A DNA stretch of 64,000 nt from Cupriavidus sp. AU9028. Its GTDB lineage: Bacteria > Pseudomonadota > Gammaproteobacteria > Burkholderiales > Burkholderiaceae. Of this stretch, positions 1 through 64,000 are shown one piece after another. A program made the position numbers and the translations under genes. The stretch is taken from positions 24,120 to 88,119 of the forward strand of contig NZ_JAIMCG010000019.1 in NCBI RefSeq assembly GCF_019795295.1, read 5' to 3'. Under the pieces are notes generated by a model, which made no database searches, had not been told where the DNA came from, and saw nothing but the letters and a program-made list of their open reading frames with translations. Within the stretch, counting starts at the first letter, position 1, and every line of letters starts with the position of its first letter.

Positions 1-1271
<1,271 letters not shown>

Positions 1272-1275
<4 letters not shown>

Positions 1276-1820
1276 GTGGGTGGATTCGCAAGCTCTTTGG
1301 CCGGGCACAGGAGGCAACCGACGCACAGGCGCCGGCCCAGCCCTTTATCGTCAATCTGTTCGACGACTGCGTGGTGGTGCACCGCCCCGACGGCCAGCGC
1401 GAGGAAGTCCAGTGGCAACATCTGGCCAGCGTGGTGGTACGCGTCTCCGCGCGCGCCCCGTGGACCGGTCGCGCCTGGCTGATCCTGCCCGGCGACGTCG
1501 GCGCCGACGGACGCCAGCAGGGCTGCGTGGCGCCGTTTGACGCCATGAACTTCGACACGCTGCTCACCCGGCTGCAGGCCCTCCCCGGCTTCGACCGGGC
1601 CGCGCTGGACCAGGCGCTGGACGACGCCCGTGCCGGCAAGACCCGCGCCGATACGGTTTGCTGGGACCGCGCGCAGTCCATCGCCGCGGCGGAACAGCCC
1701 GTGGAACAGCCCACGATGCAGCACGCGGCGGCGCCGCACGCCGCCGCGCCGGCTGCACACCAGCCATTCGACCCGGCTGGTGCCATCAGGGGGACGACCG
1801 ATGACAGGACCGCAAACTGA
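1272..1820 (+). CDS. Conserved hypothetical protein between pepP and ubiH
   Basis: I do not recognise a named family in this 182-residue protein. The first ~115 residues look like a compact soluble domain rich in beta-strand patterns (FIVNLFDDCVVVHR, WLILPGDVGADG). A low-complexity tail from about residue 140 is rich in Ala, His and Pro. There is no signal peptide or membrane segment. The ATG at 1272 overlaps the pepP stop by four bases, and its own 3' end overlaps the ubiH-like gene by 20 bases. That packing implies one transcript pepP-this gene-ubiH and argues that the frame is truly coding. My recollection is that Cupriavidus and Ralstonia relatives keep a small gene here. Function unknown. 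Confidence 0.7.
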
Positions 1821-3057
1821 CCTTGCCGCCGAGCCGGTGCTGCTGCTCGCCGACGATGGCTCGATCGATGTCGCCATCATCGGCGGGGGGCCGGTGGGCC
1901 TTGCCCTCGCTACTCGGCTGCTGCTCGCCACCCCGTGGCGGGTGGCGCTGATCGACGCGGCCACCCCGGCGCGCGCGTTGCGCGATCCGCGCTCGATCGC
2001 GCTGTCGCATGGCAGCCGCGAACTGCTGGCGCAGATCGGCGCCTGGCCCGGGGCGGTCACGCCGATCGAGACCATCCATGTGTCGCAACGCGGCAGCTTC
2101 GGCCACGTCAAGCTGCGGCACGAGGACTACGGCATCCCGGCACTGGGTTATGTGGTGCGCTACGGCGACCTGTGCGCGAGCATCGAACAGGCGCTCGCCC
2201 GTGCGGCGTCCAGCGGGCGGCTGGTGCGGGTGCAGGAGACGCGCATCGACAAGGTGGAACAGCCCGCCGGCAACGAGGCGGCGGGCATGGTGCGGCTGCA
2301 TGGCACCGGCGCGGACGGCAAGCCGGTGGCGCTCGCCGCCACGCTGGCGGTGCAGGCCGAGGGCGGCCTGTTCCATGAACGGCGCACCCAGGCGGCACGG
2401 CATGGCGGCCGCAATCGCGATTACGGCCAGACCGCCATCGTCTCCCACGTACGGTGCTCCCGGCCGATGCCTGGGTGGGCCTTCGAGCGTTTCACCGCGC
2501 AGGGGCCGCTGGCGCTGCTGCCGCATGACCTGCCGGAGGCCGAAGGCGGCGCGGGCTATGCGCTGGTCTGGTGCTGCGCGCCCGACGAGGCGGCGCGGCG
2601 CCTCGCACTGCCCGAGCCGGTCTTCCTGGCGGAACTGGAGCAGACCTTCGGCCCGCGGATGGGGCGCTTTGTCTGGACCGGCAAGCGGCACGCATTCCCG
2701 CTCGGACTGCAGGCGGCCGAACTGACCGTCGAGGGCCGCGTCGTCGCCATCGGCAACGCCGCGCAGACGCTGCACCCGGTGGCCGGACAGGGCCTCAATC
2801 TCGGCCTGCGCGATGCCTTTGCGCTGGCCGACGAGCTGCGCACCGCCTGCACGCCCGCGACGCTGGCGTCGTTCGCCAGCCGCCACCGGCTCGATCGCGC
2901 GGTGACCATCGGCGTGACGGACCTGCTGCCCCGCACCTTCGGGGTCGGCGGGCCGCTGGCGGCCCATGTGCGGGGCGCCGGGCTGGCCGCGCTGGCCTGC
3001 TTCGCGCCGCTGCGCGACGCGCTGGCGCACCAGATGATCTACGGCATGCGGCGCTGA
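1801..3057 (+). CDS. ubiH: UbiH/UbiF/VisC-family FAD-dependent hydroxylase (ubiquinone biosynthesis)
   Basis: This 418-residue flavoprotein monooxygenase belongs to the family that hydroxylates the aromatic ring of ubiquinone precursors. The N-terminal Rossmann dinucleotide site (VAIIGGGPVGLALA, about residues 22-35) and the C-terminal family signature (AIGNAAQTLHPVAGQGLNLG, about residues 314-333) are both intact. The chosen ATG at 1801 overlaps the preceding gene by 20 bases. The length fits UbiH (about 390-420). UbiH, UbiF and UbiI cannot be separated on motifs alone, so the symbol marks the family rather than the hydroxylation position. It closes the pepP transcription unit; a promoter-bearing gap follows before dusB. 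Confidence 0.85.
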   Translation: MTGPQTDLAAEPVLLLADDGSIDVAIIGGGPVGLALATRLLLATPWRVALIDAATPARALRDPRSIALSHGSRELLAQIGAWPGAVTPIETIHVSQRGSFGHVKLRHEDYGIPALGYVVRYGDLCASIEQALARAASSGRLVRVQETRIDKVEQPAGNEAAGMVRLHGTGADGKPVALAATLAVQAEGGLFHERRTQAARHGGRNRDYGQTAIVSHVRCSRPMPGWAFERFTAQGPLALLPHDLPEAEGGAGYALVWCCAPDEAARRLALPEPVFLAELEQTFGPRMGRFVWTGKRHAFPLGLQAAELTVEGRVVAIGNAAQTLHPVAGQGLNLGLRDAFALADELRTACTPATLASFASRHRLDRAVTIGVTDLLPRTFGVGGPLAAHVRGAGLAALACFAPLRDALAHQMIYGMRR

Positions 3058-3421
3058 CGCCGTGGCGACGGCCTGCTCTGCCGTCCGGCGCCCGGCCCCC
3101 TGCACCCCTGCCGCCGCCCGCGCAACAGCGGCCCTTGCTCATTTATTGGGCAGCGGGCCGGTTTAGCGGTAAAATCCCGCCCTCGCGCCAGGCCGGAGCT
3201 GACCGCCGGGGGCAATCGCCACCGGAAACGGCTTCCCGCCGCCGCCAGCGGTGTCCGTGGCCATTCCTGCTCGCGCGCCGCGCCAGCGATGCATCCGGCC
3301 CAGCCCTGGCTGATCCGCCTGCATTGCGCAGCCCCGAACGCCGCCGTTACCCCGACGCCACTCGCCCCAGCGGCTGCGCCGGTGTCCCGGCATTTCCGCC
3401 AACGCCAGCCGGACCGCCGCC
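3058..3421 (+). other. 364-bp intergenic region upstream of dusB
   Basis: No gene is visible here. The first ~80 bases are GC- and Pro-codon-like debris after ubiH. A likely promoter (TTGGGC at 3146-3151, TAAAAT at 3170-3175) lies in the middle. If it is used, dusB-fis mRNA carries a leader of about 240 bases. I could not recognise a named leader RNA. In E. coli the dusB-fis promoter is growth-rate and stringently controlled, but I cannot confirm a discriminator here. Confidence 0.5.
3146..3175 (+). promoter_or_regulatory. Putative sigma-70 promoter for dusB-fis
   Basis: TTGGGC at 3146-3151 and TAAAAT at 3170-3175 are separated by 18 bases. It is the best match in the gap between ubiH and dusB. 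Confidence 0.45.
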
Positions 3422-4468
3422 GTGCAAATCGGACCCCATCGACTTCGCAACAACCTGTTCGTCGCGCCCATGGCCGGCGTCACCGACCGTCCGTTCCGCC
3501 AGCTGTGCAAGCGGCTGGGCGCGGGGTACGCGGTATCGGAGATGGTGGCGTCCAACGCGCAGCTGTGGAAGAGCGAGAAGACCATGCGCCGCGCCAACCA
3601 TGCCGGCGAGGTCGAGCCGATCTCGGTGCAGATCGCCGGGGCCGAGCCGGGGATGATGGCCGAGGCGGCACGCTACAACGTGGACCGTGGCGCGCAGATC
3701 ATCGACATCAACATGGGGTGCCCGGCCAAGAAGGTCTGCAACGTCGCGGCCGGATCGGCGCTGCTGCAGAACGAACCGCTGGTGGCCCGCATCGTCGAGG
3801 CGGTGGTGGGCGCGGTCGGCGACCGCGTGCCAGTCACGCTGAAGATCCGCACCGGCTGGGACCGCGAGCACCGCAATGCGCTGCGCGTGGCCCGCATTGC
3901 CGAGCAGTCGGGCATCAGCATGCTGACCGTGCACGGGCGCACCCGCGCCGATCTCTACCATGGCGAGGCCGAGTACGAGACCATCGCCGCGGTGAAGGCG
4001 GCCGCGTCGATCCCGGTGGTCGCCAACGGCGACATCGACTCGCCGCAGAAGGCGCGCCATGTGCTGGCCGTGACTGGCGCCGACGCCATCATGATCGGCC
4101 GCGCGGCGCAGGGACGCCCCTGGCTGTTTCGCGAGATCGAACATTTCCTGGCGACGGGCGGCCTGCTGCCGCCGCCCGAGGTGGCGGAGATCCGCGCCAT
4201 CATGAACGAGCATCTCGAGGACCATTACGCCTTCTACGGCGAATTCACCGGCGTGCGCACCGCGCGCAAGCACATTGCCTGGTACACGCGCGGCCTGAAG
4301 GGCGCGAACCTGTTCCGGCACCGGATGAACACGCTGGAGAGCACCGCCGAGCAGCTCGCCGCGGTCAATGCGTTCTTCGACGAACAGGCGGCGCTGTCCG
4401 ACCGGCTGGTCTACGACCAGACCGACGAGGCGCAACAGAACACCAACAAGGAGCTGCTGGCAGCATGA
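3422..4468 (+). CDS. dusB: tRNA-dihydrouridine synthase B
   Basis: DusB reduces a specific uridine in the tRNA D-loop to dihydrouridine using FMN and NADPH. The 348-residue protein starts with GTG at 3422, giving MQIGPHRLRNNLFVAPMAG, which aligns with the start of E. coli DusB. The TIM barrel contains the signature INMGCPAKKV (about residues 97-106) with the catalytic Cys, the RTGW block, the HGRTR block (about 178) and the FMN phosphate-binding segment IGRAAQGRPW (about 225). The family is usually about 320 residues; the extra length is a C-terminal extension. The stop overlaps the fis start (ATGA), reproducing the conserved dusB-fis operon of gamma- and beta-proteobacteria. Confidence 0.96.
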   Translation: MQIGPHRLRNNLFVAPMAGVTDRPFRQLCKRLGAGYAVSEMVASNAQLWKSEKTMRRANHAGEVEPISVQIAGAEPGMMAEAARYNVDRGAQIIDINMGCPAKKVCNVAAGSALLQNEPLVARIVEAVVGAVGDRVPVTLKIRTGWDREHRNALRVARIAEQSGISMLTVHGRTRADLYHGEAEYETIAAVKAAASIPVVANGDIDSPQKARHVLAVTGADAIMIGRAAQGRPWLFREIEHFLATGGLLPPPEVAEIRAIMNEHLEDHYAFYGEFTGVRTARKHIAWYTRGLKGANLFRHRMNTLESTAEQLAAVNAFFDEQAALSDRLVYDQTDEAQQNTNKELLAA

Positions 4469-4698
4469 GCCGCAACGCCATCGACCAATGCATCCGGGAC
4501 AGCCTGAGCGCGTATTTCCGGGACCTGGACGGCGAGCAGCCGTCCAATATGTACGACATGGTGCTGGAGGCCGTCGAGCGGCCGCTGCTGGAAACGGTCA
4601 TGGCGCGTACCGACCGCAACCAGTCGCTGGCCGCCGCCTACCTTGGCATCAATCGCAATACGCTGCGCAAGAAGCTGCAGCAACACGGTTTACTTTGA
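4465..4698 (+). CDS. fis: Fis-family nucleoid-associated regulator
   Basis: This 77-residue protein is the beta-proteobacterial form of Fis, a homodimeric DNA-bending protein that affects rRNA promoters, recombination and nucleoid shape. The C-terminal helix-turn-helix ([20 protein letters not shown], about residues 51-70) is strongly conserved. The E. coli protein is 98 residues; beta-proteobacterial versions are shorter at the N terminus, where the beta-hairpin arms used for Hin and Gin activation lie, so that activity may be absent. The start ATG at 4465 overlaps the dusB stop, implying translational coupling. purH follows after 16 bases and may be co-transcribed. Confidence 0.93.
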
Positions 4699-4714
4699 AG
4701 CGTCCCTCCCCACC

Positions 4715-6289
4715 ATGATCAAGCAAGCTCTCCTCTCCGTTTCCGACAAGACCGGCATCGTCGACTTTGCGCGCGAACTGCATGCGCTCGGCGTGACGCT
4801 GCTGTCCACCGGCGGCACCGCCAGGCTGCTGGCCGAAGCTGGCCTGCCGGTGACCGAAGTGGCCGACTACACCGGCTTCCCGGAAATGCTCGACGGCCGC
4901 GTCAAGACGCTGCATCCCAAGGTGCACGGCGGCATCCTCGCGCGCCGCGACCTGCCCGAGCACATGGAAGCACTGGCCCGTCACGACATTCCGACCATCG
5001 ACCTGCTGGTGGTGAACCTGTATCCGTTCCAGCAGACCGTCGCCAAGGATGACTGCACGCTGGCCGACGCCATCGAGAACATCGATATCGGCGGCCCGAC
5101 CATGCTGCGCTCGGCGGCGAAGAACCACCGGGACGTGACCGTGGTGGTCGATCCCGCCGACTACGCCGTGGTGCTGGACGAGATGCGCGCCAACGGCAAT
5201 GCGGTCGGCTACGACACCAATTTCCGCCTGGCGACCAAGGTGTTCGCCCACACCGCGCAGTACGACGGCGCGATCACCAACTACCTGACCAGCCTGGGCA
5301 GCGACAAGTCGCACCAGGGCCGCAGCGCCTATCCGCAAACGCTGAACCTGGCCTTCGAGCAGGTGCAGCAGATGCGCTACGGCGAGAACCCGCACCAGTC
5401 GGCGGCGTTCTATCGCGACCTGAAGCGTGTGGACGGTGCCCTCGCCAACTACGTGCAGCTGCAGGGCAAGGAACTGTCGTACAACAACATCGCGGACGCG
5501 GATGCGGCGTGGGAGTGCGTCAAGTCCTTCTCCGCGGCGGACGGCGCGGCGTGCGTCATCATCAAGCACGCCAACCCCTGTGGCGTGGCGCTCGGCGCCA
5601 ATGCGCTGGAAGCCTATGACAAGGCGTTCAAGACCGATTCGACCTCGGCCTTCGGCGGCATCATTGCCTTCAACGTCGAGCTCGACGGCGCGGCGGCGCA
5701 GGCCGTGGCAAAGCAGTTCGTCGAGGTGCTGATCGCGCCGTCGTTCACGGCGCAGGCGCGCGAAGTGTTCGCCGCCAAGCAGAACGTGCGGCTGCTGGAA
5801 ATCCCGCTGGGCAACGGCGTCAACCAGTTCGACTTCAAGCGCGTCGGCGGCGGCCTGCTGGTGCAGAGCCCCGACGCCAAGAACGTGCAGCCGGGCGAGC
5901 TGCGCGTGGTGACCAAGCGTCATCCGACGCCCGGGGAGATGAGCGACCTGATGTTCGCCTGGCGCGTGGCCAAGTTCGTCAAGTCCAATGCCATCGTGTT
6001 CTGCGGCGGCGGCATGACGCTTGGCGTCGGCGCCGGCCAGATGAGCCGCGTGGATTCGGCGCGCATCGCCAGCATCAAGGCCCAGAATGCCGGTCTCACC
6101 CTGGCCGGCTCGGCGGTGGCCTCGGATGCGTTCTTCCCGTTCCGCGACGGCCTGGACGTGGTGGTCGATGCCGGCGCAACCTGCGTGATCCAGCCCGGCG
6201 GCTCGGTGCGCGACGATGAAGTCATCGCGGCAGCCGACGAGCGCAATATCGCGATGGTGCTAACCGGCACCCGGCACTTCCGGCATTGA
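4715..6289 (+). CDS. purH: Bifunctional AICAR formyltransferase / IMP cyclohydrolase
   Basis: PurH carries out the last two steps of IMP synthesis: formylation of AICAR from 10-formyl-tetrahydrofolate, then ring closure. The 524-residue protein begins [14 protein letters not shown] at the ATG at 4715. The N-terminal MGS-like cyclohydrolase domain (about 1-150; [19 protein letters not shown]) is followed by the formyltransferase domain with the Lys-His active-site pair in IIKHANPCG (about residues 284-292). It ends with the conserved TGTRHFRH. Length matches E. coli (529). It starts 16 bases after fis and probably shares its transcript. A REP-like pair lies just downstream. No sequence for a PurR operator was recognised. 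Confidence 0.97.
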
Positions 6290-6330
6290 GCGCCGCGGCG
6301 GCAGCGTCCGAGACGCCAGCTGCCAGGCCG

Positions 6331-6456
6331 GTTTGCTCCCCTCGCCCGCTTGCGGGAGAGGGGCCGAGGGAGAGGGCAGGCGGCGGTGGCCATGCCGCGC
6401 GGTCGGCAGACCAACCCCTCTCCCCGGCCCTCTACCCTTGAAGGGGAGAGGGAGGA
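6331..6456. repeat. REP-like palindromic pair (locus 1)
   Basis: Two inverted units lie between purH and ruvC. The first (6331-6379) has a stem CCCCTCGCCCGC/GCGGGAGAGGGG and a purine-rich tail. The second (about 6410-6456) is a diverged unit in the opposite orientation with stem CCCTTG/CAAGG-type ends. The same composite appears in inverse orientation at 42994-43122. Confidence 0.8.
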
Positions 6457-6524
6457 AACCGGCAGCCCACCCACCGCTGCGCGTTTCCGCCTACACTAGC
6501 CCATCCCCGGGCCCAACCTTCCCC

Positions 6525-7070
6525 ATGCGCATTCTCGGCATCGACCCCGGCCTTCGCACCACCGGCTTCGGCGTGGTCGAAAAGCACGGCAACCGTCTGG
6601 CCTATGTCGCCTCCGGCACCATCCGCAGCGACGGCAATGGCAGCCTGCCCGAGCGCCTGAAGACCCTGTACGACGGCATCGCCGAGGTCACGCGCACCTA
6701 TGCCCCCGATTGCGCCGCGATCGAGAAGGTCTTCGTCAACGTCAATCCGCAATCGACGCTGCTGCTGGGCCAGGCGCGCGGTGCGGCGATCTGCGGCCTG
6801 GTCGGCCACGGGCTGCCGGTGTTCGAATACACCGCGCTGCAGCTGAAGGTGGCAGTGGTCGGCTATGGCCGCGCCACCAAGACCCAGGTGCAGGAGATGG
6901 TCACGCGGCTGCTGGCCCTGCCCGGCCAGCCCGGACCCGATGCGGCCGATGCCCTGGGCGTGGCGATCTGCCATGCCAACGGCGGCGATACGCTGAGCAC
7001 GCTCAGCGGGCTGGCGCCCGAACTGGCGCGCAAGGGCATCCGCCTGCGCCGTGGCCGGCTGGTCGGCTAG
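6525..7070 (+). CDS. ruvC: Crossover junction endodeoxyribonuclease RuvC
   Basis: RuvC resolves Holliday junctions by paired nicking, working with the RuvAB branch migration motor encoded just downstream. The 181-residue protein begins [11 protein letters not shown] at 6525. The RNase H-fold catalytic acids are visible: D7 (GIDPG), the Glu in AAIEKVFVN (about 66), and the two Asp residues in GPDAADALG (about 139 and 142). A TACACT hexamer at 6491-6496 may be the -10 box. Length is normal (E. coli 173). Here ruvC is separated from ruvAB by a lipoprotein gene of unrelated function. Confidence 0.97.
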
Positions 7071-7104
7071 GCCCCTGCCGGTCTGTCCCTCGACCGCTGC
7101 ACGG

Positions 7105-7134
7105 TGACGAAGACGTCACCGGCTCGCTTACAAT
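7105..7134 (+). promoter_or_regulatory. Putative promoter of the glycerophosphodiesterase gene
   Basis: TACAAT at 7129-7134 lies 18 bases after a weak -35 (TGACGA, 7105-7110). A 6-bp inverted repeat GGTGAC (7103-7108) / GTCACC (7115-7120) sits on the -35 region and could be an operator. Confidence 0.35.
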
Positions 7135-7161
7135 CGGGTCAGATCCGCTACTGGAGCCCCG

Positions 7162-8379
7162 ATGTCCCGCACTCCCTCGATCCGGTCCGGCATGCGCCGG
7201 CGTCTTTTCCTGCTGCCCGGCGCCTGTGTTGCCGCGCTGCTGACCAGCTGCGCGATGGTGGGCCAGCAGCCGGCCCCGCCCGCACCTGCAGCGGAACCGG
7301 CCGCGACGGCGCCGGTTCCGGCGAAGCCGAAGGCCCTGGTGATTGGCCACCGCGGCGCCAGCGCGCTGCGCCCCGAACATACGCTGGCGGCCTACGCCAA
7401 GGCGATCGAGGATGGCGCCGACCTGATCGAGCCCGATGTGGTGATGACCCGCGACGGGGTGCTGGTCGCGCGCCACGAGAACGAAATCGGCGGCACCACC
7501 AACGTCTCGGCGCTGAAGCAGTTCGCCAGCCGCAAGCGCATCAAGGTAATCGACGGCAAGCGGCTGGAAGGCTGGTTCACCGAGGACTTCACGCTGGCCG
7601 AACTGAAGACGCTGCGGGCACGCGAGCGCATTCCCACGCTGCGCCCGTCCAACACCGAATACGACGACCGCCTCGAGATCCCGACCCTGGATGAGGTGCT
7701 GCGCCTGGCCGCCGACGCCTCGAAGCGCAGCGGCCGCACCGTGGGCGTCTACATCGAGACCAAGCACTCGAGCTACTTCCGCGGCATCGGCCTGCCGCTG
7801 GAGGAGGCGCTGCTGCGCGCGCTGCGTGCCAATGTGCATGCGCGCCAGGCACCGGTGTACCTGCAGTCCTTCGAAACCGCCAACCTGCGCATGCTGCGCC
7901 AGCAGATCGGCAAGTCGATGCCCAACGTCAAGCTGGTGCAGCTGATCGGCGGCGCCCGCAGCAAACCCGCCGACTGGGTGCTCGCCGGCGATACGCGCAC
8001 CTACGCGGACATGGTGACGCCGCTGGGGCTGCGCGAGGTCGCCACCTACGCCGACGGCATCGGCCCCGAGCGCGGCCATGTGCTGCCGCGCAACGCGGCC
8101 GGTGCGATCGGCAAGCCGACCGCGCTGGTGGCCAATGCGCATGCGGCCGGGCTGGTGGTGCACCCCTACACGCTGCGGCCGGAAAACGCCTTCCTGCCGA
8201 AGAACCTGCGCGGCCCCGGCCCGGAGGACAAGCGCCACCCCGCCGGCATGATCGCCGAAGCGCGCGCGCTGCTCGACGCCGGCGTGGACGGCTTCTTCAC
8301 CGACGATCCCGCGCTGGGACGGCGCGCGGTGGACGGCGCGGCAGCCAGCGGCAAGGGGGCGAGCAGCGCCGCGCGTTGA
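7162..8379 (+). CDS. glpQ: Glycerophosphodiester phosphodiesterase, lipoprotein
   Basis: This GlpQ-type enzyme hydrolyses glycerophosphodiesters to glycerol-3-phosphate and an alcohol in the periplasm. The 405-residue precursor has a basic N-region, a hydrophobic core and a lipobox ALLTSC with the lipidated Cys at residue 30 (residue 20 if the ATG at 7192 is the start). A Pro/Ala-rich linker follows. The catalytic domain opens with [13 protein letters not shown] (about 62-74), then [17 protein letters not shown], giving the conserved His pair and Glu/Asp metal ligands. DGFFTDDP marks the end of the barrel. The lipobox implies membrane anchoring, unlike soluble E. coli GlpQ. It interrupts ruvC-ruvAB and has its own probable promoter. 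Confidence 0.9.
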
Positions 8380-8470
8380 GCCCGTCGGGCCGCCCCCGCT
8401 GGGCTACACTGCGGCCCTTGCGAACTTCAATCGGCCGTGCCCCTCGCGGGCGCGGCCTTCCTGCGCGAAC

Positions 8471-9052
8471 ATGATCGGACGTATTGCCGGCACCCTCATC
8501 GAGAAGAATCCTCCGCACCTGCTGGTCGACTGCCACGGCGTGGGCTACGAGGTGGACGTGCCGATGAGCACCTTCTACAACCTGCCCGCGGTCGGCCAGC
8601 CGGTCACGCTGCTCACGCAGATGATCGTGCGCGAGGACGCGCACCTGCTGTTCGGCTTCGGTACCGCGACCGAGCGCAACACGTTCCGCGAGCTGATCAA
8701 GATCACCGGCATCGGCGCGCGCATGGCGCTGGCCGTGCTGTCCGGCCTGTCGGTGACGGAGCTGGCCCAGGCGGTGACGCTGCAGGAAGCCGGCCGGCTC
8801 ACGCGCATCCCGGGCATCGGCAAGAAGACCGCCGAGCGCCTGCTGCTCGAACTGAAGGGCAAGCTGGGAGCCGAGCTCGATCTGCCGGCCGGCGCCGCAC
8901 ATCCGCACGACAGCGCGGCGGACATCCTCAACGCCCTGCTCGCGCTCGGCTACTCGGAGAAGGAAGCGGCCGCCGCCACGCGCCAGGTGCCTGCCGGCAC
9001 CGGCGTCTCGGAAGGCATCAAGCTGGCCCTGAAGGCGCTCTCCAAGGGCTGA
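8471..9052 (+). CDS. ruvA: Holliday junction branch migration protein RuvA
   Basis: RuvA binds four-way junctions as a tetramer and loads the RuvB motor. The 193-residue protein starts MIGRIAGTL at 8471. Domain I (OB-like, 1-64), domain II with two helix-hairpin-helix motifs ([14 protein letters not shown] about 77-90; [14 protein letters not shown] about 112-125) and the flexible C-terminal RuvB-contact domain III ([16 protein letters not shown]) are all recognisable. The acidic pin residues were not checked individually. A TACACT hexamer about 60 bases upstream resembles a -10 box. ruvB follows after 81 bases with a separate TACAAT, so the two may be independently as well as jointly transcribed. 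Confidence 0.97.
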
Positions 9053-9102
9053 GCGCCGCTGCGGCGCGGTTCCCCCTGACCCGCCCGCGGCGGCCGGTCG
9101 GC

Positions 9103-9108
9103 TACAAT
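9103..9108 (+). promoter_or_regulatory. Putative -10 element upstream of ruvB
   Basis: TACAAT at 9103-9108 lies 26 bases before the ruvB start. No convincing -35 was seen. Confidence 0.3.
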
Positions 9109-9133
9109 CGAGGCAGTCTTTTGCCCCTGCCTC

Positions 9134-10207
9134 ATGATCGAAACCGACAAGCTCGTCCCACACCGCCCGGAGCGCAACGACCGGGTCATCGCCGCCACGC
9201 CGGCCTCCAGCAGCGAGGAGGCCTTCGAACGCGCGCTGCGGCCACGCCTGCTGGACGAATACGTCGGTCAGCAGAAGGTGCGCGACCAGCTCGACATCTT
9301 CATGCATGCGGCGCGCAACCGCCGCGAGGCGCTGGACCATGTGCTGCTGTTCGGCCCGCCGGGCCTGGGCAAGACCACGCTGGCCCATATCATCGCCCGG
9401 GAGATGGGCGTGAGCCTGCGCCAGACCTCGGGCCCGGTGCTGGAGCGCCCCGGCGACCTGGCGGCGCTGCTGACCAACCTGGAAGCCAACGACGTACTGT
9501 TCATCGACGAGATCCACCGGCTTTCGCCGGTCGTCGAGGAAATCCTGTACCCCGCGCTGGAGGACTACCAGATCGACATCATGATCGGCGAAGGCCCGGC
9601 GGCACGCTCGGTCAAGCTCGATCTGCAACCGTTCACGCTGGTCGGCGCCACCACGCGCGCCGGCATGCTGACCAACCCGCTGCGCGACCGCTTCGGCATC
9701 GTGGCCCGGCTCGAGTTCTACAGCGCCGAGGAACTGGCCCGTATCGTCACGCGCTCAGCGCAGCTGCTGCACGCCCGCATCGATCCCCAGGGGGCGCTGG
9801 AGATTGCCCGCCGCTCGCGCGGCACGCCGCGCATCGCCAATCGCCTGCTGCGGCGTGTGCGCGACTACGCCGAGGTCAAGGGCGACGGCAACATTACGCG
9901 CGAGATCGCCGACGCCGCACTGGCAATGCTGGATGTAGACCGGGTCGGCTTCGACCTGATGGACCGCAAGCTGCTCGAGGCCATCCTGCACAAGTTCTCG
10001 GGCGGACCGGTCGGCGTCGACAACCTCGCCGCCGCCATCGGCGAGGAGCGCGATACCATCGAGGACGTACTGGAGCCCTATCTGATCCAGCAGGGCTATC
10101 TGCAACGCACCCCGCGCGGCCGGGTGGCCACCGCGCTGGCATACCGGCATTTCGGCCTGGCGGCCCCGGGCGGGATGCAGGGGAGCATTCTTCCGGACGA
10201 AGGCTGA
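9134..10207 (+). CDS. ruvB: Holliday junction DNA helicase RuvB
   Basis: RuvB is the AAA+ hexameric ATPase that pumps DNA through the RuvA-bound junction. The 357-residue protein has Walker [13 protein letters not shown] (about 75-86), Walker [10 protein letters not shown] (about 122-130), sensor 1 GATTRAG (about 172), the arginine finger region with LRDRFG, and the C-terminal winged helix ([13 protein letters not shown]). The start ATG at 9134 precedes the usual variable N-terminal arm. Nothing follows in the same unit: the next gene is an unrelated ankyrin protein. Confidence 0.97.
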
Positions 10208-10329
10208 AGCTCGCCATGCCGGTGCGCATGCCGGGGCGGTTCAGGAACGGTGCTCCCGCGCAATATTGCTAAAGGCGCGCGCGCATGGGCGGACAAAATC
10301 GGACCTTCCCCTATTCCGGAGTCCGCAAC

Positions 10330-11538
10330 ATGTTCGTGCATCAAGCCGGTACCCCCGCCCCGCAAGCCCCCATCAATGGCCGCAATTGCGGACCGGAACT
10401 GATCGCTGCCGTGCGGGAGGGGCGGCGCCATGACATCGAGCGGCTGCTTCATCAGTCCCCGGCCAGCGTGCAGTACCAGGACAACCACCTGAATACGGCC
10501 CTGCATCACGCGATCCTCGAGGGCCGCAGCTACGGCACGATCAAGCTGCTGCTGGGAAGCAATGCCAATCCCGGCGTCCGTAACGCGGACGGCGATACCT
10601 GCATGCACCTCGCTTTCGCACGCCGCCCCGTCTTGGGACAACTGCCAATCCTGCTGCTCGCCGGCACATGGAACGAGGAAGGGCTGGGCCTGGGCGCCAT
10701 CGAACTGGAAAACCGCAGGGGCAAGACCGCGATCGACGAGGCGCGTGACTGCCGCGGCCAGGTGTTCCCGGGCTACATGGAAGCGGTGATGATGACCGAG
10801 GCAAGGCTGCGCGAAAGGAAGCGGGCGCTGACCGGCCAGCTTCGGCAAGCGATCCGGACCGATGACCCCTGTGCCGCGCGGGCAGCAATGGCACGGCTGC
10901 ACTGGCCTTTCGACCTGCCCGTTGGCGAGAACGGCGACGTCCCGCTGATGGAGGCGGTCCGCCTGGGCGCGGACCGGGTTGCGGCCTGCCTGATCGGCGC
11001 CGCGAAAGAGGCGGGCGTGGCGACTCGCGTGCTCAATCGCAAGGATCGAAGCGGAGAATCGACGCCGCTGGCGTGGGCAGTACGCGCGGGCAGGGAAGAA
11101 CTCGTGGAAGCGCTGCTGATCAACGGTGCGGCACCGAACGTCGTCGTGGTGGACGGCTACACCGCCCTGCACATTGCCGTACAGGAAAAGCACGCGAAGA
11201 TCGTCCAGCTGCTGTTGAACTACGGCGCCGATCCCAACGTGCACGCTTCGTCGGAGCGCAATACCCCGCTGATCCTCGCTACAAAAGGGGCATTGACCGA
11301 CATTGCGCAACAGTTGCTCGACCACGGCGCGAGGACCGATGCCAAGGACACGCACGGCTGCGATGCCACCGTCTATGCGGCGCAAGGGGGCCACATCAAA
11401 CTCGCGTTCAAGCTGAGCCGAGCGCAACAGCTGGACGTCGAGGATCCGGCTGCCGCTTCGCAGGACGAGCGCAAGCCGCGCGGCTTCCGCCACCCGCCAC
11501 GCCGGGCAGCGTTCCTGGCGTGCTGCGCGATCGTATAG
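10330..11538 (+). CDS. Ankyrin-repeat protein with a C-terminal CaaX-like box
   Basis: The predicted protein is 402 residues from the ATG at 10330, which has GGAG eight bases upstream; an in-frame ATG at 10285 would add 15 residues. There is no signal peptide. Ankyrin units are clear: one near the N terminus (LNTALHHAILEGR, ADGDTCMHLAF) and at least four near the C terminus (ESTPLAWAVRAGR, GYTALHIAVQEKH, RNTPLILATKGA, GCDATVYAAQGGH), separated by a degenerate middle. After the last repeat comes a basic segment (KPRGFRHPPRR) and the terminus FLACCAIV, whose last four residues, Cys-Ala-Ile-Val, fit the eukaryotic prenylation pattern. Ankyrin proteins bind other proteins; the partner is unknown. 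Translocation into a host is inference only, since no secretion signal was identified. Its isolated position between core genes suggests an accessory gene. Confidence 0.8.
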   Translation: MFVHQAGTPAPQAPINGRNCGPELIAAVREGRRHDIERLLHQSPASVQYQDNHLNTALHHAILEGRSYGTIKLLLGSNANPGVRNADGDTCMHLAFARRPVLGQLPILLLAGTWNEEGLGLGAIELENRRGKTAIDEARDCRGQVFPGYMEAVMMTEARLRERKRALTGQLRQAIRTDDPCAARAAMARLHWPFDLPVGENGDVPLMEAVRLGADRVAACLIGAAKEAGVATRVLNRKDRSGESTPLAWAVRAGREELVEALLINGAAPNVVVVDGYTALHIAVQEKHAKIVQLLLNYGADPNVHASSERNTPLILATKGALTDIAQQLLDHGARTDAKDTHGCDATVYAAQGGHIKLAFKLSRAQQLDVEDPAAASQDERKPRGFRHPPRRAAFLACCAIV

Positions 11539-11601
11539 GGTGCACCGGTCGACGCCCCCTCCCATGCGCCTGGCACGGGCAAGGCGCGCCCCTCGTCGCG
11601 C

Positions 11602-11610
11602 TGGCATAAT
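11602..11610 (+). promoter_or_regulatory. Extended -10 promoter upstream of the YhhQ-type transporter
   Basis: TGGCATAAT at 11602-11610 is an extended -10 candidate 24 bases before the start codon. No good -35 is visible. I looked for and did not find a preQ1 riboswitch. Confidence 0.3.
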
Positions 11611-11634
11611 CCGCCGAAACTCTCAGGGAACCTC

Positions 11635-12369
11635 ATGTCCGAGCCTTCGGTAGCCGGCGCGTCCTCCGGACACGTCGGGCGCGTCTATCGCTACTACGAC
11701 CTGGTGATGGTCGCCTTCGTCACCGTGCTGCTGTGTTCCAACCTGATCGGCGCGGCCAAGGCGGCGCAGGTCGACGTGCCCTGGGTGGGTCCCGTCACCT
11801 TTGGCGCCGCGGTGCTGTTCTTCCCCATCTCGTATGTGTTCAGCGACGTACTGACCGAGGTCTACGGCTACGGCCGTGACCGGCGCGTGGTGTGGGCCGG
11901 CTTTGCCGCGCTGGCCTTCGCGACGCTGATGAGCGTGGTGGTGCTCGGCATGCCGGTCGCGCCCTTCATGGCCGACTATCAGAAGAGCCTCGAGGACGTA
12001 TTTGGCAACACCTGGCGCATTGCACTCGGTTCGCTGCTGGCTTTTTGCTGCGGCAGCTTCACCAACAGCTACGTGCTGGCGCGAATGAAGATCTGGACGC
12101 GCGGGCGCTGGCTATGGACGCGCACCATCGGTTCGACCATGGCCGGCGAGCTGGTCGACTCGTCGCTGTTCTATGTGATCGCGTTCTACGGCATCTGGCC
12201 GCTCGAACAGGTGGTGCAGGTGGCGGTTGCGCAGTACGTGATCAAGACCGGCTGGGAGGTCGTGATGACGCCGCTGACCTATCGCGTGGTGGCCTTCCTC
12301 AAGCGCGCCGAGAACGAGGACTGGTACGACCACAACACCGACTTCAATCCGTTCCGGCTGCGGGTATGA
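11635..12369 (+). CDS. yhhQ: YhhQ-family queuosine precursor (7-cyano-7-deazaguanine) transporter
   Basis: YhhQ proteins import preQ0 across the inner membrane for salvage into queuosine-modified tRNA. This 244-residue protein has about six hydrophobic helices, starting with LVMVAFVTVLLCSNLIGAAK (about 23-42). Family hallmarks include FPISYVFSDVLTEVYGY (about 63-79), FGNTWRIALGSLLAF, FTNSYVLARMK and the GELVDSSLFYVIAF segment (about 172-185). The soluble tail ends in a conserved aromatic-acidic stretch. No queuosine gene is adjacent, so the assignment rests on the family only. A GC hairpin follows the stop, shared with the convergent mutase gene. Confidence 0.88.
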   Translation: MSEPSVAGASSGHVGRVYRYYDLVMVAFVTVLLCSNLIGAAKAAQVDVPWVGPVTFGAAVLFFPISYVFSDVLTEVYGYGRDRRVVWAGFAALAFATLMSVVVLGMPVAPFMADYQKSLEDVFGNTWRIALGSLLAFCCGSFTNSYVLARMKIWTRGRWLWTRTIGSTMAGELVDSSLFYVIAFYGIWPLEQVVQVAVAQYVIKTGWEVVMTPLTYRVVAFLKRAENEDWYDHNTDFNPFRLRV

Positions 12370-12377
12370 CGGGACCA

Positions 12378-12397
12378 GGGGGCGGCAACGCCGCCCC
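12378..12397. terminator. GC-rich hairpin between convergent genes
   Basis: GGGGCGGC and GCCGCCCC flank a 3-4 base loop in the 51-base gap. There is no T-run on either side, so it may slow polymerase or protect RNA ends rather than act as a full intrinsic terminator. Confidence 0.35.
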
Positions 12398-12420
12398 TTC
12401 GCCCCGGCAGGGTCGCGGGT

Positions 12421-13095
12421 TCAGGGCACGCGCCGATCGACCTCGTCCAGTGTCACGGCCTGCAGATGGGAAACGTCCGCCCACTGGGAAACCGTCAGCC
12501 GCTGGCCATCGCAACGCAGCCGGTTGATGCCGGCATTGAGCAGCGCGTGCTCGCGCGGCGCCTCCAGCGTCATGCCGGTGGCCTCCCGGTAGAGGCAGTC
12601 GAGCACGCCGCCGTGCGTCACCAGCGCGATGCGCTCGCCGGGATGGCGGCGCACCAGCGCCAGCACCGCCTCGACCGCGCGCTCGTGAAAGCCGTGCAGC
12701 GATTCGCCCTGCTCCGGTGCCCAGCCTGGCACCCGTGCCTGCCAGCAGGCGAAGTCCTCGGCGCGGCGCTCGGCCACCTCCGCGTACGTCATCCCTTCCA
12801 GCACGCCATAGCAGCGCTCGCGCAGCCGCGGCTCGGCGCGCACCGTCAGCCCGGTCAGTTGCGCCAGGGGCGCGGCGGTCTGCATCGTCCGCGACAGGTC
12901 GCTCGCATAGATCGCATCGATCGGCTCGCCGGCCAGCGTGTCGGCCAGCGCCCCGGCCTGCGCCTGCCCCAGCGCGTTCAGCGGGATATCGAGCTGGCCC
13001 TGCAGCCGGCGCTCGCGGTTCCAGGCCGTTTCGCCGTGTCGGATCACGATCAGATGGGTGATGGCCAGCGACTGCGGCCCGGGCGTTGACATCAT
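12421..13095 (-). CDS. Histidine phosphatase family protein (phosphoglycerate mutase-like)
   Basis: This 224-residue protein is in the dPGM-like branch of the histidine phosphatase superfamily. The phospho-acceptor His is H20 in VIRHGETAWN; the partner catalytic His lies in VTHGGVLD (about 161). SDLSRTMQTA and the Arg-rich LRERCYGVLEG block complete the active site. Such GpmB or CobC-like enzymes act on small phosphate esters, and substrates are often not glycolytic, so I give no symbol. Two Met codons open the frame (13095 or 13092). It is the last gene of the minus-strand tyrS-dtd-PEBP series, 60 bases after the PEBP gene. Confidence 0.85.
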   Translation of the reverse strand: MMSTPGPQSLAITHLIVIRHGETAWNRERRLQGQLDIPLNALGQAQAGALADTLAGEPIDAIYASDLSRTMQTAAPLAQLTGLTVRAEPRLRERCYGVLEGMTYAEVAERRAEDFACWQARVPGWAPEQGESLHGFHERAVEAVLALVRRHPGERIALVTHGGVLDCLYREATGMTLEAPREHALLNAGINRLRCDGQRLTVSQWADVSHLQAVTLDEVDRRVP

Positions 13096-13155
13096 GCCGA
13101 TTCCTTGCGCGCGCCGGGTGCGCGCCCTGTTGCGTTGTTGTGTGGTCCGGCTTGA

Positions 13156-13815
13156 TCAGCCGGCCTGGGCGGCAACCAGCCGCGGATTCAACGTGTAGGT
13201 GCCAGTCACGCTCGCCTGGGCCAGCACATGGCCCTGCATCGCGTCACGGACCTGCTGGCCGGTGAACTTGCCTTCGATCGGCAGCCGGTCGATATCCAGC
13301 GCATACACGGTGAAGACGTAGTGGTGGATGATCGAGTCGTTCCACGGCGGGCAGGGGCCGTCGTAGCCGTAGTAGTCCCCGCCCATGTCCTTGTCGCCGG
13401 CGAACCAGCTGGTGTAGTCGTTGATGCCATGGCGCAGCCCGCCCGCCGCGGCGGTGCCGCCGGTTGCTTCCGGCCCCGGCTTGCCTCGGGCGATCACGCC
13501 ATCGCTGTGCGAGCCGGCCGAAATGGTGGTCAGGCCGGGCGGCAGGTCGATCAGCACCCAATGGAAGAAGTCCACGCGCGGCAGGTCGGCCGGCACCTCG
13601 CGGCCTTCCTGGTTGACGTCGTCGCCGCGGCTTGGCACGTCGCGGTCGTGGCAGATCAGCACGAACGAACGGGTCTCCTCCGGGGCGCCCTCCCAATGCA
13701 GATCGGGATTGCGGTTCGCAGACAGCGCGACGTGGTTCGCTGCGTCCGGCACGGCGAAGGCGAATTCGCCCGGAATCGGCGCCATGTCGGCGAAGGCATT
13801 GGTCCAGAGTTTCAT
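13156..13815 (-). CDS. YbhB/YbcL family Raf kinase inhibitor-like (PEBP) protein
   Basis: The 219-residue protein carries the phosphatidylethanolamine-binding protein fold. Conserved anion-pocket motifs are CHDRDVPSRG (about 56-65), FFHWVLIDLP (about 83-92) and GPCPPWNDSIIHHYVF (about 158-173). There is no signal peptide, so it is probably cytoplasmic. Bacterial PEBPs have no settled role; binding of small anionic ligands and effects on kinases have been proposed for the family. The chosen start (MKLWTNAFADM) is the ATG at 13815, preceded by a purine-rich AAGGAG-type ribosome site. It sits 34 bases after dtd and 60 before the mutase-like gene, in the same orientation as tyrS. Confidence 0.88.
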   Translation of the reverse strand: MKLWTNAFADMAPIPGEFAFAVPDAANHVALSANRNPDLHWEGAPEETRSFVLICHDRDVPSRGDDVNQEGREVPADLPRVDFFHWVLIDLPPGLTTISAGSHSDGVIARGKPGPEATGGTAAAGGLRHGINDYTSWFAGDKDMGGDYYGYDGPCPPWNDSIIHHYVFTVYALDIDRLPIEGKFTGQQVRDAMQGHVLAQASVTGTYTLNPRLVAAQAG

Positions 13816-13849
13816 GCTTGGCTCCTTGCGCTGTTGGGTTTCTGTTACT

Positions 13850-14335
13850 TCAGGCGGCCCCGCGCTCGCGTCCGGCCGCGGGAGGCACCCGCAGCCAGAA
13901 CGTGACAGGACCGTCATTGACAAGGCTGACCTGCATCATCGCGCCGAATTCCCCGGTCTGCACCACAGGATGCGTCTGGCGGGCGCGGGTGACGAAGTGG
14001 TCGTACAGGCGGCGGCCCGTCTCCGGGTCGGCCGCGGGCGTGAAGCTGGGACGCGTGCCGCTGTTGGTGTCCGCCGCCAGCGTGAACTGCGACACCAGCA
14101 GCAGACCGCCTGCGGTGCCGTTGCCGTCGATGTCGCGCACCGGCAGGTTCATCCTGCCATTGGCGTCGCTGAACACCCGGTAGCCGAGCAGCCTGGCCAG
14201 CAGACGCTCCGCCTCGGCCTCGCTGTCGCCGCGCTCGGCACAGACCAGCGCCAGCAGCCCGGCGCCGATCTCGCCGGTGACGCGCTCGCCGACGGTGACA
14301 CTGGCGCGCGCCACGCGCTGGATCAGGGCGATCAT
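13850..14335 (-). CDS. dtd: D-aminoacyl-tRNA deacylase
   Basis: DTD hydrolyses D-amino acids (and glycine) mis-attached to tRNA, a chiral proofreading step. The 161-residue sequence starts [13 protein letters not shown]. It has both family signatures: [12 protein letters not shown] (about 78-89), which holds the catalytic-site Ser-Gln-Phe-Thr block, and NDGPVTF (about 140-146), with the cross-subunit Gly-cisPro motif. Length is slightly above the usual 145-150. It begins only four bases after the tyrS stop, so the two are almost certainly co-transcribed. This makes biological sense because D-Tyr-tRNA(Tyr), an error product of TyrRS, is a classic DTD substrate. Confidence 0.96.
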
Positions 14336-14339
14336 CGGC

Positions 14340-15581
14340 TCAGCTCAGTGTGACGCGGGCGAAACGGCGCTTGCCCACCTGCACCACGTACGTTCCAGCC
14401 TCGACCTTCAGACCCTTGTCGCTGATGACAGTGCCGTCGATGCGCACGCCGCCCTGGTCGATATTGCGGTTCGCCTCGGATGTCGAGGGCGCCAGGTTGG
14501 CCTGCTTGAGCAGTTGCCCGATCGCCAGCGGCGCGCCGGTCAGCGCCACCTCCGGGATCTCGTCGGGCACGCCGCCACGGGCGCGATGGTTGAAGTCCTC
14601 CAGCGCCTTCTCGGCGGCCTGGGCATTGTGGAAACGCGTGACGATCTCCTGCGCCAGCAGTACCTTGCAATCGCGGGGGTTGCGGCCCAATCCCACTTCC
14701 TGCTTCATCAGGTCGATCTCCGACATCGGGCGGAACGACAGCAGCTCGAAGTAGCGCCACATCAGGTCGTCCGAGATGCTCATCAGCTTGCCGAACATCT
14801 CGCTGGCCGGTTCGGTCACGCCGATATAGTTGCCCTTGGACTTGGACATCTTCTCCACGCCGTCCAGGCCGACCAGCAGCGGCATGGTAAGGATGCATTG
14901 CGGTTCCTGGCCGTATTCCTTCTGCAGCTCGCGCCCGACCAGCAGGTTGAACTTCTGGTCGGTGCCGCCCATTTCGAGATCGGCCTTCAGCGCGACGGAA
15001 TCGTAGCCCTGCATCAACGGGTAAAGGAACTCATGGACCGAAATCGGAATCCCAGACCGGTAGCGTTTGGTGAAGTCGTCGCGCTCCATCATCCGGGCGA
15101 CGGTGTACTTCGCCGCCAGCTGGATCATGCCGCGCGCGCCCAGGGGATCGCACCACTCCGAGTTGTAGCGGATCTCGGTGCGGGAAGGGTCGAGCACCAG
15201 GCTGGCCTGCTGGTAATAGGTCTGCGCGTTGAGCTCGATCTGCTCGCGCGTCAGCGGCGGCCGGGTCGCATTGCGGCCGGACGGGTCGCCGATGGTCGAG
15301 GTGAAGTCGCCGATCAGGAAGATGACCTGGTGACCCAGGTCCTGCAGCTGCCGAAGCTTGTTCAGCACGACAGTGTGGCCGATATGGATGTCCGGTGCGG
15401 TGGGGTCCAGTCCCAGCTTGATCCGCAGCGGCGTACCGGTGGCCTCGCTGCGCGCGAGCTTCTGCAGCCATTCGGATTCGATCAGCAGTTCGTCGCAGCC
15501 GCGCTTGGTCACTTCCAGCGCGTGCAGCACGGACGGAGTCAGGGGGTAGGAGTTCGGGGCGCCGGAGGAACCTTCAGTCAT
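14340..15581 (-). CDS. tyrS: Tyrosyl-tRNA synthetase
   Basis: TyrRS charges tRNA(Tyr) in the cytoplasm. The 413-residue protein is a class Ic synthetase: HIGH at residues 66-69 (APDIHIGHT), tyrosine-pocket region [15 protein letters not shown] (about 203-217), KMSKS about residue 245, and a C-terminal S4 RNA-binding domain ([20 protein letters not shown], about 377-396). The perfect HIGH and the short spacing place it in the TyrZ-like subgroup found in many proteobacteria rather than the E. coli TyrS subgroup. The ATG at 15581 heads the tyrS-dtd-PEBP-mutase series. Its upstream region is shared with the divergent M23 peptidase gene and contains a perfect 7-bp inverted repeat. Confidence 0.96.
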
Positions 15582-15614
15582 GACGTAAGTCTTTGAAATA
15601 CATGATTATTCTGG

Positions 15615-15642
15615 CAGACACCAGCGCAGTGTCTGATATAAT
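15615..15642 (+). promoter_or_regulatory. Promoter region with inverted repeat, upstream of M23 peptidase (divergent to tyrS)
   Basis: A perfect TATAAT lies at 15637-15642. Just before it, CAGACAC (15615-15621) and GTGTCTG (15629-15635) form a perfect inverted repeat with a 7-base centre, filling the -35 to -10 interval. It could be an operator. On the minus strand it would be a hairpin in the tyrS leader, about 35-65 bases before the start. Confidence 0.45.
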
Positions 15643-15805
15643 CCGCCAGTTCGGCCCGGCAGGATGCGCTCCGCCAGGCTTCTCGAAGATGAAACCGCCA
15701 TTGTAGGCGGCAAACAAGACAGCCCGCGCCGCACCTCGGGGGAGGAAGGCAGACGCAGCAGATCGTCGCGGTAGCGGAGCCCGAACCAAGGTTGAATTTT
15801 ACGTG

Positions 15806-17182
15806 ATGTGGTCCAGACTCCGCGAAGTTTTCGCGCGTGAGCTCGTGGTGCTCGTCGATCCGACCCATGCCCTGCATGCGCGCCGCCGCAAGCAGCTGAC
15901 GGCATCGGTCGCGACGGTGTTCACGCTTGGCATGGCTGCCGCCATGGGCGTGGCGCCGAGCACGGCCTACGACGATCCCGACGCCCCCCGCGTGCTCGAA
16001 AGCATGCGCCTGCCCGATTTGCGCGATCAGCTCGACCAGCTGACCGATACCAGCGCCACCTACGTCCGCCAGGAACGCATGCAGCGCGGCGACACCATCG
16101 CCGCCCTGCTCAAGCGCCTCGGCGTGGACGATCCCGACGCACAGGAATTCATCCGCAAGAACTCCACCGCGCGCGGCCTGTTCAAGCTCGAGCCCGGCCA
16201 GACCGTGCAGGCGGAGATCGACCAGAGCAACCTGCTGGTCTCGCTGCAGGCGAACCTGGGCGGCGACGTTTCCTCCTCGCGGGAGCTGGTGATCGAACGC
16301 GTCGGCGACGTGACCAACCCTCGCTTCAAGGCGCGCGTGCAGACCGTCGACAACGAGCTGCACTACCAGATGGGTTCGGGCGTGATCGGCCCCGGCGGCT
16401 TCTTCAAGGCGATGGACGCGGCCAACGTGCCGGACGACGTGGTCGAGCAGATGATCTCGATCTTCTCCGGCGTGATCGACTTTCACCATGACATCGTCAA
16501 GGGCGACCGCTTCCGCATCGTCTACGAGTCCGGTTATCGCGACGGCGCCTTCGTGCGCAACGGCCGCGTGGTGGCGATCGAGCTGATCAACCGCGGCCAG
16601 CTGCACCAGGCGCTGTGGTACTCGGCGAACGGCAGCAACGGCGCCTACTACACCTTCGATGGGCGCAGCATGAAGCGGCCCTTCCTGCGCTCTCCGGTCG
16701 AGTTCTCGCGGATGTCGTCGGGTTTCGGCCTGCGCAACCATCCGCTGCACCATGAGTGGTCCCAGCACAAGGGCGTCGACTTTGCCGCGCCGACCGGCAC
16801 CAAGGTGTTCGCCACCGGCGACGGGGAAGTCCAGTTCCTGGGCCGTCAGAACGGCTACGGCAACATCATCGTGCTGCGCCATCACAACGGCTACTCGACC
16901 TATTACGCACACCTGTCGCGCTTTGCCACCATCAAGCAGGGCCAGCAGGTGTCGCAGGGCCAGCTGATCGGCTATGTCGGCTCGACGGGCTGGGCAACCG
17001 GTCCGCACCTGCACTACGAGTTCCGCCACAACGACGTGCCGCAGAACCCGCTGTCGATCACGCTGATGGAGTCGCCGGCGCTGACCGGTCGCGCCCGCCA
17101 GCAGTTCCTCAGCTACAGCGGCGAGCTGATGAGCCGGATCAACGCGCTGCGCACCTACAACGTCGCCTCCAACGGCAACTGA
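15806..17182 (+). CDS. M23-family murein endopeptidase, membrane-anchored
   Basis: This 458-residue protein resembles MepM/YebA-type peptidoglycan DD-endopeptidases. A short cytoplasmic N terminus is followed by one hydrophobic anchor (about 32-52, ASVATVFTLGMAAAMGVA). Next comes an OapA/LysM-like segment (MQRGDTIAALLKRLGVDD, about 91-108) and a beta-rich regulatory domain. The LytM catalytic domain is complete: HKGVDFAAPTGTKV (about 322-335) with the first zinc His and Asp, and GPHLHYEFRH (about 398-407) with the HxH pair. I prefer the ATG at 15806 over the overlapping GTG at 15803. anmK follows 36 bases downstream, so murein cleavage and anhydro-muropeptide recycling are probably co-expressed. 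Confidence 0.93.
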   Translation: MWSRLREVFARELVVLVDPTHALHARRRKQLTASVATVFTLGMAAAMGVAPSTAYDDPDAPRVLESMRLPDLRDQLDQLTDTSATYVRQERMQRGDTIAALLKRLGVDDPDAQEFIRKNSTARGLFKLEPGQTVQAEIDQSNLLVSLQANLGGDVSSSRELVIERVGDVTNPRFKARVQTVDNELHYQMGSGVIGPGGFFKAMDAANVPDDVVEQMISIFSGVIDFHHDIVKGDRFRIVYESGYRDGAFVRNGRVVAIELINRGQLHQALWYSANGSNGAYYTFDGRSMKRPFLRSPVEFSRMSSGFGLRNHPLHHEWSQHKGVDFAAPTGTKVFATGDGEVQFLGRQNGYGNIIVLRHHNGYSTYYAHLSRFATIKQGQQVSQGQLIGYVGSTGWATGPHLHYEFRHNDVPQNPLSITLMESPALTGRARQQFLSYSGELMSRINALRTYNVASNGN

Positions 17183-17218
17183 CGCGGCCGGACACCGGCC
17201 CGCGCACAAGAGCAAGCG

Positions 17219-18358
17219 ATGACCGCCTCGGGCAGCAGTGAGCGCTATATCGGGCTGATGTCCGGCACCAGCATGGACGGCGTGGACGGCGTGCTGGTGG
17301 ATTTCGCCGGCGCCTCGCCGGCCGTCCTCGCCGCGGTGCATCAGCCCTTCCCGGATGCGCTGCGAGAGGCGTTCGGCGCGCTGCAGCAGCCGGGCGAGGA
17401 CGAAATCCACCGGGAGGCGCTGGCCGCCAATGCCCTGGCGCACGTCTATGCCGATTGCGTGAAGGCCCTACTGGGGGCCGCACGCCTGTGCGCCGGCGAC
17501 ATCATCGCCATCGGCGCGCACGGGCAGACCATCCGCCACCGGCCGGGCCGCTACGACGGCATCGGCTATACCCGGCAGAGCCAGCATCCTGCCTTGCTCG
17601 CCGAGCTGTCCGGCATCGACGTCATTGCCGATTTCCGCAGCCGCGACATCGCCGCCGGAGGACAGGGCGCGCCGTTGGTGCCGGCCCTGCACCGGGCGCT
17701 GTTCGCCGCGCCGGGCGAGGTCCGGGTGGTCTGCAATCTTGGCGGCATCTCCAATATCAGCATCCTGCCGCCCCTGCAGGGCGACGCCGGGCAAGGCACC
17801 GTGCTGGGCTTCGATTGCGGCCCGGCCAATGCGCTGCTGGACCACTGGATCGAAGCTCACCAGGGCCTGCCCTACGATGCCAACGGCGACTGGGCTGCCA
17901 GTGGGCAGGTCGATGCCGCGCTGCTCGACGTGCTGCTGGCCGAGCCGTATTTCGCGCTGCCGCCGCCCAAGAGCACCGGCCGCGATCTGTTCCATCCGCA
18001 GTGGCTGCGGGACAAGCTGGGCGATACGCCACGGCGGCCGCAGGACGTGCAGGCGACGCTGGCCGCGCTGACTGCCGAGGCCATCGCGCGCGACATCCGG
18101 CGCCATGCGCCCGAGGCTCGGCGGCTGATGCTGTGCGGCGGCGGGGCCCACAACGGCTATGTGCGGACCCGGCTGGCCCAGGCGCTGCCGGGGGTCACGG
18201 TGGAAACCACGGCGCAGCACGGCGTTCCGGTCAGTCAGGTGGAGGCGCTGGCGTTCGCCTGGCTCGCACGCCAGTTCATGCTGCGCGTGCCCGGCAATCT
18301 GGCGAGCGTGACCGGCGCAGCCGGCCCCCGCGTGCTCGGCGCCCTCTATCCCCGCTGA
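17219..18358 (+). CDS. anmK: Anhydro-N-acetylmuramic acid kinase
   Basis: AnmK converts anhydro-MurNAc, released from turned-over peptidoglycan, to MurNAc-6-phosphate. The 379-residue protein has the ATP-binding opening [20 protein letters not shown] (about 10-29), the catalytic-base region [24 protein letters not shown] (given in pieces: [17 protein letters not shown]), the glycine-rich NLGGISNIS, and [18 protein letters not shown] near residue 305 closes the nucleotide site. Length fits the family (about 370). It follows the murein endopeptidase by 36 bases and ends seven bases before a strong bidirectional terminator. Confidence 0.96.
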
Positions 18359-18365
18359 CCGCAAT

Positions 18366-18395
18366 AAAAAAGCGCACCCGAAGGTGCGCTTTTTT
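18366..18395. terminator. Bidirectional intrinsic terminator between anmK and erpA
   Basis: A 13-bp stem (six A then GCGCACC, paired with GGTGCGC then six T) closes on a CGAA loop. The stem carries T-runs in both directions, so it can terminate anmK on the plus strand and erpA on the minus strand. Confidence 0.92.
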
Positions 18396-18399
18396 GTCG

Positions 18400-18417
18400 T
18401 TCCCGCACAGGCGGGAA
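18400..18417. repeat. Short palindrome TTCCCGC-N4-GCGGGAA
   Basis: This 7-bp perfect inverted repeat lies directly after the bidirectional terminator. It resembles the TTCCCGC...GCGGGAA unit of a REP family seen in several proteobacteria, but I see only one copy in the window. Confidence 0.35.
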
Positions 18418-18447
18418 GCCAGCGGCCTTGCCAGACGCCGAAAAGAC

Positions 18448-18816
18448 TCAGACCGAGAACGACGAGCCGCAACCGCAAGTGGTCGTGGCATTCGGGTTCT
18501 TGATCACGAACTGCGCGCCGTTGATGTCTTCCTTGTAATCGATCTCGGCGCCCACCAGGTACTGGTAGCTCATCGAATCGATCAGCAGCGTCACGCCGTT
18601 CTTGACCATCGTCGTATCGTCTTCATTCACTTCCTCGTCGAAGGTGAAGCCGTACTGGAAGCCGGAACAGCCGCCGCCCTGCACAAACACGCGCAGCTTC
18701 AGGTCGGCGTTGCCCTCCTCCGCGATCAGATCCTTGACCTTGTCGGCGGCGCTGTCGGTAAAGACGAACGGGGCCGGCACGTCCTCGGTGACGGGTGCCT
18801 CTGCAACTGCGTTCAT
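18448..18816 (-). CDS. erpA: Iron-sulfur cluster insertion protein ErpA
   Basis: ErpA is an A-type carrier that delivers Fe-S clusters to apo-proteins, notably those of isoprenoid synthesis and respiration. The 122-residue protein has the three invariant cysteines: C50 in [11 protein letters not shown], and C114 and C116 in TTCGCGSSF. The start at 18816 has AGGAGA a few bases upstream. A TAAAAT hexamer (minus strand, 18849-18844) is a plausible -10 box about 30 bases before the start. The first ~17 residues form a variable leader typical of beta-proteobacterial ErpA. It shares the bidirectional terminator with anmK. Confidence 0.95.
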
Positions 18817-18948
18817 GGGGTGTTCTCCTGTTAGGTACGCCGTATTTTAAGCGTACTGGGAAGATCGTGCCGATCCCCCATCGATTCAAGGGGTTCTGGC
18901 TCCGGGACGTGCGCCTCGCGGCCACATGGCGGTGCCAGCAGTACCGCC

Positions 18949-19365
18949 TCAGGCGCTTTCTTCTTCCGCGGCCGGGGCGTTTGTCAGGTTGGGCAGTGCC
19001 TTGGGCTCGGAGTTTCCGAGCGGAATCAATCTTCCTTCCACCAGCGCGCCCTGATGCATTTCCAGAGCCGCATAGTGCACCTCGCCCTGCACGCGGGCCT
19101 TGGGCTGCAGCTCCAGCAGCTCGCTGGCGTGGACCGGACCGGTTACCGTGCCGTTGAGCACCAGGTGGCCGACGCGGACCTCGCCTTCGACCACGCCCTT
19201 CTCGCTGATGACCAGCATGCTGGACTGGTCGGCCGGCGCGATCACGTTGCCGCGCACCCTTCCATCCAGGCGCAGGCCGCCGGTAAAGGTCAGATCGCCT
19301 TCGACCACGGTGTGCTCGCCGAGCAGCGTGTCGATCGTCAAACCCTTCTTCTTCGAAAACAGCAT
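18949..19365 (-). CDS. Bactofilin (polymer-forming cytoskeletal protein)
   Basis: Bactofilins form nucleotide-free filaments that scaffold cell-wall enzymes, stalks or polar structures. The 138-residue protein has the central right-handed beta-helix domain with repeating glycine-hydrophobic rungs (TVVEGDLTFTGGLRLDGRVRG, in pieces: VVEGDLTF, GGLRLDGRVRG, VVEGEVRVGHLVLNGTVTG) between short unordered ends. The chosen start MLFSKKKG is at 19365; the basic N terminus is common in membrane-associating bactofilins. A 9-bp inverted repeat covers the ribosome-binding region immediately upstream. The murein peptidase and anmK genes lie nearby but on the other strand. Confidence 0.9.
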   Translation of the reverse strand: MLFSKKKGLTIDTLLGEHTVVEGDLTFTGGLRLDGRVRGNVIAPADQSSMLVISEKGVVEGEVRVGHLVLNGTVTGPVHASELLELQPKARVQGEVHYAALEMHQGALVEGRLIPLGNSEPKALPNLTNAPAAEEESA

Positions 19366-19366
19366 T

Positions 19367-19402
19367 GCGGCCTCACTTGCAGCGATTGAGGCCGCCATTG
19401 TA
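19367..19402 (-). promoter_or_regulatory. Bactofilin -10 element and start-proximal inverted repeat
   Basis: TACAAT (minus strand, 19402-19397) is a likely -10 box. GCGGCCTCA (19367-19375) and TGAGGCCGC (19387-19395) form a perfect 9-bp inverted repeat with an 11-base centre ending two bases before the ATG. The purine-rich ribosome site is inside the proximal arm. It could be an operator at the transcription start or, if RNA starts further up, an SD-hiding hairpin. Confidence 0.45.
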
Positions 19403-19520
19403 TCTGCCACGATGCATGGACAGCCTGAAAGGGCTGGATCGGTGGCACGGATGCAACGGCCATCGCGCAAAAAAATGCCGAACGAAGCACACCAAGCCAC
19501 CTGCAAGGGCGAGCGACAAA

Positions 19521-19554
19521 AGAAAAAGCCGCACGGCAATGGCGTGCGGCTTTT
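19521..19554 (-). terminator. Intrinsic terminator of the rplM-rpsI operon
   Basis: AAAAGCCGCAC (19524-19534) and GTGCGGCTTTT (19544-19554) pair around a 9-base loop. On the minus strand the stem is followed by a T-run (19527-19523), 55 bases after the rpsI stop. Confidence 0.9.
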
Positions 19555-19608
19555 CCGGCTGGCGTGGCTGTGGCTTGCCCAGGGGCAGGCCGCGGCCACG
19601 GCGGCATA

Positions 19609-20001
19609 TCAGCGCTTCGAGAACTGCTTGCGACGACGTGCCTTGTGCAGACCAACCTTCTTGCGCTCGACTTCACGAGCGTCACGGGTCACGTAGCCCG
19701 CCTTCGACAGCGCCGACTTCAGCGAAGCGTCGTAGTCGATCAGCGCGCGGGTGATGCCGTGGCGAACCGCGCCTGCCTGGCCGGTTTCGCCGCCGCCGGT
19801 CACGTTCACCTTGATGTCGAAGGTTTCAGCGTTGGCGGTCAGTTCGAGCGGTTGGCGCACGATCATCAGCGAGGTTTCGCGAGCGAAGTACTCGTTGATC
19901 GGCTTGCCGTTGACGACGATGTTGCCTTGGCCCGACTTGATGAAGACACGGGCCACAGCGCTCTTGCGGCGGCCAGTACCGTAGTTCCAATTTCCGATCA
20001 T
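19609..20001 (-). CDS. rpsI: 30S ribosomal protein S9
   Basis: S9 binds 16S rRNA in the head of the small subunit and reaches the P-site tRNA with its C-terminal tail. The 130-residue protein starts [20 protein letters not shown] and ends with the canonical [11 protein letters not shown] tail, whose terminal Lys-Arg contacts the tRNA anticodon loop. [15 protein letters not shown] (about 69-83) is the universal S9 block. It lies 11 bases after rplM in the conserved rplM-rpsI operon and is followed by a strong terminator. Confidence 0.98.
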
Positions 20002-20012
20002 GGATGGCCCCC

Positions 20013-20441
20013 TTAGATTTCCAGCGCCTTCGGCTGCTGCGCTTCATGCGGATGCTCGGCTTCGGCGTACACCTTCAGCTTCTTGATCATCGCATAGCCC
20101 AGCGGGCCCTTCGGCAGCATGCCCTTGACAGCCTTTTCCAGGGCACGGCCCGGGAAACGCTGTTGCATCTTGCCGAACGTGGTTTCGTAGATACCGCCCG
20201 GGTAACCCGAGTGACGGTAGTACTTCTTGTCGGTTTCTTTGGTACCGGTTACGCGCAGCTTGGCGGCGTTGACGACGATGATGTAGTCGCCCGTGTCGAC
20301 GTGCGGCGTGAATTCCGGCTTGTGCTTGCCGCGCAGACGGCGTGCCACTTCGCTGGCGACACGGCCGAGGACTTTGTCCGTCGCGTCAATCACGAACCAG
20401 TCGCGCTTTACCTCATGAGGCTTGGCGGAAAAGGTCTTCAT
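20013..20441 (-). CDS. rplM: 50S ribosomal protein L13
   Basis: L13 is an early-assembly protein of the large subunit. The 142-residue sequence starts [20 protein letters not shown] and has the family blocks [24 protein letters not shown] (in pieces: [15 protein letters not shown]), [11 protein letters not shown] and the C-terminal [19 protein letters not shown]-type block (MLPKGPLG about 109). It precedes rpsI with an 11-base gap. A promoter at 20613-20584 gives a leader of about 135 bases; in E. coli this operon is autoregulated by L13, and whether that occurs here is unknown. Confidence 0.98.
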
Positions 20442-20583
20442 GATTTTTCCTGAGACTTGTAGAACCTGCCCGAAACATTGTCATCGGCCGACCGGCCCTT
20501 TGGACCTGGTTTGCCGGACGTCCTGCTTGTATGTGCAGGCTCTCCCTGTATTCTTCTTCCGCGGGCATGACGGAAAGCCGTCG

Positions 20584-20613
20584 ATTATAGCCGGCAGGCG
20601 TCAACTCGCACAA
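20584..20613 (-). promoter_or_regulatory. Promoter of rplM-rpsI
   Basis: On the minus strand, TTGTGC (20613-20608) and a perfect TATAAT (20589-20584) are 18 bases apart. The leader to rplM would be about 135 bases. Confidence 0.55.
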
Positions 20614-20715
20614 GCAAATATTCCGGCGGTCGTCAAGGCGAGGGCCGCGGCGCAACGCGACGGGCCCCGGCGCCACACTGCCCGCCCGTTGTGGCGCCAC
20701 TGCCGCTTTCCCGCC

Positions 20716-20762
20716 TTGACAGGGCCGTCGCCGCGCTGATATTAGTAATGATTATTATTACT
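20716..20762 (+). promoter_or_regulatory. Fur-box-overlapped promoter of the iron-uptake operon
   Basis: TTGACA (20716-20721) and GATATT (20738-20743) are 16 bases apart. Immediately after, AGTAATGATTATTATTACT (20744-20762) is a near-palindrome matching 13 of 19 positions of the classical Fur consensus. It sits over the expected transcription start, where bound Fur-Fe(II) would block initiation. It is the most AT-rich stretch in the neighbourhood. Confidence 0.8.
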
Positions 20763-20840
20763 ATGTGCATCTTCTAATTCTTTCCGCTAGCCGTGCCCTT
20801 CCAGGGAAGCGGGTAGTACACCCGCTGGACGGGCCACGAC

Positions 20841-21362
20841 ATGACGACGCTGGGCATTCCTCCCGCCTCCACCATCGAAGCGCTATATAGCGACCACCAT
20901 CTGTGGCTCAAGGGCTGGCTGCATCGGCGGCTCGGCAGCGCCGAGCAGGCGTGCGATCTGGCCCACGACACCTTCGTGCGGCTGCTGAGCAGCGAGCGCG
21001 TGCCGGCCACGCTCGACGAGCCGCGCGCCTACCTGACCACCGTGGCGCAGCGGCTGGTGTCCAACCACTGGCGACGCGAGAAGCTGGAGCGCGCCTATCT
21101 GGAAGCGCTCGCCCAGGCGCCCTCGCCGCTGGAGCTGTCGCCCGAGGAACGCGCCATCCTGCTCGAGACGCTGTTCGAGCTCGATTGCCTGCTCGATGGC
21201 CTGCCCACGCCCGTGCGCCAGGCGTTCCTGCTGTCGCAACTCGACGGCCAGAGCCATGCCGAGGTCGCGGCGGCGCTCGACATCTCGATCCCGACCGTCA
21301 AGCGCTATCTGGTCAAGGCGCTGCAGCGGTGCTACTTCGCCGATCTTTCCTTCATAGGCTGA
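20841..21362 (+). CDS. FecI-family ECF sigma factor (iron uptake)
   Basis: This 173-residue extracytoplasmic-function sigma factor should direct transcription of the downstream receptor gene when freed by a signal through FecR. Region 2 (LYSDHHLWLKGWLHRRLG..DLAHDTFVRLLSS, about 15-50) includes the helix that melts the -10 box. Region 4 is a helix-turn-helix (QSHAEVAAALDISIPTVKRY, about 138-157). The start ATG at 20841 follows the Fur-box promoter. The anti-sigma gene starts six bases after the stop, the standard fecI-fecR pairing. The cognate siderophore is unknown. Confidence 0.92.
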   Translation: MTTLGIPPASTIEALYSDHHLWLKGWLHRRLGSAEQACDLAHDTFVRLLSSERVPATLDEPRAYLTTVAQRLVSNHWRREKLERAYLEALAQAPSPLELSPEERAILLETLFELDCLLDGLPTPVRQAFLLSQLDGQSHAEVAAALDISIPTVKRYLVKALQRCYFADLSFIG

Positions 21363-21368
21363 TCCCCC

Positions 21369-22436
21369 GTGGCTTCCCCCTGGTATCGCGCCACCGCCGA
21401 CGCCGCCACCATTCCGGCCGACGTCGCCGAGCGCGCGCTGGAATGGCTGCTGCTGCTGCAGGAGCAGCCGGTCGCTGCCGGCGTGGTGGAGCAATGGACG
21501 CGCTGGCGCGCGGCGCACCCCGACCATGAGCGCGCCTGGCAGCGCATCGAATCCGTGCGCGGCCGGCTGCAGCCGCTCGCTGCCCCGGTCGTCTTCGATA
21601 TCGCCCAGGCCGCCCTGACCGCGCCGCCACACCCCGGCCGCCGCCGCGCCATCAAGACCATGGCGGTCGCCGCGCTCGCTGGCGCGGTGACCTGGTCGGT
21701 CGGCCGGTCGCCGCTGCTTCCCGCGCTACAGGCCCGCTGGCTGGCCGACCATCGCACCGCGGTGGGCGAGCGGCGCGAGGTGCGGCTGTCCGATGGCACC
21801 ACGCTCTGGCTCAATACGGCCAGTGCGGTCAACGTACGGTTCGACGCCACCCAGCGCCGCATCCGCCTGCTGGCCGGCGAAATCCTGGTCAGCACCGGCC
21901 ACGGTGCGCAGGCCGGCGCGCGGCCCTTCCTGGTGGAAACGGCGCAAGGCACGGTACAGGCGCTGGGAACGCGCTACGCGGTGCGGCAGCATGAAGAGGA
22001 CAGCGAGGTCGGCGTTTTCCAGGGTGCGGTCGAAATCCGTCCGCGTGACGGCCAGGGGCGGTCGCGCGTGCTGCGCGCGGGCTCTCGCGCCGCCTACACC
22101 GCCAGCGACATCTCGGCCTCCAGTCCGGCGGAAGCGGCGCGCATCGCGTGGGCGGAAGGCGTGATCGTCGCGCGCAGCATGCGCCTGGACGCGTTCGTCG
22201 CCGAGCTGGCGCGCTACAGCGAGGACCCGCTGTCGTGCGATCCGCGCGTGGCGGGGCTGCGGGTGTCGGGCTCCTTCCCGCTGGACGACATCGGCCGGGT
22301 GCTGGACGCGCTGGCCACCACGCTGGACGTGCGGACCGTCGTCACCGGGTCATGGGGCCAGCGCGCGATACGAGTGATACCGGGCTCGCGCGCGCCGGGG
22401 ACGTCCGATACCGCCCGGCCAGACCCACCAGGATAA
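21369..22436 (+). CDS. FecR-family anti-sigma regulator
   Basis: FecR proteins span the inner membrane, hold the ECF sigma factor and receive the signal from the outer-membrane receptor. The 355-residue protein starts with GTG at 21369, six bases after the sigma gene. An N-terminal DUF4880 sigma-contact domain (ALEWLLLLQEQPVAAGVVEQ, about 24-43; HERAWQRIE) is followed by a membrane segment (about 98-112, TMAVAALAGAVTWSV). The periplasmic FecR beta domain follows (GERREVRLSDGTTLWLNTAS; LLAGEILVSTG; GTRYAVRQHEEDSEVGVFQG). A C-terminal STN-like domain (RLDAFVAELARYSEDPLSCD) should contact the receptor. Complete. Confidence 0.92.
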   Translation: MASPWYRATADAATIPADVAERALEWLLLLQEQPVAAGVVEQWTRWRAAHPDHERAWQRIESVRGRLQPLAAPVVFDIAQAALTAPPHPGRRRAIKTMAVAALAGAVTWSVGRSPLLPALQARWLADHRTAVGERREVRLSDGTTLWLNTASAVNVRFDATQRRIRLLAGEILVSTGHGAQAGARPFLVETAQGTVQALGTRYAVRQHEEDSEVGVFQGAVEIRPRDGQGRSRVLRAGSRAAYTASDISASSPAEAARIAWAEGVIVARSMRLDAFVAELARYSEDPLSCDPRVAGLRVSGSFPLDDIGRVLDALATTLDVRTVVTGSWGQRAIRVIPGSRAPGTSDTARPDPPG

Positions 22437-22526
22437 AAAACTTGTCCCGAAGTGATCCGTTTTGCGATCTCGCGGGTCATGGAGGATGAGCCATCCACTT
22501 CTCCTCCATTCCGAGGTCACAACATC

Positions 22527-24989
22527 ATGGGTTACAACCTGGGTCACGGCGCCCGCAAGCGCCAGCCGGAAGTCCTTCGCCGCACGCTGCTCGCACGGGC
22601 CGCCCGCCATATCGCCCTGGGCGCCGTCCCCGCGGCCGCGCTGCTCGCCGTTCCCGTGTCGGTGCAAGCGCAGGCGGCCCAAGCGGGCAGCTACAACATT
22701 CCGGCCGGTACGCTCGAAGAGACCCTGAACCGCTTCGGCCGCGACGCCGGCATCATGCTGTCCTTCAAGCCGGAACTGACCGCCGGGCACAGGAGCCCGG
22801 GGCTGCAGGGCAACTATTCAGTGCGCGGGGGCCTCGATGCGCTGCTGGCCAATACCGGGCTGGTGGCGGTGCCGCAGTCCAACGGCAGCTATGTCGTCAA
22901 TGCCGCCCCCGCCGCCGCACCTGCCGGCGCCGCCGATGCGAACCTGACGACGCTGCCCATGGCCACCGTCACCGCGTCGGCCATCGACGCGCTGCCGGCC
23001 CCGTACGCCGGCGGCCAGGTGGCGCGCGGCGGCGGCCTGGGCATGCTGGGCACGGCCGACGTGATGGACGTGCCGTTCAGCACGACCAACTACACCGAGC
23101 AGATGCTGCAGGACACGCAGGCGCGCACGCTGGCCGACGTGGTCACCAACGAGGCCTCGGTCCGTACGCTCACCTCGACCGGCGGCTTCGCCGACGAATT
23201 CCAGATTCGCGGCTACACCGTGGGCAGCGGCGATGTCGGCATGAACGGCCTGTACGGCATGGCCTCGGGCAGCCGCATGCCGGCCATCATGATGGAGCGC
23301 GTGGAGGTGCTCAAGGGCCCGGGCACGCTGATGTACGGCATCCCGCCCAGCGGCAGCATCGGCGGCGCCATCAATATCGTCACCAAGCGTGCCGGCGATA
23401 CGCCGCTGACGCGCCTGACCGGCACGTTCCAGAGCAAATCGGTGCTTGGCGTGCAGGCCGACATCGGCCGGCGCTTCGGCGAGAACAAGGAATGGGGCGT
23501 GCGCTTCAACGGCGCCTACCAGAACGGCAAGACCACCATCGACGATGGCCGCATGGAGCAGACGGTAGGCGCGATCGGCCTGGACTACCGCGGCCGCGAC
23601 CTGCGCTGGTCGCTGGACGCCTACACGCAGCACGAAGGCATCGACGAATTCCGCCCGCAGATCGCGTTCGCCGCCGGCGTGACCTCGGTCCCCGGCGCCC
23701 CGTCCGGGCATCGCAACTTCTATCCCGGCACCAGGCTGAACCTGCATGACACGGCGGTGACGAGCCGGCTCGAATACGACATCGCGCCGAACCTGATGGT
23801 GTGGGGTGCGCTCGGCTATCACGACGGCTCGACCTACCAGGACTTCCCCTCGGGACGTGCCAATGCGGCCGGTGACTTCACCGTGAACGGCGCCTGGTAC
23901 GACGCCTACAACAAGACCAGCACCGCCGAAGTCGGCGCGCGCGCCAGCTTCGACACCTTTGGCGTCGGTCACACCCTGACCTTCAGCGCGACCCGGCTGG
24001 AGCGCGAGGAGGGCAATTTCTACTTCGCCAACCCGGCGTCCTCTGGCGTGCCGTCGAACATCTACAACCCCGCGCCGGTGCCACCGGTGCTGGGCGTGCG
24101 CGGCGACGTGACCAAGGCGTCGGAGACCGAGCTGACCAGCTTCGCGCTGACGGACACGCTGTCCTTTGCCAACGATCGGGTGCTGCTGACCGGCGGGCTG
24201 CGTCATCAGCGTGTCGCGGTGGACAACTTCTCTACCGCCACGGGCGCGCTGACCGGAAGCTACGACGAAAGCGCGGTCTCGCCGCTGGCCGGCATCGTCA
24301 TCAAGCCGCTGTCCAACGTGTCGGTCTACGGCAACTACACGGCCGGCCTCACGCGCGGCGGCGCCGCACCGGCCGGCACGGCCAACGTCGGCCAGGTGTT
24401 CCCGCCGTTCAAGTCCAAGCAGTACGAAGCAGGCGTCAAGGTCGACTGGAGCAACAAGATCGCCACCACCGTGTCGGTGTTCCAGATCGAGCGCCCGAAC
24501 GCGCTGACCGATCCGGTCACCAATATTTACAGCTTCGACGGCGAGCAGCGCAACCGCGGCCTCGAACTGTCGGCCTACGGCGAAGTCATGCGCGGCCTGC
24601 GCCTGATGGCCAGCGCGACCTTCTTCGATGCCGAGCTGACCCGCACCGCCGGGGGCGTCAACGACGGCAAGGACGCCAACAACGTGCCCAAGCGCACCTT
24701 CAACCTGGGCGTGGACTGGGACACCCCGTGGGTGCAGGGCCTGAGCCTGTCGGGCCGCGTGCTGCATACCTCGTCGATGCCGTTCAATGCCGCCAACACG
24801 CTGAGCCTGCCCAGCTATACCCGCTACGACGTCGGCGCGCGCTACCGTACCCGCCTGGGCAACACGCCGGTGGTGTTGCGCGCCAATGTGCTGAACGTGT
24901 TCAATTCGGACTACTGGCTCGCCAGCGGCATCTACGCGACAGCGGCCGCTCCCCGCACCCTGATGCTGTCCGCACAATTCGACTTCTGA
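22527..24989 (+). CDS. TonB-dependent siderophore receptor with N-terminal signalling domain
   Basis: This outer-membrane transducer imports a ferric siderophore and signals to the FecR-like protein upstream. From the preferred ATG at 22527 it is 820 residues; in-frame ATGs at 22452 and 22479 would lengthen an already long signal peptide. The signal sequence ends around VSVQAQA (about 47-52). The STN domain (YNIPAGTLEETLNRFGRDAG; LLANTGLVAV) covers about 57-125. The plug begins near VPFSTTNYTEQMLQD with DEFQIRGY and ERVEVLKGPGTLMYG. The 22-strand barrel ends in the terminal aromatic FDF. The STN domain matches the presence of sigma and FecR genes. The ligand cannot be read from sequence. Hydroxamate- or pyoverdine-type receptors are the nearest group by architecture. 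Confidence 0.92.
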   Translation: MGYNLGHGARKRQPEVLRRTLLARAARHIALGAVPAAALLAVPVSVQAQAAQAGSYNIPAGTLEETLNRFGRDAGIMLSFKPELTAGHRSPGLQGNYSVRGGLDALLANTGLVAVPQSNGSYVVNAAPAAAPAGAADANLTTLPMATVTASAIDALPAPYAGGQVARGGGLGMLGTADVMDVPFSTTNYTEQMLQDTQARTLADVVTNEASVRTLTSTGGFADEFQIRGYTVGSGDVGMNGLYGMASGSRMPAIMMERVEVLKGPGTLMYGIPPSGSIGGAINIVTKRAGDTPLTRLTGTFQSKSVLGVQADIGRRFGENKEWGVRFNGAYQNGKTTIDDGRMEQTVGAIGLDYRGRDLRWSLDAYTQHEGIDEFRPQIAFAAGVTSVPGAPSGHRNFYPGTRLNLHDTAVTSRLEYDIAPNLMVWGALGYHDGSTYQDFPSGRANAAGDFTVNGAWYDAYNKTSTAEVGARASFDTFGVGHTLTFSATRLEREEGNFYFANPASSGVPSNIYNPAPVPPVLGVRGDVTKASETELTSFALTDTLSFANDRVLLTGGLRHQRVAVDNFSTATGALTGSYDESAVSPLAGIVIKPLSNVSVYGNYTAGLTRGGAAPAGTANVGQVFPPFKSKQYEAGVKVDWSNKIATTVSVFQIERPNALTDPVTNIYSFDGEQRNRGLELSAYGEVMRGLRLMASATFFDAELTRTAGGVNDGKDANNVPKRTFNLGVDWDTPWVQGLSLSGRVLHTSSMPFNAANTLSLPSYTRYDVGARYRTRLGNTPVVLRANVLNVFNSDYWLASGIYATAAAPRTLMLSAQFDF

Positions 24990-25002
24990 GGCCCATTCCA
25001 TC

Positions 25003-25743
25003 ATGATCAAGCAGATTCCTTGCGCGCTGTCCCTCGCGGCACTGGCCGCCGCCGCCTTCACCGGCACGGCCCAGGCCCATCAGATCTGGATCGAGCCGGC
25101 CGGCCAGCAGGCCGTGGTGCGCTTCGGCGAATTCGCCGAGAACGTGCGCGAAGCCTCGCCGGGCAACCTGGACAAGCTCGGCCCGACCCGCGCCACGCTG
25201 GTCTCGGCCAAGGGCGACAAGACAGCGGCAGGTGCCAAGACCGCCGACGGCTTTGCCCTGCCCTTCCAGCCCGCCGCCGGCGATGCGGTGGTCGCCGAGG
25301 CCGCGCAGTATCCGCTCTACAAGTTCAAGAAGGCCGATCGCGAGATGCTGGGCTGGTACTACCCGACCGCCCGCATGACCACCGATTTCGCCGCGCAATC
25401 GCCGCGCAACACGCTGGACGTGGTGCCGGCGGGCAAGCCCGGCGAGATGCAGGTGTTCTTCCGCGGCAAGCCGCTGCCCAAGGCCAAGGTCGCGCTGGTC
25501 ACGCAATCGGGCTGGGCCAAGGAGAAGCAGACCGACGAGCAGGGCAAGGTCGCCTTCGACATGCCATGGAAGGGCCTGTACGTGGCCGAGGTGACCCGCG
25601 ACGACACCAGCGGCGGCGAGCGCCACGGCCCGAACGGCCTTGAGCGCTACAACACGGTCAATTACGTCGCCACCTTGAGCTGGGTGAAGCCGGACGGCCT
25701 GGAGCCGGTGCCGGTGCCCGCGCCGGCCCCCGCCGGCAAGTAA
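25003..25743 (+). CDS. DUF4198 periplasmic protein of the iron-uptake operon
   Basis: A 246-residue secreted protein with a clear signal peptide (LSLAALAAAAFTGTAQA, cleavage after about residue 25) followed at once by HQIWIEP, a His at the mature N terminus that is a hallmark of DUF4198 proteins and could bind metal. The family is often encoded beside TonB receptors. Repeated beta-sandwich patterns (DVVPAGKPGEMQVFFRGKPL; GKVAFDMPWKGLYVAEV) suggest a carbohydrate-binding or carboxypeptidase-regulatory fold. The tail is Pro/Ala-rich. It starts 13 bases after the receptor gene. Role in metal capture is inference. Confidence 0.8.
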   Translation: MIKQIPCALSLAALAAAAFTGTAQAHQIWIEPAGQQAVVRFGEFAENVREASPGNLDKLGPTRATLVSAKGDKTAAGAKTADGFALPFQPAAGDAVVAEAAQYPLYKFKKADREMLGWYYPTARMTTDFAAQSPRNTLDVVPAGKPGEMQVFFRGKPLPKAKVALVTQSGWAKEKQTDEQGKVAFDMPWKGLYVAEVTRDDTSGGERHGPNGLERYNTVNYVATLSWVKPDGLEPVPVPAPAPAGK

Positions 25744-25746
25744 GCC

Positions 25747-26046
25747 GTGCCCGGCGCCGTGACGCGGGCCGTCAGAGCCGGCCCGCTGCTCTCCCGTATC
25801 GTCGCCGCCGTGTTCGGCGGCTACGCCCTGGCGGCGCTGGCCAGCGTTGCGGCACTCGCGCTGCCGATCAGCCGGCCCCAGGCGGTGCTGACCGGCATGC
25901 TGGCCAGCTTTGCGATCTACGCCGGCGCCGTGATCTGGGTCTTCGCGGTACGCAGCGCCACGCGGGCCTGGGCCGGCCTGCTGCTGGCCGCCCTGCCCCT
26001 GCTGCTGGCGGCGTGGCACGTGGGCACCCCGGGAAGCGGATCATGA
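25747..26046 (+). CDS. Small inner-membrane protein (DUF3649-like) of the iron operon
   Basis: This 99-residue protein starts with GTG at 25747, three bases after the DUF4198 stop. It has three hydrophobic helices (about 17-40, 46-67 and 74-92) and short polar loops. It resembles the DUF3649 family commonly placed between a TonB receptor and a PepSY protein. Its stop overlaps the PepSY gene (ATGA), so translation is coupled. Function unknown; membership of an inner-membrane ferric reductase or siderophore-processing complex is inference from context. Confidence 0.72.
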   Translation: MPGAVTRAVRAGPLLSRIVAAVFGGYALAALASVAALALPISRPQAVLTGMLASFAIYAGAVIWVFAVRSATRAWAGLLLAALPLLLAAWHVGTPGSGS

Positions 26047-27674
26047 TGGCGGCCGACCGAGACGCGGCGCCCCCGAAGGCGCGCGGCATCCGCCAGACCA
26101 TGTCCGACCTGCACACGTGGGCCGGGCTGCTGGTGGGCTGGTTCCTCTACGCGATGTTCCTGACCGGCACGGTCAGCTATTTCAAGGACGAGCTGTCGCA
26201 ATGGATGCGGCCGGAACTGGCGCACCAGAGCGCGGCGCCCGACCCCGCCGCCGTGGCGCAGCGCGTTGCGTCGACGCTGGCCGTCGAAGCGGCCGGCAGT
26301 CCGCAGTGGAGCCTGCAGCTACCGACCGACCGCATCAACGTGGTCAACGCCTTCTGGCGCATCCCCGCGCCGGCGCCCGGCGCGCGCCCCTTCGGCGAAG
26401 CAGCCTTCGACCCCGCGACCGGCGAGCGCGTGGCCGCGCGCGACACCCAGGGCGGCGACTTCTTCTACCGCTTCCATTTCCAGTTCCACTACCTGCCCGC
26501 ACAGTGGGGACGCTGGCTGGCCGGCTTCTGCGCGATGTTCATGCTGGTGGCCATCGTCAGCGGCGTGATCGTCCACAAGAAGATCTTCACCGACTTCTTC
26601 ACCTTCCGCTGGGGCAAGGGCCAGCGCTCCTGGCTCGACGCCCATAATGCGCTGTCGGTCTTCGGGCTGCCGTTCCACCTGATGATCACCTACACCGGGC
26701 TGGTGACGCTGATGACGCTGTACATGCCCTGGGGCGAGCGGATCGCGTTCCAGACACCCGCCGAGCGCCAGCAGATGACCGCGCAGCTGAATGCCTTCCT
26801 GCCGCCGGGCAAGCCGACCGGCGAGAAGGTGCCGCTGGCACCGATCGATGCGATGGTGCGCCAGGCGCAGCAGCGCTGGGGCCAGCACAACATCAGCCGG
26901 GTCACCGTGACGCAGGGCGGCGACGCCGCCGCGCGCGTGATCGTCTCGCGCGGCGAGGCGGCGCGCGTGTCGATGAGCCCGCAATACATGCTGTTCGAAG
27001 GCGCGAGCGGCAAGCTGCTCGACGTGCGGGACGAGGTCGGCGCGGCGGCGGAGGTGCGCGGCGTCATGTATGCGCTGCACCTGGGCCGCTTCAGCGACCT
27101 GCAGCTGCGCTGGCTGTATTTCATCGTCAGCCTCGCCGGCACCGCGATGGTGGGCACCGGGCTGGTGATGTGGACGGTCAAGCGGCGCCAGAACCTGGCC
27201 GATCCGGCACGGCCGCACTTCGGCTTCCATGTGGTCGAGCGCCTGAATATCGCCGGCATTGCCGGCCTGTCGGTGGCGATGACGGCCATGCTGTGGGGCA
27301 ACCGGCTGCTGCCTGCGGACCTGCCCGCGCGCGCCGAGATGGAGATCCGGGTCTTCTTCCTCGCCTGGGCGGCCACGCTGCTGCTGGCACTGGTGCGCCC
27401 GGCAAAGCGCGCCTGGATCGAACTGCTTTGGCTGGCGGCCGCCCTGCTGGCGTTGCTGCCGCTGCTGAACGCGCTGACCACCGCGCGGCCGCTGTGGCAC
27501 AGCATCGCGCGCGGCGACTGGGTCTATACCGGCTTCGACCTGATGGTGTGGGCGCTGGCGGCATTGCACGCGCTGCTCGCCGTACGGGTCGCGCGGCACC
27601 GGCCGAAGCAGAAAGCGGCACGCAAGGGCCGGCGGACGGTTGCCGCCGGTGCGGTCAGCGAGGAGGCAGCCTGA
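26043..27674 (+). CDS. PepSY-associated membrane protein, iron-regulated
   Basis: The 543-residue PepSY_TM protein resembles FoxB/PiuB-type inner-membrane proteins that reduce or release iron from siderophores. It opens with HTWAGLLVGWFLYAMFLTGTVSYF (in pieces: LHTWAGLLVGW, GTVSYFKDEL), the family TM1 signature. TM2 (about 160-182), with HFQFHYLP just before it and HNALSVFGLPFHLMITYTGL after it, carries the conserved His residues suited to haem binding. Periplasmic PepSY-like segments follow, then four more C-terminal helices and a Lys/Arg-rich cytoplasmic end. The start at 26043 overlaps the previous stop by four bases, and the stop overlaps the next ATG (TGATG). Confidence 0.87.
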   Translation: MMAADRDAAPPKARGIRQTMSDLHTWAGLLVGWFLYAMFLTGTVSYFKDELSQWMRPELAHQSAAPDPAAVAQRVASTLAVEAAGSPQWSLQLPTDRINVVNAFWRIPAPAPGARPFGEAAFDPATGERVAARDTQGGDFFYRFHFQFHYLPAQWGRWLAGFCAMFMLVAIVSGVIVHKKIFTDFFTFRWGKGQRSWLDAHNALSVFGLPFHLMITYTGLVTLMTLYMPWGERIAFQTPAERQQMTAQLNAFLPPGKPTGEKVPLAPIDAMVRQAQQRWGQHNISRVTVTQGGDAAARVIVSRGEAARVSMSPQYMLFEGASGKLLDVRDEVGAAAEVRGVMYALHLGRFSDLQLRWLYFIVSLAGTAMVGTGLVMWTVKRRQNLADPARPHFGFHVVERLNIAGIAGLSVAMTAMLWGNRLLPADLPARAEMEIRVFFLAWAATLLLALVRPAKRAWIELLWLAAALLALLPLLNALTTARPLWHSIARGDWVYTGFDLMVWALAALHALLAVRVARHRPKQKAARKGRRTVAAGAVSEEAA

Positions 27675-27955
27675 TGTCCCTGTTCGCCCTGGCCGTCTGC
27701 CTCGTTGCCTTTGGCGCGCTGGCGCTCGCCATGGAGCGCCACCAGCAAGCACTGTTCGGTGCGCCCCTCGCGCCGCCGCGGACCCGGCTGCTGCGCGCCG
27801 CCGGTTGGCTCGGCCTTGCCGTCGCGGCGGCCCTGCTCATCGGCCGCCACGGCTGGGCGCTGGGACTGGTCTACTTCAGCGGCCAGACCAGCGTCGCGGC
27901 CGGCATCGTGCATGGACTGCTGATCTTGCAGGAGCGCCGGCAGGCGACGCGGTAA
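27674..27955 (+). CDS. DUF3325 small membrane protein
   Basis: A 93-residue protein with three hydrophobic helices (about 2-18, 42-58 and 65-85), similar to the DUF3325 family that ends many beta-proteobacterial iron-uptake operons. The ATG at 27674 overlaps the PepSY stop, implying coupled translation. It is the last gene of the seven-gene operon; a spacer of about 210 bases follows. No catalytic motif is visible and the role is unknown. Confidence 0.7.
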   Translation: MSLFALAVCLVAFGALALAMERHQQALFGAPLAPPRTRLLRAAGWLGLAVAAALLIGRHGWALGLVYFSGQTSVAAGIVHGLLILQERRQATR

Positions 27956-28165
27956 AACTGACGGCCCGATGTCCTCTCCTCCCTCTCCGGTCCGCACACG
28001 GCAAGCGGGCGCGGGGAGCACGCCGGACGCGGGGGCGGCGCTGCCGCCTCGGGTCCGGAGCCCCGTCCTTTCCCGGGGATTTGAAGTAACCTATCGGTCG
28101 CGCGGCGGAATGCTTGGCAAGGCACCCGCATTCGGCGTCAACACAAATAACGTACGGGCACAGTC

Positions 28166-30136
28166 ATGATTGCTTCCGCCATTTCCGCCACGCAGCAGCG
28201 TTGGCGCGACAGCTTTGTGCCAGGCCCGTCCTGGATCGCCATCCTGCTGCTGTGCCTGGCGTCCTTGCTGACCGCCTGTGGCGACGGCGGCGACGGTGGC
28301 GACGAGGCCGTCGTCACCGAGCCACCCGCTGGCTTGAGCTACGCCATGACCTCGGCCGTTTATGAGACGGAAGAGCCTATTGTGCCCAACCGCCCCAGCG
28401 CCAGCGGCGGCGCCGCCGAACGCTACACGGTTGCACCATCCTTGCCGGCCGGCCTCGTTCTCGACCCGCTGACGGGCGTCATTACTGGCACGCCTGCTGC
28501 TGTCTCGCCTGCCACCATCTACACGGTGACGGCCGAGAACGCCGGGGGCAGCGCAACCGCCCGCGTGCAGATAGAGGTGCGCAACACGCCGGCCGCCCCG
28601 GCCGGACTCGCCTACCGCGAACCCGCTGTCACCTACACCGTTGGCGAAGCCATCGCGGCCAACGCGCCGACCAGCAGCGGCGGCCCGATCTCGGCGTACA
28701 GCATTGCTCCGGCGCTGCCCGCCGGCCTTGCCTTCGATACGCAGACTGGCGCCATCACGGGCATTCCCACCGCCGTGTCCGCAGAAGCGGACTACACCGT
28801 GACCGGAAGCAATGCGGCGGGCGACACCACCGCCACCTTGCGTATCGCGGTGCAAGCCGCCGTGGTGGCGCCCGCAAGCCTGAGCTACAGCACACCCGCC
28901 GCGCTGTACGTCGCGGCCGAAGCCATCATTCCCAATACCCCGGTCCTCTCCGGTGGCGCCGCGGCCGAGTTCTCGATCAGTCCGGCATTGCCCCCGGGCC
29001 TGAGCCTGAATACCGAGACCGGCGTGATCGCCGGCACCCCCACGACAGTACAGGGCCAGGCGCTGTACACCGTCATCGCGCGCAACCGCGCAGGCAGCGC
29101 GCAGACCCAGGTAGCCATTGCCGTTACCTCGCGGGGAAGCTGGACAGCGGCCGCGCCGCTGCTCGTGCCTATGCACTATTCCTCCGCGACGACGCTGGCC
29201 GGTGGCAAGGTACTGCTCGCCGGAGGCTACACCGCGAGCGGCATCACCAATGCATGCGCCATCTACGATCCGTTGGCGAACAGCTGGACCGCCACGGGAA
29301 GCCTTGCCACCGGGCGCTCGGAAGGGACGGCAACGCGTTTGCCCAATGGCCGGGTACTGGTTGCCGGCGGCAGCACGGGCGGCACGGTCGGAACCGCCAC
29401 GGCCGAGCTTTACGACCCGGTGACCGGTATGTGGCAGGCCACCGCCAGCATGGCGGAGGCCCGCATCCGCCATACCGCCACACTGCTGCGGAACGGCAAG
29501 GTCCTCGTGATCGGCGGCTATACCCGCAGTGGCGGCACCGTCCACGTCTCCGGCACCGCGGAACTGTATGACCCGGCCACCGGCACCTGGAGCGCACTGA
29601 CCACGCGTCTTGCAGAGCCGCGCGGCCAGCATTCGGCGACACTGCTCGCCGATGGCTCCGCCGTGCTGGTAGTAGGGGGGGGCGGCAACGGGTTCGCGTC
29701 ATCGTCCGAACTGTTTCCGGTCGGGGACAGCGGGCTCACGACTCCGGTGGCGGGAGGAGGCCAGGCCACCGTCAGCCAGGCGGTGCGGCTTGCCAGCGGC
29801 AAGGTACTGGCCATCGGCGAGGACGCCACGGCAAGGCTCTATGATCCCGCGACGTCCTCGTGGACGACCAGCACCATGAATGCGCAGCGCTTGCTTCCGA
29901 CCATGACGCTGCTGCCGGACGGCCGCGTGTTGGTGGCTGGCGGAGCGGCCGTGGGAGGTAGGTTGGCGAGCACGGAGATCTATAACCCGGATGCCAATAC
30001 CTGGACGGTGGGCGCCAGCATGTCCACGCCGCGCGGTGCGGCCATGGAGGCGCTGCTCTCCGATGGCAGTGTGCTGGTCATCGGCGGGTTCAATGAGAGC
30101 GGCGAGGTGTGGGGCGTGGAGCGATTCCGACCCTAG
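28166..30136 (+). CDS. Lipoprotein with three Ig-like (He_PIG) domains and a Kelch propeller
   Basis: The 656-residue protein has a lipobox LLTACG with the lipidated Cys at residue 38. Three tandem Ig-like domains follow (about 54-143, 144-235 and 236-325), each with the He_PIG signature of the type SISPALPPGLSLNTETGVIAGTP. The C-terminal half (about 328-656) has six Kelch-type blades (GGKVLLAGGY, NGRVLVAGGS, NGKVLVIGGY, DGSAVLVVGGGG, DGRVLVAGGA, DGSVLVIGGF). It belongs to a broad class of cell-surface adhesin-like or galactose-oxidase-like repeat proteins. I see no copper-site residues that would make it an oxidase. It is monocistronic. Confidence 0.85.
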   Translation: MIASAISATQQRWRDSFVPGPSWIAILLLCLASLLTACGDGGDGGDEAVVTEPPAGLSYAMTSAVYETEEPIVPNRPSASGGAAERYTVAPSLPAGLVLDPLTGVITGTPAAVSPATIYTVTAENAGGSATARVQIEVRNTPAAPAGLAYREPAVTYTVGEAIAANAPTSSGGPISAYSIAPALPAGLAFDTQTGAITGIPTAVSAEADYTVTGSNAAGDTTATLRIAVQAAVVAPASLSYSTPAALYVAAEAIIPNTPVLSGGAAAEFSISPALPPGLSLNTETGVIAGTPTTVQGQALYTVIARNRAGSAQTQVAIAVTSRGSWTAAAPLLVPMHYSSATTLAGGKVLLAGGYTASGITNACAIYDPLANSWTATGSLATGRSEGTATRLPNGRVLVAGGSTGGTVGTATAELYDPVTGMWQATASMAEARIRHTATLLRNGKVLVIGGYTRSGGTVHVSGTAELYDPATGTWSALTTRLAEPRGQHSATLLADGSAVLVVGGGGNGFASSSELFPVGDSGLTTPVAGGGQATVSQAVRLASGKVLAIGEDATARLYDPATSSWTTSTMNAQRLLPTMTLLPDGRVLVAGGAAVGGRLASTEIYNPDANTWTVGASMSTPRGAAMEALLSDGSVLVIGGFNESGEVWGVERFRP

Positions 30137-30162
30137 CCTTCGACACCGCCTTGGCGCTCCCG

Positions 30163-30207
30163 GTTTTCTCCCCTCTCCCACGTGGGAGAGGGGCCGGGGA
30201 AGCGGGC
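30163..30207 (+). repeat. REP-like palindrome (locus 2)
   Basis: A single unit with stem CCCCTCTCCCAC/GTGGGAGAGGGG, 25 bases after the Kelch lipoprotein stop, in the same orientation as unit 6331-6379. Confidence 0.75.
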
Positions 30208-30255
30208 AATCGACGCATCTGCACCCTGCATCGCCCAGTTCGGATCGCACCGACG

Positions 30256-30287
30256 AAAAAAAACCCAAGCCGGTCTGGCCTGGGTTT
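30256..30287 (-). terminator. Orphan intrinsic terminator on the minus strand
   Basis: AAACCCAAGCC (30261-30271) and GGCCTGGGTTT (30277-30287) form an 11-bp stem with one G-U-type mismatch around a 5-base loop. The minus-strand T-run is eight long. No minus-strand protein gene lies upstream of it, which is why I infer a small RNA. Confidence 0.8.
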
Positions 30288-30383
30288 GAATCCACCAAAG
30301 GAGGAGGGTGGAGGAGACACTGGGAGAGAGACAGGCGGCCGCGGAGGCGGTTCACTCGACGCGTCGCTCGCGTGTCGCTCAAT
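30256..30383 (-). ncRNA. Candidate small RNA with an anti-Shine-Dalgarno hairpin loop
   Basis: On the minus strand a perfect TATAAT (30396-30391) with TTGCGT 16 bases upstream (30418-30413) would start an RNA near 30383. It would end at an intrinsic terminator (stem 30287-30261, eight T at 30263-30256), giving about 128 nucleotides. In between, a 5-bp stem (30373-30359) is followed by a CU-rich single strand. Then comes a perfect hairpin, UCCACC/GGUGGA (30312-30307 with 30296-30291), whose 10-base loop is CUCCUCCUUU, the complement of a Shine-Dalgarno sequence. No open reading frame fits. The design (anti-SD loop plus terminator) resembles stress-induced sRNAs such as the alpha-proteobacterial Cuckoo/CcsR type; relationship to any named family is not established. 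Confidence 0.6.
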
Positions 30384-30390
30384 GACTGCA

Positions 30391-30418
30391 ATTATACCGA
30401 TGGGCTTGTGCGACGCAA
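30391..30418 (-). promoter_or_regulatory. Promoter of the small-RNA candidate
   Basis: TTGCGT (30418-30413), 16-base spacer, TATAAT (30396-30391), all on the minus strand. Confidence 0.6.
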
Positions 30419-30509
30419 GAAAATTTACAATAAGAAATCGCATTTCGTTATGCGAAAAACGCCACAGATCGAACGTTGGCGCGGAAACGTGCGCCAAATC
30501 AACGGTTTG

Positions 30510-30538
30510 CTGTCATAACTTTGTCATCTAGCCGTCAT
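30510..30538 (+). promoter_or_regulatory. Pho box (three PhoB half-site repeats)
   Basis: CTGTCAT (30510-30516), TTGTCAT (30521-30527) and CCGTCAT (30532-30538) are direct heptamer repeats with exact 11-base periodicity and 4-base spacers, the layout of a PhoB-binding site. They point rightwards, to the OsmC gene 140 bases away. The matching -10 box is unclear; CATAAC at 30558-30563 is one candidate. Confidence 0.7.
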
Positions 30539-30677
30539 GATAGAGTGACGACGCTGGCATAACGGCGGTTGCGGCGCGCTGGACGGCCAGCGCCAAACCC
30601 GCAAAGCGGCGAAAATGCAAGCCCAGGGATCAACTGGCGCCGCCAGCCGGCGTCCGCACCACCAAGGAACTCAAGCG

Positions 30678-31100
30678 ATGGAATGCAAGGTAACGTGGAT
30701 GGGCAACGAAGGCATGAGCTTCGTTGCCCAGACTGGCAGCGGCCATATCGTGGCGATGGACGGCGCACCGGAAGGCGGCGGTCACAATCTGGCGCCGCGG
30801 CCGATGGAAATGGTGCTGCTCGGTACCGGCGGGTGCACCGCCTACGATGTGGTGCTGATCCTGAAGCGGGGACGCCAGGATGTGCGCGGCTGCACCGTCA
30901 AGCTCGAAGCCGAGCGCGCGGGCGAGGACCCGAAGGTCTTCACCAGGATCCACTTCCAGTTCACCGTGACCGGCCGCAACCTGAACCCGGCAGCGGTGGA
31001 GCGCGCCGTGCAGCTGTCGCACGACAAGTACTGCTCGGCGTCGATCATGCTGGCCAAGACCGCGCAGATCACGCACGGCGTGGAGATCGTCGAGGGCTGA
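30678..31100 (+). CDS. OsmC/Ohr-family protein (YhfA-like)
   Basis: OsmC-family proteins are small dimeric thiol peroxidases or stress proteins. This 140-residue member has the two conserved redox cysteines in GTGGCTAYDVV (about 52-58) and DKYCSASIM (about 117-125), matching the YhfA subgroup rather than classical Ohr. The start at 30678 is supported by AAGGAA eight bases upstream; an in-frame ATG at 30615 lacks such a site. A Pho box lies 140 bases before it, suggesting phosphate-starvation control, which is not standard for this family. rnpB converges from the right, only about 20 bases from the stop. Confidence 0.88.
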   Translation: MECKVTWMGNEGMSFVAQTGSGHIVAMDGAPEGGGHNLAPRPMEMVLLGTGGCTAYDVVLILKRGRQDVRGCTVKLEAERAGEDPKVFTRIHFQFTVTGRNLNPAAVERAVQLSHDKYCSASIMLAKTAQITHGVEIVEG

Positions 31101-31121
31101 ACGCCCTGACGGGAAAGAGAG

Positions 31122-31453
31122 GCAAAGCAGGCCGATAAGCCGGATTCTGTGCGCGGCGGACGGATCCGCCGCGTGACAACCATTCCTCTAGGCCGGCCGT
31201 TACCGGCCGGCTCCAGCTCCCTACCCGCAGACTCGGCGGGCCGCTTCATCGTCTGCCTATTTGGGATTGCTCCGGGTGGAGGTTACCGCGTTTCACCCTT
31301 CGCACCGGGAGACCCGGGGCGAAGACTCGTCTCTGTGGCCCTATTCCGCACGTTGCCGTGGATGGCTGTTAGCCACCACCCTGCCCTATGGAGTCCGGAC
31401 TTTCCTCCCCCTGCCCGTTACCGGGCAGGCAGCGGTTGTCTGTCCTGCTTTGC
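31122..31453 (-). ncRNA. rnpB: RNase P RNA (type A)
   Basis: This is the catalytic RNA that matures the 5' ends of tRNAs. On the minus strand the universal P4-proximal sequence GAGGAAAGTCCGGACTCC lies near 31406-31390 with CATAGGGCAGGG following. The 3' conserved block AGAATCCGGCTTATCGGCC lies at about 31151-31130. The 5' AAGCAGG and 3' CCTGCTT pair to form P1. Length is about 330 nucleotides; both ends are approximate to a few bases. The -10 candidate TAGACT is at 31466-31461. The promoter lies within the 3' end of the upstream DUF3025 gene. OsmC converges on it from the left. Confidence 0.95.
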
Positions 31454-31460
31454 GGCCCGC

Positions 31461-31466
31461 AGTCTA
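31461..31466 (-). promoter_or_regulatory. Putative -10 of rnpB
   Basis: TAGACT on the minus strand (31466-31461), eight bases before the predicted 5' end. It overlaps the stop codon of the DUF3025 gene. The -35 is weak. Confidence 0.4.
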
Positions 31467-32306
31467 GCACCAATGGCGGCCGGCGTCGCCTGACCATGCC
31501 TGTGCCGCGCGCCGCCCGGGCCGGAACACGGCAGCATCGTCGTAGAACGACGGCTCCGCATTGGCATCGCACCAGCCCGGAATGCCGAGGACCGGCAAGG
31601 GCGCGAACGCGCGCCCATGCAGCGCCTCGCCATCCCGTGCCGCTGCCAGGCCGTGGGCCAGCGCCTGGTCCACGGCGGGCTCGCCCGGATCGTCCGCCGC
31701 CAGGGGAAATGGCAGCGTCCATGCATGCGCGGTCAGGGACTTGTACGGCGCCGCCAGCTTCTCCAGCAGCGCGTGGCCGAACGGCAGCACGGTCCGGCCG
31801 GCATGCCAGTCGCCCCGCTCCTGCACGAACAGCGCACGCCAGTCGAACGCACGCAGCTGCGCCTCGGCCCGCGCGTCACGAAACAGGAAGATTGCGCCGT
31901 TCTCGTCGAACAGCGTGGCGGCATCGCGCACCGGACCGCGCCGGCCCTGCACGCCGTCGGCGGCGATCGCTTCGGCCTGCAGGCGGTTCAGCATCGCCTT
32001 GGCGCGCGGAAAGCGCAGCCACACCAGGCCGTTGAAGATGTCGTGCAGATTGTCGCGCGTCGGCACTTTGCCGGTGGCGAAGATATGCGCCTCATAAGCG
32101 CGGCCCTCGGGCAACTCCTGCTGCGTCACGAACCGCAGCGGCAGGCCGGCGCCGTTGCGGACCTGCCCGGCGTCGCACGCGGCGTCCAGGCAGTCGTTGA
32201 GCGCCTGCGCGGCGCTGGCGCCCTGCTGCAGGCGCGCGGCCAGCCGGCGCCCGTCGTCCGCGAAGCCCGCAAACCAGGGGCGGCTCCAGTCGATCGCCGC
32301 CAGCAT
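31464..32306 (-). CDS. DUF3025 family protein
   Basis: A 280-residue soluble protein of a family common in beta- and gamma-proteobacteria and without assigned function. Recognisable conserved stretches are FATGKVPTRDNLHDIFNGLVWLRFP (in pieces: TGKVPTRDNLHD, NGLVWLRFPRAK, about 81-105) and GHALLEKLAAPYKSLTAHAW (about 177-196), with GIPGWCDANAEPSFYDDAAVFRP near the C terminus (pieces: IPGWCDANAE, FYDDAAVFRP). The start ATG at 32306 lies 11 bases after the pyrC stop, so the two are probably co-transcribed. The stop overlaps the rnpB promoter. Confidence 0.85.
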   Translation of the reverse strand: MLAAIDWSRPWFAGFADDGRRLAARLQQGASAAQALNDCLDAACDAGQVRNGAGLPLRFVTQQELPEGRAYEAHIFATGKVPTRDNLHDIFNGLVWLRFPRAKAMLNRLQAEAIAADGVQGRRGPVRDAATLFDENGAIFLFRDARAEAQLRAFDWRALFVQERGDWHAGRTVLPFGHALLEKLAAPYKSLTAHAWTLPFPLAADDPGEPAVDQALAHGLAAARDGEALHGRAFAPLPVLGIPGWCDANAEPSFYDDAAVFRPGRRAAQAWSGDAGRHWC

Positions 32307-32317
32307 CTCGCCCAGCG

Positions 32318-33352
32318 TCAGGCCGCCTTCCAGCGCAGCGTCTCGCCGGCCCGCAGCGGCACCAGTTCGGCCTCGCCATAGGGCAGCGACGCCGGCAGCT
32401 CCCAGTCCTCGCGCCGCAGGGTCAGCGTGCCGGTATTGCGCGGCAGGCCGTAGAACGCCGGGCCATGGAAGCTGGCGAAGGCCTCGAGCTTGTCCAGCGC
32501 GCCAGCGGCGTCGAACGCCTCCGCGTACAACTCCATGGCGTGCAGTGCGGTATAGCAGCCGGCGCAACCGCAGCTGTGCTCCTTCAGGCCGCGCGCGTGC
32601 GGCGCGCTGTCGGTGCCAAGGAAGAAGCGCGGGTTGCCGGAGGTGGCGGCGGCCACCAGCGCCTCGCGGTGGGTCTCGCGCTTGAGCACCGGCAGGCAGT
32701 AGTAATGCGGCCGGATGCCGCCGACAAAGATCGCGTTGCGGTTGAACAGCAGGTGATGGGCGGTGATGCTCGCGCCGATCGGCCCTTCCGCCTCGCGCAC
32801 ATAGTCGGCCGCCTCGCGCGTGGTGATGTGTTCGAACACCACCTTCAGCGCCGGAAAATCGCGCCGCAGCGGCTGCATGACCTGTTCGATGAAGACCGCC
32901 TCGCGGTCGAACAGGTCGATGGCCGGATCGGTGACCTCGCCGTGCACCAGCAGCGGCAGGCCGACGCGCTGCATCGCTTCCAGCGCCGCGCTGCAACGGC
33001 GGATGTCGGTCACCCCGGCATCGCTGTTGGTGGTGGCGCCGGCGGGGTACAGCTTGACGCCGTGGACGAAGCCGCTTTCCCGCGCCGCCACGATCTCGTC
33101 GGCCGTGGTGTTGTCGGTCAGGTACAGCGTCATCAGCGGCTCGAACGACAGCCCAGCCGGCAGCGCCGCCAGGATGCGGTCGCGGTAGGCGCGAGCCTGC
33201 GCGACGGTGGTGACCGGCGGCTTCAGGTTCGGCATCACGATGGCGCGGGCGAACTGCCGCGCGGTGTCGGGCAGCACCGCGGCCAGGGCGGCGCCATCGC
33301 GCAGATGCAGGTGCCAGTCGTCGGGGCGGGTCAGGGTCAGGGTTTGCGTCAT
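32318..33352 (-). CDS. pyrC: Dihydroorotase
   Basis: PyrC closes carbamoyl-aspartate to dihydroorotate in pyrimidine synthesis. The 344-residue protein is the type I-like zinc enzyme of E. coli PyrC size (348). Metal ligands are the paired His of [10 protein letters not shown] (H14, H16), the carbamylated Lys in [13 protein letters not shown] (about 98), His of LLVHGEVTD (about 136) and EHITTRE (about 172). The catalytic Asp is in GTDSAPHA (about 246). The start at 33352 was chosen over an upstream in-frame ATG at 33403 because the [14 protein letters not shown] opening matches the family. It is followed by DUF3025. Confidence 0.96.
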
Positions 33353-33410
33353 GTCAGGAAAGCGGCGCGGGTCCGCCCGGCGGGGTTCCGGGCATCGCCG
33401 CAAGCAGGCA

Positions 33411-34739
33411 TCAAAGAATCAGGATGGCGCGATAGTCGTTCACGTTGGTGCGCGTCGGCCCCGTGACCACCAGGTCGCCAAGGGCGTCGAACAATCCCCA
33501 GCTGTCGTGCGCTTCCAGCTGGCGCCGCGCCGGCATGCCGGCGGCCTCGGCCCGCGCCAGCGTGCCGGGGTCGGCCACCGCGCCGGCGTTGTCCTCCGAG
33601 CCGTCGATCCCGTCGGTGTCGGCGGCGATGGCATGCACGTCCGGCATGCCATCCAGCTCGGTCATCAGCGCCAGCAGGAATTCCGAGCAGCGCCCGCCGC
33701 GTGGCCGCACGCCGCCGGCGCCGTGCACGCGCGGCAGCGTTACCGTGCATTCGCCGCCGGAAATCAAGGCCACCGGCGCGGCGAAGGGGGCATTGTACGC
33801 CCGCACCTCGCGCACCAGCGCGGCATACACCCGCGCCACCTCGCGCGCTTCGCCCGTGACCGTATCGCCCAGGATGACCGGCTTGACCCCGCGCGCGCGG
33901 AAGAGCGCCGCGGCGGCGGCAAGGCTGTTGTGCGCGGTGGCGATCATGCGGTTGTCGACGCGCTCGAACAGCGGGTCGCCCGGCTTGGGCGTTTCCTCCC
34001 GCTTGCCGCATGCGCCCGCTTGCAGCACCGCCAGCACCGCCGCGGGCACGCTTGCCTCGTAGCGGGCGAGGATGGCCAGCGCCTCCTGGTAGGTGCTGGG
34101 GTCCGGCACGGTTGGCCCCGAAGCGATCGCGCTGGGATCGTCGCCGGCGACATCGGAGATCATCAGCGCGGTGACCGGCGCACGGCTCGCCTGCGCCAGC
34201 CGGCCGCCCTGGATGCGCGACAAGTGCTTGCGCACGATGTTCATCTCCGTAATCGGCGCCCCGCAACGCAGCAGCTCCTGCGTGGTCGCGCGCAGGTCCG
34301 CCATCGACACGCCCTCGGCGGGCAAGGACAACAGACTGGATCCGCCGCCCGATACCAGCACGATCAGGCGGTCCCGCTCGTCCAGCGACGACACCAGCTG
34401 CAGGATCTGCGCCGCGGCGCGCTCGCCCGCCTCGTCCGGGACAGGGTGCCCGGCTTCGATCACGGACACGTGCTCGGTCGGCATGCCGTGGCCATAGCGG
34501 GTCACCACCAGCCCTTCGAGCCGCGCCCCACTGCCTGCATAGGCCCGTTCCACCGCCACCGCCATCGACGCCGCGGCCTTGCCGGCGCCTACCACCAGCG
34601 TGCGGCCGTCACGGGACGGCTCGGGCAGATGCGCCGCCACGATCCGCAGCGGATCGGCGGCGGCCACGGCGGCATCGAAGGACTCGCGCAGCAGGCGGGG
34701 GGCGTCCAGGCCGGTCGATTCGCGCTTGGTTTCGCTCAT
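33411..34739 (-). CDS. ttuD: Glycerate 2-kinase (MOFRL family)
   Basis: This 442-residue enzyme of the GCK/MOFRL family phosphorylates glycerate to 2-phosphoglycerate; older annotations call it hydroxypyruvate reductase TtuD. Visible blocks are [16 protein letters not shown] (about 48-63), ESMASH-like [13 protein letters not shown] (about 97-109), [15 protein letters not shown] (about 128-142), [18 protein letters not shown] (about 164-181) and the C-terminal MOFRL domain ([27 protein letters not shown]). The start MSETKRES at 34739 is preceded by a purine-rich site. It lies 58 bases upstream of pyrC in the same direction and is divergent from the glutamine amidotransferase gene. Confidence 0.9.
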
Positions 34740-34819
34740 GGCGAGATGGGAGGGACAGTGGATTGGGTCGGTCGACGAGATTCCCCGGCCTCGGCTTGGC
34801 AGAACGGCCGGGCAGGCGA

Positions 34820-34825
34820 GATAAT
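34820..34825 (+). promoter_or_regulatory. Putative -10 of the glutamine amidotransferase gene
   Basis: GATAAT at 34820-34825 lies in the 167-base divergent gap, about 80 bases before the start. No strong -35 was seen. Confidence 0.35.
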
Positions 34826-34906
34826 GTCCGCATTCTATTGCAATCCGGCAGCGTGCCGGTCCGCCCTGGCGCGGCACCGCCCGCGTTGCCGCACCTGTCG
34901 CCCGCC

Positions 34907-35737
34907 ATGTGTCAGCTGCTCGGCATGAATTGCGCCACGCCGACCGACGTGACGTTCTCCTTCACCGGCTTCGCCGCCCGCGGCGGCCTGACGGACCATC
35001 ATGCCGACGGCTTTGGCGTGGCGTTCTTCGAGGAGAAGGCGTGCCGGCTGTTCATCGACAACCAGTCCGCCGGCACCTCCCCGGTCGCGGATCTGATCAA
35101 GCGCTACCCGATCAAGTCCAGGAACGTCATCTCGCATATCCGCAAGGCGACGCAGGGCTCGGTGCGGCTGGAGAACTGCCACCCCTTCATGCGCGAACTA
35201 TGGGGCAGGCACTGGATCTTCGCCCATAACGGCGACCTGAAGGGCTTTGCGCCGTTTCTGGGCGGGGTCTATCAGCCGGTTGGCGATACCGACAGCGAAC
35301 TGGCGTTCTGCGCGCTGCTGCAGGGCCTGCGCAAGCGCTTTCCCGGCTCGCAGCCGCCGCTGAACGAACTGGGCCACGCGCTGGCGGACATCACGCGCGA
35401 CATCACGGTACACGGCGTCTTCAATTTCCTGCTGAGCAACGGCCAGGCGCTGTTTGCCCACTGCTCCACCCGGCTCTTCTATCTGGTGCGGCAATGGCCG
35501 TTCTCGACCGCCCATCTGATCGATGCCGACCTGTCCGTCGATTTCGCCCAGGTGACGACGCCCGAGGACCGGGTCGCCGTGATCGCCACGGTGCCGTTGA
35601 CCGACAACGAAGTGTGGACGCCGTTCGCGCCGGGAGAACTGGTGATGTTCGAGGACGGTCAGCCGACCGCGACGTGGATGGTGCCGATTCCGCCCGAGGT
35701 GCAGGCGCGCAATGCGTTGAATACGGCTTGTACTTGA
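34907..35737 (+). CDS. Class II glutamine amidotransferase (YafJ-like)
   Basis: The 276-residue Ntn hydrolase starts MCQLLGMNCATPTDVTFSF; after Met removal Cys2 is the catalytic nucleophile. GLTDHHADGFGVAFF (about 29-43), SHIRKATQG (about 77-85), NCHPF (about 90) and the oxyanion-hole stretch IFAHNGDLKGF (about 104-114) complete the glutaminase site. No synthetase domain is attached. The YafJ family is related to Egt/ergothioneine-type and Dug3-type glutaminases, but its substrate is unsettled. It is convergent with gltL and separated from it by a pair of REP-like palindromes. Confidence 0.9.
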   Translation: MCQLLGMNCATPTDVTFSFTGFAARGGLTDHHADGFGVAFFEEKACRLFIDNQSAGTSPVADLIKRYPIKSRNVISHIRKATQGSVRLENCHPFMRELWGRHWIFAHNGDLKGFAPFLGGVYQPVGDTDSELAFCALLQGLRKRFPGSQPPLNELGHALADITRDITVHGVFNFLLSNGQALFAHCSTRLFYLVRQWPFSTAHLIDADLSVDFAQVTTPEDRVAVIATVPLTDNEVWTPFAPGELVMFEDGQPTATWMVPIPPEVQARNALNTACT

Positions 35738-35770
35738 GGGGCAGGCGCCGGCATGGAAAGGCAAGCGCCC

Positions 35771-35892
35771 GATGCCCTCTCCCCCGCCCCTCTCCCACAA
35801 GTGGGAGAGGGGAGCAAACCGGGAGCGTGCGACATGCTGGTGGTTCGCTCCCCTCTCCCGCCTGCGGGAGAGGGGCCGGGGGAGAGGGCCAG
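35771..35892. repeat. REP-like palindromic pair (locus 3)
   Basis: Two units in opposite orientation (about 35771-35822 on minus, 35841-35892 on plus) lie between the convergent amidotransferase and gltL genes. Stems are CCCCTCTCCCAC/GTGGGAGAGGGG and CCCCTCTCCCGC/GCGGGAGAGGGG. Confidence 0.82.
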
Positions 35893-35912
35893 CGAGGGCC
35901 CGCTAGCCGCGC

Positions 35913-36647
35913 TCAGTGCTGCAGGATCTTCGACAGGAAATGGCGCGCCCGCTCCGAGCGGCCTTCGATATTGCCGAAGAACTCTTCCTTGGTTGCGTCC
36001 TCGACGATGTGGCCCTGGTCCATGAAGATCACCCGGTTGGCCACCTTGCGCGCGAAGCCCATTTCGTGGGTCACGCACATCATGGTCATGCCTTCGTGGG
36101 CCAGCTGCACCATCACGTCCAGCACTTCATTGACCATCTCCGGGTCCAGCGCCGACGTGGGCTCGTCGAACAGCATGCAGATCGGATCCATCGACAGCGC
36201 CCGGGCGATCGCCACGCGCTGCTGCTGACCGCCCGACAGCTGGCCGGGATATTTGTCCGCCTGGTTCTTCAGGCCGACGCGCTCCAGGTACTTCATGCCC
36301 TTGGCCATCGCCTCGTCGCGCGAGCGGCCCAGCACCTTGACCTGCGCGATGGTCAGGTTCTCGGTGATCGACAGGTGCGGGAACAGCTCGAAGTTCTGGA
36401 ACACCATGCCCACGCGCGAGCGCAGCTTGGGCAGGTTGGTCTTGGACGAGCCGACCGAGGTGCCGTCGACCAGGATGTCGCCCTTCTGGAACGGCTCCAG
36501 GCCGTTGACGGTCTTGATCAGCGTCGACTTGCCCGACCCGGACGGACCGCACACCACCACCACTTCGCCCTTGGCCACCTTGGTAGTGCAGTCGGTCAGC
36601 ACCTGGAAGCTGCCATACCACTTGGAAACGTTGTTGATTTCAATCAT
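35913..36647 (-). CDS. gltL: Glutamate/aspartate ABC transporter ATP-binding protein
   Basis: The 244-residue ATPase powers polar amino acid uptake. Walker [13 protein letters not shown] (about 34-45), Q-loop [11 protein letters not shown] (about 83-93), signature [15 protein letters not shown] (about 137-151) and Walker [16 protein letters not shown] (about 157-171) are all intact, with the H-loop in CVTHEMG. It is very close to E. coli GltL (241). Its start overlaps the gltK stop by four bases. It is the last gene of gltIJKL. Confidence 0.94.
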
Positions 36648-37327
36648 ACAGCCACCTTTTTCTGGTAACGCTTGACCAGCAGCGAAGCGGAGAAACAGAT
36701 CACGAAGTAGACGAAGCCAGCGAACAGCAGCATCTCGACGATGCGCCCATCGCGCTCGCCGATGCCGTAGGCCTGACCGAAGAAGTCAGCCAGCGCGCTG
36801 ACGTACACCAGCGACGTATCCTGGAACAGGATGATGCCCTGGGTCAGCAGCAGCGGGACCATGTTGCGGAACGCCTGCGGCAGGATCACCAGCCGCATGG
36901 TCTGGCCATAGGTCATGCCCAGCGCCTGCGCGGCGTACAGCTGCCCGCGCGAAACGCTCTGGATGCCGGCGCGGATGATTTCCGAGTAGTAGGCGGCCTC
37001 GAACAGCGCGAACGCCACCAGCGCCGAGGTCATCCGCAAGTCGGTGGCAGGCGACAGGTTGAACAGCCCCTGCAGCACCTGCGGGATGATCAGGAAGAAC
37101 CACAGCAGCACCATCACCAGCGGAATCGAGCGGAAGATGGTGACGTAGCCCTGGGCGAACCAGTTCAGCGGCTTGATGGACGACAGCCGCATCATGGCCA
37201 GGATCGTGCCCCAGACGATGCCGACCACCACCGCGGTGCCGGTGATCTTCAGCGAGACCAGCATGCCCTCCCAGAGCACGTGCAGCGTGTCGGCGTTGAT
37301 CGAGGTGAAATCGAAGGAATATTCCAT
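36644..37327 (-). CDS. gltK: Glutamate/aspartate ABC transporter permease GltK
   Basis: One of two inner-membrane permeases of the glutamate/aspartate importer. The 227-residue protein has about five hydrophobic helices and the EAA-type loop ([32 protein letters not shown], about 114-145) that contacts the ATPase. [19 protein letters not shown] (about 61-79) matches E. coli GltK. The start ([10 protein letters not shown]) is at 37327, nine bases after the gltJ stop, and the stop overlaps gltL. The order gltI-gltJ-gltK-gltL is that of E. coli. Confidence 0.94.
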
Positions 37328-37336
37328 GGCGCCCCC

Positions 37337-38065
37337 TTACTTGCTGCCGATCAGGCCCGGCACGCGGGCGCGCTTCTCGACCCAGCGCATCACCAGCATG
37401 ACGACCAGGTTGATCAGCATGTACATCAACGTCACCGCGATGAACGACTCATAGGGCCGCGCGGTATAGTCGACCAGCTGGCGCCCTTGCGCTGCCAGTT
37501 CCAGCAGGCCGATGGTCGAGGCCACCGCCGAGTTCTTGAAGATGTTCAGGAACTCGGACGTCAGCGGCGGCACGATGACGCGGAAGGACATCGGCAGCAG
37601 CACGTAGCGATAGGTCTGCGGCAGGGTGAAACCCATCGCCAGGCCGGCATTGCGCTGGCCGCGCGGCAACGAGTTGATACCCGAGCGCACCTGCTCGCAA
37701 ACCCGCGCGGCGGTGAAGGTGCCCAGGCAGAACATCGCCGCCAGGAACTGCTGGAGGAACGGATCCATCTGCTTGATCGTCTCGCCGAACGGCAGCAGCT
37801 CGGGCGCGACGAAATACCAGATGAACAGCTGCACCAGCAGCGGAATATTGCGGAAGATCTCGACGTAAGTGGCCGCGATGCCCGCCAGGAAGCGGTTGGG
37901 CACGGTGCGCAGCACGCCGAGCACGGACCCGATGACCAGAGCGATGACCCACGAAGTCAGCCCGAGCGCGATGGTGACCTTCAGACCGGAGATCATCCAG
38001 TCCAGATAGGTCTCGTTCATCGCGGCTTCTTCGAGGAATACACCCCAATGCCAGTTGTAATTCAT
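37337..38065 (-). CDS. gltJ: Glutamate/aspartate ABC transporter permease GltJ
   Basis: The 242-residue permease starts MNYNWHWGVFLEEA at 38065, matching the E. coli GltJ N terminus, so I reject the longer in-frame start at 38113. Hydrophobic helices at about 24-46, 61-82, 90-110, 185-205 and 209-230 and the loop FTAARVCEQVRSGINSLPRGQ (pieces: TAARVCEQVR, SLPRGQRNAG, about 122-145) are typical. The 64-base gap from gltI contains a terminator-like hairpin, which probably lowers permease expression relative to the binding protein. Confidence 0.94.
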   Translation of the reverse strand: MNYNWHWGVFLEEAAMNETYLDWMISGLKVTIALGLTSWVIALVIGSVLGVLRTVPNRFLAGIAATYVEIFRNIPLLVQLFIWYFVAPELLPFGETIKQMDPFLQQFLAAMFCLGTFTAARVCEQVRSGINSLPRGQRNAGLAMGFTLPQTYRYVLLPMSFRVIVPPLTSEFLNIFKNSAVASTIGLLELAAQGRQLVDYTARPYESFIAVTLMYMLINLVVMLVMRWVEKRARVPGLIGSK

Positions 38066-38077
38066 TGATGCGTCCTC

Positions 38078-38109
38078 AAAAAGAAACGGAAGGACCAGCC
38101 TTCCGTTTC
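38078..38109 (-). terminator. Intercistronic terminator/attenuator hairpin between gltI and gltJ
   Basis: GAAACGGAAGG (38083-38093) and CCTTCCGTTTC (38099-38109) form a perfect 11-bp stem with a 5-base loop. On the minus strand it is followed by five T. It starts 20 bases after the gltI stop and ends 12 bases before gltJ. Partial termination or 3'-end protection would raise binding protein over permeases. Confidence 0.8.
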
Positions 38110-38129
38110 GCACTCCTGATTCAAACGTC

Positions 38130-39029
38130 TCAGTCGAGCGCCTTGTCGTTCGGGTTCTTGATGAGTGCCTTCATGTCATCGGACATCGGGAAGTCCAGGT
38201 TCAGGCCCTTCGGCGGCACCGGTTGCGTGAACCACTTGGCGTAGAGCGTATTGATCTCGCCATTCTTCATCATGCCGGCGATGGTGGTATCGGCAATCTT
38301 CTTGAACGGCGCATCGTCCTTGCGCAGCATGCAACCGTAGGATTCGCGCGATTGCGGCTTGCCGGTAACGATCCAGTCGGCTGGATTGCGCGCCTTGGCC
38401 CGCTCGCCATACAGCAGCGCGTCGTCCATCATGAAGGCGACGGCACGGCCGGATTGCAGCGTCAGGAACGACTGGCCATGATCCTTGGTGCTGATGATGT
38501 TCATGCCGAGCTTCTGCTCGTCGTTCATGGTGCGCAGCAGGCGCTCCGAGGTGGTGCCGGCGGTGGTCACCACGTTCTTGCCCTTCAGGTCGGCCCAGTC
38601 CTTGATGCCGCTGTCCTTCTTCGTCATGAAGCGGGTGCCGATGATGAAGATAGTGTTGCTGAAATCGACCTGCTTCTGGCGCTCCAGGTTATTGGTGGTG
38701 GAGCCGCACTCGATATCGATGGTGCCGTTCTGCAGCAGCGTAATGCGGTTCTGCGAGGTGATCGGGATTTCCTTGACCTGCAGGTTCGGCATCTTCAGCT
38801 GTTCCTTGATCGCCTCGACGATGCGGACGTTGATGTCATAGGAATAGCCGACCTGGCGCACGCCGCCGAGGTTGTAGTTGAAGGGAACCGAGGATTCCCG
38901 CACGCCAAGCGTGATAACACCGGTGTCTTTGATCTTCTTCAGGGTACCCGTCAATTGCTCGGCGGCCTGCGCCGTTCCGCAGAGCACGCCTGCTGCCACC
39001 ATCACCGAAGCCAACTTGGCAACGTTCAT
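38130..39029 (-). CDS. gltI: Glutamate/aspartate-binding periplasmic protein
   Basis: The 299-residue solute-binding protein has a signal peptide (MNVAKLASVMVAAGVLCGTAQA, cleavage after about residue 22, quoted here in part: VMVAAGVLCGTAQA) and the SBP family 3 core: GVRESSVPFNYN (about 42-53), IECGSTTNNLERQKQVDFS (pieces: CGSTTNN, QKQVDFS) and DDALLYGE. It matches E. coli GltI (302). The start at 39029 has AAGGAGA seven bases upstream. Its promoter probably lies in 39040-39130; a TTGTCT and AATACT pair 18 bases apart on the minus strand is a weak candidate. Confidence 0.95.
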   Translation of the reverse strand: MNVAKLASVMVAAGVLCGTAQAAEQLTGTLKKIKDTGVITLGVRESSVPFNYNLGGVRQVGYSYDINVRIVEAIKEQLKMPNLQVKEIPITSQNRITLLQNGTIDIECGSTTNNLERQKQVDFSNTIFIIGTRFMTKKDSGIKDWADLKGKNVVTTAGTTSERLLRTMNDEQKLGMNIISTKDHGQSFLTLQSGRAVAFMMDDALLYGERAKARNPADWIVTGKPQSRESYGCMLRKDDAPFKKIADTTIAGMMKNGEINTLYAKWFTQPVPPKGLNLDFPMSDDMKALIKNPNDKALD

Positions 39030-39191
39030 AACATCTCCTTGACCATGAGAGAAAGGCGGGACTCTACAAGAAACGTCCCCCCGACGAAATAGTATTGCGC
39101 AAGGGGCCACCCCCAGACAACGGGAATTTCCCTAGCCGCCGCATTGCAGCAATCGCTCGCGCAAGTCGTCATGGCAGCCACCCCGGCAAAG

Positions 39192-39229
39192 AAAAAAGCG
39201 GCAGCCGGAACAAATTCCGGCTGCCGCTT
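39192..39229 (-). terminator. Intrinsic terminator of gdhA
   Basis: AAGCGGCAGCCGGAA (39196-39210) and its exact complement (39215-39229) form a 15-bp stem with a CAAA loop. The minus-strand T-run lies at 39197-39192, about 70 bases after the gdhA stop. It separates gdhA from gltIJKL. Confidence 0.93.
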
Positions 39230-39298
39230 CGTCTTCCACATGCCTGACTTTGGTGCGTTGCAGCACGAAAGCCGCCCCATCCCGAGGCTTTCCTCTAA

Positions 39299-40603
39299 TC
39301 AGGGATAGAGACCGCGCATTTCGCGCGCCTGAAGAATCCGCGTACAGGCCACGATGAACGCCGCGGTACGCAGCGTTACCTTGTTCTCCTGTGCGACCTG
39401 CCAGATCGACCGGAACGCCTCTTGCATGATCCGTACCAGCCGCTGGTTGATTTCTTCCTCCGTCCAGAAGAAGCTGGAGAAGTCCTGTACCCATTCGAAG
39501 TACGACACGGTCACGCCGCCGGCATTGGCGATCACGTCCGGCGCCACCAGGATGTTGCGCTCGCGCAGGATGTCGTCGGCTTCCGGCGTGGTCGGGCCAT
39601 TGGCGCCCTCGATCACCAGGCGGGCCTTGATCCTGGGCGCGTTGTGCACCGTGATCTGGCCTTCCAGCGCGGCCGGGATCAGGATGTCGCAATCGACCTC
39701 CCAGAACTGCTCGGCGCCGATGGTCTCGGCGCGGAAGCCCTCGATGGTGCCGGTCTGGGCGGCGTGCTCCATCATGGCCGGGATATCCAGGCCCGCCGGA
39801 TCGTACAGCGCGGTCTTGTGGTCCTGCACCGCGACGATCTTCGCGCCCGCCTCATGGAACAGCTTGGCGGCCACCCCGCCGACATTGCCGAAGCCCTGCA
39901 CGACGACCCGGGCGCCCTTGATGTCCATGCCCAGGTTGCGCGCCGCCTCGGCGCCGACCACGAACACCCCCCGGCCGGTCGCTTCCCGGCGCCCCAGCGA
40001 GCCGCCCAGCGAGATCGGCTTGCCGGTCACGACGCCGGTCGCGGTGCTGCCCGAATTCATCGAATAAGTGTCCATCATCCACGCCATCACCTGCTCGTTG
40101 GTGTTGACGTCCGGCGCCGGGATATCCTTGTTCGGCCCGATGATGATGTTGATTTCGCTGGTGTAGCGGCGCGTGACCCGCTCCAGCTCGGCGCGCGACA
40201 GCTTGCGCGGATCGACGCGGATGCCGCCCTTGGCGCCGCCGTAGGGCACGTTCACCGCGGCGTTCTTCACCGACATCCAGGCGGACAGCGCCATCACCTC
40301 GGACAGTGTCACGTCCTGGTGGAACCGCACGCCGCCCTTGCCCGGGCCGCGCGACAGGTTGTGCTGCACCCGGTAGCCCTCGAAGTGGGCGATGGTGCCA
40401 TCGTCCATCTCGATCGGCACATCCACGATCAGCGCGCGCTTGGGGCGCTTGAGCGTCTCTACCCAGCGGGCCAGCGAGCCCAGGTACGGGGTCACGCGGT
40501 CGATCTGTTGCAGGTAGATGCCCCAGGGGCCGAGATTGTCGGTGTTCAGATAGGAAGGAACGCCGTGCGCGGATGCGGTAACGATACGGGAGTCGGATGA
40601 CAT
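39299..40603 (-). CDS. gdhA: Glutamate dehydrogenase (Glu/Leu/Phe/Val dehydrogenase family)
   Basis: The 434-residue enzyme interconverts glutamate and 2-oxoglutarate plus ammonium. Substrate-site lysines are in [12 protein letters not shown] (about 84-95) and [15 protein letters not shown] (about 117-131), the latter being the catalytic-Lys block. The Rossmann motif is [14 protein letters not shown] (about 227-240). Its size and sequence style fit the RocG/GdhB-type NAD-linked catabolic branch rather than the NADP E. coli branch, but cofactor specificity was not proven. The start MSSDSRIV at 40603 is chosen over an upstream ATG at 40732. Placement beside gltIJKL suggests uptake followed by deamination of glutamate. 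Confidence 0.94.
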
Positions 40604-40733
40604 CGCAGTGAGGTCCAGAAATGGAAGTGGCACAAGCTTAGATTCCGCCCTTGCGGGAATCCAATGCTGTTTGTGAATCCCGTCATGCACAAGATGCATA
40701 ACCTTTCGACCGCGAGACCCCCGCCTCGGCAAG

Positions 40734-41687
40734 CTACTGTGGGCCCGCGCTCAAGCTGGCCCAGACCCGGTCGACCAGCTCCCGCTTGCGCCGCAACTGC
40801 GCGCTGCGGCGGTCGTTGCCATGCTCGCCCGGCCGGGCCCGGTACAGCCGGATCTCCATGTCGATCGACAGCGGCGCGCCACGCGGCGGATCGGCCCGCA
40901 CCAGCCGGCCCTGCGCCACGTCCTCGCGCACCGCGCTCTCCGGCAGGAAGGCAAGGCCGTGGCCGGCCAGCGCCATGACCTTCAGCGCCTCGGCCATGTC
41001 CGTTTCATAACACTTGTCCAGCTTCAGCGACTCGGTCGTATCGGACAGCAGCATGTCCACCATCCGGCCGAGGAACGCGTTCGAGGTATAGCTTAGGAAA
41101 GAAATCGGCTTCCTGTCGGTGCCTGGCAGCCGGTACATCGGCTTGCCAGTGGCATCCGGTACGCTGAACGGCGCCATGCGCTCGACGCCGAGCACCAGCA
41201 TGTCGTAGTGGGACGGGTCCAGCTGGATCGCCTGGCGGGGATGGTGATAGACCATCACCAGGTCGCAGCCGCCCTCGACCAGCATCAGCACCGCGTCGTG
41301 CACATTCAGCGCCCGCAGCCGGCAGGGCAGCGTGCCGACCTTGCGCTCCAGCGCCTTCAGCCATTCCGGAAAGAAGGTCAGCGACAGCGTATGCGGCACG
41401 GCGAATTCCAGCATCTGCGCATTGGCCGAGCGCTGGCCGCGCATCAGCGCGCGCGTCTCGCTGACCTGGGCCAGCATCGCCAGCGCCTGCTCGTAGAACA
41501 CCTTGCCGGCCGGCGTCAGGCTGGTCGGGTAGCTGGAGCGGTCGATCAGCTCTGTTCCCAGCCAGGCCTCCAGCGACTGGATTCGCCTGGAAAAGGCAGG
41601 CTGGGTGACATGCCGCAACTCGGCGGAGCGGGAGAAGCTGTGCGTCTCCGCGAGGGAAACGAAGTCTTCGAGCCATTTGATTTCCAT
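40734..41687 (-). CDS. LysR-family transcriptional regulator
   Basis: A 317-residue LTTR starting [20 protein letters not shown] at 41687. The N-terminal winged helix (residues 3-60, [19 protein letters not shown]) is canonical and the effector-binding domain covers about 90-300. It lies 130 bases upstream of gdhA on the same strand and is divergent from the cysteine dioxygenase gene, so it could control either. My recollection is that a LysR regulator commonly neighbours gdhA in this genus. The effector is unknown. LTTRs usually repress their own promoter and activate the divergent gene. Confidence 0.9.
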
Positions 41688-41848
41688 GCCGCGCATTATC
41701 GCGCAGCGCGCGCGACTTGGCGGCACCGGGAGGGCGGCAACTACATTTCCTTAGATGGCCGAAAATTGGAATGGTATGCTCGTGCTCGTGCATCTGACGC
41801 AGAGTTTTGGGCGGGTATGCTCGCGCCGGCGAGCTAGCATCTGGAGCA

Positions 41849-42454
41849 ATGACATTCCGCCATGACGCCATGATGCTGACCGCCTCGTCCCAGCCGCGCG
41901 CGCTGCCCGGCAACACTGCGCCCCCCGCCGCCGACACCGGCGCCGGAGAGCGGCCGTTCGACCTGCTCGATGGCGAGATGAACCAGTGGTTTGCCGCCGC
42001 GACGCGGAGCCTGGCGTCGGGGCTGGCGGCCGGGCTACCCGATGACGCGACCCTGCTCGGGATGCTGTCCGCCGAGCAGCGTGAAGGCAGCCCGCACGGC
42101 TATGTACGGCACCTGGTTCATGCCGATCCGCTCGGGCGCTTCAGCGCGATGCTGCTGGTCTGGCGGCCCGGCCAATGGAGCCCGGTCCACGGACACCGGA
42201 CCTGGTGCGCGTATCGGGTACTGGAGGGCGCCTTGCGGGAGCGGCATTACCGCTGGGACCCGGCCCGCGCCGCGGCGCTGCCCCAAGGCGGCGCCGACCG
42301 CCCGGCCGGCTCGCTGATTTGCGTGCCGTCCGGGCTTGGGCATATTCATGCCTTTGGCAATGACGGAAACACGGTGGCGATTTCGCTGCACCTCTATGGT
42401 GTCGACGCCGGCGCCATTGCCACGGGCATCAACCTGCCGGTGCACGCCGCCTGA
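41849..42454 (+). CDS. Cysteine dioxygenase type I family protein
   Basis: The 201-residue cupin resembles thiol dioxygenases that add O2 to cysteine (or 3-mercaptopropionate) to make a sulfinate. Iron ligands are H114 and H116 in WSPVHGHRTWC, with the third among H165 and H167 in GLGHIHAFGN; C120 lies close to the first pair. The start ATG at 41849 has GGAG at 41843-41846. The first ~35 residues are variable. A 10-base direct repeat (GGTATGCTCG at 41773 and 41814) lies in the promoter region. The Lrp regulator gene follows by 50 bases, suggesting control by amino acid supply. Confidence 0.85.
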   Translation: MTFRHDAMMLTASSQPRALPGNTAPPAADTGAGERPFDLLDGEMNQWFAAATRSLASGLAAGLPDDATLLGMLSAEQREGSPHGYVRHLVHADPLGRFSAMLLVWRPGQWSPVHGHRTWCAYRVLEGALRERHYRWDPARAAALPQGGADRPAGSLICVPSGLGHIHAFGNDGNTVAISLHLYGVDAGAIATGINLPVHAA

Positions 42455-42504
42455 GCACGAAGGCGGCGCCGGCGATTGCAACGGAGGGCTGCGGCCCCGC
42501 AAGC

Positions 42505-42972
42505 ATGGACAGACTGGACCGCTACGACCGCCAGATCCTGGCTGAGCTTCAACAGAATGCCGACCTGCCCATTGCGGAGCTGGCCGAGCGCGTCGGACTG
42601 ACCTCGACGCCCTGCTGGCGCCGGATCCAGAAGCTGGAGCAGCGCGGCGTCATCCACCGCCGCGTCGCCCTGCTCGATCCCGCGCGTCTGAATGTCGGCG
42701 TGACGGTGTTCGTGTCGGTTCGCACCAACCAGCACAGCGCACGCTGGCTGAAGACCTTCCACGGGCTGGTGGCGTCGATCCCGGAGGTGATGGAGTTCTA
42801 CCGGATGGCCGGCGATACCGACTACCTGTTGCGGGTGGTGGTACCCGACATCGCCGCGTACGACCGGGTCTACAAGCGGTTGATCCAGGGCGCGGAGCTG
42901 GCCGATGTCAGTTCCAGCTTCGCCATGGAGCAGATCAAGTACACGACGGCGTTGCCGCTGGACTATACCTGA
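42505..42972 (+). CDS. Lrp/AsnC-family transcriptional regulator
   Basis: A 155-residue feast/famine regulator. The N-terminal helix-turn-helix (LDRYDRQILAELQQNADLPIAELAERVGLTSTPCWRRI, described in pieces: RQILAEL, LAERVGL, STPCWRRIQKLE) spans residues 3-50. The C-terminal RAM domain (VSVRTNQHSARWLKTFHGLV; YRMAGDTDYLLRVVVPD, about 70-115) binds amino acids and drives oligomerisation. It follows the cysteine dioxygenase gene by 50 bases in the same direction; local control of that gene, or of cysteine use, is plausible but unproven. The 3' side is a REP-like pair between convergent genes. Confidence 0.92.
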   Translation: MDRLDRYDRQILAELQQNADLPIAELAERVGLTSTPCWRRIQKLEQRGVIHRRVALLDPARLNVGVTVFVSVRTNQHSARWLKTFHGLVASIPEVMEFYRMAGDTDYLLRVVVPDIAAYDRVYKRLIQGAELADVSSSFAMEQIKYTTALPLDYT

Positions 42973-42993
42973 GGTCGCAACCCGCGCTGTTCG

Positions 42994-43122
42994 GTTTTCC
43001 CCCTCTCCCCTTCAAGGGGAGAGGGCCGGGGAGAGGGGTTGGTCTTCAAGCGGCGGCGCAACGCCGGCGCCCCTTGCCCTCTCCCCCGGCCCCTCTCCCG
43101 CAAGCGGGCGAGGGGAGCAAAC
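42994..43122. repeat. REP-like palindromic pair (locus 4)
   Basis: Two units in opposite orientation between the convergent Lrp and ABC permease genes. The pair is the inverse of locus 1 (6331-6456): the first unit carries the CCCCTTCAAGGGG-type centre and the second the CCCGCAAGCGGG-type centre, with a spacer of about 30 bases in both loci. Confidence 0.82.
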
Positions 43123-43127
43123 CCGCG

Positions 43128-43901
43128 TCACCCCCGGTGCGCCCAGCCCGTGACCCGCTTCTCCACCACCGCGAAGAACTCGTACATCGCCATCGCCATC
43201 ACGGCAATCACTACCAGTCCGGCGAAGGCGAGCGGCATCTTCATCGCCGAGCCCGCCGATACCAGCAGATAGCCGATGCCCTCGTTGGCGGCATTCATCT
43301 CCGACACCGTGGTGCCGACGAAGGCCAGCGTGATGGCGACCTTCAGCGAGGCGAAGAAGAACGGCATCGCGCGCGGCAGGCCGACCTTGAGCAGCACATC
43401 GGTGCGCCGTGCACCAAGAACGCGCAGCACGTCCTCCAGCTCGGGCTCCAGCGTCGCCAGTCCGGTGGCGATATTGACCATGATCGGGAAGAACGAGATC
43501 AGGAACGCCGTGAGGATCGCTGGCCCGGCGCCGAGACCGAACCAGACCACGAGGATCGGCACGAATGCCGCCTTGGGCAGCGCGTTGAAGGCGGTCATCA
43601 GCGGATAGCCGGCCGCGTAGGCCAGCCGCGACGAGCCCATCAGCAGACCGAGCACGACGCCGACCACGATGGCCACGCCAAAGCCGACCATGGTGGTCCA
43701 GAAGGTCCGCCATGCATGGCCGGCAATGGCGTCCCAGTACTCCAGCAACGCGGCGACGATGGCGCCCGGGCTGGGCAGGATGAAGTCCGAGATCTCGAAG
43801 ACCATGCAGACGCCCTGCCACAGCAGCAGCACCGCGGCGAGCAGCAGCCAGGGCGCGACGCGCTCGATGCGCTGCTGATGGGAGGTGGATAGCGTAGTCA
43901 T
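43128..43901 (-). CDS. ABC transporter permease (SsuC/TauC/ThiX-like)
   Basis: The 257-residue binding-protein-dependent permease has six hydrophobic helices and the EAA loop (LGARRTDVLLKVGLPRAMPFFFASLKVA, in pieces: VLGARRTDVLLKVGLP about 165-180). It belongs to the TauC/SsuC group that serves aromatic sulfonates, taurine, nitrate or pyrimidine precursors. The start at 43901 lies two bases after the ATPase stop. It is the last gene of a three-gene importer operon transcribed from a sigma-54-like site at 45971-45956. Confidence 0.9.
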   Translation of the reverse strand: MTTLSTSHQQRIERVAPWLLLAAVLLLWQGVCMVFEISDFILPSPGAIVAALLEYWDAIAGHAWRTFWTTMVGFGVAIVVGVVLGLLMGSSRLAYAAGYPLMTAFNALPKAAFVPILVVWFGLGAGPAILTAFLISFFPIMVNIATGLATLEPELEDVLRVLGARRTDVLLKVGLPRAMPFFFASLKVAITLAFVGTTVSEMNAANEGIGYLLVSAGSAMKMPLAFAGLVVIAVMAMAMYEFFAVVEKRVTGWAHRG

Positions 43902-43903
43902 CG

Positions 43904-44776
43904 TCAATGCTGCCTGACATGGCCGATCTTCTCGCGCAATCGATGCACGAGGTCGGCGAAGGGTTCGGTATAGGTCAGCTCGAGTTCGCGCGGGCGCGGC
44001 AGGTCGATCTCCTTGCGCATCAGGATGCGTCCCGGCCGCTGGCTCATCACGTACACCGTATCGGCGAGAAAGACCGCCTCGCGCAGATCGTGGGTCACCA
44101 GAATCACGTTGAAGCGCTGCGCCTGCCACAGATCGCGCAGCACGCACCACAGCTCCTCGCGGGTGAAGGCGTCGAGCGCGCCGAACGGCTCGTCCAGCAG
44201 CAGCATGCGCGGCTCGTGGATCAGCGCCCGGCAGATCGAGGCACGCTGCTGCATGCCGCCGGACAGCTGCCACGGGTACTTGTCCTCGTAGCCAGCCAGG
44301 CCGACGGTGCGCAGCAACATGCGGGCGCGCTCGACATATTGGTCGCGGCGCGCGCGCAGGGTGGAGCGGTAAGGCTCGACGATCTCCAGCGGCAGCATGA
44401 CGTTTTCCAGCGTCGTGCGCCACGGCAGCAGCGTCGGCGCCTGGAACGCCATGCCCACCATCTTCAGCGGACCCGTGACCTTCTGGCCGGCGATGCGGAC
44501 CACGCCACGGGTCGCGGGTTTCAGCCCGGTGGCGAGCTTCATGAAGGTGGACTTGCCGCAGCCGGACGGGCCGACGATGGCGATGAACTCGCCGGGGTCG
44601 GCCTGCAGCGAGATGTCCTCGACGGCAAACTCGCCCTTGCGCGCCAGTTCGTCGCTATAGGCAAGCCAGACCCGGTTGAAATCGACGAACGGCTGCGGCG
44701 CCGGGGCGCCTGCCGTTTCCCCCGTAGTCTCCCCGGCCGGCGCACTGCCGCGCCGTAGTGCCTCGGCTTGCGTCAT
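43904..44776 (-). CDS. ABC transporter ATP-binding protein (SsuB/TauB/ThiZ-like)
   Basis: A 290-residue ATPase of the nitrate/sulfonate/bicarbonate group. Walker A VGPSGCGKSTFMK (about 66-78), Q-loop GMAFQAPTLLPWRT (about 107-120), signature LSGGMQQRASICRAL (about 170-184) and Walker B LLLDEPFGALDAFTREEL (about 192-209) are present. The first ~30 residues are a variable Thr/Ala/Gly-rich leader. The ATG at 44776 overlaps the binding-protein stop (ATGA), and its stop is two bases before the permease start, so all three genes are translationally linked. Confidence 0.9.
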   Translation of the reverse strand: MTQAEALRRGSAPAGETTGETAGAPAPQPFVDFNRVWLAYSDELARKGEFAVEDISLQADPGEFIAIVGPSGCGKSTFMKLATGLKPATRGVVRIAGQKVTGPLKMVGMAFQAPTLLPWRTTLENVMLPLEIVEPYRSTLRARRDQYVERARMLLRTVGLAGYEDKYPWQLSGGMQQRASICRALIHEPRMLLLDEPFGALDAFTREELWCVLRDLWQAQRFNVILVTHDLREAVFLADTVYVMSQRPGRILMRKEIDLPRPRELELTYTEPFADLVHRLREKIGHVRQH

Positions 44777-45906
44777 CGCAGCACGTCCAGCTCTGCGGGT
44801 GCCGGCAGATAGGCATCGGTCCACAGCGCATCCGGATCGATCCGCGCCTTGGTGCCGAATGCATCGGCCACCTGGGACGCCATCAGCGACAGGCGTGGCT
44901 TGCTGACACGGCCAAAGCCCTCGGCGCGCGCGTCGGGCGAGCGCACCACGTTGTCCAGCGCCAGTTTCAGGCGCTTGGTTTCGAGCTTGACGTCGATGAT
45001 GCCGTCGCGCGCCTTGACCGACTGGATGCCCTCATCGGGCCGGGCGATCACGTCGCGCGCGGACCTGGCGAACGCGCGCAGGAAGGCCTTGACCGCCTCG
45101 GGGTTCTTCTTCAGGAATTCCTCCGAGGTGATGATCGCATTGCCATACAGCTTGACGCCGTATTGCGGGTACGGCAGCACGACGATGTCCTCGTCCTTCA
45201 CGCCGCGCGCATTGAGGTTGAGGATCGAGGTGAACGAAAAGCCGGTGATCGCATCGAGGTCGCCGCGCACCAGCATGGTTTCACGCAACGTCGGGTCCAT
45301 CGCCTGGAAGTTGAACGTGCCGGGCAGCGCGTTGGCCTTGGCAAAGATCGGGAAGGCGCGGCGGCCGGCGTCGAACACGGGGGCGCCCAGGCGCTTGCCG
45401 GCCAGGTCCTTCGGCGCGCGGATGCCCGACTTCTTCAGCGCGAGCACCGCCGCCGGGGTGTTGTTGTAGACCATCATCACGGCCACCGGCTTGTTGCGCG
45501 CGTCCGGGTTGTTGCCGTGGAATTCCATCACCGATGCCAGGTCGGCGAAGCCCATGTCGTAGGTGCCCGAGGCGATGCGATTGACCACGTTGCCCGAGCC
45601 GTTGCCGGCGTCGATGCTGACGTCCAGCTTCTCGGCCTTGTAGTAGCCCTTCTGCTCGCCCTGCAGGAACAGCGCGGCCGGTCCTTCGAAGCGCCAGTCC
45701 AGCTGGAAGCGGACCTTGGTCTGGGCGCGTGCGGTGGCGGCGAATTGTGTCGACAGCACCAGCGCGGTGCCCAGCACCGTGGCGAGCCGCATCACGTGGC
45801 GGCGCGCGGTGGCACGGGGCACCACAGCGGACCGTTCGTACCCGGGCTCGGCAGCAGGCGTGACGGCAGGGAAATGGGCGGCGGATCTGGCTCGGCGGTA
45901 CAGCAT
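44773..45906 (-). CDS. NMT1/THI5-like ABC transporter substrate-binding protein
   Basis: The 377-residue periplasmic protein starts MLYRRARSAAHFPA at 45906, with AGGAGA eight bases upstream. A long basic N-region is followed by the hydrophobic core MRLATVLGTALVLSTQFAA (about 61-79), cleaved near ARAQ. The NMT1 domain contains FQLDWRFEGPAALFLQGEQKGYY (pieces: VRFQLDWRF, ALFLQGEQKGYY), GNGSGNVVNRIASGTYDMGFAD and PQYGVKLYGNAIITS. The family covers ThiY-type formyl-aminopyrimidine binders and other aromatic or nitrogenous ligands. The sigma-54-like promoter favours a nitrogen-related substrate, which is inference. Nearby genes give no further hint. Confidence 0.88.
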   Translation of the reverse strand: MLYRRARSAAHFPAVTPAAEPGYERSAVVPRATARRHVMRLATVLGTALVLSTQFAATARAQTKVRFQLDWRFEGPAALFLQGEQKGYYKAEKLDVSIDAGNGSGNVVNRIASGTYDMGFADLASVMEFHGNNPDARNKPVAVMMVYNNTPAAVLALKKSGIRAPKDLAGKRLGAPVFDAGRRAFPIFAKANALPGTFNFQAMDPTLRETMLVRGDLDAITGFSFTSILNLNARGVKDEDIVVLPYPQYGVKLYGNAIITSEEFLKKNPEAVKAFLRAFARSARDVIARPDEGIQSVKARDGIIDVKLETKRLKLALDNVVRSPDARAEGFGRVSKPRLSLMASQVADAFGTKARIDPDALWTDAYLPAPAELDVLR

Positions 45907-46128
45907 CGGTGGCTCTCCTTTTCGCGGTTCGGGCGTTTGTTGTTGCCCTACCGTCTGCAAGCCACATGCCAGCAAGATGCGCCCCACCGTGGGGCATCCC
46001 CGCATCGGGCTGTCTACCCAATGTTGTGCAGCGCCGGCTCGCATTGCCGATTGCCTGCGCGGATTGTCGACAAACAATGGCTGCCGCCAGGGCGCGGCGC
46101 CGCGGCAAAGGCCGCGGTCCCCTTCGGT
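45907..46128 (-). other. 222-bp upstream region of the NMT1-type importer
   Basis: No gene is visible. It holds the sigma-54-like element (45971-45956) and, 10 bases further upstream, a perfect 7-bp inverted repeat GCCCCAC-C-GTGGGGC (45981-45995). I found neither TPP riboswitch signature here. The left part is the mRNA leader of about 38 bases. Confidence 0.5.
45956..45971 (-). promoter_or_regulatory. Sigma-54 (RpoN) -24/-12 promoter of the NMT1-type importer operon
   Basis: On the minus strand TGGCATG (45971-45965), four bases, then TTGCA (45960-45956) matches the -24/-12 consensus with GG and GC exactly 10 bases apart. Transcription would start near 45944, 38 bases before the start codon, so the position is right for a real promoter. 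Confidence 0.65.
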
Positions 46129-48006
46129 TCAGGCAATGCCTGCCGCGTCTTCGCTGGCGGCGGTGCCGGCGGCGTCCTGTGCCGCGCTGCGGGCCTGGAT
46201 GTGCCACATCTCCGCATAGCGGCCGTTGGCCAGCATCAGCGAGGCGTGGGTGCCGCGCTCGACGATGCGGCCGCGCTCCATCACCAGGATCTGGTCGGCA
46301 TGCACCACCGTCGACAGCCGGTGCGCGATCAGCAGCGTGGTGCGATCCTGCGCGAGCCGCATCAGCTCGTGCTGGATCGCGCGCTCGGTGCGCGTATCCA
46401 GCGCGGAGGTCGCCTCGTCGAAGATCAGGATCGGCGGATTCTTCAGCAGCGTGCGGGCGATCGCCACGCGCTGCTTCTCGCCGCCGGACAGCTTCAGGCC
46501 GCGCTCGCCTACCTGGGTGTCATAGCCGTGCGGCAGGTCGCGAATGAAGGGTTCGATCTGCGCGGCGCGGGCGGCCTCCATGACCTCCTCGGGCGACGCG
46601 TCGGGGCGGCCATAGGCGATGTTGTAGTAGATGCTGCCGTTGAACAGCACCGTGTCCTGGGGCACGATGCCGAGCGCGCGCCGCAGGCTCTCCTGGGTGA
46701 CGTCGCGGATGTCCTGCCCATCGACGAGGATGGCACCCTCGCCCACGTCGTAGAAGCGGAACAGCAGCCGGGCCAGTGTCGATTTGCCGGACCCGCTGTG
46801 GCCGACCACCGCGGTGGTGGTGCCTGCCTCGATGGTGAAATCGACGCCGTCCAGAATGCGGCGGTCGGGCTCGTAGCCGAAGCGGACATTGGCGAAGCGC
46901 ACCTGGGCGCCGCGCACCTGCAACGGCCCTGCGCCCGGCTTGTCGACCACCTCCTGGTTGGTGCCGAGCAGCACGAACATCCGGTCCATGTCGGTGGTGG
47001 CCTGCTTGATCTCGCGATAGACCACACCGAGGAAGTTCATCGGGATATAGAGCTGGAGCATCAGCGTGTTGACCAGCACCAGGTCGCCCAGCGTCAGCGT
47101 GCCGGCCGCGACGCCCACCGTGGCGCGCCACAGGATCAGGATCAGGCCGATGGCGATGATGGCCTGCTGCCCGGCATTGAGCAGCGACAGCGAGTTCTGC
47201 GAGCGGATCGCCGCCGCCCGGTAGGTCAGCAGGCTTTCGTCGTAGCGGGACGCTTCATACGCCTCGTTGCCGAAGTACTTGACCGTTTCGAAGTTCAGCA
47301 GCGAATCGATCGCCTTCTGGTTGGCGCGCGAATCGAGTTCGTTCATGCGGCGCCGCAGATGGGTTCGCCATTCGGTGACGACGACGGTGAAGACGATATA
47401 GGTCAGCAGCGCGCCCCCGGTGATGCCGGCAAACCACCAGTCGTAGTGCAGCAGGAAGAAGCCGATTACCAGCGCCATCTCCACCAGCGTGGGCAGGATG
47501 CTGTAGAGCGAATACGAGATGAGCGACTGGATGCCGCGCGTGCCGCGCTCGATGTCGCGGCTCATGCCGCCGGTCTGCCGCTCCAGGTGAAAGCGCAACG
47601 ACAGGCCATGCAGGTGGCGGAACACCTGCAGCGCGATCTCGCGTACCGCGCTTTGCGTCACCTTCGAGAACAGGATCTCCCGCAACTCGGTGAACAGGGT
47701 AGTCGATAGCCGCAGCAAGCCGTAGGCGACGATCAGCGCCACCGGCACGGCCAGCAAGGCACGCGGTTCGCCGGGGCCGATGTTCATGGCGTCGATCAGG
47801 CGCTTCATCAGCACCGGCACGCCCAGGTTGGCGAACTTGGCCGCCACCAGGCAGCCCAGCGCCAGCATCACACGCCATTTGTAGTGCCAGAGATAGGGCA
47901 GCAGGTTGCGCACCGTCTGCCAGTCACTGCGCTTGCCCTGCTGCGACCCGAACAGCGCCGACGGCGCGGGGGGCGCGGCGTCTGCGGAGGAGGAAATGCG
48001 TCGCAT
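46129..48006 (-). CDS. Atm1-type ABC exporter (half transporter)
   Basis: The 625-residue half-transporter fuses six membrane helices (about 44-320) to a C-terminal ATPase. The inner segment SLLNFETVKYFGNEAYE (about 231-247) is the Atm1/HMT1 signature, indicating export of glutathione-linked or persulfide-type compounds tied to Fe-S and heavy-metal homeostasis. The ATPase has Walker [16 protein letters not shown] (about 398-412), signature KLSGGEKQRVAIARTL (about 506-521) and Walker B ILIFDEATSALDTRTE (about 528-543). The start at 48006 faces the divergent thioesterase gene across 157 bases. The ligand is not proven. Confidence 0.9.
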   Translation of the reverse strand: MRRISSSADAAPPAPSALFGSQQGKRSDWQTVRNLLPYLWHYKWRVMLALGCLVAAKFANLGVPVLMKRLIDAMNIGPGEPRALLAVPVALIVAYGLLRLSTTLFTELREILFSKVTQSAVREIALQVFRHLHGLSLRFHLERQTGGMSRDIERGTRGIQSLISYSLYSILPTLVEMALVIGFFLLHYDWWFAGITGGALLTYIVFTVVVTEWRTHLRRRMNELDSRANQKAIDSLLNFETVKYFGNEAYEASRYDESLLTYRAAAIRSQNSLSLLNAGQQAIIAIGLILILWRATVGVAAGTLTLGDLVLVNTLMLQLYIPMNFLGVVYREIKQATTDMDRMFVLLGTNQEVVDKPGAGPLQVRGAQVRFANVRFGYEPDRRILDGVDFTIEAGTTTAVVGHSGSGKSTLARLLFRFYDVGEGAILVDGQDIRDVTQESLRRALGIVPQDTVLFNGSIYYNIAYGRPDASPEEVMEAARAAQIEPFIRDLPHGYDTQVGERGLKLSGGEKQRVAIARTLLKNPPILIFDEATSALDTRTERAIQHELMRLAQDRTTLLIAHRLSTVVHADQILVMERGRIVERGTHASLMLANGRYAEMWHIQARSAAQDAAGTAASEDAAGIA

Positions 48007-48163
48007 ACGTTAGAATTCCGGCGAAGATGCGATTGTCGCACCGATCCGCAAAGCGGGTCGGCGCGCGCCTCCATCGCCTCCACTGCATTCACCACGCCGC
48101 GTCCAGCGGCGCCTTCCCTGTCCCTTCCGCGCCATGCGCGCGCGTTTTTTCCAGCATCACAAT

Positions 48164-48568
48164 ATGAGCGATACCGAGATCCTGTCGAGCCTGCCGCCGG
48201 GCAAGAACCCCGCACTGCGCGTCGTCCCCATGCCCGCCGACGCCAATGTGCATGGCGACGTGTTCGGCGGCTGGATCATGGCGCAGGTGGACATCGCCGG
48301 CTCGATCCCGGCCGTCGAGCGCGCCCAGGGCCGGGTCGCCACGGTCGCCGTGAACTCCTTCCTGTTCCGGCACCCCGTATTCGTCGGCGATCTGGTCAGC
48401 GTCTATGCGGATATCGTCAAGACGGGACGCACCTCGATCACTGTCTCGGTGGAGGTCTATGCGCAGCGGATGCGCCACAGCAACGAGATCGTCAAGGTGA
48501 CCGAGGCAACATTGACGTATGTGGCAACGGATGACAATCGGCAGCCGAGGGTGTTGCCGAAGGTGTGA
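48164..48568 (+). CDS. Acyl-CoA thioesterase (YciA-like hotdog)
   Basis: The 134-residue single-hotdog enzyme hydrolyses acyl-CoA to free CoA and fatty acid. The catalytic region NVHGDVFGGWIMAQVDIAGS (about 28-47) includes the Asp and Gly-Gly that set the family, followed by VAVNSFLFRHPVFVGDLVSVYADIVKTGRTS (pieces: VAVNSFLFRHPVFVGD, VKTGRTSITV). I chose the ATG at 48164 (MSDTEILSS) over an in-frame ATG at 48134. It is divergent from the Atm1-type exporter and convergent with the beta-oxidation operon, where regulating CoA-ester levels would make sense. Confidence 0.9.
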   Translation: MSDTEILSSLPPGKNPALRVVPMPADANVHGDVFGGWIMAQVDIAGSIPAVERAQGRVATVAVNSFLFRHPVFVGDLVSVYADIVKTGRTSITVSVEVYAQRMRHSNEIVKVTEATLTYVATDDNRQPRVLPKV

Positions 48569-48593
48569 TGTACTGAGCGTTGTGATCGCTCGC

Positions 48594-48738
48594 TGGCCCT
48601 CTCCCCCGCCCCCTCTCCCGCTGGGCGGGAGAGGGGAGCACACCGAGAGCCCTTGCCTGCCGCCGGCTTGCTTCCCCCTCCGCCGGTTTGCTCCCCTCTC
48701 CCACTTGTGGGAGAGGGGCCGGGGGAGAGGGGCAGCGA
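48594..48738. repeat. REP-like palindromic pair (locus 5)
   Basis: Two units in opposite orientation (about 48594-48646 minus, 48683-48738 plus) between the convergent thioesterase and enoyl-CoA hydratase genes. Stems are CCCTCTCCCGC/GCGGGAGAGGG and CCCCTCTCCCAC/GTGGGAGAGGGG. Confidence 0.82.
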
Positions 48739-48751
48739 GCGCCGAACGCGA

Positions 48752-49528
48752 TCAGCTGAACCGTGAGAAATCCGGCTTGCGCTTCTCGAAGAAGGCCGTG
48801 AACGCCTCCTTCGCCTCGGGCGATTGCAGCAGCCGCCCGAACACCTGCCCTTCCTCCGCCATCCGCGTCCTCACCGCGGCGATGTCGCCACCCTTCATCA
48901 GCCGCTTGGTCTCGCGCAGCGACGACGCCGGCAACGTGGCCAGCTTGCGGGCCTGGGCCAGCGCCACGTCGGCCAGCTCCGCGGCCGGCACCACCCGCGT
49001 CACCAGCCCGATCTGCTCGGCATGCGCCGCATCGAAGGGCTCGCCCAGCAGCAGCTTCTCCGCGGCGCGCTGGTAGCCGGCAAGACGCGGCAGCAGCAGG
49101 CTGGAGGCCGCCTCCGGGCACAGGCCCAGCGCCACGAACGGCAGCGAGAAGCGCGCGCTGTCCGCGGCATAGACCAGATCGCAATGCAGCAGCAGCGTGG
49201 TGCCGATGCCGATCGCCGGGCCGCTGACCGCCGCCACCACCGGCTTGGCCGCTTCGCTGATCTCGCGCAGGAAGCGGAATGCCGGCGCTTCGGCCGCCTC
49301 CTCGGCGGTGCGCGGCGGCCGCTGCATGAAGTCCTCCAGATCGTTGCCGGCGGTGAACACCTCTCGCTTGCCGCGGATCAGGATCACCCGCACGGCGTCG
49401 TCGCCGGCAGCGGCGGCGAAGGCCTCGGCCATCTGCGTGTACATCGCGGAGGTGATGGCGTTCTTCTTGTCCAGACGATCGAACTCGATCGTCAGCACGC
49501 CCTGGTCGATGGTGGTCAGGATGCTCAT
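48752..49528 (-). CDS. Enoyl-CoA hydratase/isomerase family protein
   Basis: The 258-residue crotonase-fold protein is the last gene of the beta-oxidation operon. Oxyanion-hole segments are FTAGNDLEDFM (about 58-68) and GPAIGIGTTLLLHCDLVYAA (about 104-123), followed by FSLPFVALGLCPEAAS (about 127-142), whose Glu is a candidate acid-base residue. Only one clear Glu is visible in the usual positions, so I cannot tell a hydratase from a delta3-delta2 isomerase; the second would process unsaturated fatty acids. It starts 70 bases after the thiolase stop. Confidence 0.88.
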   Translation of the reverse strand: MSILTTIDQGVLTIEFDRLDKKNAITSAMYTQMAEAFAAAAGDDAVRVILIRGKREVFTAGNDLEDFMQRPPRTAEEAAEAPAFRFLREISEAAKPVVAAVSGPAIGIGTTLLLHCDLVYAADSARFSLPFVALGLCPEAASSLLLPRLAGYQRAAEKLLLGEPFDAAHAEQIGLVTRVVPAAELADVALAQARKLATLPASSLRETKRLMKGGDIAAVRTRMAEEGQVFGRLLQSPEAKEAFTAFFEKRKPDFSRFS

Positions 49529-49598
49529 TCTTCTGTCTCCTCGGTGGCGGCTCGGGCCGCCATTCGTCGTTGAACTTCGGCGCGATCCCCCAGCTGCC

Positions 49599-50795
49599 TC
49601 AGACCCGCTCGAAGATGCCAGCGGCGCCCATGCCCGTCCCCACGCACATGGTGACCATGCCGTACTTCAGCTTGTGCCGGTGCAGCGCATGAATCGCCGT
49701 GGCCGAGCGGATCGCACCGGTCGCGCCGAGCGGGTGGCCCAGCGCGATGGCGCCGCCCATCCGGTTTACCTTCGACGGGTCCAGCCCCAGGTCGCGGATC
49801 ACCGCCAGCGCCTGCGCCGCGAACGCTTCGTTCAGCTCGATCCAGTCGATCTGGTCCTGCGTCATGCCGGCCGCCTTCAGCGCGGCCGGAATCGCTTCCT
49901 TCGGGCCGATGCCCATGATCTCCGGCGGCACGCCGCGCACGGCGAACGAGACGAAGCGCGCGAGCGGCGTCAGGTTGCACGACTTGAGCACCTTCTCCGA
50001 CACCAGGATCAGCGCACCGGCGCCGTCCGAGGTCTGCGAGCTGTTGCCCGCCGTCACGCTGCCCTTGCTGGCAAAGACGGGACGCAGGCGCGCCAGCCCT
50101 TCCAGCGAGGTGTCGGGCCGCGGGCCTTCGTCCAGCGCGATGGTGCGCGTCTTCGTGTCGATCTGGCCGCTGGCCAGATCCGGAAACTTCTCGACGATCT
50201 CGACCGGCGTGATCTCGTTGGCGAATTCACCGGCCTGTTGCGCCGCCAGCGCCTTCTGGTGTGAAGCGAGCGCGAACGCGTCCTGGTCCTCGCGGCTGAC
50301 CTCCCATTTCTTCGCCACCTGCTCGGCGGTCAGGCCCATGCCATAGGCGATGCCGACGTTCTCGTCGCGCGTGAAGATCGACGGGGACATCGACGGCGTA
50401 TTGCCCATCATCGGCACCATGCTCATCGATTCGACACCGGCAGCGATCATCACGTCGGATTCGCCCACGCGGATGCGGTCGGCCGCCATCGCCACCGCGC
50501 TCAGGCCCGAGGCGCAGAAGCGGTTGACGGTGATGCCGCCCACCGAAGTGGGCAGGCCCGACAGCAGCGCACCGATGCGCGCGACGTTCAGGCCCTGCTG
50601 GGCTTCGGGAATCGCGCAGCCAACCACCGCATCCTCGATCAGGGCCGGATCGAGATTGGGCACCTGCGCCAGCGCGGCGCGAATGATGGTGGCCAGCAGA
50701 TCGTCGGGACGATAGTGCTTGTACGCGCCCTTGGGGGCCTTGCCGATCGGCGTGCGGGTCGCGGCGACGATGTATGCGTCTTGCAGTTGTTTCAT
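49599..50795 (-). CDS. Acetyl-CoA acyltransferase (thiolase, FadA-like)
   Basis: The 398-residue thiolase cleaves 3-ketoacyl-CoA to acetyl-CoA and a shortened acyl-CoA. The nucleophile is C94 in NRFCASGL, the general acid/base C384 in MCVGTGMG, and the catalytic His is in GHPLGATGAIR (about 354). NEAFAAQALAV is the other family block. It starts 22 bases after the stop of the FadB-like gene, forming the usual trifunctional partner pair. Long-chain degradation is inferred from the operon, not from the thiolase alone. Confidence 0.94.
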   Translation of the reverse strand: MKQLQDAYIVAATRTPIGKAPKGAYKHYRPDDLLATIIRAALAQVPNLDPALIEDAVVGCAIPEAQQGLNVARIGALLSGLPTSVGGITVNRFCASGLSAVAMAADRIRVGESDVMIAAGVESMSMVPMMGNTPSMSPSIFTRDENVGIAYGMGLTAEQVAKKWEVSREDQDAFALASHQKALAAQQAGEFANEITPVEIVEKFPDLASGQIDTKTRTIALDEGPRPDTSLEGLARLRPVFASKGSVTAGNSSQTSDGAGALILVSEKVLKSCNLTPLARFVSFAVRGVPPEIMGIGPKEAIPAALKAAGMTQDQIDWIELNEAFAAQALAVIRDLGLDPSKVNRMGGAIALGHPLGATGAIRSATAIHALHRHKLKYGMVTMCVGTGMGAAGIFERV

Positions 50796-50817
50796 GATCT
50801 GGTTCCTCGCATGCCGG

Positions 50818-53244
50818 TTAGTTGCGCACGGGCTTGCCGGTCTGCAGCATGCCCATGATGCGCTCCTGCGTCTTGGCGGTGCCGAGCAGGTCGATAAAGG
50901 CGCGCCGCTCCAGCGTCAGCAGCCAGTCCTCGTCGACCAGCGCGCCGCCTTCGACGTCGCCGCCACAGACCACTTCCGCGATGCGCATGCCGATCGCGAA
51001 GTCATGCGCGGAGATGAAGCCGCCATCGCGCAGGTTGACCAGCGATGCGCGGATGGTGGCGATGCCCGAGCGACCGGCCACCGGCACCAGCGTCCCGGGC
51101 AGCGGCGGCCGGTAGCCCGCTTCCCCCATCGCGCGCGCTTCGTTGATCGCCACGTGCAGCAGCTCGTGCACGTTGAAGACGATCGGGTCGGTCGGCTGCA
51201 GGTAGCCCATCTGGCGCGCCTCGATCGCCGAGCCGGAAACCCTGGCCATCGCCGCGCTCTGGAAGCGCGGCGTCAGGAACTGCACGTAGTTGGTGCTCCC
51301 CACTGCCTGCGCGGCGCGGCCTGCCGCGAGCGCCGCTTCCTTCAGGCCACCACCGGCCGGCACCAGGCCTACGCCGACTTCGACCAACCCGATATAGGTT
51401 TCCATCGCCGCGACACGGCGGGCGGCATGGAGCATGATTTCGCAGCCGCCGCCCAGCGCAATGCCGGATGCGGCCGTCACCACCGGCACCTGCGCGTACT
51501 TGACGCGCATCATGCCGTCCTGGAACTTCCTGACGAAGGGCTCGACGCCCTTGGCGCCGCCCATCATGAAGGCCGGCATCGCCGCTTCCAGGTTGGCACC
51601 CGCCGAGAACGGGCCACCCGGGGCGCCCAGCTGCAGCGAGGTCGGCTGCCAGACCACCAGTCCCTTGTAGCCCGCCTCGGCCAGATCGATGGCCCGCATC
51701 AGCCCGTCGAGGGTGTCCGGGCCCATGGTGTTCATCTTGCCCTTGAAGGACACCACCAGCACGTCGTCCTGGCCCGGCGCCTCCCAGATGCGCACGGCGT
51801 CGTTCTCCTCGACGGTGCGGCCCGCCTGGCGCGGATCCGCGGCCTGCGTGCCCTGCAGCGCGGCGCGGAACAGCTGGCGGTCGTAGACCGGCAGCGCCTT
51901 GCGCTCGACGAAGGCCTGCGCCGCCGGCGACCACGAACCCTGGGCCGAGTGCACGCCCTGGTTGTCCGCCACCGGCCCCGAGAACACCCAGTCGGGCAGC
52001 GCCACGCTCGCCAGCGCCTTGCCGGCCTCGACATCCTCGCGCACCCACTGCGCGACCTGCTGCCAGCCGGCGGCCTGCCAGTCCTCGAAGGGGCCGCTGT
52101 TCCAGCCGAAGCCCCAGCGGATCGCCAGGTCGACATCCGCCGCCGATTGCGCGATCTGCTCGAGATAGACGGCGATGTAGTGGAAGACGTCGCGGAACAC
52201 TGCCCACAGGAACTGCGCCTGCGGGTTGGACGATTCACGCAGCAGCTTCAGCCGCTCGGCCGGCGCCTTCTTCAGCATCCGCGCGACGATCTCGTCGGCC
52301 TTGCGGCCCGCGTCGACGTAGCCGCCGCTCTGCGGATCCAGCACCTTGATCTGCTTGCCTTCCTTGCGATAGAAACCCGCGCCCGTCTTCTGTCCCAGCG
52401 CGCCGGCATCGATCAGCTTCTGCAGCACCTCGGGCGTGCGGTAGACCGGCGCGAAGGGATCGTCCTTCAGGTTGTCCTGCATGGTGCGGATGACATGCGC
52501 CATGGTGTCCAGCCCGACCACATCGGCGGTGCGGAAGGTCGCGGACTTGGCGCGGCCCAGCTTCGATCCCGTCAGGTCGTCGACCACGTCGAACGGAATG
52601 CCGTACTTCTGCGCCTCGGCGAATACGGCGAGGATCGAGAAAATGCCGACGCGGTTGGCGATGAAGTTGGGCGTGTCCCTGGCGCGCACCACGCCCTTGC
52701 CCAAGGTGGTGGTCAGGAAGCCTTCGAGCTTGTCGAGGATGGCAGGGTCGGTCGCCTCGGTCGGGATCAGCTCGACCAGATGCATGTAGCGCGGCGGGTT
52801 GAAAAAATGCACGCCGCAGAAGCGCGTCTTCAGTTCCGGAGCAAAGCCGTCCGACAGCGCGGTGATCGACAGCCCGGAGGTGTTGGTGGCGAAGATCGCG
52901 TCGGGCGACAGATGCGGCGCGATCCTGCCGTACAGGTCGTGCTTCCAGTCCATCCGCTCGGCGATCGCCTCGATCACCAGATCGCATTCCTTGAGCAGCG
53001 CGAGGTCATCCTCGTAGTTGGCCGCGCGGATCAGCGCGGCGTCGTCCTTCAGGCCAAGCGGCGCGGGGGACAGCTTCTTCAGGTTGTCGATGGCGCGCAG
53101 CACGATGCCGTTCTTCGGGCCCTCTTTGGCCGGCAGATCGAACAGCACCACCGGCACGCGGGCATTGACCAGATGGGCTGCGATCTGCGCGCCCATGACA
53201 CCGGCGCCAAGCACGGCGACTTTTCTGACGATGAAATTTGACAT
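50818..53244 (-). CDS. 3-hydroxyacyl-CoA dehydrogenase / enoyl-CoA hydratase fusion (FadN-type order)
   Basis: The 808-residue protein carries the dehydrogenase first: Rossmann motif VAVLGAGVMGAQIAAHLV (about 9-26), NTSGLSI, HFFNPPRYMHLVELIP (about 147-162), and C-terminal HAD domain to about residue 400. A crotonase domain follows (FSAGANLEAAM; SGIALGGGCEIMLHAAR, about 570-590), with Glu residues in CEIM and the VEVGVGLVPAGGG block. This dehydrogenase-then-hydratase order is the reverse of E. coli FadB and matches the B. subtilis FadN style. The start MSNFIVRKV at 53244 follows a GAGCG-type ribosome site. A symmetric REP-like hairpin separates it from the upstream acyl-CoA dehydrogenase. Confidence 0.93.
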   Translation of the reverse strand: MSNFIVRKVAVLGAGVMGAQIAAHLVNARVPVVLFDLPAKEGPKNGIVLRAIDNLKKLSPAPLGLKDDAALIRAANYEDDLALLKECDLVIEAIAERMDWKHDLYGRIAPHLSPDAIFATNTSGLSITALSDGFAPELKTRFCGVHFFNPPRYMHLVELIPTEATDPAILDKLEGFLTTTLGKGVVRARDTPNFIANRVGIFSILAVFAEAQKYGIPFDVVDDLTGSKLGRAKSATFRTADVVGLDTMAHVIRTMQDNLKDDPFAPVYRTPEVLQKLIDAGALGQKTGAGFYRKEGKQIKVLDPQSGGYVDAGRKADEIVARMLKKAPAERLKLLRESSNPQAQFLWAVFRDVFHYIAVYLEQIAQSAADVDLAIRWGFGWNSGPFEDWQAAGWQQVAQWVREDVEAGKALASVALPDWVFSGPVADNQGVHSAQGSWSPAAQAFVERKALPVYDRQLFRAALQGTQAADPRQAGRTVEENDAVRIWEAPGQDDVLVVSFKGKMNTMGPDTLDGLMRAIDLAEAGYKGLVVWQPTSLQLGAPGGPFSAGANLEAAMPAFMMGGAKGVEPFVRKFQDGMMRVKYAQVPVVTAASGIALGGGCEIMLHAARRVAAMETYIGLVEVGVGLVPAGGGLKEAALAAGRAAQAVGSTNYVQFLTPRFQSAAMARVSGSAIEARQMGYLQPTDPIVFNVHELLHVAINEARAMGEAGYRPPLPGTLVPVAGRSGIATIRASLVNLRDGGFISAHDFAIGMRIAEVVCGGDVEGGALVDEDWLLTLERRAFIDLLGTAKTQERIMGMLQTGKPVRN

Positions 53245-53282
53245 GCTCGCTCCTGCTGGTGAGCGGTGAATGGTTCTCGTCT

Positions 53283-53320
53283 TGCGCCCCTCTCCCGCGG
53301 CGCGGGAGAGGGGCGCAAAC
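53283..53320. repeat. REP-like palindrome inside the beta-oxidation operon (locus 6)
   Basis: A nearly symmetric single unit with stem CCCCTCTCCCGC/GCGGGAGAGGGG lies in the 86-base gap between the acyl-CoA dehydrogenase and FadB-like genes. Within an operon it can act as an RNA stabiliser or weak attenuator. Confidence 0.75.
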
Positions 53321-53330
53321 CAGATGGTGC

Positions 53331-55118
53331 TTAGAACAGCTCCGCGTCCAGCGCCATCAGCGAGGCGGCGCCCGCCCGGGCCATGCGAATCTGGCTGGCG
53401 GTTTCCGGCAGCAGCCTGGCGAAGTAGAAGCGGGCGGTGGCGAGCTTGGCGACGTAGAACTTGTCGCCGCTGTCCTGCTTGTCCAGCGCGATCTTCGCCA
53501 TCCGGGCCCAGAAGTAGGCGAACACCAGATGGCCGACCACGCGCAGGTACGGCACCGCGGCGGCGCCGACTTCGTCGGGATTGCCCATGGCCTTCATGCC
53601 GATTTCCATGGTCAGCTTCTGCACCTTGTCGCCCAGGTCCGCCAGCGGATTGACGAACTCCTGCATCGCCTCGTTGGTGCCCTCTTCCTCGACGAACTGC
53701 TGCACCAGCTTGCCGAACGCCTTCATCTTCGCGCCCATGTCGCCCAGGATCTTGCGGCCCAGCAGGTCCAGCGCCTGGATCGTGTTGGTGCCCTCGTAGA
53801 TCATGTTGATGCGGGCATCGCGCACGTACTGCTCCATGCCCCATTCGGCGATATAGCCGTGGCCGCCGAATACCTGCATGCCCTCGTTGGTCGACTGGAA
53901 GGCGTTGTCGGTCAGGAAGGCCTTGATCACCGGCGTCAGCAGCGCGACCAGGTCGCCGGCCTGCTTGCGCACCGCCTCATCCGGGTGCGACAGCTCGCGG
54001 TCGATCTGCAGCGCGGTCCAGTAGCTGAAGGCGCGGCCGCCTTCGGCGTAGGCCTTCTGGGTCAGCAGCATGCGGCGCACGTCGGGATGCACGATGATCG
54101 GGTCGGCCGGCTTGTCCGGTGCCTTCACGCCGGTCAGCGAACGCATCTGCAGCCGCTCCTTCGCATAGGCCAGCGAGTTCTGGTAGGCCACTTCGGTCAG
54201 CCCCAGCCCCTGCATGCCCACGCCCAGACGCGCGGCGTTCATCATCACGAACATCGCGTTCAGGCCCTTGTTGGGCTCGCCCACCAGCCAGCCGCGCGCG
54301 CCATCGAGGTTCATCACGCAGGTGGCATTGCCGTGGATGCCCATCTTGTGCTCGATCGAGCCGCAGCGGATGCCGTTGCGCTCGCCCGGCTTGCCGTCGG
54401 CATCCGGAATGAACTTGGGGACGACGAACAGCGAAATGCCCTTGGTGCCCTGCGGCGCGTCGGGAAGACGGGCCAGCACCAGGTGGATGATGTTCTCGGC
54501 GAGGTCATGCTCGCCGGCGGAGATGAAGATCTTGGTGCCCGTCAGCAGGTACGAGCCGTCGCCGGCGGGCTCTGCCTTCGTGCGCAGGATGCCCAGGTCG
54601 GTGCCGCAATGCGGCTCGGTCAGGCACATGGTGCCGGTCCATTCGCCGGAGACCAGCTTGGGCAGATAGCGGTCGCGCAGCTCCTGCGTGCCGTGCGCAT
54701 GCAGGGCCTCGTAGGCGCCGTGCGACAGGCCAGGATACATGGTCCAGGCCTGGCTGGCCGAGTTCAGCATCTCGAACAGCGCATTGTTCACGAGGATGGG
54801 CAGGCCCTGGCCGCCGTAGTCGGGATCGCAGGCCAGCGCCGGCCAGCCGGCTTCGACATACTGCCGGTAGGCCTGCTTGAAGCCCGACGGCGCCGTCACC
54901 ACGCCATCGCCATGGAAGGTGCAGCCTTCCCGGTCGCCAGTCTGGTTCAGCGGGAAGACGACCTCCGCGCAGAACTTGCCGGCTTCCTCCAGCACCTGGT
55001 TGATGGTGTCCGCGTCGACTTCGGCGTGACGCGGCATCGCCTGCAGTTCTGCCTCGACGCCCAGCAGTTCATGCAGCACGAACTGCATGTCGCGCAGGGG
55101 AGCGGTGTATTGGCCCAT
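53331..55118 (-). CDS. Acyl-CoA dehydrogenase (long form)
   Basis: The 595-residue FAD enzyme oxidises acyl-CoA to trans-2-enoyl-CoA, the first beta-oxidation step. The start MGQYTAPLRDM at 55118 is chosen because AAAGGAGA lies just upstream; an in-frame ATG at 55151 is less likely. The N-terminal ACAD domain (about 40-160), the mid-domain with MCLTEPHCGTDLG (about 163-175), and the C-terminal helical domain with FGGHGYIAEWGMEQYVRDARI (pieces: GGHGYIAEWGMEQ, RDARINMIYEGTNTIQ, about 424-450) are visible. A C-terminal extension typical of the ~600-residue subgroup follows. First structural gene after the TetR regulator. Confidence 0.92.
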   Translation of the reverse strand: MGQYTAPLRDMQFVLHELLGVEAELQAMPRHAEVDADTINQVLEEAGKFCAEVVFPLNQTGDREGCTFHGDGVVTAPSGFKQAYRQYVEAGWPALACDPDYGGQGLPILVNNALFEMLNSASQAWTMYPGLSHGAYEALHAHGTQELRDRYLPKLVSGEWTGTMCLTEPHCGTDLGILRTKAEPAGDGSYLLTGTKIFISAGEHDLAENIIHLVLARLPDAPQGTKGISLFVVPKFIPDADGKPGERNGIRCGSIEHKMGIHGNATCVMNLDGARGWLVGEPNKGLNAMFVMMNAARLGVGMQGLGLTEVAYQNSLAYAKERLQMRSLTGVKAPDKPADPIIVHPDVRRMLLTQKAYAEGGRAFSYWTALQIDRELSHPDEAVRKQAGDLVALLTPVIKAFLTDNAFQSTNEGMQVFGGHGYIAEWGMEQYVRDARINMIYEGTNTIQALDLLGRKILGDMGAKMKAFGKLVQQFVEEEGTNEAMQEFVNPLADLGDKVQKLTMEIGMKAMGNPDEVGAAAVPYLRVVGHLVFAYFWARMAKIALDKQDSGDKFYVAKLATARFYFARLLPETASQIRMARAGAASLMALDAELF

Positions 55119-55191
55119 CAGAATCTCCTTTGGATTTGTGGATGCCGCCACGCCGCCCGTGCCTCCAGGGCACGTCGCGCCTGTGACGGCG

Positions 55192-55836
55192 TCAGGTCCG
55201 GTAGGACTGGATCAGCTTGTTGAGTGCGACCATGGCAAGCTCGGCGCTGTCCGGCAAGCGCAGGAAACGGGCATCGTGATGCAGGCCCAGTTCCAGGCTG
55301 TACATCTCGAACAGCATCAGGCGCGGATCGCAGTCCGCGCGCAAATGGCCCTCTTCCCTGGCCTGGTCGATCGCGCGGGTCAGGGCGGCACGCCAGATGG
55401 TGACGCTCTTGACCAGTTCGTCGCGCACCGGGCTTTCCGCGCGGTCGTCGTACTCGACGGCGCCGCTGATATAGATACAGCCGGTGGTCACTTCCTGGAT
55501 GCGCTTTTCCATCCAGCGCCGCACCATCGACCACAGCCGCGGCAGTCCCCGCGGCTCCTTCAGCGAGGGGTAGAACACCTCCTGCTCGAAGCGCCGGTGG
55601 TACTCGCGCACGACCTCGACCTGCAGGTCCTCTCGCGAACCGAAGTGCGCGAAGACGCCGCTCTTGCTCATCTGCATCCGTTCCGCCAGCAGGCCGATGG
55701 TCAACCCTTCGAGCCCGTCGCGGGACGACAATTCCAGCGCGGCGTCCAGAATCGCGGCGCGTGTCATCTCCCCCTTGCGCATGGGCGCGGGGGAGGCGGA
55801 CGTGCCGGTTTCGAGACGGACTGACTGGTGTCGCAT
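55192..55836 (-). CDS. TetR-family regulator of fatty-acid degradation
   Basis: A 214-residue repressor with a TetR_N helix-turn-helix (RAAILDAALELSSRDGLEGLTIGLLAERMQMSKSGVFAHF, in pieces: TRAAILDAALEL, TIGLLAERMQMSKSG, about 25-64) and an unrelated ligand domain. It is the first gene of the beta-oxidation series and lies 73 bases before the acyl-CoA dehydrogenase. A perfect GAACG-GT-CGTTC palindrome lies about 130 bases upstream, over its probable -35 box, suggesting autoregulation and control of the operon by acyl-CoA. The inducer is inferred from context. The ~22-residue N-terminal leader before the HTH is variable. Confidence 0.9.
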   Translation of the reverse strand: MRHQSVRLETGTSASPAPMRKGEMTRAAILDAALELSSRDGLEGLTIGLLAERMQMSKSGVFAHFGSREDLQVEVVREYHRRFEQEVFYPSLKEPRGLPRLWSMVRRWMEKRIQEVTTGCIYISGAVEYDDRAESPVRDELVKSVTIWRAALTRAIDQAREEGHLRADCDPRLMLFEMYSLELGLHHDARFLRLPDSAELAMVALNKLIQSYRT

Positions 55837-56125
55837 GATCTGTTTCTCCGTACTTTTTCAGCCGCTGCGCCGGCATTGCTGTACACCGGGGCAAGGGCGT
55901 TGGCTATCGCGTTCCCGACCTGCCCTGGGACGCCTGGCGAATGCACGCAGTCTAAGCCAAAAAAGAACGGTCGTTCAGATTATTCTGGCGCACGCCGACG
56001 GCATCAAGCTTTGAATTAGACCGGCGCTTCTAATCGCCCCGCGCTGCAGCACAAGTGCGCCCATGCTGCGTGCGCGGCTTCGCAAGCGTGTTTCGCGACA
56101 TCGCGTTGCCGCATTGCGGCGAAGC
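55837..56125. other. 289-bp region between TetR and cardiolipin synthase
   Basis: It holds the tetR promoter and operator-like palindrome (55965-55976) and, beyond it, the 3' flank of the cardiolipin synthase gene. The minus-strand TAGACT at 55954-55949 is the likely -10 box of tetR. I see nothing else. Confidence 0.45.
55965..55976. promoter_or_regulatory. TetR-type operator palindrome
   Basis: GAACG (55965-55969), GT, CGTTC (55972-55976) is a perfect 5-bp inverted repeat with a 2-base centre, flanked by A- and T-rich steps. It overlaps the expected -35 of tetR. The single copy of this palindrome, next to a TetR gene, makes it the likely binding site. Confidence 0.6.
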
Positions 56126-57541
56126 TCAGTACCGGCCCGCGGCGCCGGCGACCATGACGCCGAAACGCAACAGCAGATAGGCCGCCCAGTCGCCGAAGCG
56201 CCGCAGCGCACCGCGGCGCGCGTGCGCTTCGGCGACGACCTGCCGGCTGCGCAAGGCGATGGCCCGCTCCAGTTCGTGGCGCAGCCGGGCGGCGAAGCCG
56301 GCGTCGTACACCGCCACGTTGGCCTCGCGGGCCAGCAGCAGGCTGAACGGGTCCATGTTGCTGGACCCCACCGTGGCCCAGCTGTCGTCGACGACGGCCA
56401 CCTTGGCGTGCAGGAAGCTCTCGTTGTATTCGTGGATCTCGACGCCCGCTTCGAGCAGCGTGGCATACAGGGCGTGCGTTGCGTAGTGCTGCAGCTTGTA
56501 TTCGACCATGCCTTGCAGCAGCAGCCGCACGCGCACGCCGCGCCGGCGGCAGGCCAGCAACGCTCGGCGCATCTTGTGACCGGGCAGGAAGTAGGCGTTG
56601 GCAATGATGACATCGCGCCGGGCGGCACCGAGCGCCTGCAGATAGGCGCGCTCGATGGTGCGCCGGTTGCGCAGGTTGTCGCGCAGCAGCAGCGCCGCGC
56701 GTACTCCGCGAGTACTGCCGCCATTGCTGCCCCCGCGGTTCGCCAGTCCCGCCGGCGCCTCGCCCGGCGGATCGGGCGGAACCGCGGCCGCCTGTCGAGG
56801 CTGCGGGAATTCCGCGGCAAGCGCCGCCAGCCCGCGCGGCTCGGCACGCAGGGCAACGCGCCACCAGAGCCGCTCGGCCGTCAGCGCCACTTGCCCGGCG
56901 ACCGGGCCGGTCACCCGCACGGCGAAGTCGTAGCGCGGACCCAGCTGGGCCTCGTCGAACGGCCCATGATTGTGGTCGTCGATGATGTTGATGCCACCGA
57001 CGAAGGCAATCTCGCGATCGATCACGGCAAGCTTGCGATGCAGCCGGCGCAACTGGCTGCGGCCGGGACGGAAGCGCCGCAAGGGCCGGTAGATGCGCAC
57101 CTTGACGCCACCGTTGAGCAGCCGCTCCTTCAGTTCCGCCGGACAGCCGTCCGCGCCGAAGCCATCCAGCAGCAGCCGCACCGATACGCCGCGCGCCGCC
57201 GCGCGCATCATCGCATCGGCGACCGCGCGCCCGACCGTGTCGTCCTCGTAGATATAGGTTTCGATGCTGACCGACAGTTGGGCGCCGTCGATGGCGTCGA
57301 TCAGGGCGGGAAAGAAGTCGCCGCCGCCGCGCAGCAGTTCTACCTGGTTGCCGTCCAGCGCACGATTGCCGGCCGCGCGCGGCAGCCGCGCCCAGGCAAG
57401 CCGATCCGCGACCCGGCTTGCGCCGCTGCGCCGCGGCGCCGTGTCGGGCGGCTGCGGGGACGCGACCGGCGCCGGCTGCTGCCCGGCAGCCGGCTGGCCG
57501 GCGGTCAGATGTTCGGGTTCCTTGCTATCGATACTGGACAT
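56126..57541 (-). CDS. clsB: Cardiolipin synthase (ClsB-like phospholipase D family)
   Basis: The 471-residue enzyme makes cardiolipin from two phospholipids. It carries two HKD motifs: HRKLAVIDREIAFVGG (about 167-182) and HAKVAVVDDSWATVGSSN (about 383-400), the latter with the His-Lys-Asp triad. Its length and the lack of N-terminal membrane helices fit ClsB rather than ClsA. A Pro/Gln-rich N-terminal leader (about 1-45) and a Pro/Gly-rich insert around 255-275 are low-complexity. It lies on the minus strand, divergent from the MobB-like gene. Confidence 0.9.
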   Translation of the reverse strand: MSSIDSKEPEHLTAGQPAAGQQPAPVASPQPPDTAPRRSGASRVADRLAWARLPRAAGNRALDGNQVELLRGGGDFFPALIDAIDGAQLSVSIETYIYEDDTVGRAVADAMMRAAARGVSVRLLLDGFGADGCPAELKERLLNGGVKVRIYRPLRRFRPGRSQLRRLHRKLAVIDREIAFVGGINIIDDHNHGPFDEAQLGPRYDFAVRVTGPVAGQVALTAERLWWRVALRAEPRGLAALAAEFPQPRQAAAVPPDPPGEAPAGLANRGGSNGGSTRGVRAALLLRDNLRNRRTIERAYLQALGAARRDVIIANAYFLPGHKMRRALLACRRRGVRVRLLLQGMVEYKLQHYATHALYATLLEAGVEIHEYNESFLHAKVAVVDDSWATVGSSNMDPFSLLLAREANVAVYDAGFAARLRHELERAIALRSRQVVAEAHARRGALRRFGDWAAYLLLRFGVMVAGAAGRY

Positions 57542-57671
57542 GCCTCGATTATCCGTCGGGAGCGGGCGGCTTCTGCACGTAGCAGCGACTCTGCTATCGT
57601 GCGGACGTCATCCCGCACGGAAGCCCGGACGGGCCCTTCCTCTCTTCATATTCCATTTCCGCCTTCGCATC

Positions 57672-58250
57672 GTGAGACGTTTCGGCATTGCTGGCAGTTC
57701 AGGAAGCGGCAAGACCACCCTGCTGGAAGCCCTGCTGCCCTGGCTGGCGCCACAAGGGTTGGCGCTGGCGTGCATCAAGCACACCCACCATGCGCTGCCC
57801 CTGCCGGGAGCCGTCGACGGCGCGCTTGCAGTCCGCGTGCAGCCATCGGCCGACCAGCCGGGCAAGGACTCCTGGCGGCTTGGCCGCGCCGGCTGTCCGT
57901 GCGTGATCCTGGCGGGCCCCGGCCCCGGCCCTGGTCCTGTCGCGGCGACCGGGGCGGCGACCGGGGCGGCAGCACTGGAAGCGGCACTGGCGCTTGTCCC
58001 CGCCAGCACCGATCTGGTGCTGATCGAAGGCTTCAAGCAGGTGGACCTGCCCACCCTCGAAGTGTTTCGCCCGGCGGTGGGCAAGCCGCCCCTGTGGCCG
58101 AGCTGCCCCGGCATCGTCGCGGTCGCCACGGATGCCGTCGACGCGATCCGGGCGCGGACCGGCCTGCCGGTTCTCGATCTGGCCGACATCGATGCGATCG
58201 GCAAGATGGTGCTGCGCCATGCGCAAGCCTGGGCCGGCCAGCGCTGCTGA
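57672..58250 (+). CDS. mobB: MobB-like GTP-binding protein (molybdopterin guanine dinucleotide pathway)
   Basis: The 192-residue P-loop protein starts with GTG at 57672 (MRRFGIAGSSGSGKTTLLEA), giving Walker A GSSGSGKTT (about 8-16). MobB assists MobA in attaching GMP to molybdopterin. The family motifs KHTHHALPLPG, VLIEGFK and the Asp/Ala-rich end are visible. Odd: after GCPCVILAGP, the sequence has a Gly-Pro run (about 79-87) and a 12-base direct repeat encoding Ala-Thr-Gly-Ala twice (about 90-98). No other moco gene is adjacent. Convergent with the EEP nuclease gene across 21 bases. Confidence 0.83.
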   Translation: MRRFGIAGSSGSGKTTLLEALLPWLAPQGLALACIKHTHHALPLPGAVDGALAVRVQPSADQPGKDSWRLGRAGCPCVILAGPGPGPGPVAATGAATGAAALEAALALVPASTDLVLIEGFKQVDLPTLEVFRPAVGKPPLWPSCPGIVAVATDAVDAIRARTGLPVLDLADIDAIGKMVLRHAQAWAGQRC

Positions 58251-58271
58251 CGGCGCCGCGACCGAGAGCGT

Positions 58272-59075
58272 TCAGGGCCCCACGTCGGCGACGTCGCCGC
58301 CGATCTTCTCGGCGTGCAGCGGATTGACCTCGGGCACCTGTGGCCGCGCCAGTTCGGCCACCAGCGGCACGTGGTCCGAGCGCTGGGCCCAGTCGCGGCC
58401 CGTCAGCACCCGCGCCCGCTCGATATCGAATCCCCGCACATAGATGCGGTCCAGTTGCCACCAGGGCATATGGCTGGGAAAGGTATGCAGCCGGCTGCCC
58501 CGCGCCTGAGACGCCTCCATCGCGCCGAGGGTATTGCAGATCAGTGCGTCGAGCCGGTGGTTCCAGTCGTTGAAGTCCCCGGCGATCACCAGCGGCGCAT
58601 CCGGCGGCACCACGCTGCGCACGCGCTCGACCAGCGCCTCGGCCTGCCGGGCGCGGCTGCGGGCGAACAGGCCGAAATGCACGCAGATCAGATGCGACTC
58701 CAGCCCATGGATGTCAGCCACCGCATGCAGCAGGCCGCGCTGCTCGAAGCGGTGGTCGGAAATGTCCAGGTTTTCCGACATCAGGATCGGATGGCGCGAC
58801 AGGATCGCATTGCCGTGATGGCCGTGATCGTAGACCGCGTTGCGGCCGTAGACCGAATGCTTGTAGACGTCGGTCGCCAGGTAGTTCAGCTGGGTATGGT
58901 CCGGATCGAACAGTTCGGCGGCGATCAGCCGGTCGTTGCGGTCCTGCACCTCCTGCAGGAAGACGATGTCGGCGTCCACTGTCTGCAGGCCGTCGCGCAC
59001 GTGCTGGATGCGCGGCTTGCGGGAGATCCCCGTCAGGCCCTTGTGGATGTTGTAGGTGACCACCCGCAGCTTCAT
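58272..59075 (-). CDS. Endonuclease/exonuclease/phosphatase family protein
   Basis: The 267-residue EEP protein starts MKLRVVTYNIHKGLTG at 59075. Catalytic Mg-site motifs are NIHKG (about 9), IVFLQEVQDRN (about 38-48), HGNAILSRHPI (about 86-96), VHFGLFARSR (about 131-140), GDFNDWN (about 166-172) and the terminal SDHVPLVAEL (about 234-243). The substrate is unknown: DNase I-like, sphingomyelinase-like and nocturnin-like proteins share these motifs. The ATG overlaps the nudB stop (ATGA), so nudB and this gene are translationally coupled. Confidence 0.87.
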   Translation of the reverse strand: MKLRVVTYNIHKGLTGISRKPRIQHVRDGLQTVDADIVFLQEVQDRNDRLIAAELFDPDHTQLNYLATDVYKHSVYGRNAVYDHGHHGNAILSRHPILMSENLDISDHRFEQRGLLHAVADIHGLESHLICVHFGLFARSRARQAEALVERVRSVVPPDAPLVIAGDFNDWNHRLDALICNTLGAMEASQARGSRLHTFPSHMPWWQLDRIYVRGFDIERARVLTGRDWAQRSDHVPLVAELARPQVPEVNPLHAEKIGGDVADVGP

Positions 59076-59563
59076 TGTGCCTCCCCGAGATCCGCCGCCC
59101 GCGCCGCGCCGCCTGCCCTGCCCGCGCTGCGCCAGGTCAGCTCGCGGATCGCCTCGGCATTGCTGCGGGAGAAGCACCGCTGCGCCGCCTCCTCCAGCGG
59201 CAGCCAGGCCCACTGCAGGTGTTCGCGCGGCGCCAGTACCACCGGCAGCGGCGTGGCGACGCACAGCCCGAACCAGTGCTCGACGTTGCGGGTGATGCCG
59301 GGGGCGTAGCGGTGACGCCACTCCGGATAGATCTCGTATTCGATGTGATGCCCCCAGTCCTGCAGCGAATGCTCGCCGGCAATGATGCCGGTTTCCTCCG
59401 CCACCTCGCGCGCGGCGGTCAGCGCCAGCGGCTCGTCCAGGCTGTCGAGACTGCCGGTGACGGACTGCCAGAAGCCGGGCCGGTCCGCCCGCTCCAGCAG
59501 CAGGACCTGCAGGTCGGGCGTGTGGATGACGACCAGCACGGATTCCGGGATCTTGTAGGGCAT
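59072..59563 (-). CDS. nudB: Dihydroneopterin triphosphate diphosphatase
   Basis: NudB removes pyrophosphate from dihydroneopterin triphosphate in folate synthesis. The 163-residue protein starts MPYKIPESVLVVIH. Its Nudix box GSLDSLDEPLALTAAREVAEETGII (pieces: GSLDSLDEP, AAREVAEETGII, about 37-61) is complete. The SVLVVIHTPDLQVLLLER opening and the C-terminal HLQWAWLPLEEA are those of E. coli NudB. In beta-proteobacteria nudB usually sits downstream of aspS, and here it lies about 1.2 kb downstream on the same strand, separated by an unknown gene. Confidence 0.92.
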   Translation of the reverse strand: MPYKIPESVLVVIHTPDLQVLLLERADRPGFWQSVTGSLDSLDEPLALTAAREVAEETGIIAGEHSLQDWGHHIEYEIYPEWRHRYAPGITRNVEHWFGLCVATPLPVVLAPREHLQWAWLPLEEAAQRCFSRSNAEAIRELTWRSAGRAGGAARAADLGEAQ

Positions 59564-59703
59564 GGGATTGAGCAGGATCAGGCCAACAGCTTAACGCACG
59601 GGCCTGTCGTTTCCACCGGCGTCCGTCCGACATGACGCCTGCGGCCGGCGGAATCTAGGTGCGCTATACGGCGCTTGAGAAGGTGGCGCCGCCTTTTGGA
59701 ACG

Positions 59704-60585
59704 TCAGGCCTGCTCCTCGCGCGGCACGGCGGGACGCTGCCAGCTGTCGAAGACGTCGGGCGAATCGCCATGGCCCCAGGCGGCACGAAGTTGCTGCATC
59801 AGTGGCGCCAGGGCCTCGGTGTAGCGGGCGGCGGCGGACTGCGCGTCGCGCGCCAGCGCCTCGGCGCTGGCATGGGCGCGCGCCTGCAGTTCGCTGCGCG
59901 CCTGCGCCACTTCCTTCTCGCGCTGGCCCAGCGAGTGGTATTTCTGGATCAGGAAGCGCTGGTAGTCGCCCGCTTCCGCCGCCGGGGCGGATTGCGCGTT
60001 GACCTGTTCGAAGCGCAGCACGATGCTGGCGGTTTCCTGTTCAATCTGGGTCGCTTCCGCGCTCAACGCCAGCAGCTGATCCTGCAAGGCCAGCGCCTCG
60101 CGCCGCTGCGCCTGCAGTTGCGACGCCAGCGACTCGAAGGTGCGCTGCGCCGCCAGGTAGGCCTGGACCACCGGCTGCGGGGCCACCACCAGCAGCGGAT
60201 CCGCCCCGCTGCCACGGCGCCCGGTCAGCAGCGCATCCTCATGCAGCCGCAGGTTGCCGACCTCCTCCAGCCAGCGGCCGCGGGCCATCACGGCGGCGAC
60301 GGTGTCCAGCGCGACCTTGCGCAGCGCTTCCGCGCGCTGCAGCTGCACGGCGTTGACATCTCCCGCGCCACCCGCCTGGGCAGCCGCGGCCTGGGCAATA
60401 TCCGGCACGCATGCGGCCACCGTGGTCGCCACCGATTCCGACATCGCCTGGGCGGACTTGCGCACTGCGCGGCGCAGCTCGAACTTGGCCAGCAGCATCA
60501 TCACCAGGCCGGCTACCAGCCAGGTCAGGATGATCTCGGCATGCTCGAGCAGGAATGCGCGGATCAGTTCGATATCCAGTGTCAC
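59704..60585 (-). CDS. Membrane-anchored coiled-coil protein of unknown function
   Basis: I recognise no family in this 293-residue protein. It starts with GTG at 60585, with AGGAGA six bases upstream. One hydrophobic segment (about 15-34, EIILTWLVAGLVMMLLAKFE in part: TWLVAGLVMMLLA) is followed by a long Ala/Gln/Glu/Arg-rich stretch with heptad patterns (about 135-270, for example QLQAQRREALALQDQLLALS and GQREKEVAQARSELQARAHA). A Gly-rich loop lies near 70-75. Topology is probably inner membrane with a large cytoplasmic or periplasmic coiled coil. It is the only gene between aspS and nudB and is preceded by the aspS terminator. Confidence 0.7.
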   Translation of the reverse strand: MTLDIELIRAFLLEHAEIILTWLVAGLVMMLLAKFELRRAVRKSAQAMSESVATTVAACVPDIAQAAAAQAGGAGDVNAVQLQRAEALRKVALDTVAAVMARGRWLEEVGNLRLHEDALLTGRRGSGADPLLVVAPQPVVQAYLAAQRTFESLASQLQAQRREALALQDQLLALSAEATQIEQETASIVLRFEQVNAQSAPAAEAGDYQRFLIQKYHSLGQREKEVAQARSELQARAHASAEALARDAQSAAARYTEALAPLMQQLRAAWGHGDSPDVFDSWQRPAVPREEQA

Positions 60586-60753
60586 GTTGATCTCCTAGCA
60601 GGACAGGCATGGGTGCGGTAGCCGTCACCGCCAATGGGTGGACAGACCGCCGGCCGAGTGGGTTCGTTCCGACAGGAAACAATTGGAAACCAGCGGCGGC
60701 GCGCGGTCAAAGCCGAACCGCGCGGCACCGGGGCGGTGCCGGGGCGGCGCCAC

Positions 60754-60785
60754 AAACAAAAACGGCCGCGCTTCGCGCGCGGCCG
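60754..60785 (-). terminator. Intrinsic terminator of aspS
   Basis: GGCCGCGC (60764-60771) and GCGCGGCC (60777-60784) form a GC-rich stem with a 5-base loop. On the minus strand it is followed by a T-rich run (TTTTTGTTT), 16 bases after the aspS stop. Confidence 0.9.
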
Positions 60786-60800
60786 CCTCGCTGCCGGGTA

Positions 60801-62609
60801 TCAGCCGGCCGTCTTCGGCTCGGCCTGGCGCAAGCGGATATGCAGCTCGCGCAGCTGCTTCTCGTCGACCGAGCTCGGCGCCTGCGTCAGCAGGTCCTGC
60901 GCGCGCTGGGTCTTCGGGAAGGCGATCACGTCGCGGATCGAATCGGCGCCGGCCATCATCGTGACGATGCGGTCCAGGCCGAAGGCGATGCCGCCATGCG
61001 GAGGCGCGCCGTACTGCAGCGCGTCCAGCAGGTAGCCGAACTTGGCGCGGGCTTCTTCCTCGTTGATCTTCAGCGCGCGGAACACCTTGCTCTGTACGTC
61101 CTCGCGGTAGATACGGACCGAGCCGCCGCCGATCTCCCAGCCGTTCAGCACCATGTCGTAGGCCTTGGCGATGCACTTGCCCGGGTCGGTGGCCAGGTAT
61201 TCCAGGTGCTCGTCCTTCGGGCTGGTGAACGGGTGGTGCATGGCCACCCAGCGCGCGTCTTCCTCGTCGTACTCGAACATCGGGAAGTCAACCACCCACA
61301 GCGGCTTCCACGCGTCTTCGAACAGGCCATTGGCCTTGCCGAACTCGGAATGGCCGATCTTCAGGCGCAGCGCGCCCATGGCGTCGTTGACCACCTTGGC
61401 CTTGTCCGCGCCGAAGAACAGGATGTCGCCGTCCTGGGCGCCGCTGCGCTTGAGGATCTCGGCGATGGCATTGTCGTGCAGGTTCTTGACGATCGGCGAC
61501 TGCAGGCCGTCACGGCCCTTGGCCACTTCGTTGACCTTGATCCAGGCCAGGCCCTTGGCGCCGTAGATGGCAACGAACTGGGTGTAGGCATCGATCTCGC
61601 CGCGCGAGATCTGGCCGCCGCCCGGCACGCGCAGCGCGACCACGCGGCCGTTCTCGTTGTTGGCCGGCGCCGAGAAGACCTTGAAGTCGACGTCCTTCAT
61701 GACTTCGGTCAGCTCGGTGAATTCGAGCTTGACGCGCAGGTCCGGCTTGTCCGAACCGAAGCGGGCCATCGCCTCGCGGAACTCCATCACCGGGAACTGG
61801 GCGTCCAGATCGACGTCGATGGTGTTCTTGAACACCGTGCGGATCATGGTCTCGAACAGATCGCGGATGTCCTGCTCGTTCAGGAACGAGGTTTCGCAGT
61901 CGATCTGGGTGAACTCGGGCTGGCGGTCGGCGCGCAGGTCCTCGTCACGGAAGCACTTGGTGATCTGGTAGTAGCGGTCGAAGCCGGACACCATCAGCAT
62001 CTGCTTGAAGATCTGCGGCGACTGCGGCAGCGCGAAGAAGTGGCCCGGGTTGACGCGCGAGGGCACCAGGTAGTCGCGGGCGCCTTCCGGCGTGCTCTTG
62101 CCCAGCATCGGCGTCTCGATGTCGATGAAGCCCTGCGCGTCCAGGTACTTGCGCACTTCCATCGCCACCTTGTAGCGCAGGCGCAGGTTGTACTGCATCT
62201 GCGGGCGGCGCAGGTCCAGCACGCGGTGCGTCAGGCGGGTGGTTTCCGACAGGTTGTCGTCGTCCAGCTGGAACGGGGGCGTGACCGACGGGTTCAGCAC
62301 CGTCAGCTCGTGGCACAGCACCTCGATCTTGCCCGAGGTCAGGTTGGCGTTCTCGGTGCCCGCCGGCCGCGCGCGCACCTTGCCGGTGACGCGGATGCAG
62401 AACTCGTTGCGGATCTCTTCGGCAACCTTGAACATCTCCGGACGGTCCGGATCGCAGACGACCTGCACCAGGCCCTCGCGGTCACGCAGGTCGATGAAGA
62501 TCACGCCACCGTGGTCGCGGCGACGCTGGACCCAGCCGGTCAGGGCCACTTCCTGGCCCGTCAGTTGTTCGGTCACCAGACCGCAGTAGTGAGTACGCAT
62601 GGAGGACAT
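60801..62609 (-). CDS. aspS: Aspartyl-tRNA synthetase
   Basis: AspRS charges tRNA(Asp), and the non-discriminating bacterial form can also misacylate tRNA(Asn). The 602-residue protein starts [10 protein letters not shown] at 62609. The N-terminal OB domain (about 10-110, [20 protein letters not shown]) is followed by class II motif 1 (FIDIETPML about 162), motif 2 ([15 protein letters not shown] about 218-232), a GAD domain (about 285-430) and motif 3 ([15 protein letters not shown] about 541-555). Discrimination by residues of the anticodon domain was not assessed. It lies 44 bases after the DUF502 stop and ends at a strong terminator. Confidence 0.97.
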
Positions 62610-62653
62610 AGCGAGAGTTCCGGGAAAGCACGGCCGCGACACGGCGCGCGGTA

Positions 62654-63343
62654 TCAATGGGGTTGCGTTGGGTCGGTCGCGGCGGACGCGCCGGCGGCGG
62701 GCACGGGGCCAGCCTTGCGCGGCAGTTCGGCCGGGGCCACCACGCCCATCGACACGATGTATTTCAGGGCGGCATCGACCGTCATGTCGAGCTCGATGGT
62801 GTCGGCCTTCGGCATCATCAGGAAGAAGCCGGAGGTCGGGTTGGGCGTCGTCGGCACGTAGACGCTGACGTACTCGCCCTGCAGGTGATTCTGCACGTCG
62901 CCGCCGGGGCGGCCGGTCAGGAAGGCAATGGTCCAGGAGCCTTCCCGCGGATACTGCACCAGCAGCGCCTTGCGAAAGGCATTGCCGGACGAGGACAGCA
63001 GCGTGTCGGACACCTGCTTGACGCTCGAATAGATCGGCCCCACCACCGGAATGCGGTGCACCAGCGCCTCCCACCAGCGCACCAGGCGCTGGCCGATGAA
63101 GTTGTGCGCCAGCATGCCGACCAGCAGGATGAACAGCAGCGTCAGGATGGCGCCCAGGCCCGGCACGCGCATGCCGAACAGCTGGCGGTCGAACTGCCAC
63201 GCTTCGGGCAGCACCGCCAGGCTCTGGTCCATGGTGCCGATGATCAGGCTCAGCACCCACAGCGTGATGCCGAGCGGCACCAGGACCAGCAGGCCGGTCA
63301 GGAACCAGGTCTTCAGCATCGAGGTTTTCTTGTTGGATGCCAC
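62654..63343 (-). CDS. DUF502 family membrane protein
   Basis: The 229-residue protein starts with GTG at 63343, six bases after AGGAAG, giving [17 protein letters not shown]; an internal ATG at 63319 is the alternative. Two membrane helices (about 10-31 and 62-84) and the family stretch [21 protein letters not shown] (pieces: [15 protein letters not shown], about 95-110) followed by [17 protein letters not shown] are clear. Its role is unknown. It lies between the FmdB-like and aspS genes, a conserved beta-proteobacterial order. The C-terminal tail is Ala/Pro-rich. Confidence 0.88.
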
Positions 63344-63356
63344 GTGTCTTCCTGCT

Positions 63357-63704
63357 TCAGTGGCAGGCGCAGGACGTGCCGCAGCCGCCCGAACCGCCGG
63401 TGGAGGCGGCCGGAGCAGCCGAGGCAGCCGGCGCCGCGGCAGCGGCCGCGCCGTCGGACGAAGCGGCCGCGCCGCTGCCGTTGTCGGCACCGCTGCTGGC
63501 GCCGCCGGCGCCGCTATTGCCGCCGCGGAAATCGGTCACGTACCAGCCGGAGCCCTTGAGCTGGAAGCCGGCGGCGGTCAGTTGTTTCTTGAAGGTGCCG
63601 GCCGAATTGCAGGACGGGCAGTCGGTAAGCGGCGCATCGCTCATCTTCTGCAGCACATCGCGGCCATGGCCGCAGGCGTCGCAACGGTAGGCATAGATCG
63701 GCAT
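63357..63704 (-). CDS. FmdB-family zinc-ribbon protein
   Basis: The 115-residue protein starts MPIYAYRCDACGHG. Its N-terminal zinc ribbon uses CDACG (C8, C11) and DCPSCNS (C29, C32). FKKQLTAAGFQLKGSGWY (about 38-55) is the FmdB C-block. After about residue 60 there is a low-complexity Ala/Gly/Ser linker and a Cys-rich end (GGCGTSCACH). The start at 63704 has GGAGA-type bases upstream. It heads the fmdB-DUF502-aspS unit, probably from a TATAAT promoter at 63789-63784. The biological role of this family is unsettled. Confidence 0.88.
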   Translation of the reverse strand: MPIYAYRCDACGHGRDVLQKMSDAPLTDCPSCNSAGTFKKQLTAAGFQLKGSGWYVTDFRGGNSGAGGASSGADNGSGAAASSDGAAAAAAPAASAAPAASTGGSGGCGTSCACH

Positions 63705-63783
63705 GATGGGTCTCCAGGAGATCCGGTATGGGGTCAGACGGAAAAATGGCACGGCATGGCCGGATGGCCATGCAAAGCCTTGA

Positions 63784-63789
63784 ATTATA
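63784..63789 (-). promoter_or_regulatory. Putative -10 of the fmdB-DUF502-aspS unit
   Basis: A perfect TATAAT on the minus strand (63789-63784), about 80 bases before the FmdB start. The -35 is weak. Confidence 0.45.
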
Positions 63790-63853
63790 AACCGTTGCCG
63801 GGTCGGACGGCCGGGGGAAATAAGCGGGGCTTTGGAGCGTTGTCGCGCATGGA

Positions 63854-63877
63854 AAGACCAACCCCTCTCCCCGGCCC
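63854..63877 (-). repeat. Truncated REP-like unit (locus 7)
   Basis: Bases 63854-63877 match the tail and part of the stem of the diverged unit seen at 6410-6456, then the match stops after GGCCC. The other half of the palindrome is missing. Confidence 0.65.
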
Positions 63878-64000
63878 TTGTATCTTAATGGTTGGGATTT
63901 GGACCGGCTCAGTAGCCCGACTGCCCTCTGGGACCTCAAGCCCGTGGGAGAGCGCTGGGATCTGGGTCGGACCGTTCTTTCTTGCAACCCGTACGGTTGT
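63878..64000. other. Unidentified sequence joined to a broken REP unit at the window edge
   Basis: From 63878 the sequence no longer matches the repeat and is less GC-rich. No open frame of significance is visible in the 123 bases and I could not assign it. It may be the end of an insertion element that targeted the REP unit; the window stops before any transposase gene. Confidence 0.35.

Follow-up and report, generated by a model that had tools for sequence, protein, structure and literature searches.

The closest described systems are S17 of Bordetella pertussis and the double-hairpin small RNAs (sRNAs) ncS03, ncS05, ncS27 and ncS62 of Burkholderia cenocepacia. S17 (S17L/S17S), described beside coq7, is reported to be processed by RNase E, to depend on Hfq and to be controlled by the Bvg mode; its promoter needs no BvgA, and the authors postulate repression in one mode and derepression in the other by a repressor that they do not name (PMC11722255). 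Its deletion raised about 92 genes, with 70 carrying matching sites and 32 transporter-related genes or operons (PMC11722255). The B. cenocepacia RNAs belong to the Rfam family RF02278 and share a CU-rich single-stranded 5' end (Site 1), a CU-rich loop and a terminator. ncS03 and ncS05 show their greatest rise in glucose medium (8.0- and 6.9-fold), ncS27 rises 9.7-fold in biofilm and 4.3-fold in glucose, and a common upstream motif of three homologues was reported without identification (PMC5688073). ncS27 lies on the minus strand, facing away from a plus-strand gene (PMC4603805). In these relatives, blocking of ribosome-binding sites is supported (PMC11722255, PMC5688073), and family members are reported to inhibit growth of Escherichia coli when cloned (PMC4603805, PMC5688073). 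Herbaspirillum seropedicae has four RF02278 members (PMC7011215).

A second body of work concerns PhaR, the sensor protein for the carbon-storage plastic PHB, which in Ralstonia eutropha represses phaP1 without PHB and is drawn to granules as PHB accumulates (PMC11332829, PMC12542648), and which can activate too, as at phaP3 (PMC12849132). Its consensus has been given as TGCRNYGCASMA in Bradyrhizobium, on the basis of footprints and bound promoters (PMC6201568), as TGNTGCNNNGCAA in Herbaspirillum (PMC3206438) and as YTKNTGCRNYGCANMAR in R. eutropha (PMC12849132), with further PhaR motif literature in PMC12542648. MmgR of Sinorhizobium meliloti, an sRNA whose promoter contains a PhaR (AniA) site and which is PhaR-repressed and tied to PHB (PMC8401924, PMC12542648), clearly sets a precedent, in another class, for control of an sRNA by PhaR, with a different RNA of the alphaproteobacterial alpha-r8 family. 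Full-text searches gave, among the matches listed, no paper joining PhaR to the RF02278 family; the available papers naming RF02278 have no PhaR in their main text, and the available part of the S17 paper makes no mention of PhaR, phasin or PHB (PMC11722255).

We analyzed a window of Cupriavidus sp. AU9028 DNA (the whole stretch of 64,000 nucleotides), where an sRNA gene comprising promoter, CU-rich hairpin and terminator occupies the minus strand from 30418 to 30255. The first-pass annotation of this DNA, made from the letters alone, had placed the candidate correctly. Its promoter, with the -35 box TTGCGT at 30418-30413 and the -10 box TATAAT at 30396-30391 separated by a 16-nt spacer, was found as described there. 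A generic sigma-70 scan called no promoter at the sRNA, so that the promoter call is based on conservation. The position of the -10 box makes an A at 30383, 8 nt further on, the likely transcription start. From there a 5' leader (30383-30320), predicted to fold into an imperfect hairpin, would precede the conserved body of the sRNA (30319-30255). RNase E probably cuts this leader off, as in Bordetella S17 (PMC11722255), where the leader is longer (a 190-nt precursor in the S17 paper versus about 128 nt predicted here).

The conserved body corresponds to S17S and consists of two hairpins, the second being an intrinsic terminator. It opens with Site 1 (UGUCUCCUCCA, 30319-30309), the complement of AGGAGACA-type ribosome-binding sites, whose final four bases also begin stem 1. 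Hairpin 1 (30312-30291) pairs TCCACC (30312-30307) with GGTGGA (30296-30291), that is UCCACC/GGUGGA in the RNA, perfectly around a 10-base loop at 30306-30297 (Site 2; DNA CTCCTCCTTT, RNA CUCCUCCUUU). The terminator hairpin has a stem of 11 pairs (30287-30261), and the run of eight T at 30263-30256 gives the 3' U tail; both hairpin and terminator had been read correctly in the first pass. Just 3' of the terminator lies a perfect 24-nt palindrome, CCCCTCTCCCACGTGGGAGAGGGG (window 30170-30193), possibly a dispersed intergenic repeat.

The same annotation had called the stretch free of open frames, which needs a minor correction: four mechanical open reading frames (ORFs) of 135-230 aa cross it, and none of the four has a Pfam match, so a protein-coding reading was rejected. 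Its remark that no minus-strand protein gene would need the terminator fits, none being found between the sRNA and the RNase P RNA (31451-31120, minus strand), the nearest upstream minus-strand gene found. Between them, on the plus strand and divergent from the sRNA, lies an OsmC-like gene (30615-31100, Pfam PF02566) with an uncertain start (30615 or 30678).

By searching Rfam with cmscan, as the first-pass annotation had proposed, we found that 30319-30255 matches RF02278, “Betaproteobacteria toxic sRNA”, over its full length (model positions 1-64 of 64) with 66.7 bits against a cut-off of 50 (E 3e-11). The RNA itself is therefore clearly a known kind, an ordinary member by sequence and structure of a described family, a point that the annotation had left open. 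Weak covariance-model matches at the same place, to families sharing the CU-rich double-hairpin style, led to no membership: NmsRb of Neisseria (RF02877) scored 25.0 bits against a cut-off of 52, anti-hemB of Burkholderia (RF02837) 24.3 against 49.5 and ncS16 of Burkholderia (RF02866) 21.7 against 48. The comparison with the Cuckoo/CcsR RNAs of Alphaproteobacteria made in the first pass is apt in style, but no such family appeared in the Rfam scan of the stretch at E up to 1.

RF02278 is matched three times in the genome itself, twice above the cut-off, so that the sRNA has several copies per genome as in B. cenocepacia. Among genomes of the same family, 48 of 60 have a match above the cut-off; class-wide, 103 of 369 genomes match at E 0.001 or better and only 3 of 369, our own genome included, pass the cut-off. 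A search for plasmid copies of the sRNA region gave no match. In other orders of the class, a sibling double-hairpin RNA recurs below the RF02278 cut-off (L327-L341, 43-49 bits), typically with CTCCTCCATCCTCCTTTGGTGG and a GCGCGG/CCGCGC-like terminator with T-run, often with another promoter (TTGACA...ATATTAGAA), and with no Rfam family above its cut-off at these loci. Weak RF02278-like matches (33-37 bits) were also seen on the same strand as a phasin domain, some 300-400 nt downstream of it (G045:C15:42799-42872, G026:C1:1638632-1638705 and G048:C20:120447-120505); these are possibly 3'-UTR sRNAs released from phasin mRNAs.

Folding and covariation analyses support this structure. The window has a single instance of the pattern of hairpin 1 with its 10-nt loop, and none of 100 shuffles has any. 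For the 64-nt 3' part the predicted folding energy is -25.9 kcal/mol (z -3.69), and the 128-nt form has a fold z of -2.86. In an alignment of 60 of the 98 distinct sRNA copies, Site 1 is invariant except for its first base, which is nearly so, and 99.2% of the cells of stem 1 are paired, and two pairs of this stem show changes of both bases (U-A in place of C-G in 24 rows, and mostly G-U in place of C-G in 22 rows). The terminator helix is paired at only 80% because some terminators are misaligned by one column. The compensatory changes that the first-pass annotation had asked about are thus present in the stems: both stems together hold 129 double-change cells versus 50.6 in shuffles, with a covariation score of 0.351 versus 0.138, a value that none of 500 shuffles reaches. 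Counted by pairs, 8 have a double change, a number that 110 of 500 shuffles also reach and that is no better than shuffles.

We then compared the locus with its relatives. At least 120 genome stretches share an identical 28-nt core, GUCUCCUCCACCCUCCUCCUUUGGUGGA. Among the matches listed, 96 of 121 same-core copies have a divergent OsmC gene upstream, at a median distance of 390 nt (two of the 96 exceeding 5 kb), and 20 of the 25 copies without OsmC have less than 1500 nt of upstream sequence. The window shows the same arrangement, and its closest fetched locus is that of Cupriavidus gilardii (91.8% identity for RNase P RNA and 88.8% for OsmC). Since two Bordetella loci (L013, L021) and one locus named Burkholderia (L047) also combine core and OsmC, the window copy likely corresponds in position to Bordetella S17 and to Burkholderia ncS27, as judged from the relatives' loci. 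In the two Bordetella loci, the identical core has OsmC about 1.2 kb upstream and divergent, and a PhaR consensus upstream. OsmC is not named as a neighbour in the descriptions of S17 and ncS27, as far as the available parts of these go. Two further loci may be mentioned: L084 carries two sRNA copies 377 nt apart, with near-identical leaders and the same operator, which is a tandem duplication, and L066, on a metagenome-bin contig titled Klebsiella pneumoniae, combines sRNA, operator and OsmC, so the bin label is probably wrong.

While the sRNA family is already described, what appears new is a conserved predicted PhaR operator on its promoter. When upstream regions were lined up, a TTGC-RNY-GCA box kept recurring, with the -35 hexamer as its left half. 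In the window this box, TTGCGTCGCACAA (30418-30406, minus strand; core TGCRNYGCASMA at 30417-30406), takes in the -35 box and extends into the spacer. It matches exactly the published PhaR consensus TGCRNYGCASMA (PMC6201568) and, by hand comparison, agrees with the R. eutropha palindrome YTKNTGCRNYGCANMAR at 16 of 17 positions (consensus from PMC12849132). It looks like a docking site for PhaR on the sRNA promoter. Further exact matches to the consensus occur in the window at 39251-39265 and 63052-63063, one of them being an overlapping pair on both strands.

With a first operator pattern, TTGCRNYGCACAA, 2 sites were found; it was too narrow, and its widened form gave 43 sites versus 9 for the reversed control. 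We counted the consensus around the 112 RF02278 copies above the cut-off from 48 genomes, within 200 nt. Upstream, the full consensus was found in 49 of 112 copies and the core TGCRNYGCA in 73, whereas the reversed motif was found in none; downstream, the full consensus was found in 2 of 112 and the core in 8. These core counts, like those by genome given below, include matches in the transcribed leader, off the -35 box (L146, L147, L241, L243 and L244). For the same-core copies, among the matches listed, 87 of 116 had the full consensus within 250 nt upstream, 101 the core and none the reversed motif, 5 of the 121 being left out for short upstream sequence. As a control, 200 nt upstream of mechanical ORFs of at least 200 aa contained the full consensus in 13 of 819 cases, the core in 26, the reversed motif in 2 and the reversed core in 15. 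Mechanical ORFs are often not genes, so the contrast between promoter-like sites is the better control: at the same-core loci, among the matches listed, TTGCNN-N16-18-TANNNT sites near the sRNA carried the full consensus in 80 of 110 cases (core in 89), against 2 of 111 for such sites away from it. The distance from the box hexamer to a -10-like site was 17 nt in 47 of 65 measured cases and is 16 nt in the window.

Known PhaR targets carry the same box. The consensus was found within 300 nt upstream of all 29 phasin genes examined (1 of 30 being left out), in most cases as two copies. The phaR loci were a weak positive control, with the full consensus in 9 of 30, two of these (L279, L280) misplaced. 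The genome itself encodes PhaR (G000:C41), with boxes upstream, and a phasin with two boxes (G000:C9).

The presumed operator and PhaR do not always go together. The full consensus is missing from 63 of the 112 family copies and even the core from 39, and in two genera with PhaR (g15 and g19) no copy examined has the core. Three same-genus copies of the window's type (L153, L207 and L229) have no box, another copy in each of these genomes having one, and the one named Burkholderia copy checked at this locus (L047) has none. At the level of genomes, of the 44 with both PhaR and the sRNA, 35 carry the full consensus, and 41 the core, at one copy or more. Among 60 genomes, 44 have both, 4 only the sRNA, 2 only PhaR and 10 neither, a co-occurrence that is confounded by small genomes. 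The core stands at 70 of 105 copies in genomes with PhaR and at none of 4 copies in three near-complete genomes with no PhaR match, which is suggestive, from few cases, of a box that follows PhaR; genus mates of one of these three (G041) keep both PhaR and box. One genome with no PhaR match that is 83% complete (G053) has the core at 3 of 3 copies. Taken together, the counts show that a PhaR-type operator sequence over the -35 box is widely, not universally, conserved. Given that ncS27 rises more in biofilm than in glucose and that L047 has no box, PhaR cannot be the sole input.

Next, we considered the targets. The first-pass annotation had proposed that the loop displays an anti-Shine-Dalgarno sequence and that the CU-rich single strands are complementary to ribosome-binding sites; both Site 1 and the loop fit this proposal. 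The loop carries CCUCCUUU, the same 8 letters as the anti-Shine-Dalgarno tail that ends the 16S rRNA of this genome, the match site being confirmed as the 3' end of the SSU rRNA. In the genome, RGGAGACA-N2-10-ATG occurs at 111 sites versus 3 for the reversed pattern, and AGGAG-N5-13-ATG at 1189 versus 417. From the first 30 of the 111 sites we obtained 29 proteins and scanned 27, leaving out L352 (short) and L362 (same gene as L363). Eight of the 27 genes following these AGGAGACA-type sites encode TctC receptors, and 24 of the 27 in all fall in uptake or carbon/acyl-CoA functions by our own reading. A comparison sample gave 1 TctC in 20 (20 of 22 proteins, 29 loci) and is a poor TctC baseline, as it comes from one contig with a secretion/flagellar cluster. 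The fetched loci were uninformative, with only 2 TctC genes and AGGAGACA before 1 of 920 other ORFs.

At annotated starts in 200 kb of Achromobacter and Cupriavidus plasmid DNA, in stretches picked around TctC hits, a Site 1 complement of at least 7 nt was found at 9 of 60 transport/catabolism genes versus 2 of 115 others, classes that we assigned from product names (exact test 0.0012, a guide only, since p-values treat related genes as independent). This contrast leans on plasmid-backbone genes as the others; in the two metabolic stretches alone, the numbers were 9 of 58 versus 1 of 30 (p 0.08, with the same caution). The best Site 1 complement seems biased to carbon-uptake genes, and AGGAGACA may also be simply a common strong ribosome site. 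Phasin and phaR mRNAs were rejected as targets for want of a long complement to Site 1 or Site 2: a Site 1 complement of at least 7 nt was present at 0 of 28 phasin and 0 of 27 phaR ribosome sites (6 of 250 control ORFs), and Site 2 complements reached at most 7 nt. In this the RNA differs from MmgR, which is reported to lower phasins (PMC8401924).

These observations can be arranged in a putative circuit. Without PHB synthesis, PhaR would sit on the operator and keep RNA polymerase off the sRNA promoter; a site that overlaps the -35 box is in keeping with repression, the argument made for phaP1 (PMC12849132). Upon carbon excess, nascent PHB granules would bind PhaR and the sRNA would be released together with the phasins. 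The transcript of about 128 nt would be trimmed to a stable form of about 64 nt, whose Site 1 and loop, probably with Hfq, would cover AGGAGACA- and GGAGG-type ribosome-binding sites on mRNAs for carbon uptake (TctC receptors) and for acyl-CoA and organic-acid functions. The sRNA would thereby put a brake on the import of carbon for as long as the store is filling. Toxicity in E. coli would follow from expression without PhaR; in a set of 14 control genomes, not itemised, the PhaR family was matched in Caulobacter alone. We consider it likely that the window encodes an RF02278 double-hairpin sRNA with predicted repression by PhaR, derepression upon PHB formation and carbon-uptake targets. Its extension to the Burkholderiales at large is tentative and falls a shade short of probable. 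There, PhaR would directly control most “toxic” double-hairpin sRNAs, PHB storage would switch on an anti-Shine-Dalgarno RNA that shuts carbon import and activation via a shared AGGAGACA code, PhaR would be the missing repressor of S17, and the RNAs would be toxic in E. coli because PhaR is absent there.

Other explanations were weighed against this reading. The sRNA could be just as the literature has it and the TGCRNYGCA box could be the site of a different regulator, or part of an extended -35 element in strong promoters. Several copies that keep the box only in part and the two PhaR-bearing genera without it are in line with this, and similar palindromes of other regulators are not separable by sequence. 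However, the same box, mostly doubled, precedes 29 of 29 genes for phasins, which are known PhaR targets, and its presence at only 2 of 111 promoter-like sites elsewhere (among the matches listed) means that it is no general part of the -35 element; we regard this explanation as unlikely. It is highly improbable that the stretch makes no separate sRNA and is merely a terminator beside CU-rich DNA that arose by chance, or a 3' UTR, given the RF02278 match, the covariation, the conserved promoter and synteny, and the absence of a minus-strand protein gene between the sRNA and the RNase P RNA.

Control by PhaR set aside, the RNA might be a general ribosome blocker, an anti-Shine-Dalgarno mimic that slows growth and has no defined carbon regulon. 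The identity of the loop with the 16S tail over 8 nt would suit such a role, as would the attenuated growth reported upon ncS27 overexpression (PMC5688073), the name that the family owes to toxicity in E. coli (PMC4603805) and a carbon bias of Site 1 complements that reaches only p 0.08 within the metabolic stretches. Against it stand the roughly 92 genes raised by S17 deletion, most with sites and many transporter-related (PMC11722255), the report that S17S is hardly toxic in E. coli (PMC11722255) and the uptake or carbon/acyl-CoA functions of 24 of the 27 scanned AGGAGACA genes. We find this account rather improbable, and retain as likely the reading of an sRNA with predicted PhaR repression and carbon-uptake targets.

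A PhaR link would explain what controls the RF02278 sRNAs, and it is relevant to Cupriavidus necator, in which the riboregulation of PHB has been described as undeciphered (PMC8401924). PhaR, if the predicted site is true, would be a candidate for the role of the postulated S17 repressor (PMC11722255), and the site would tie a widespread Burkholderiales sRNA family to carbon storage.
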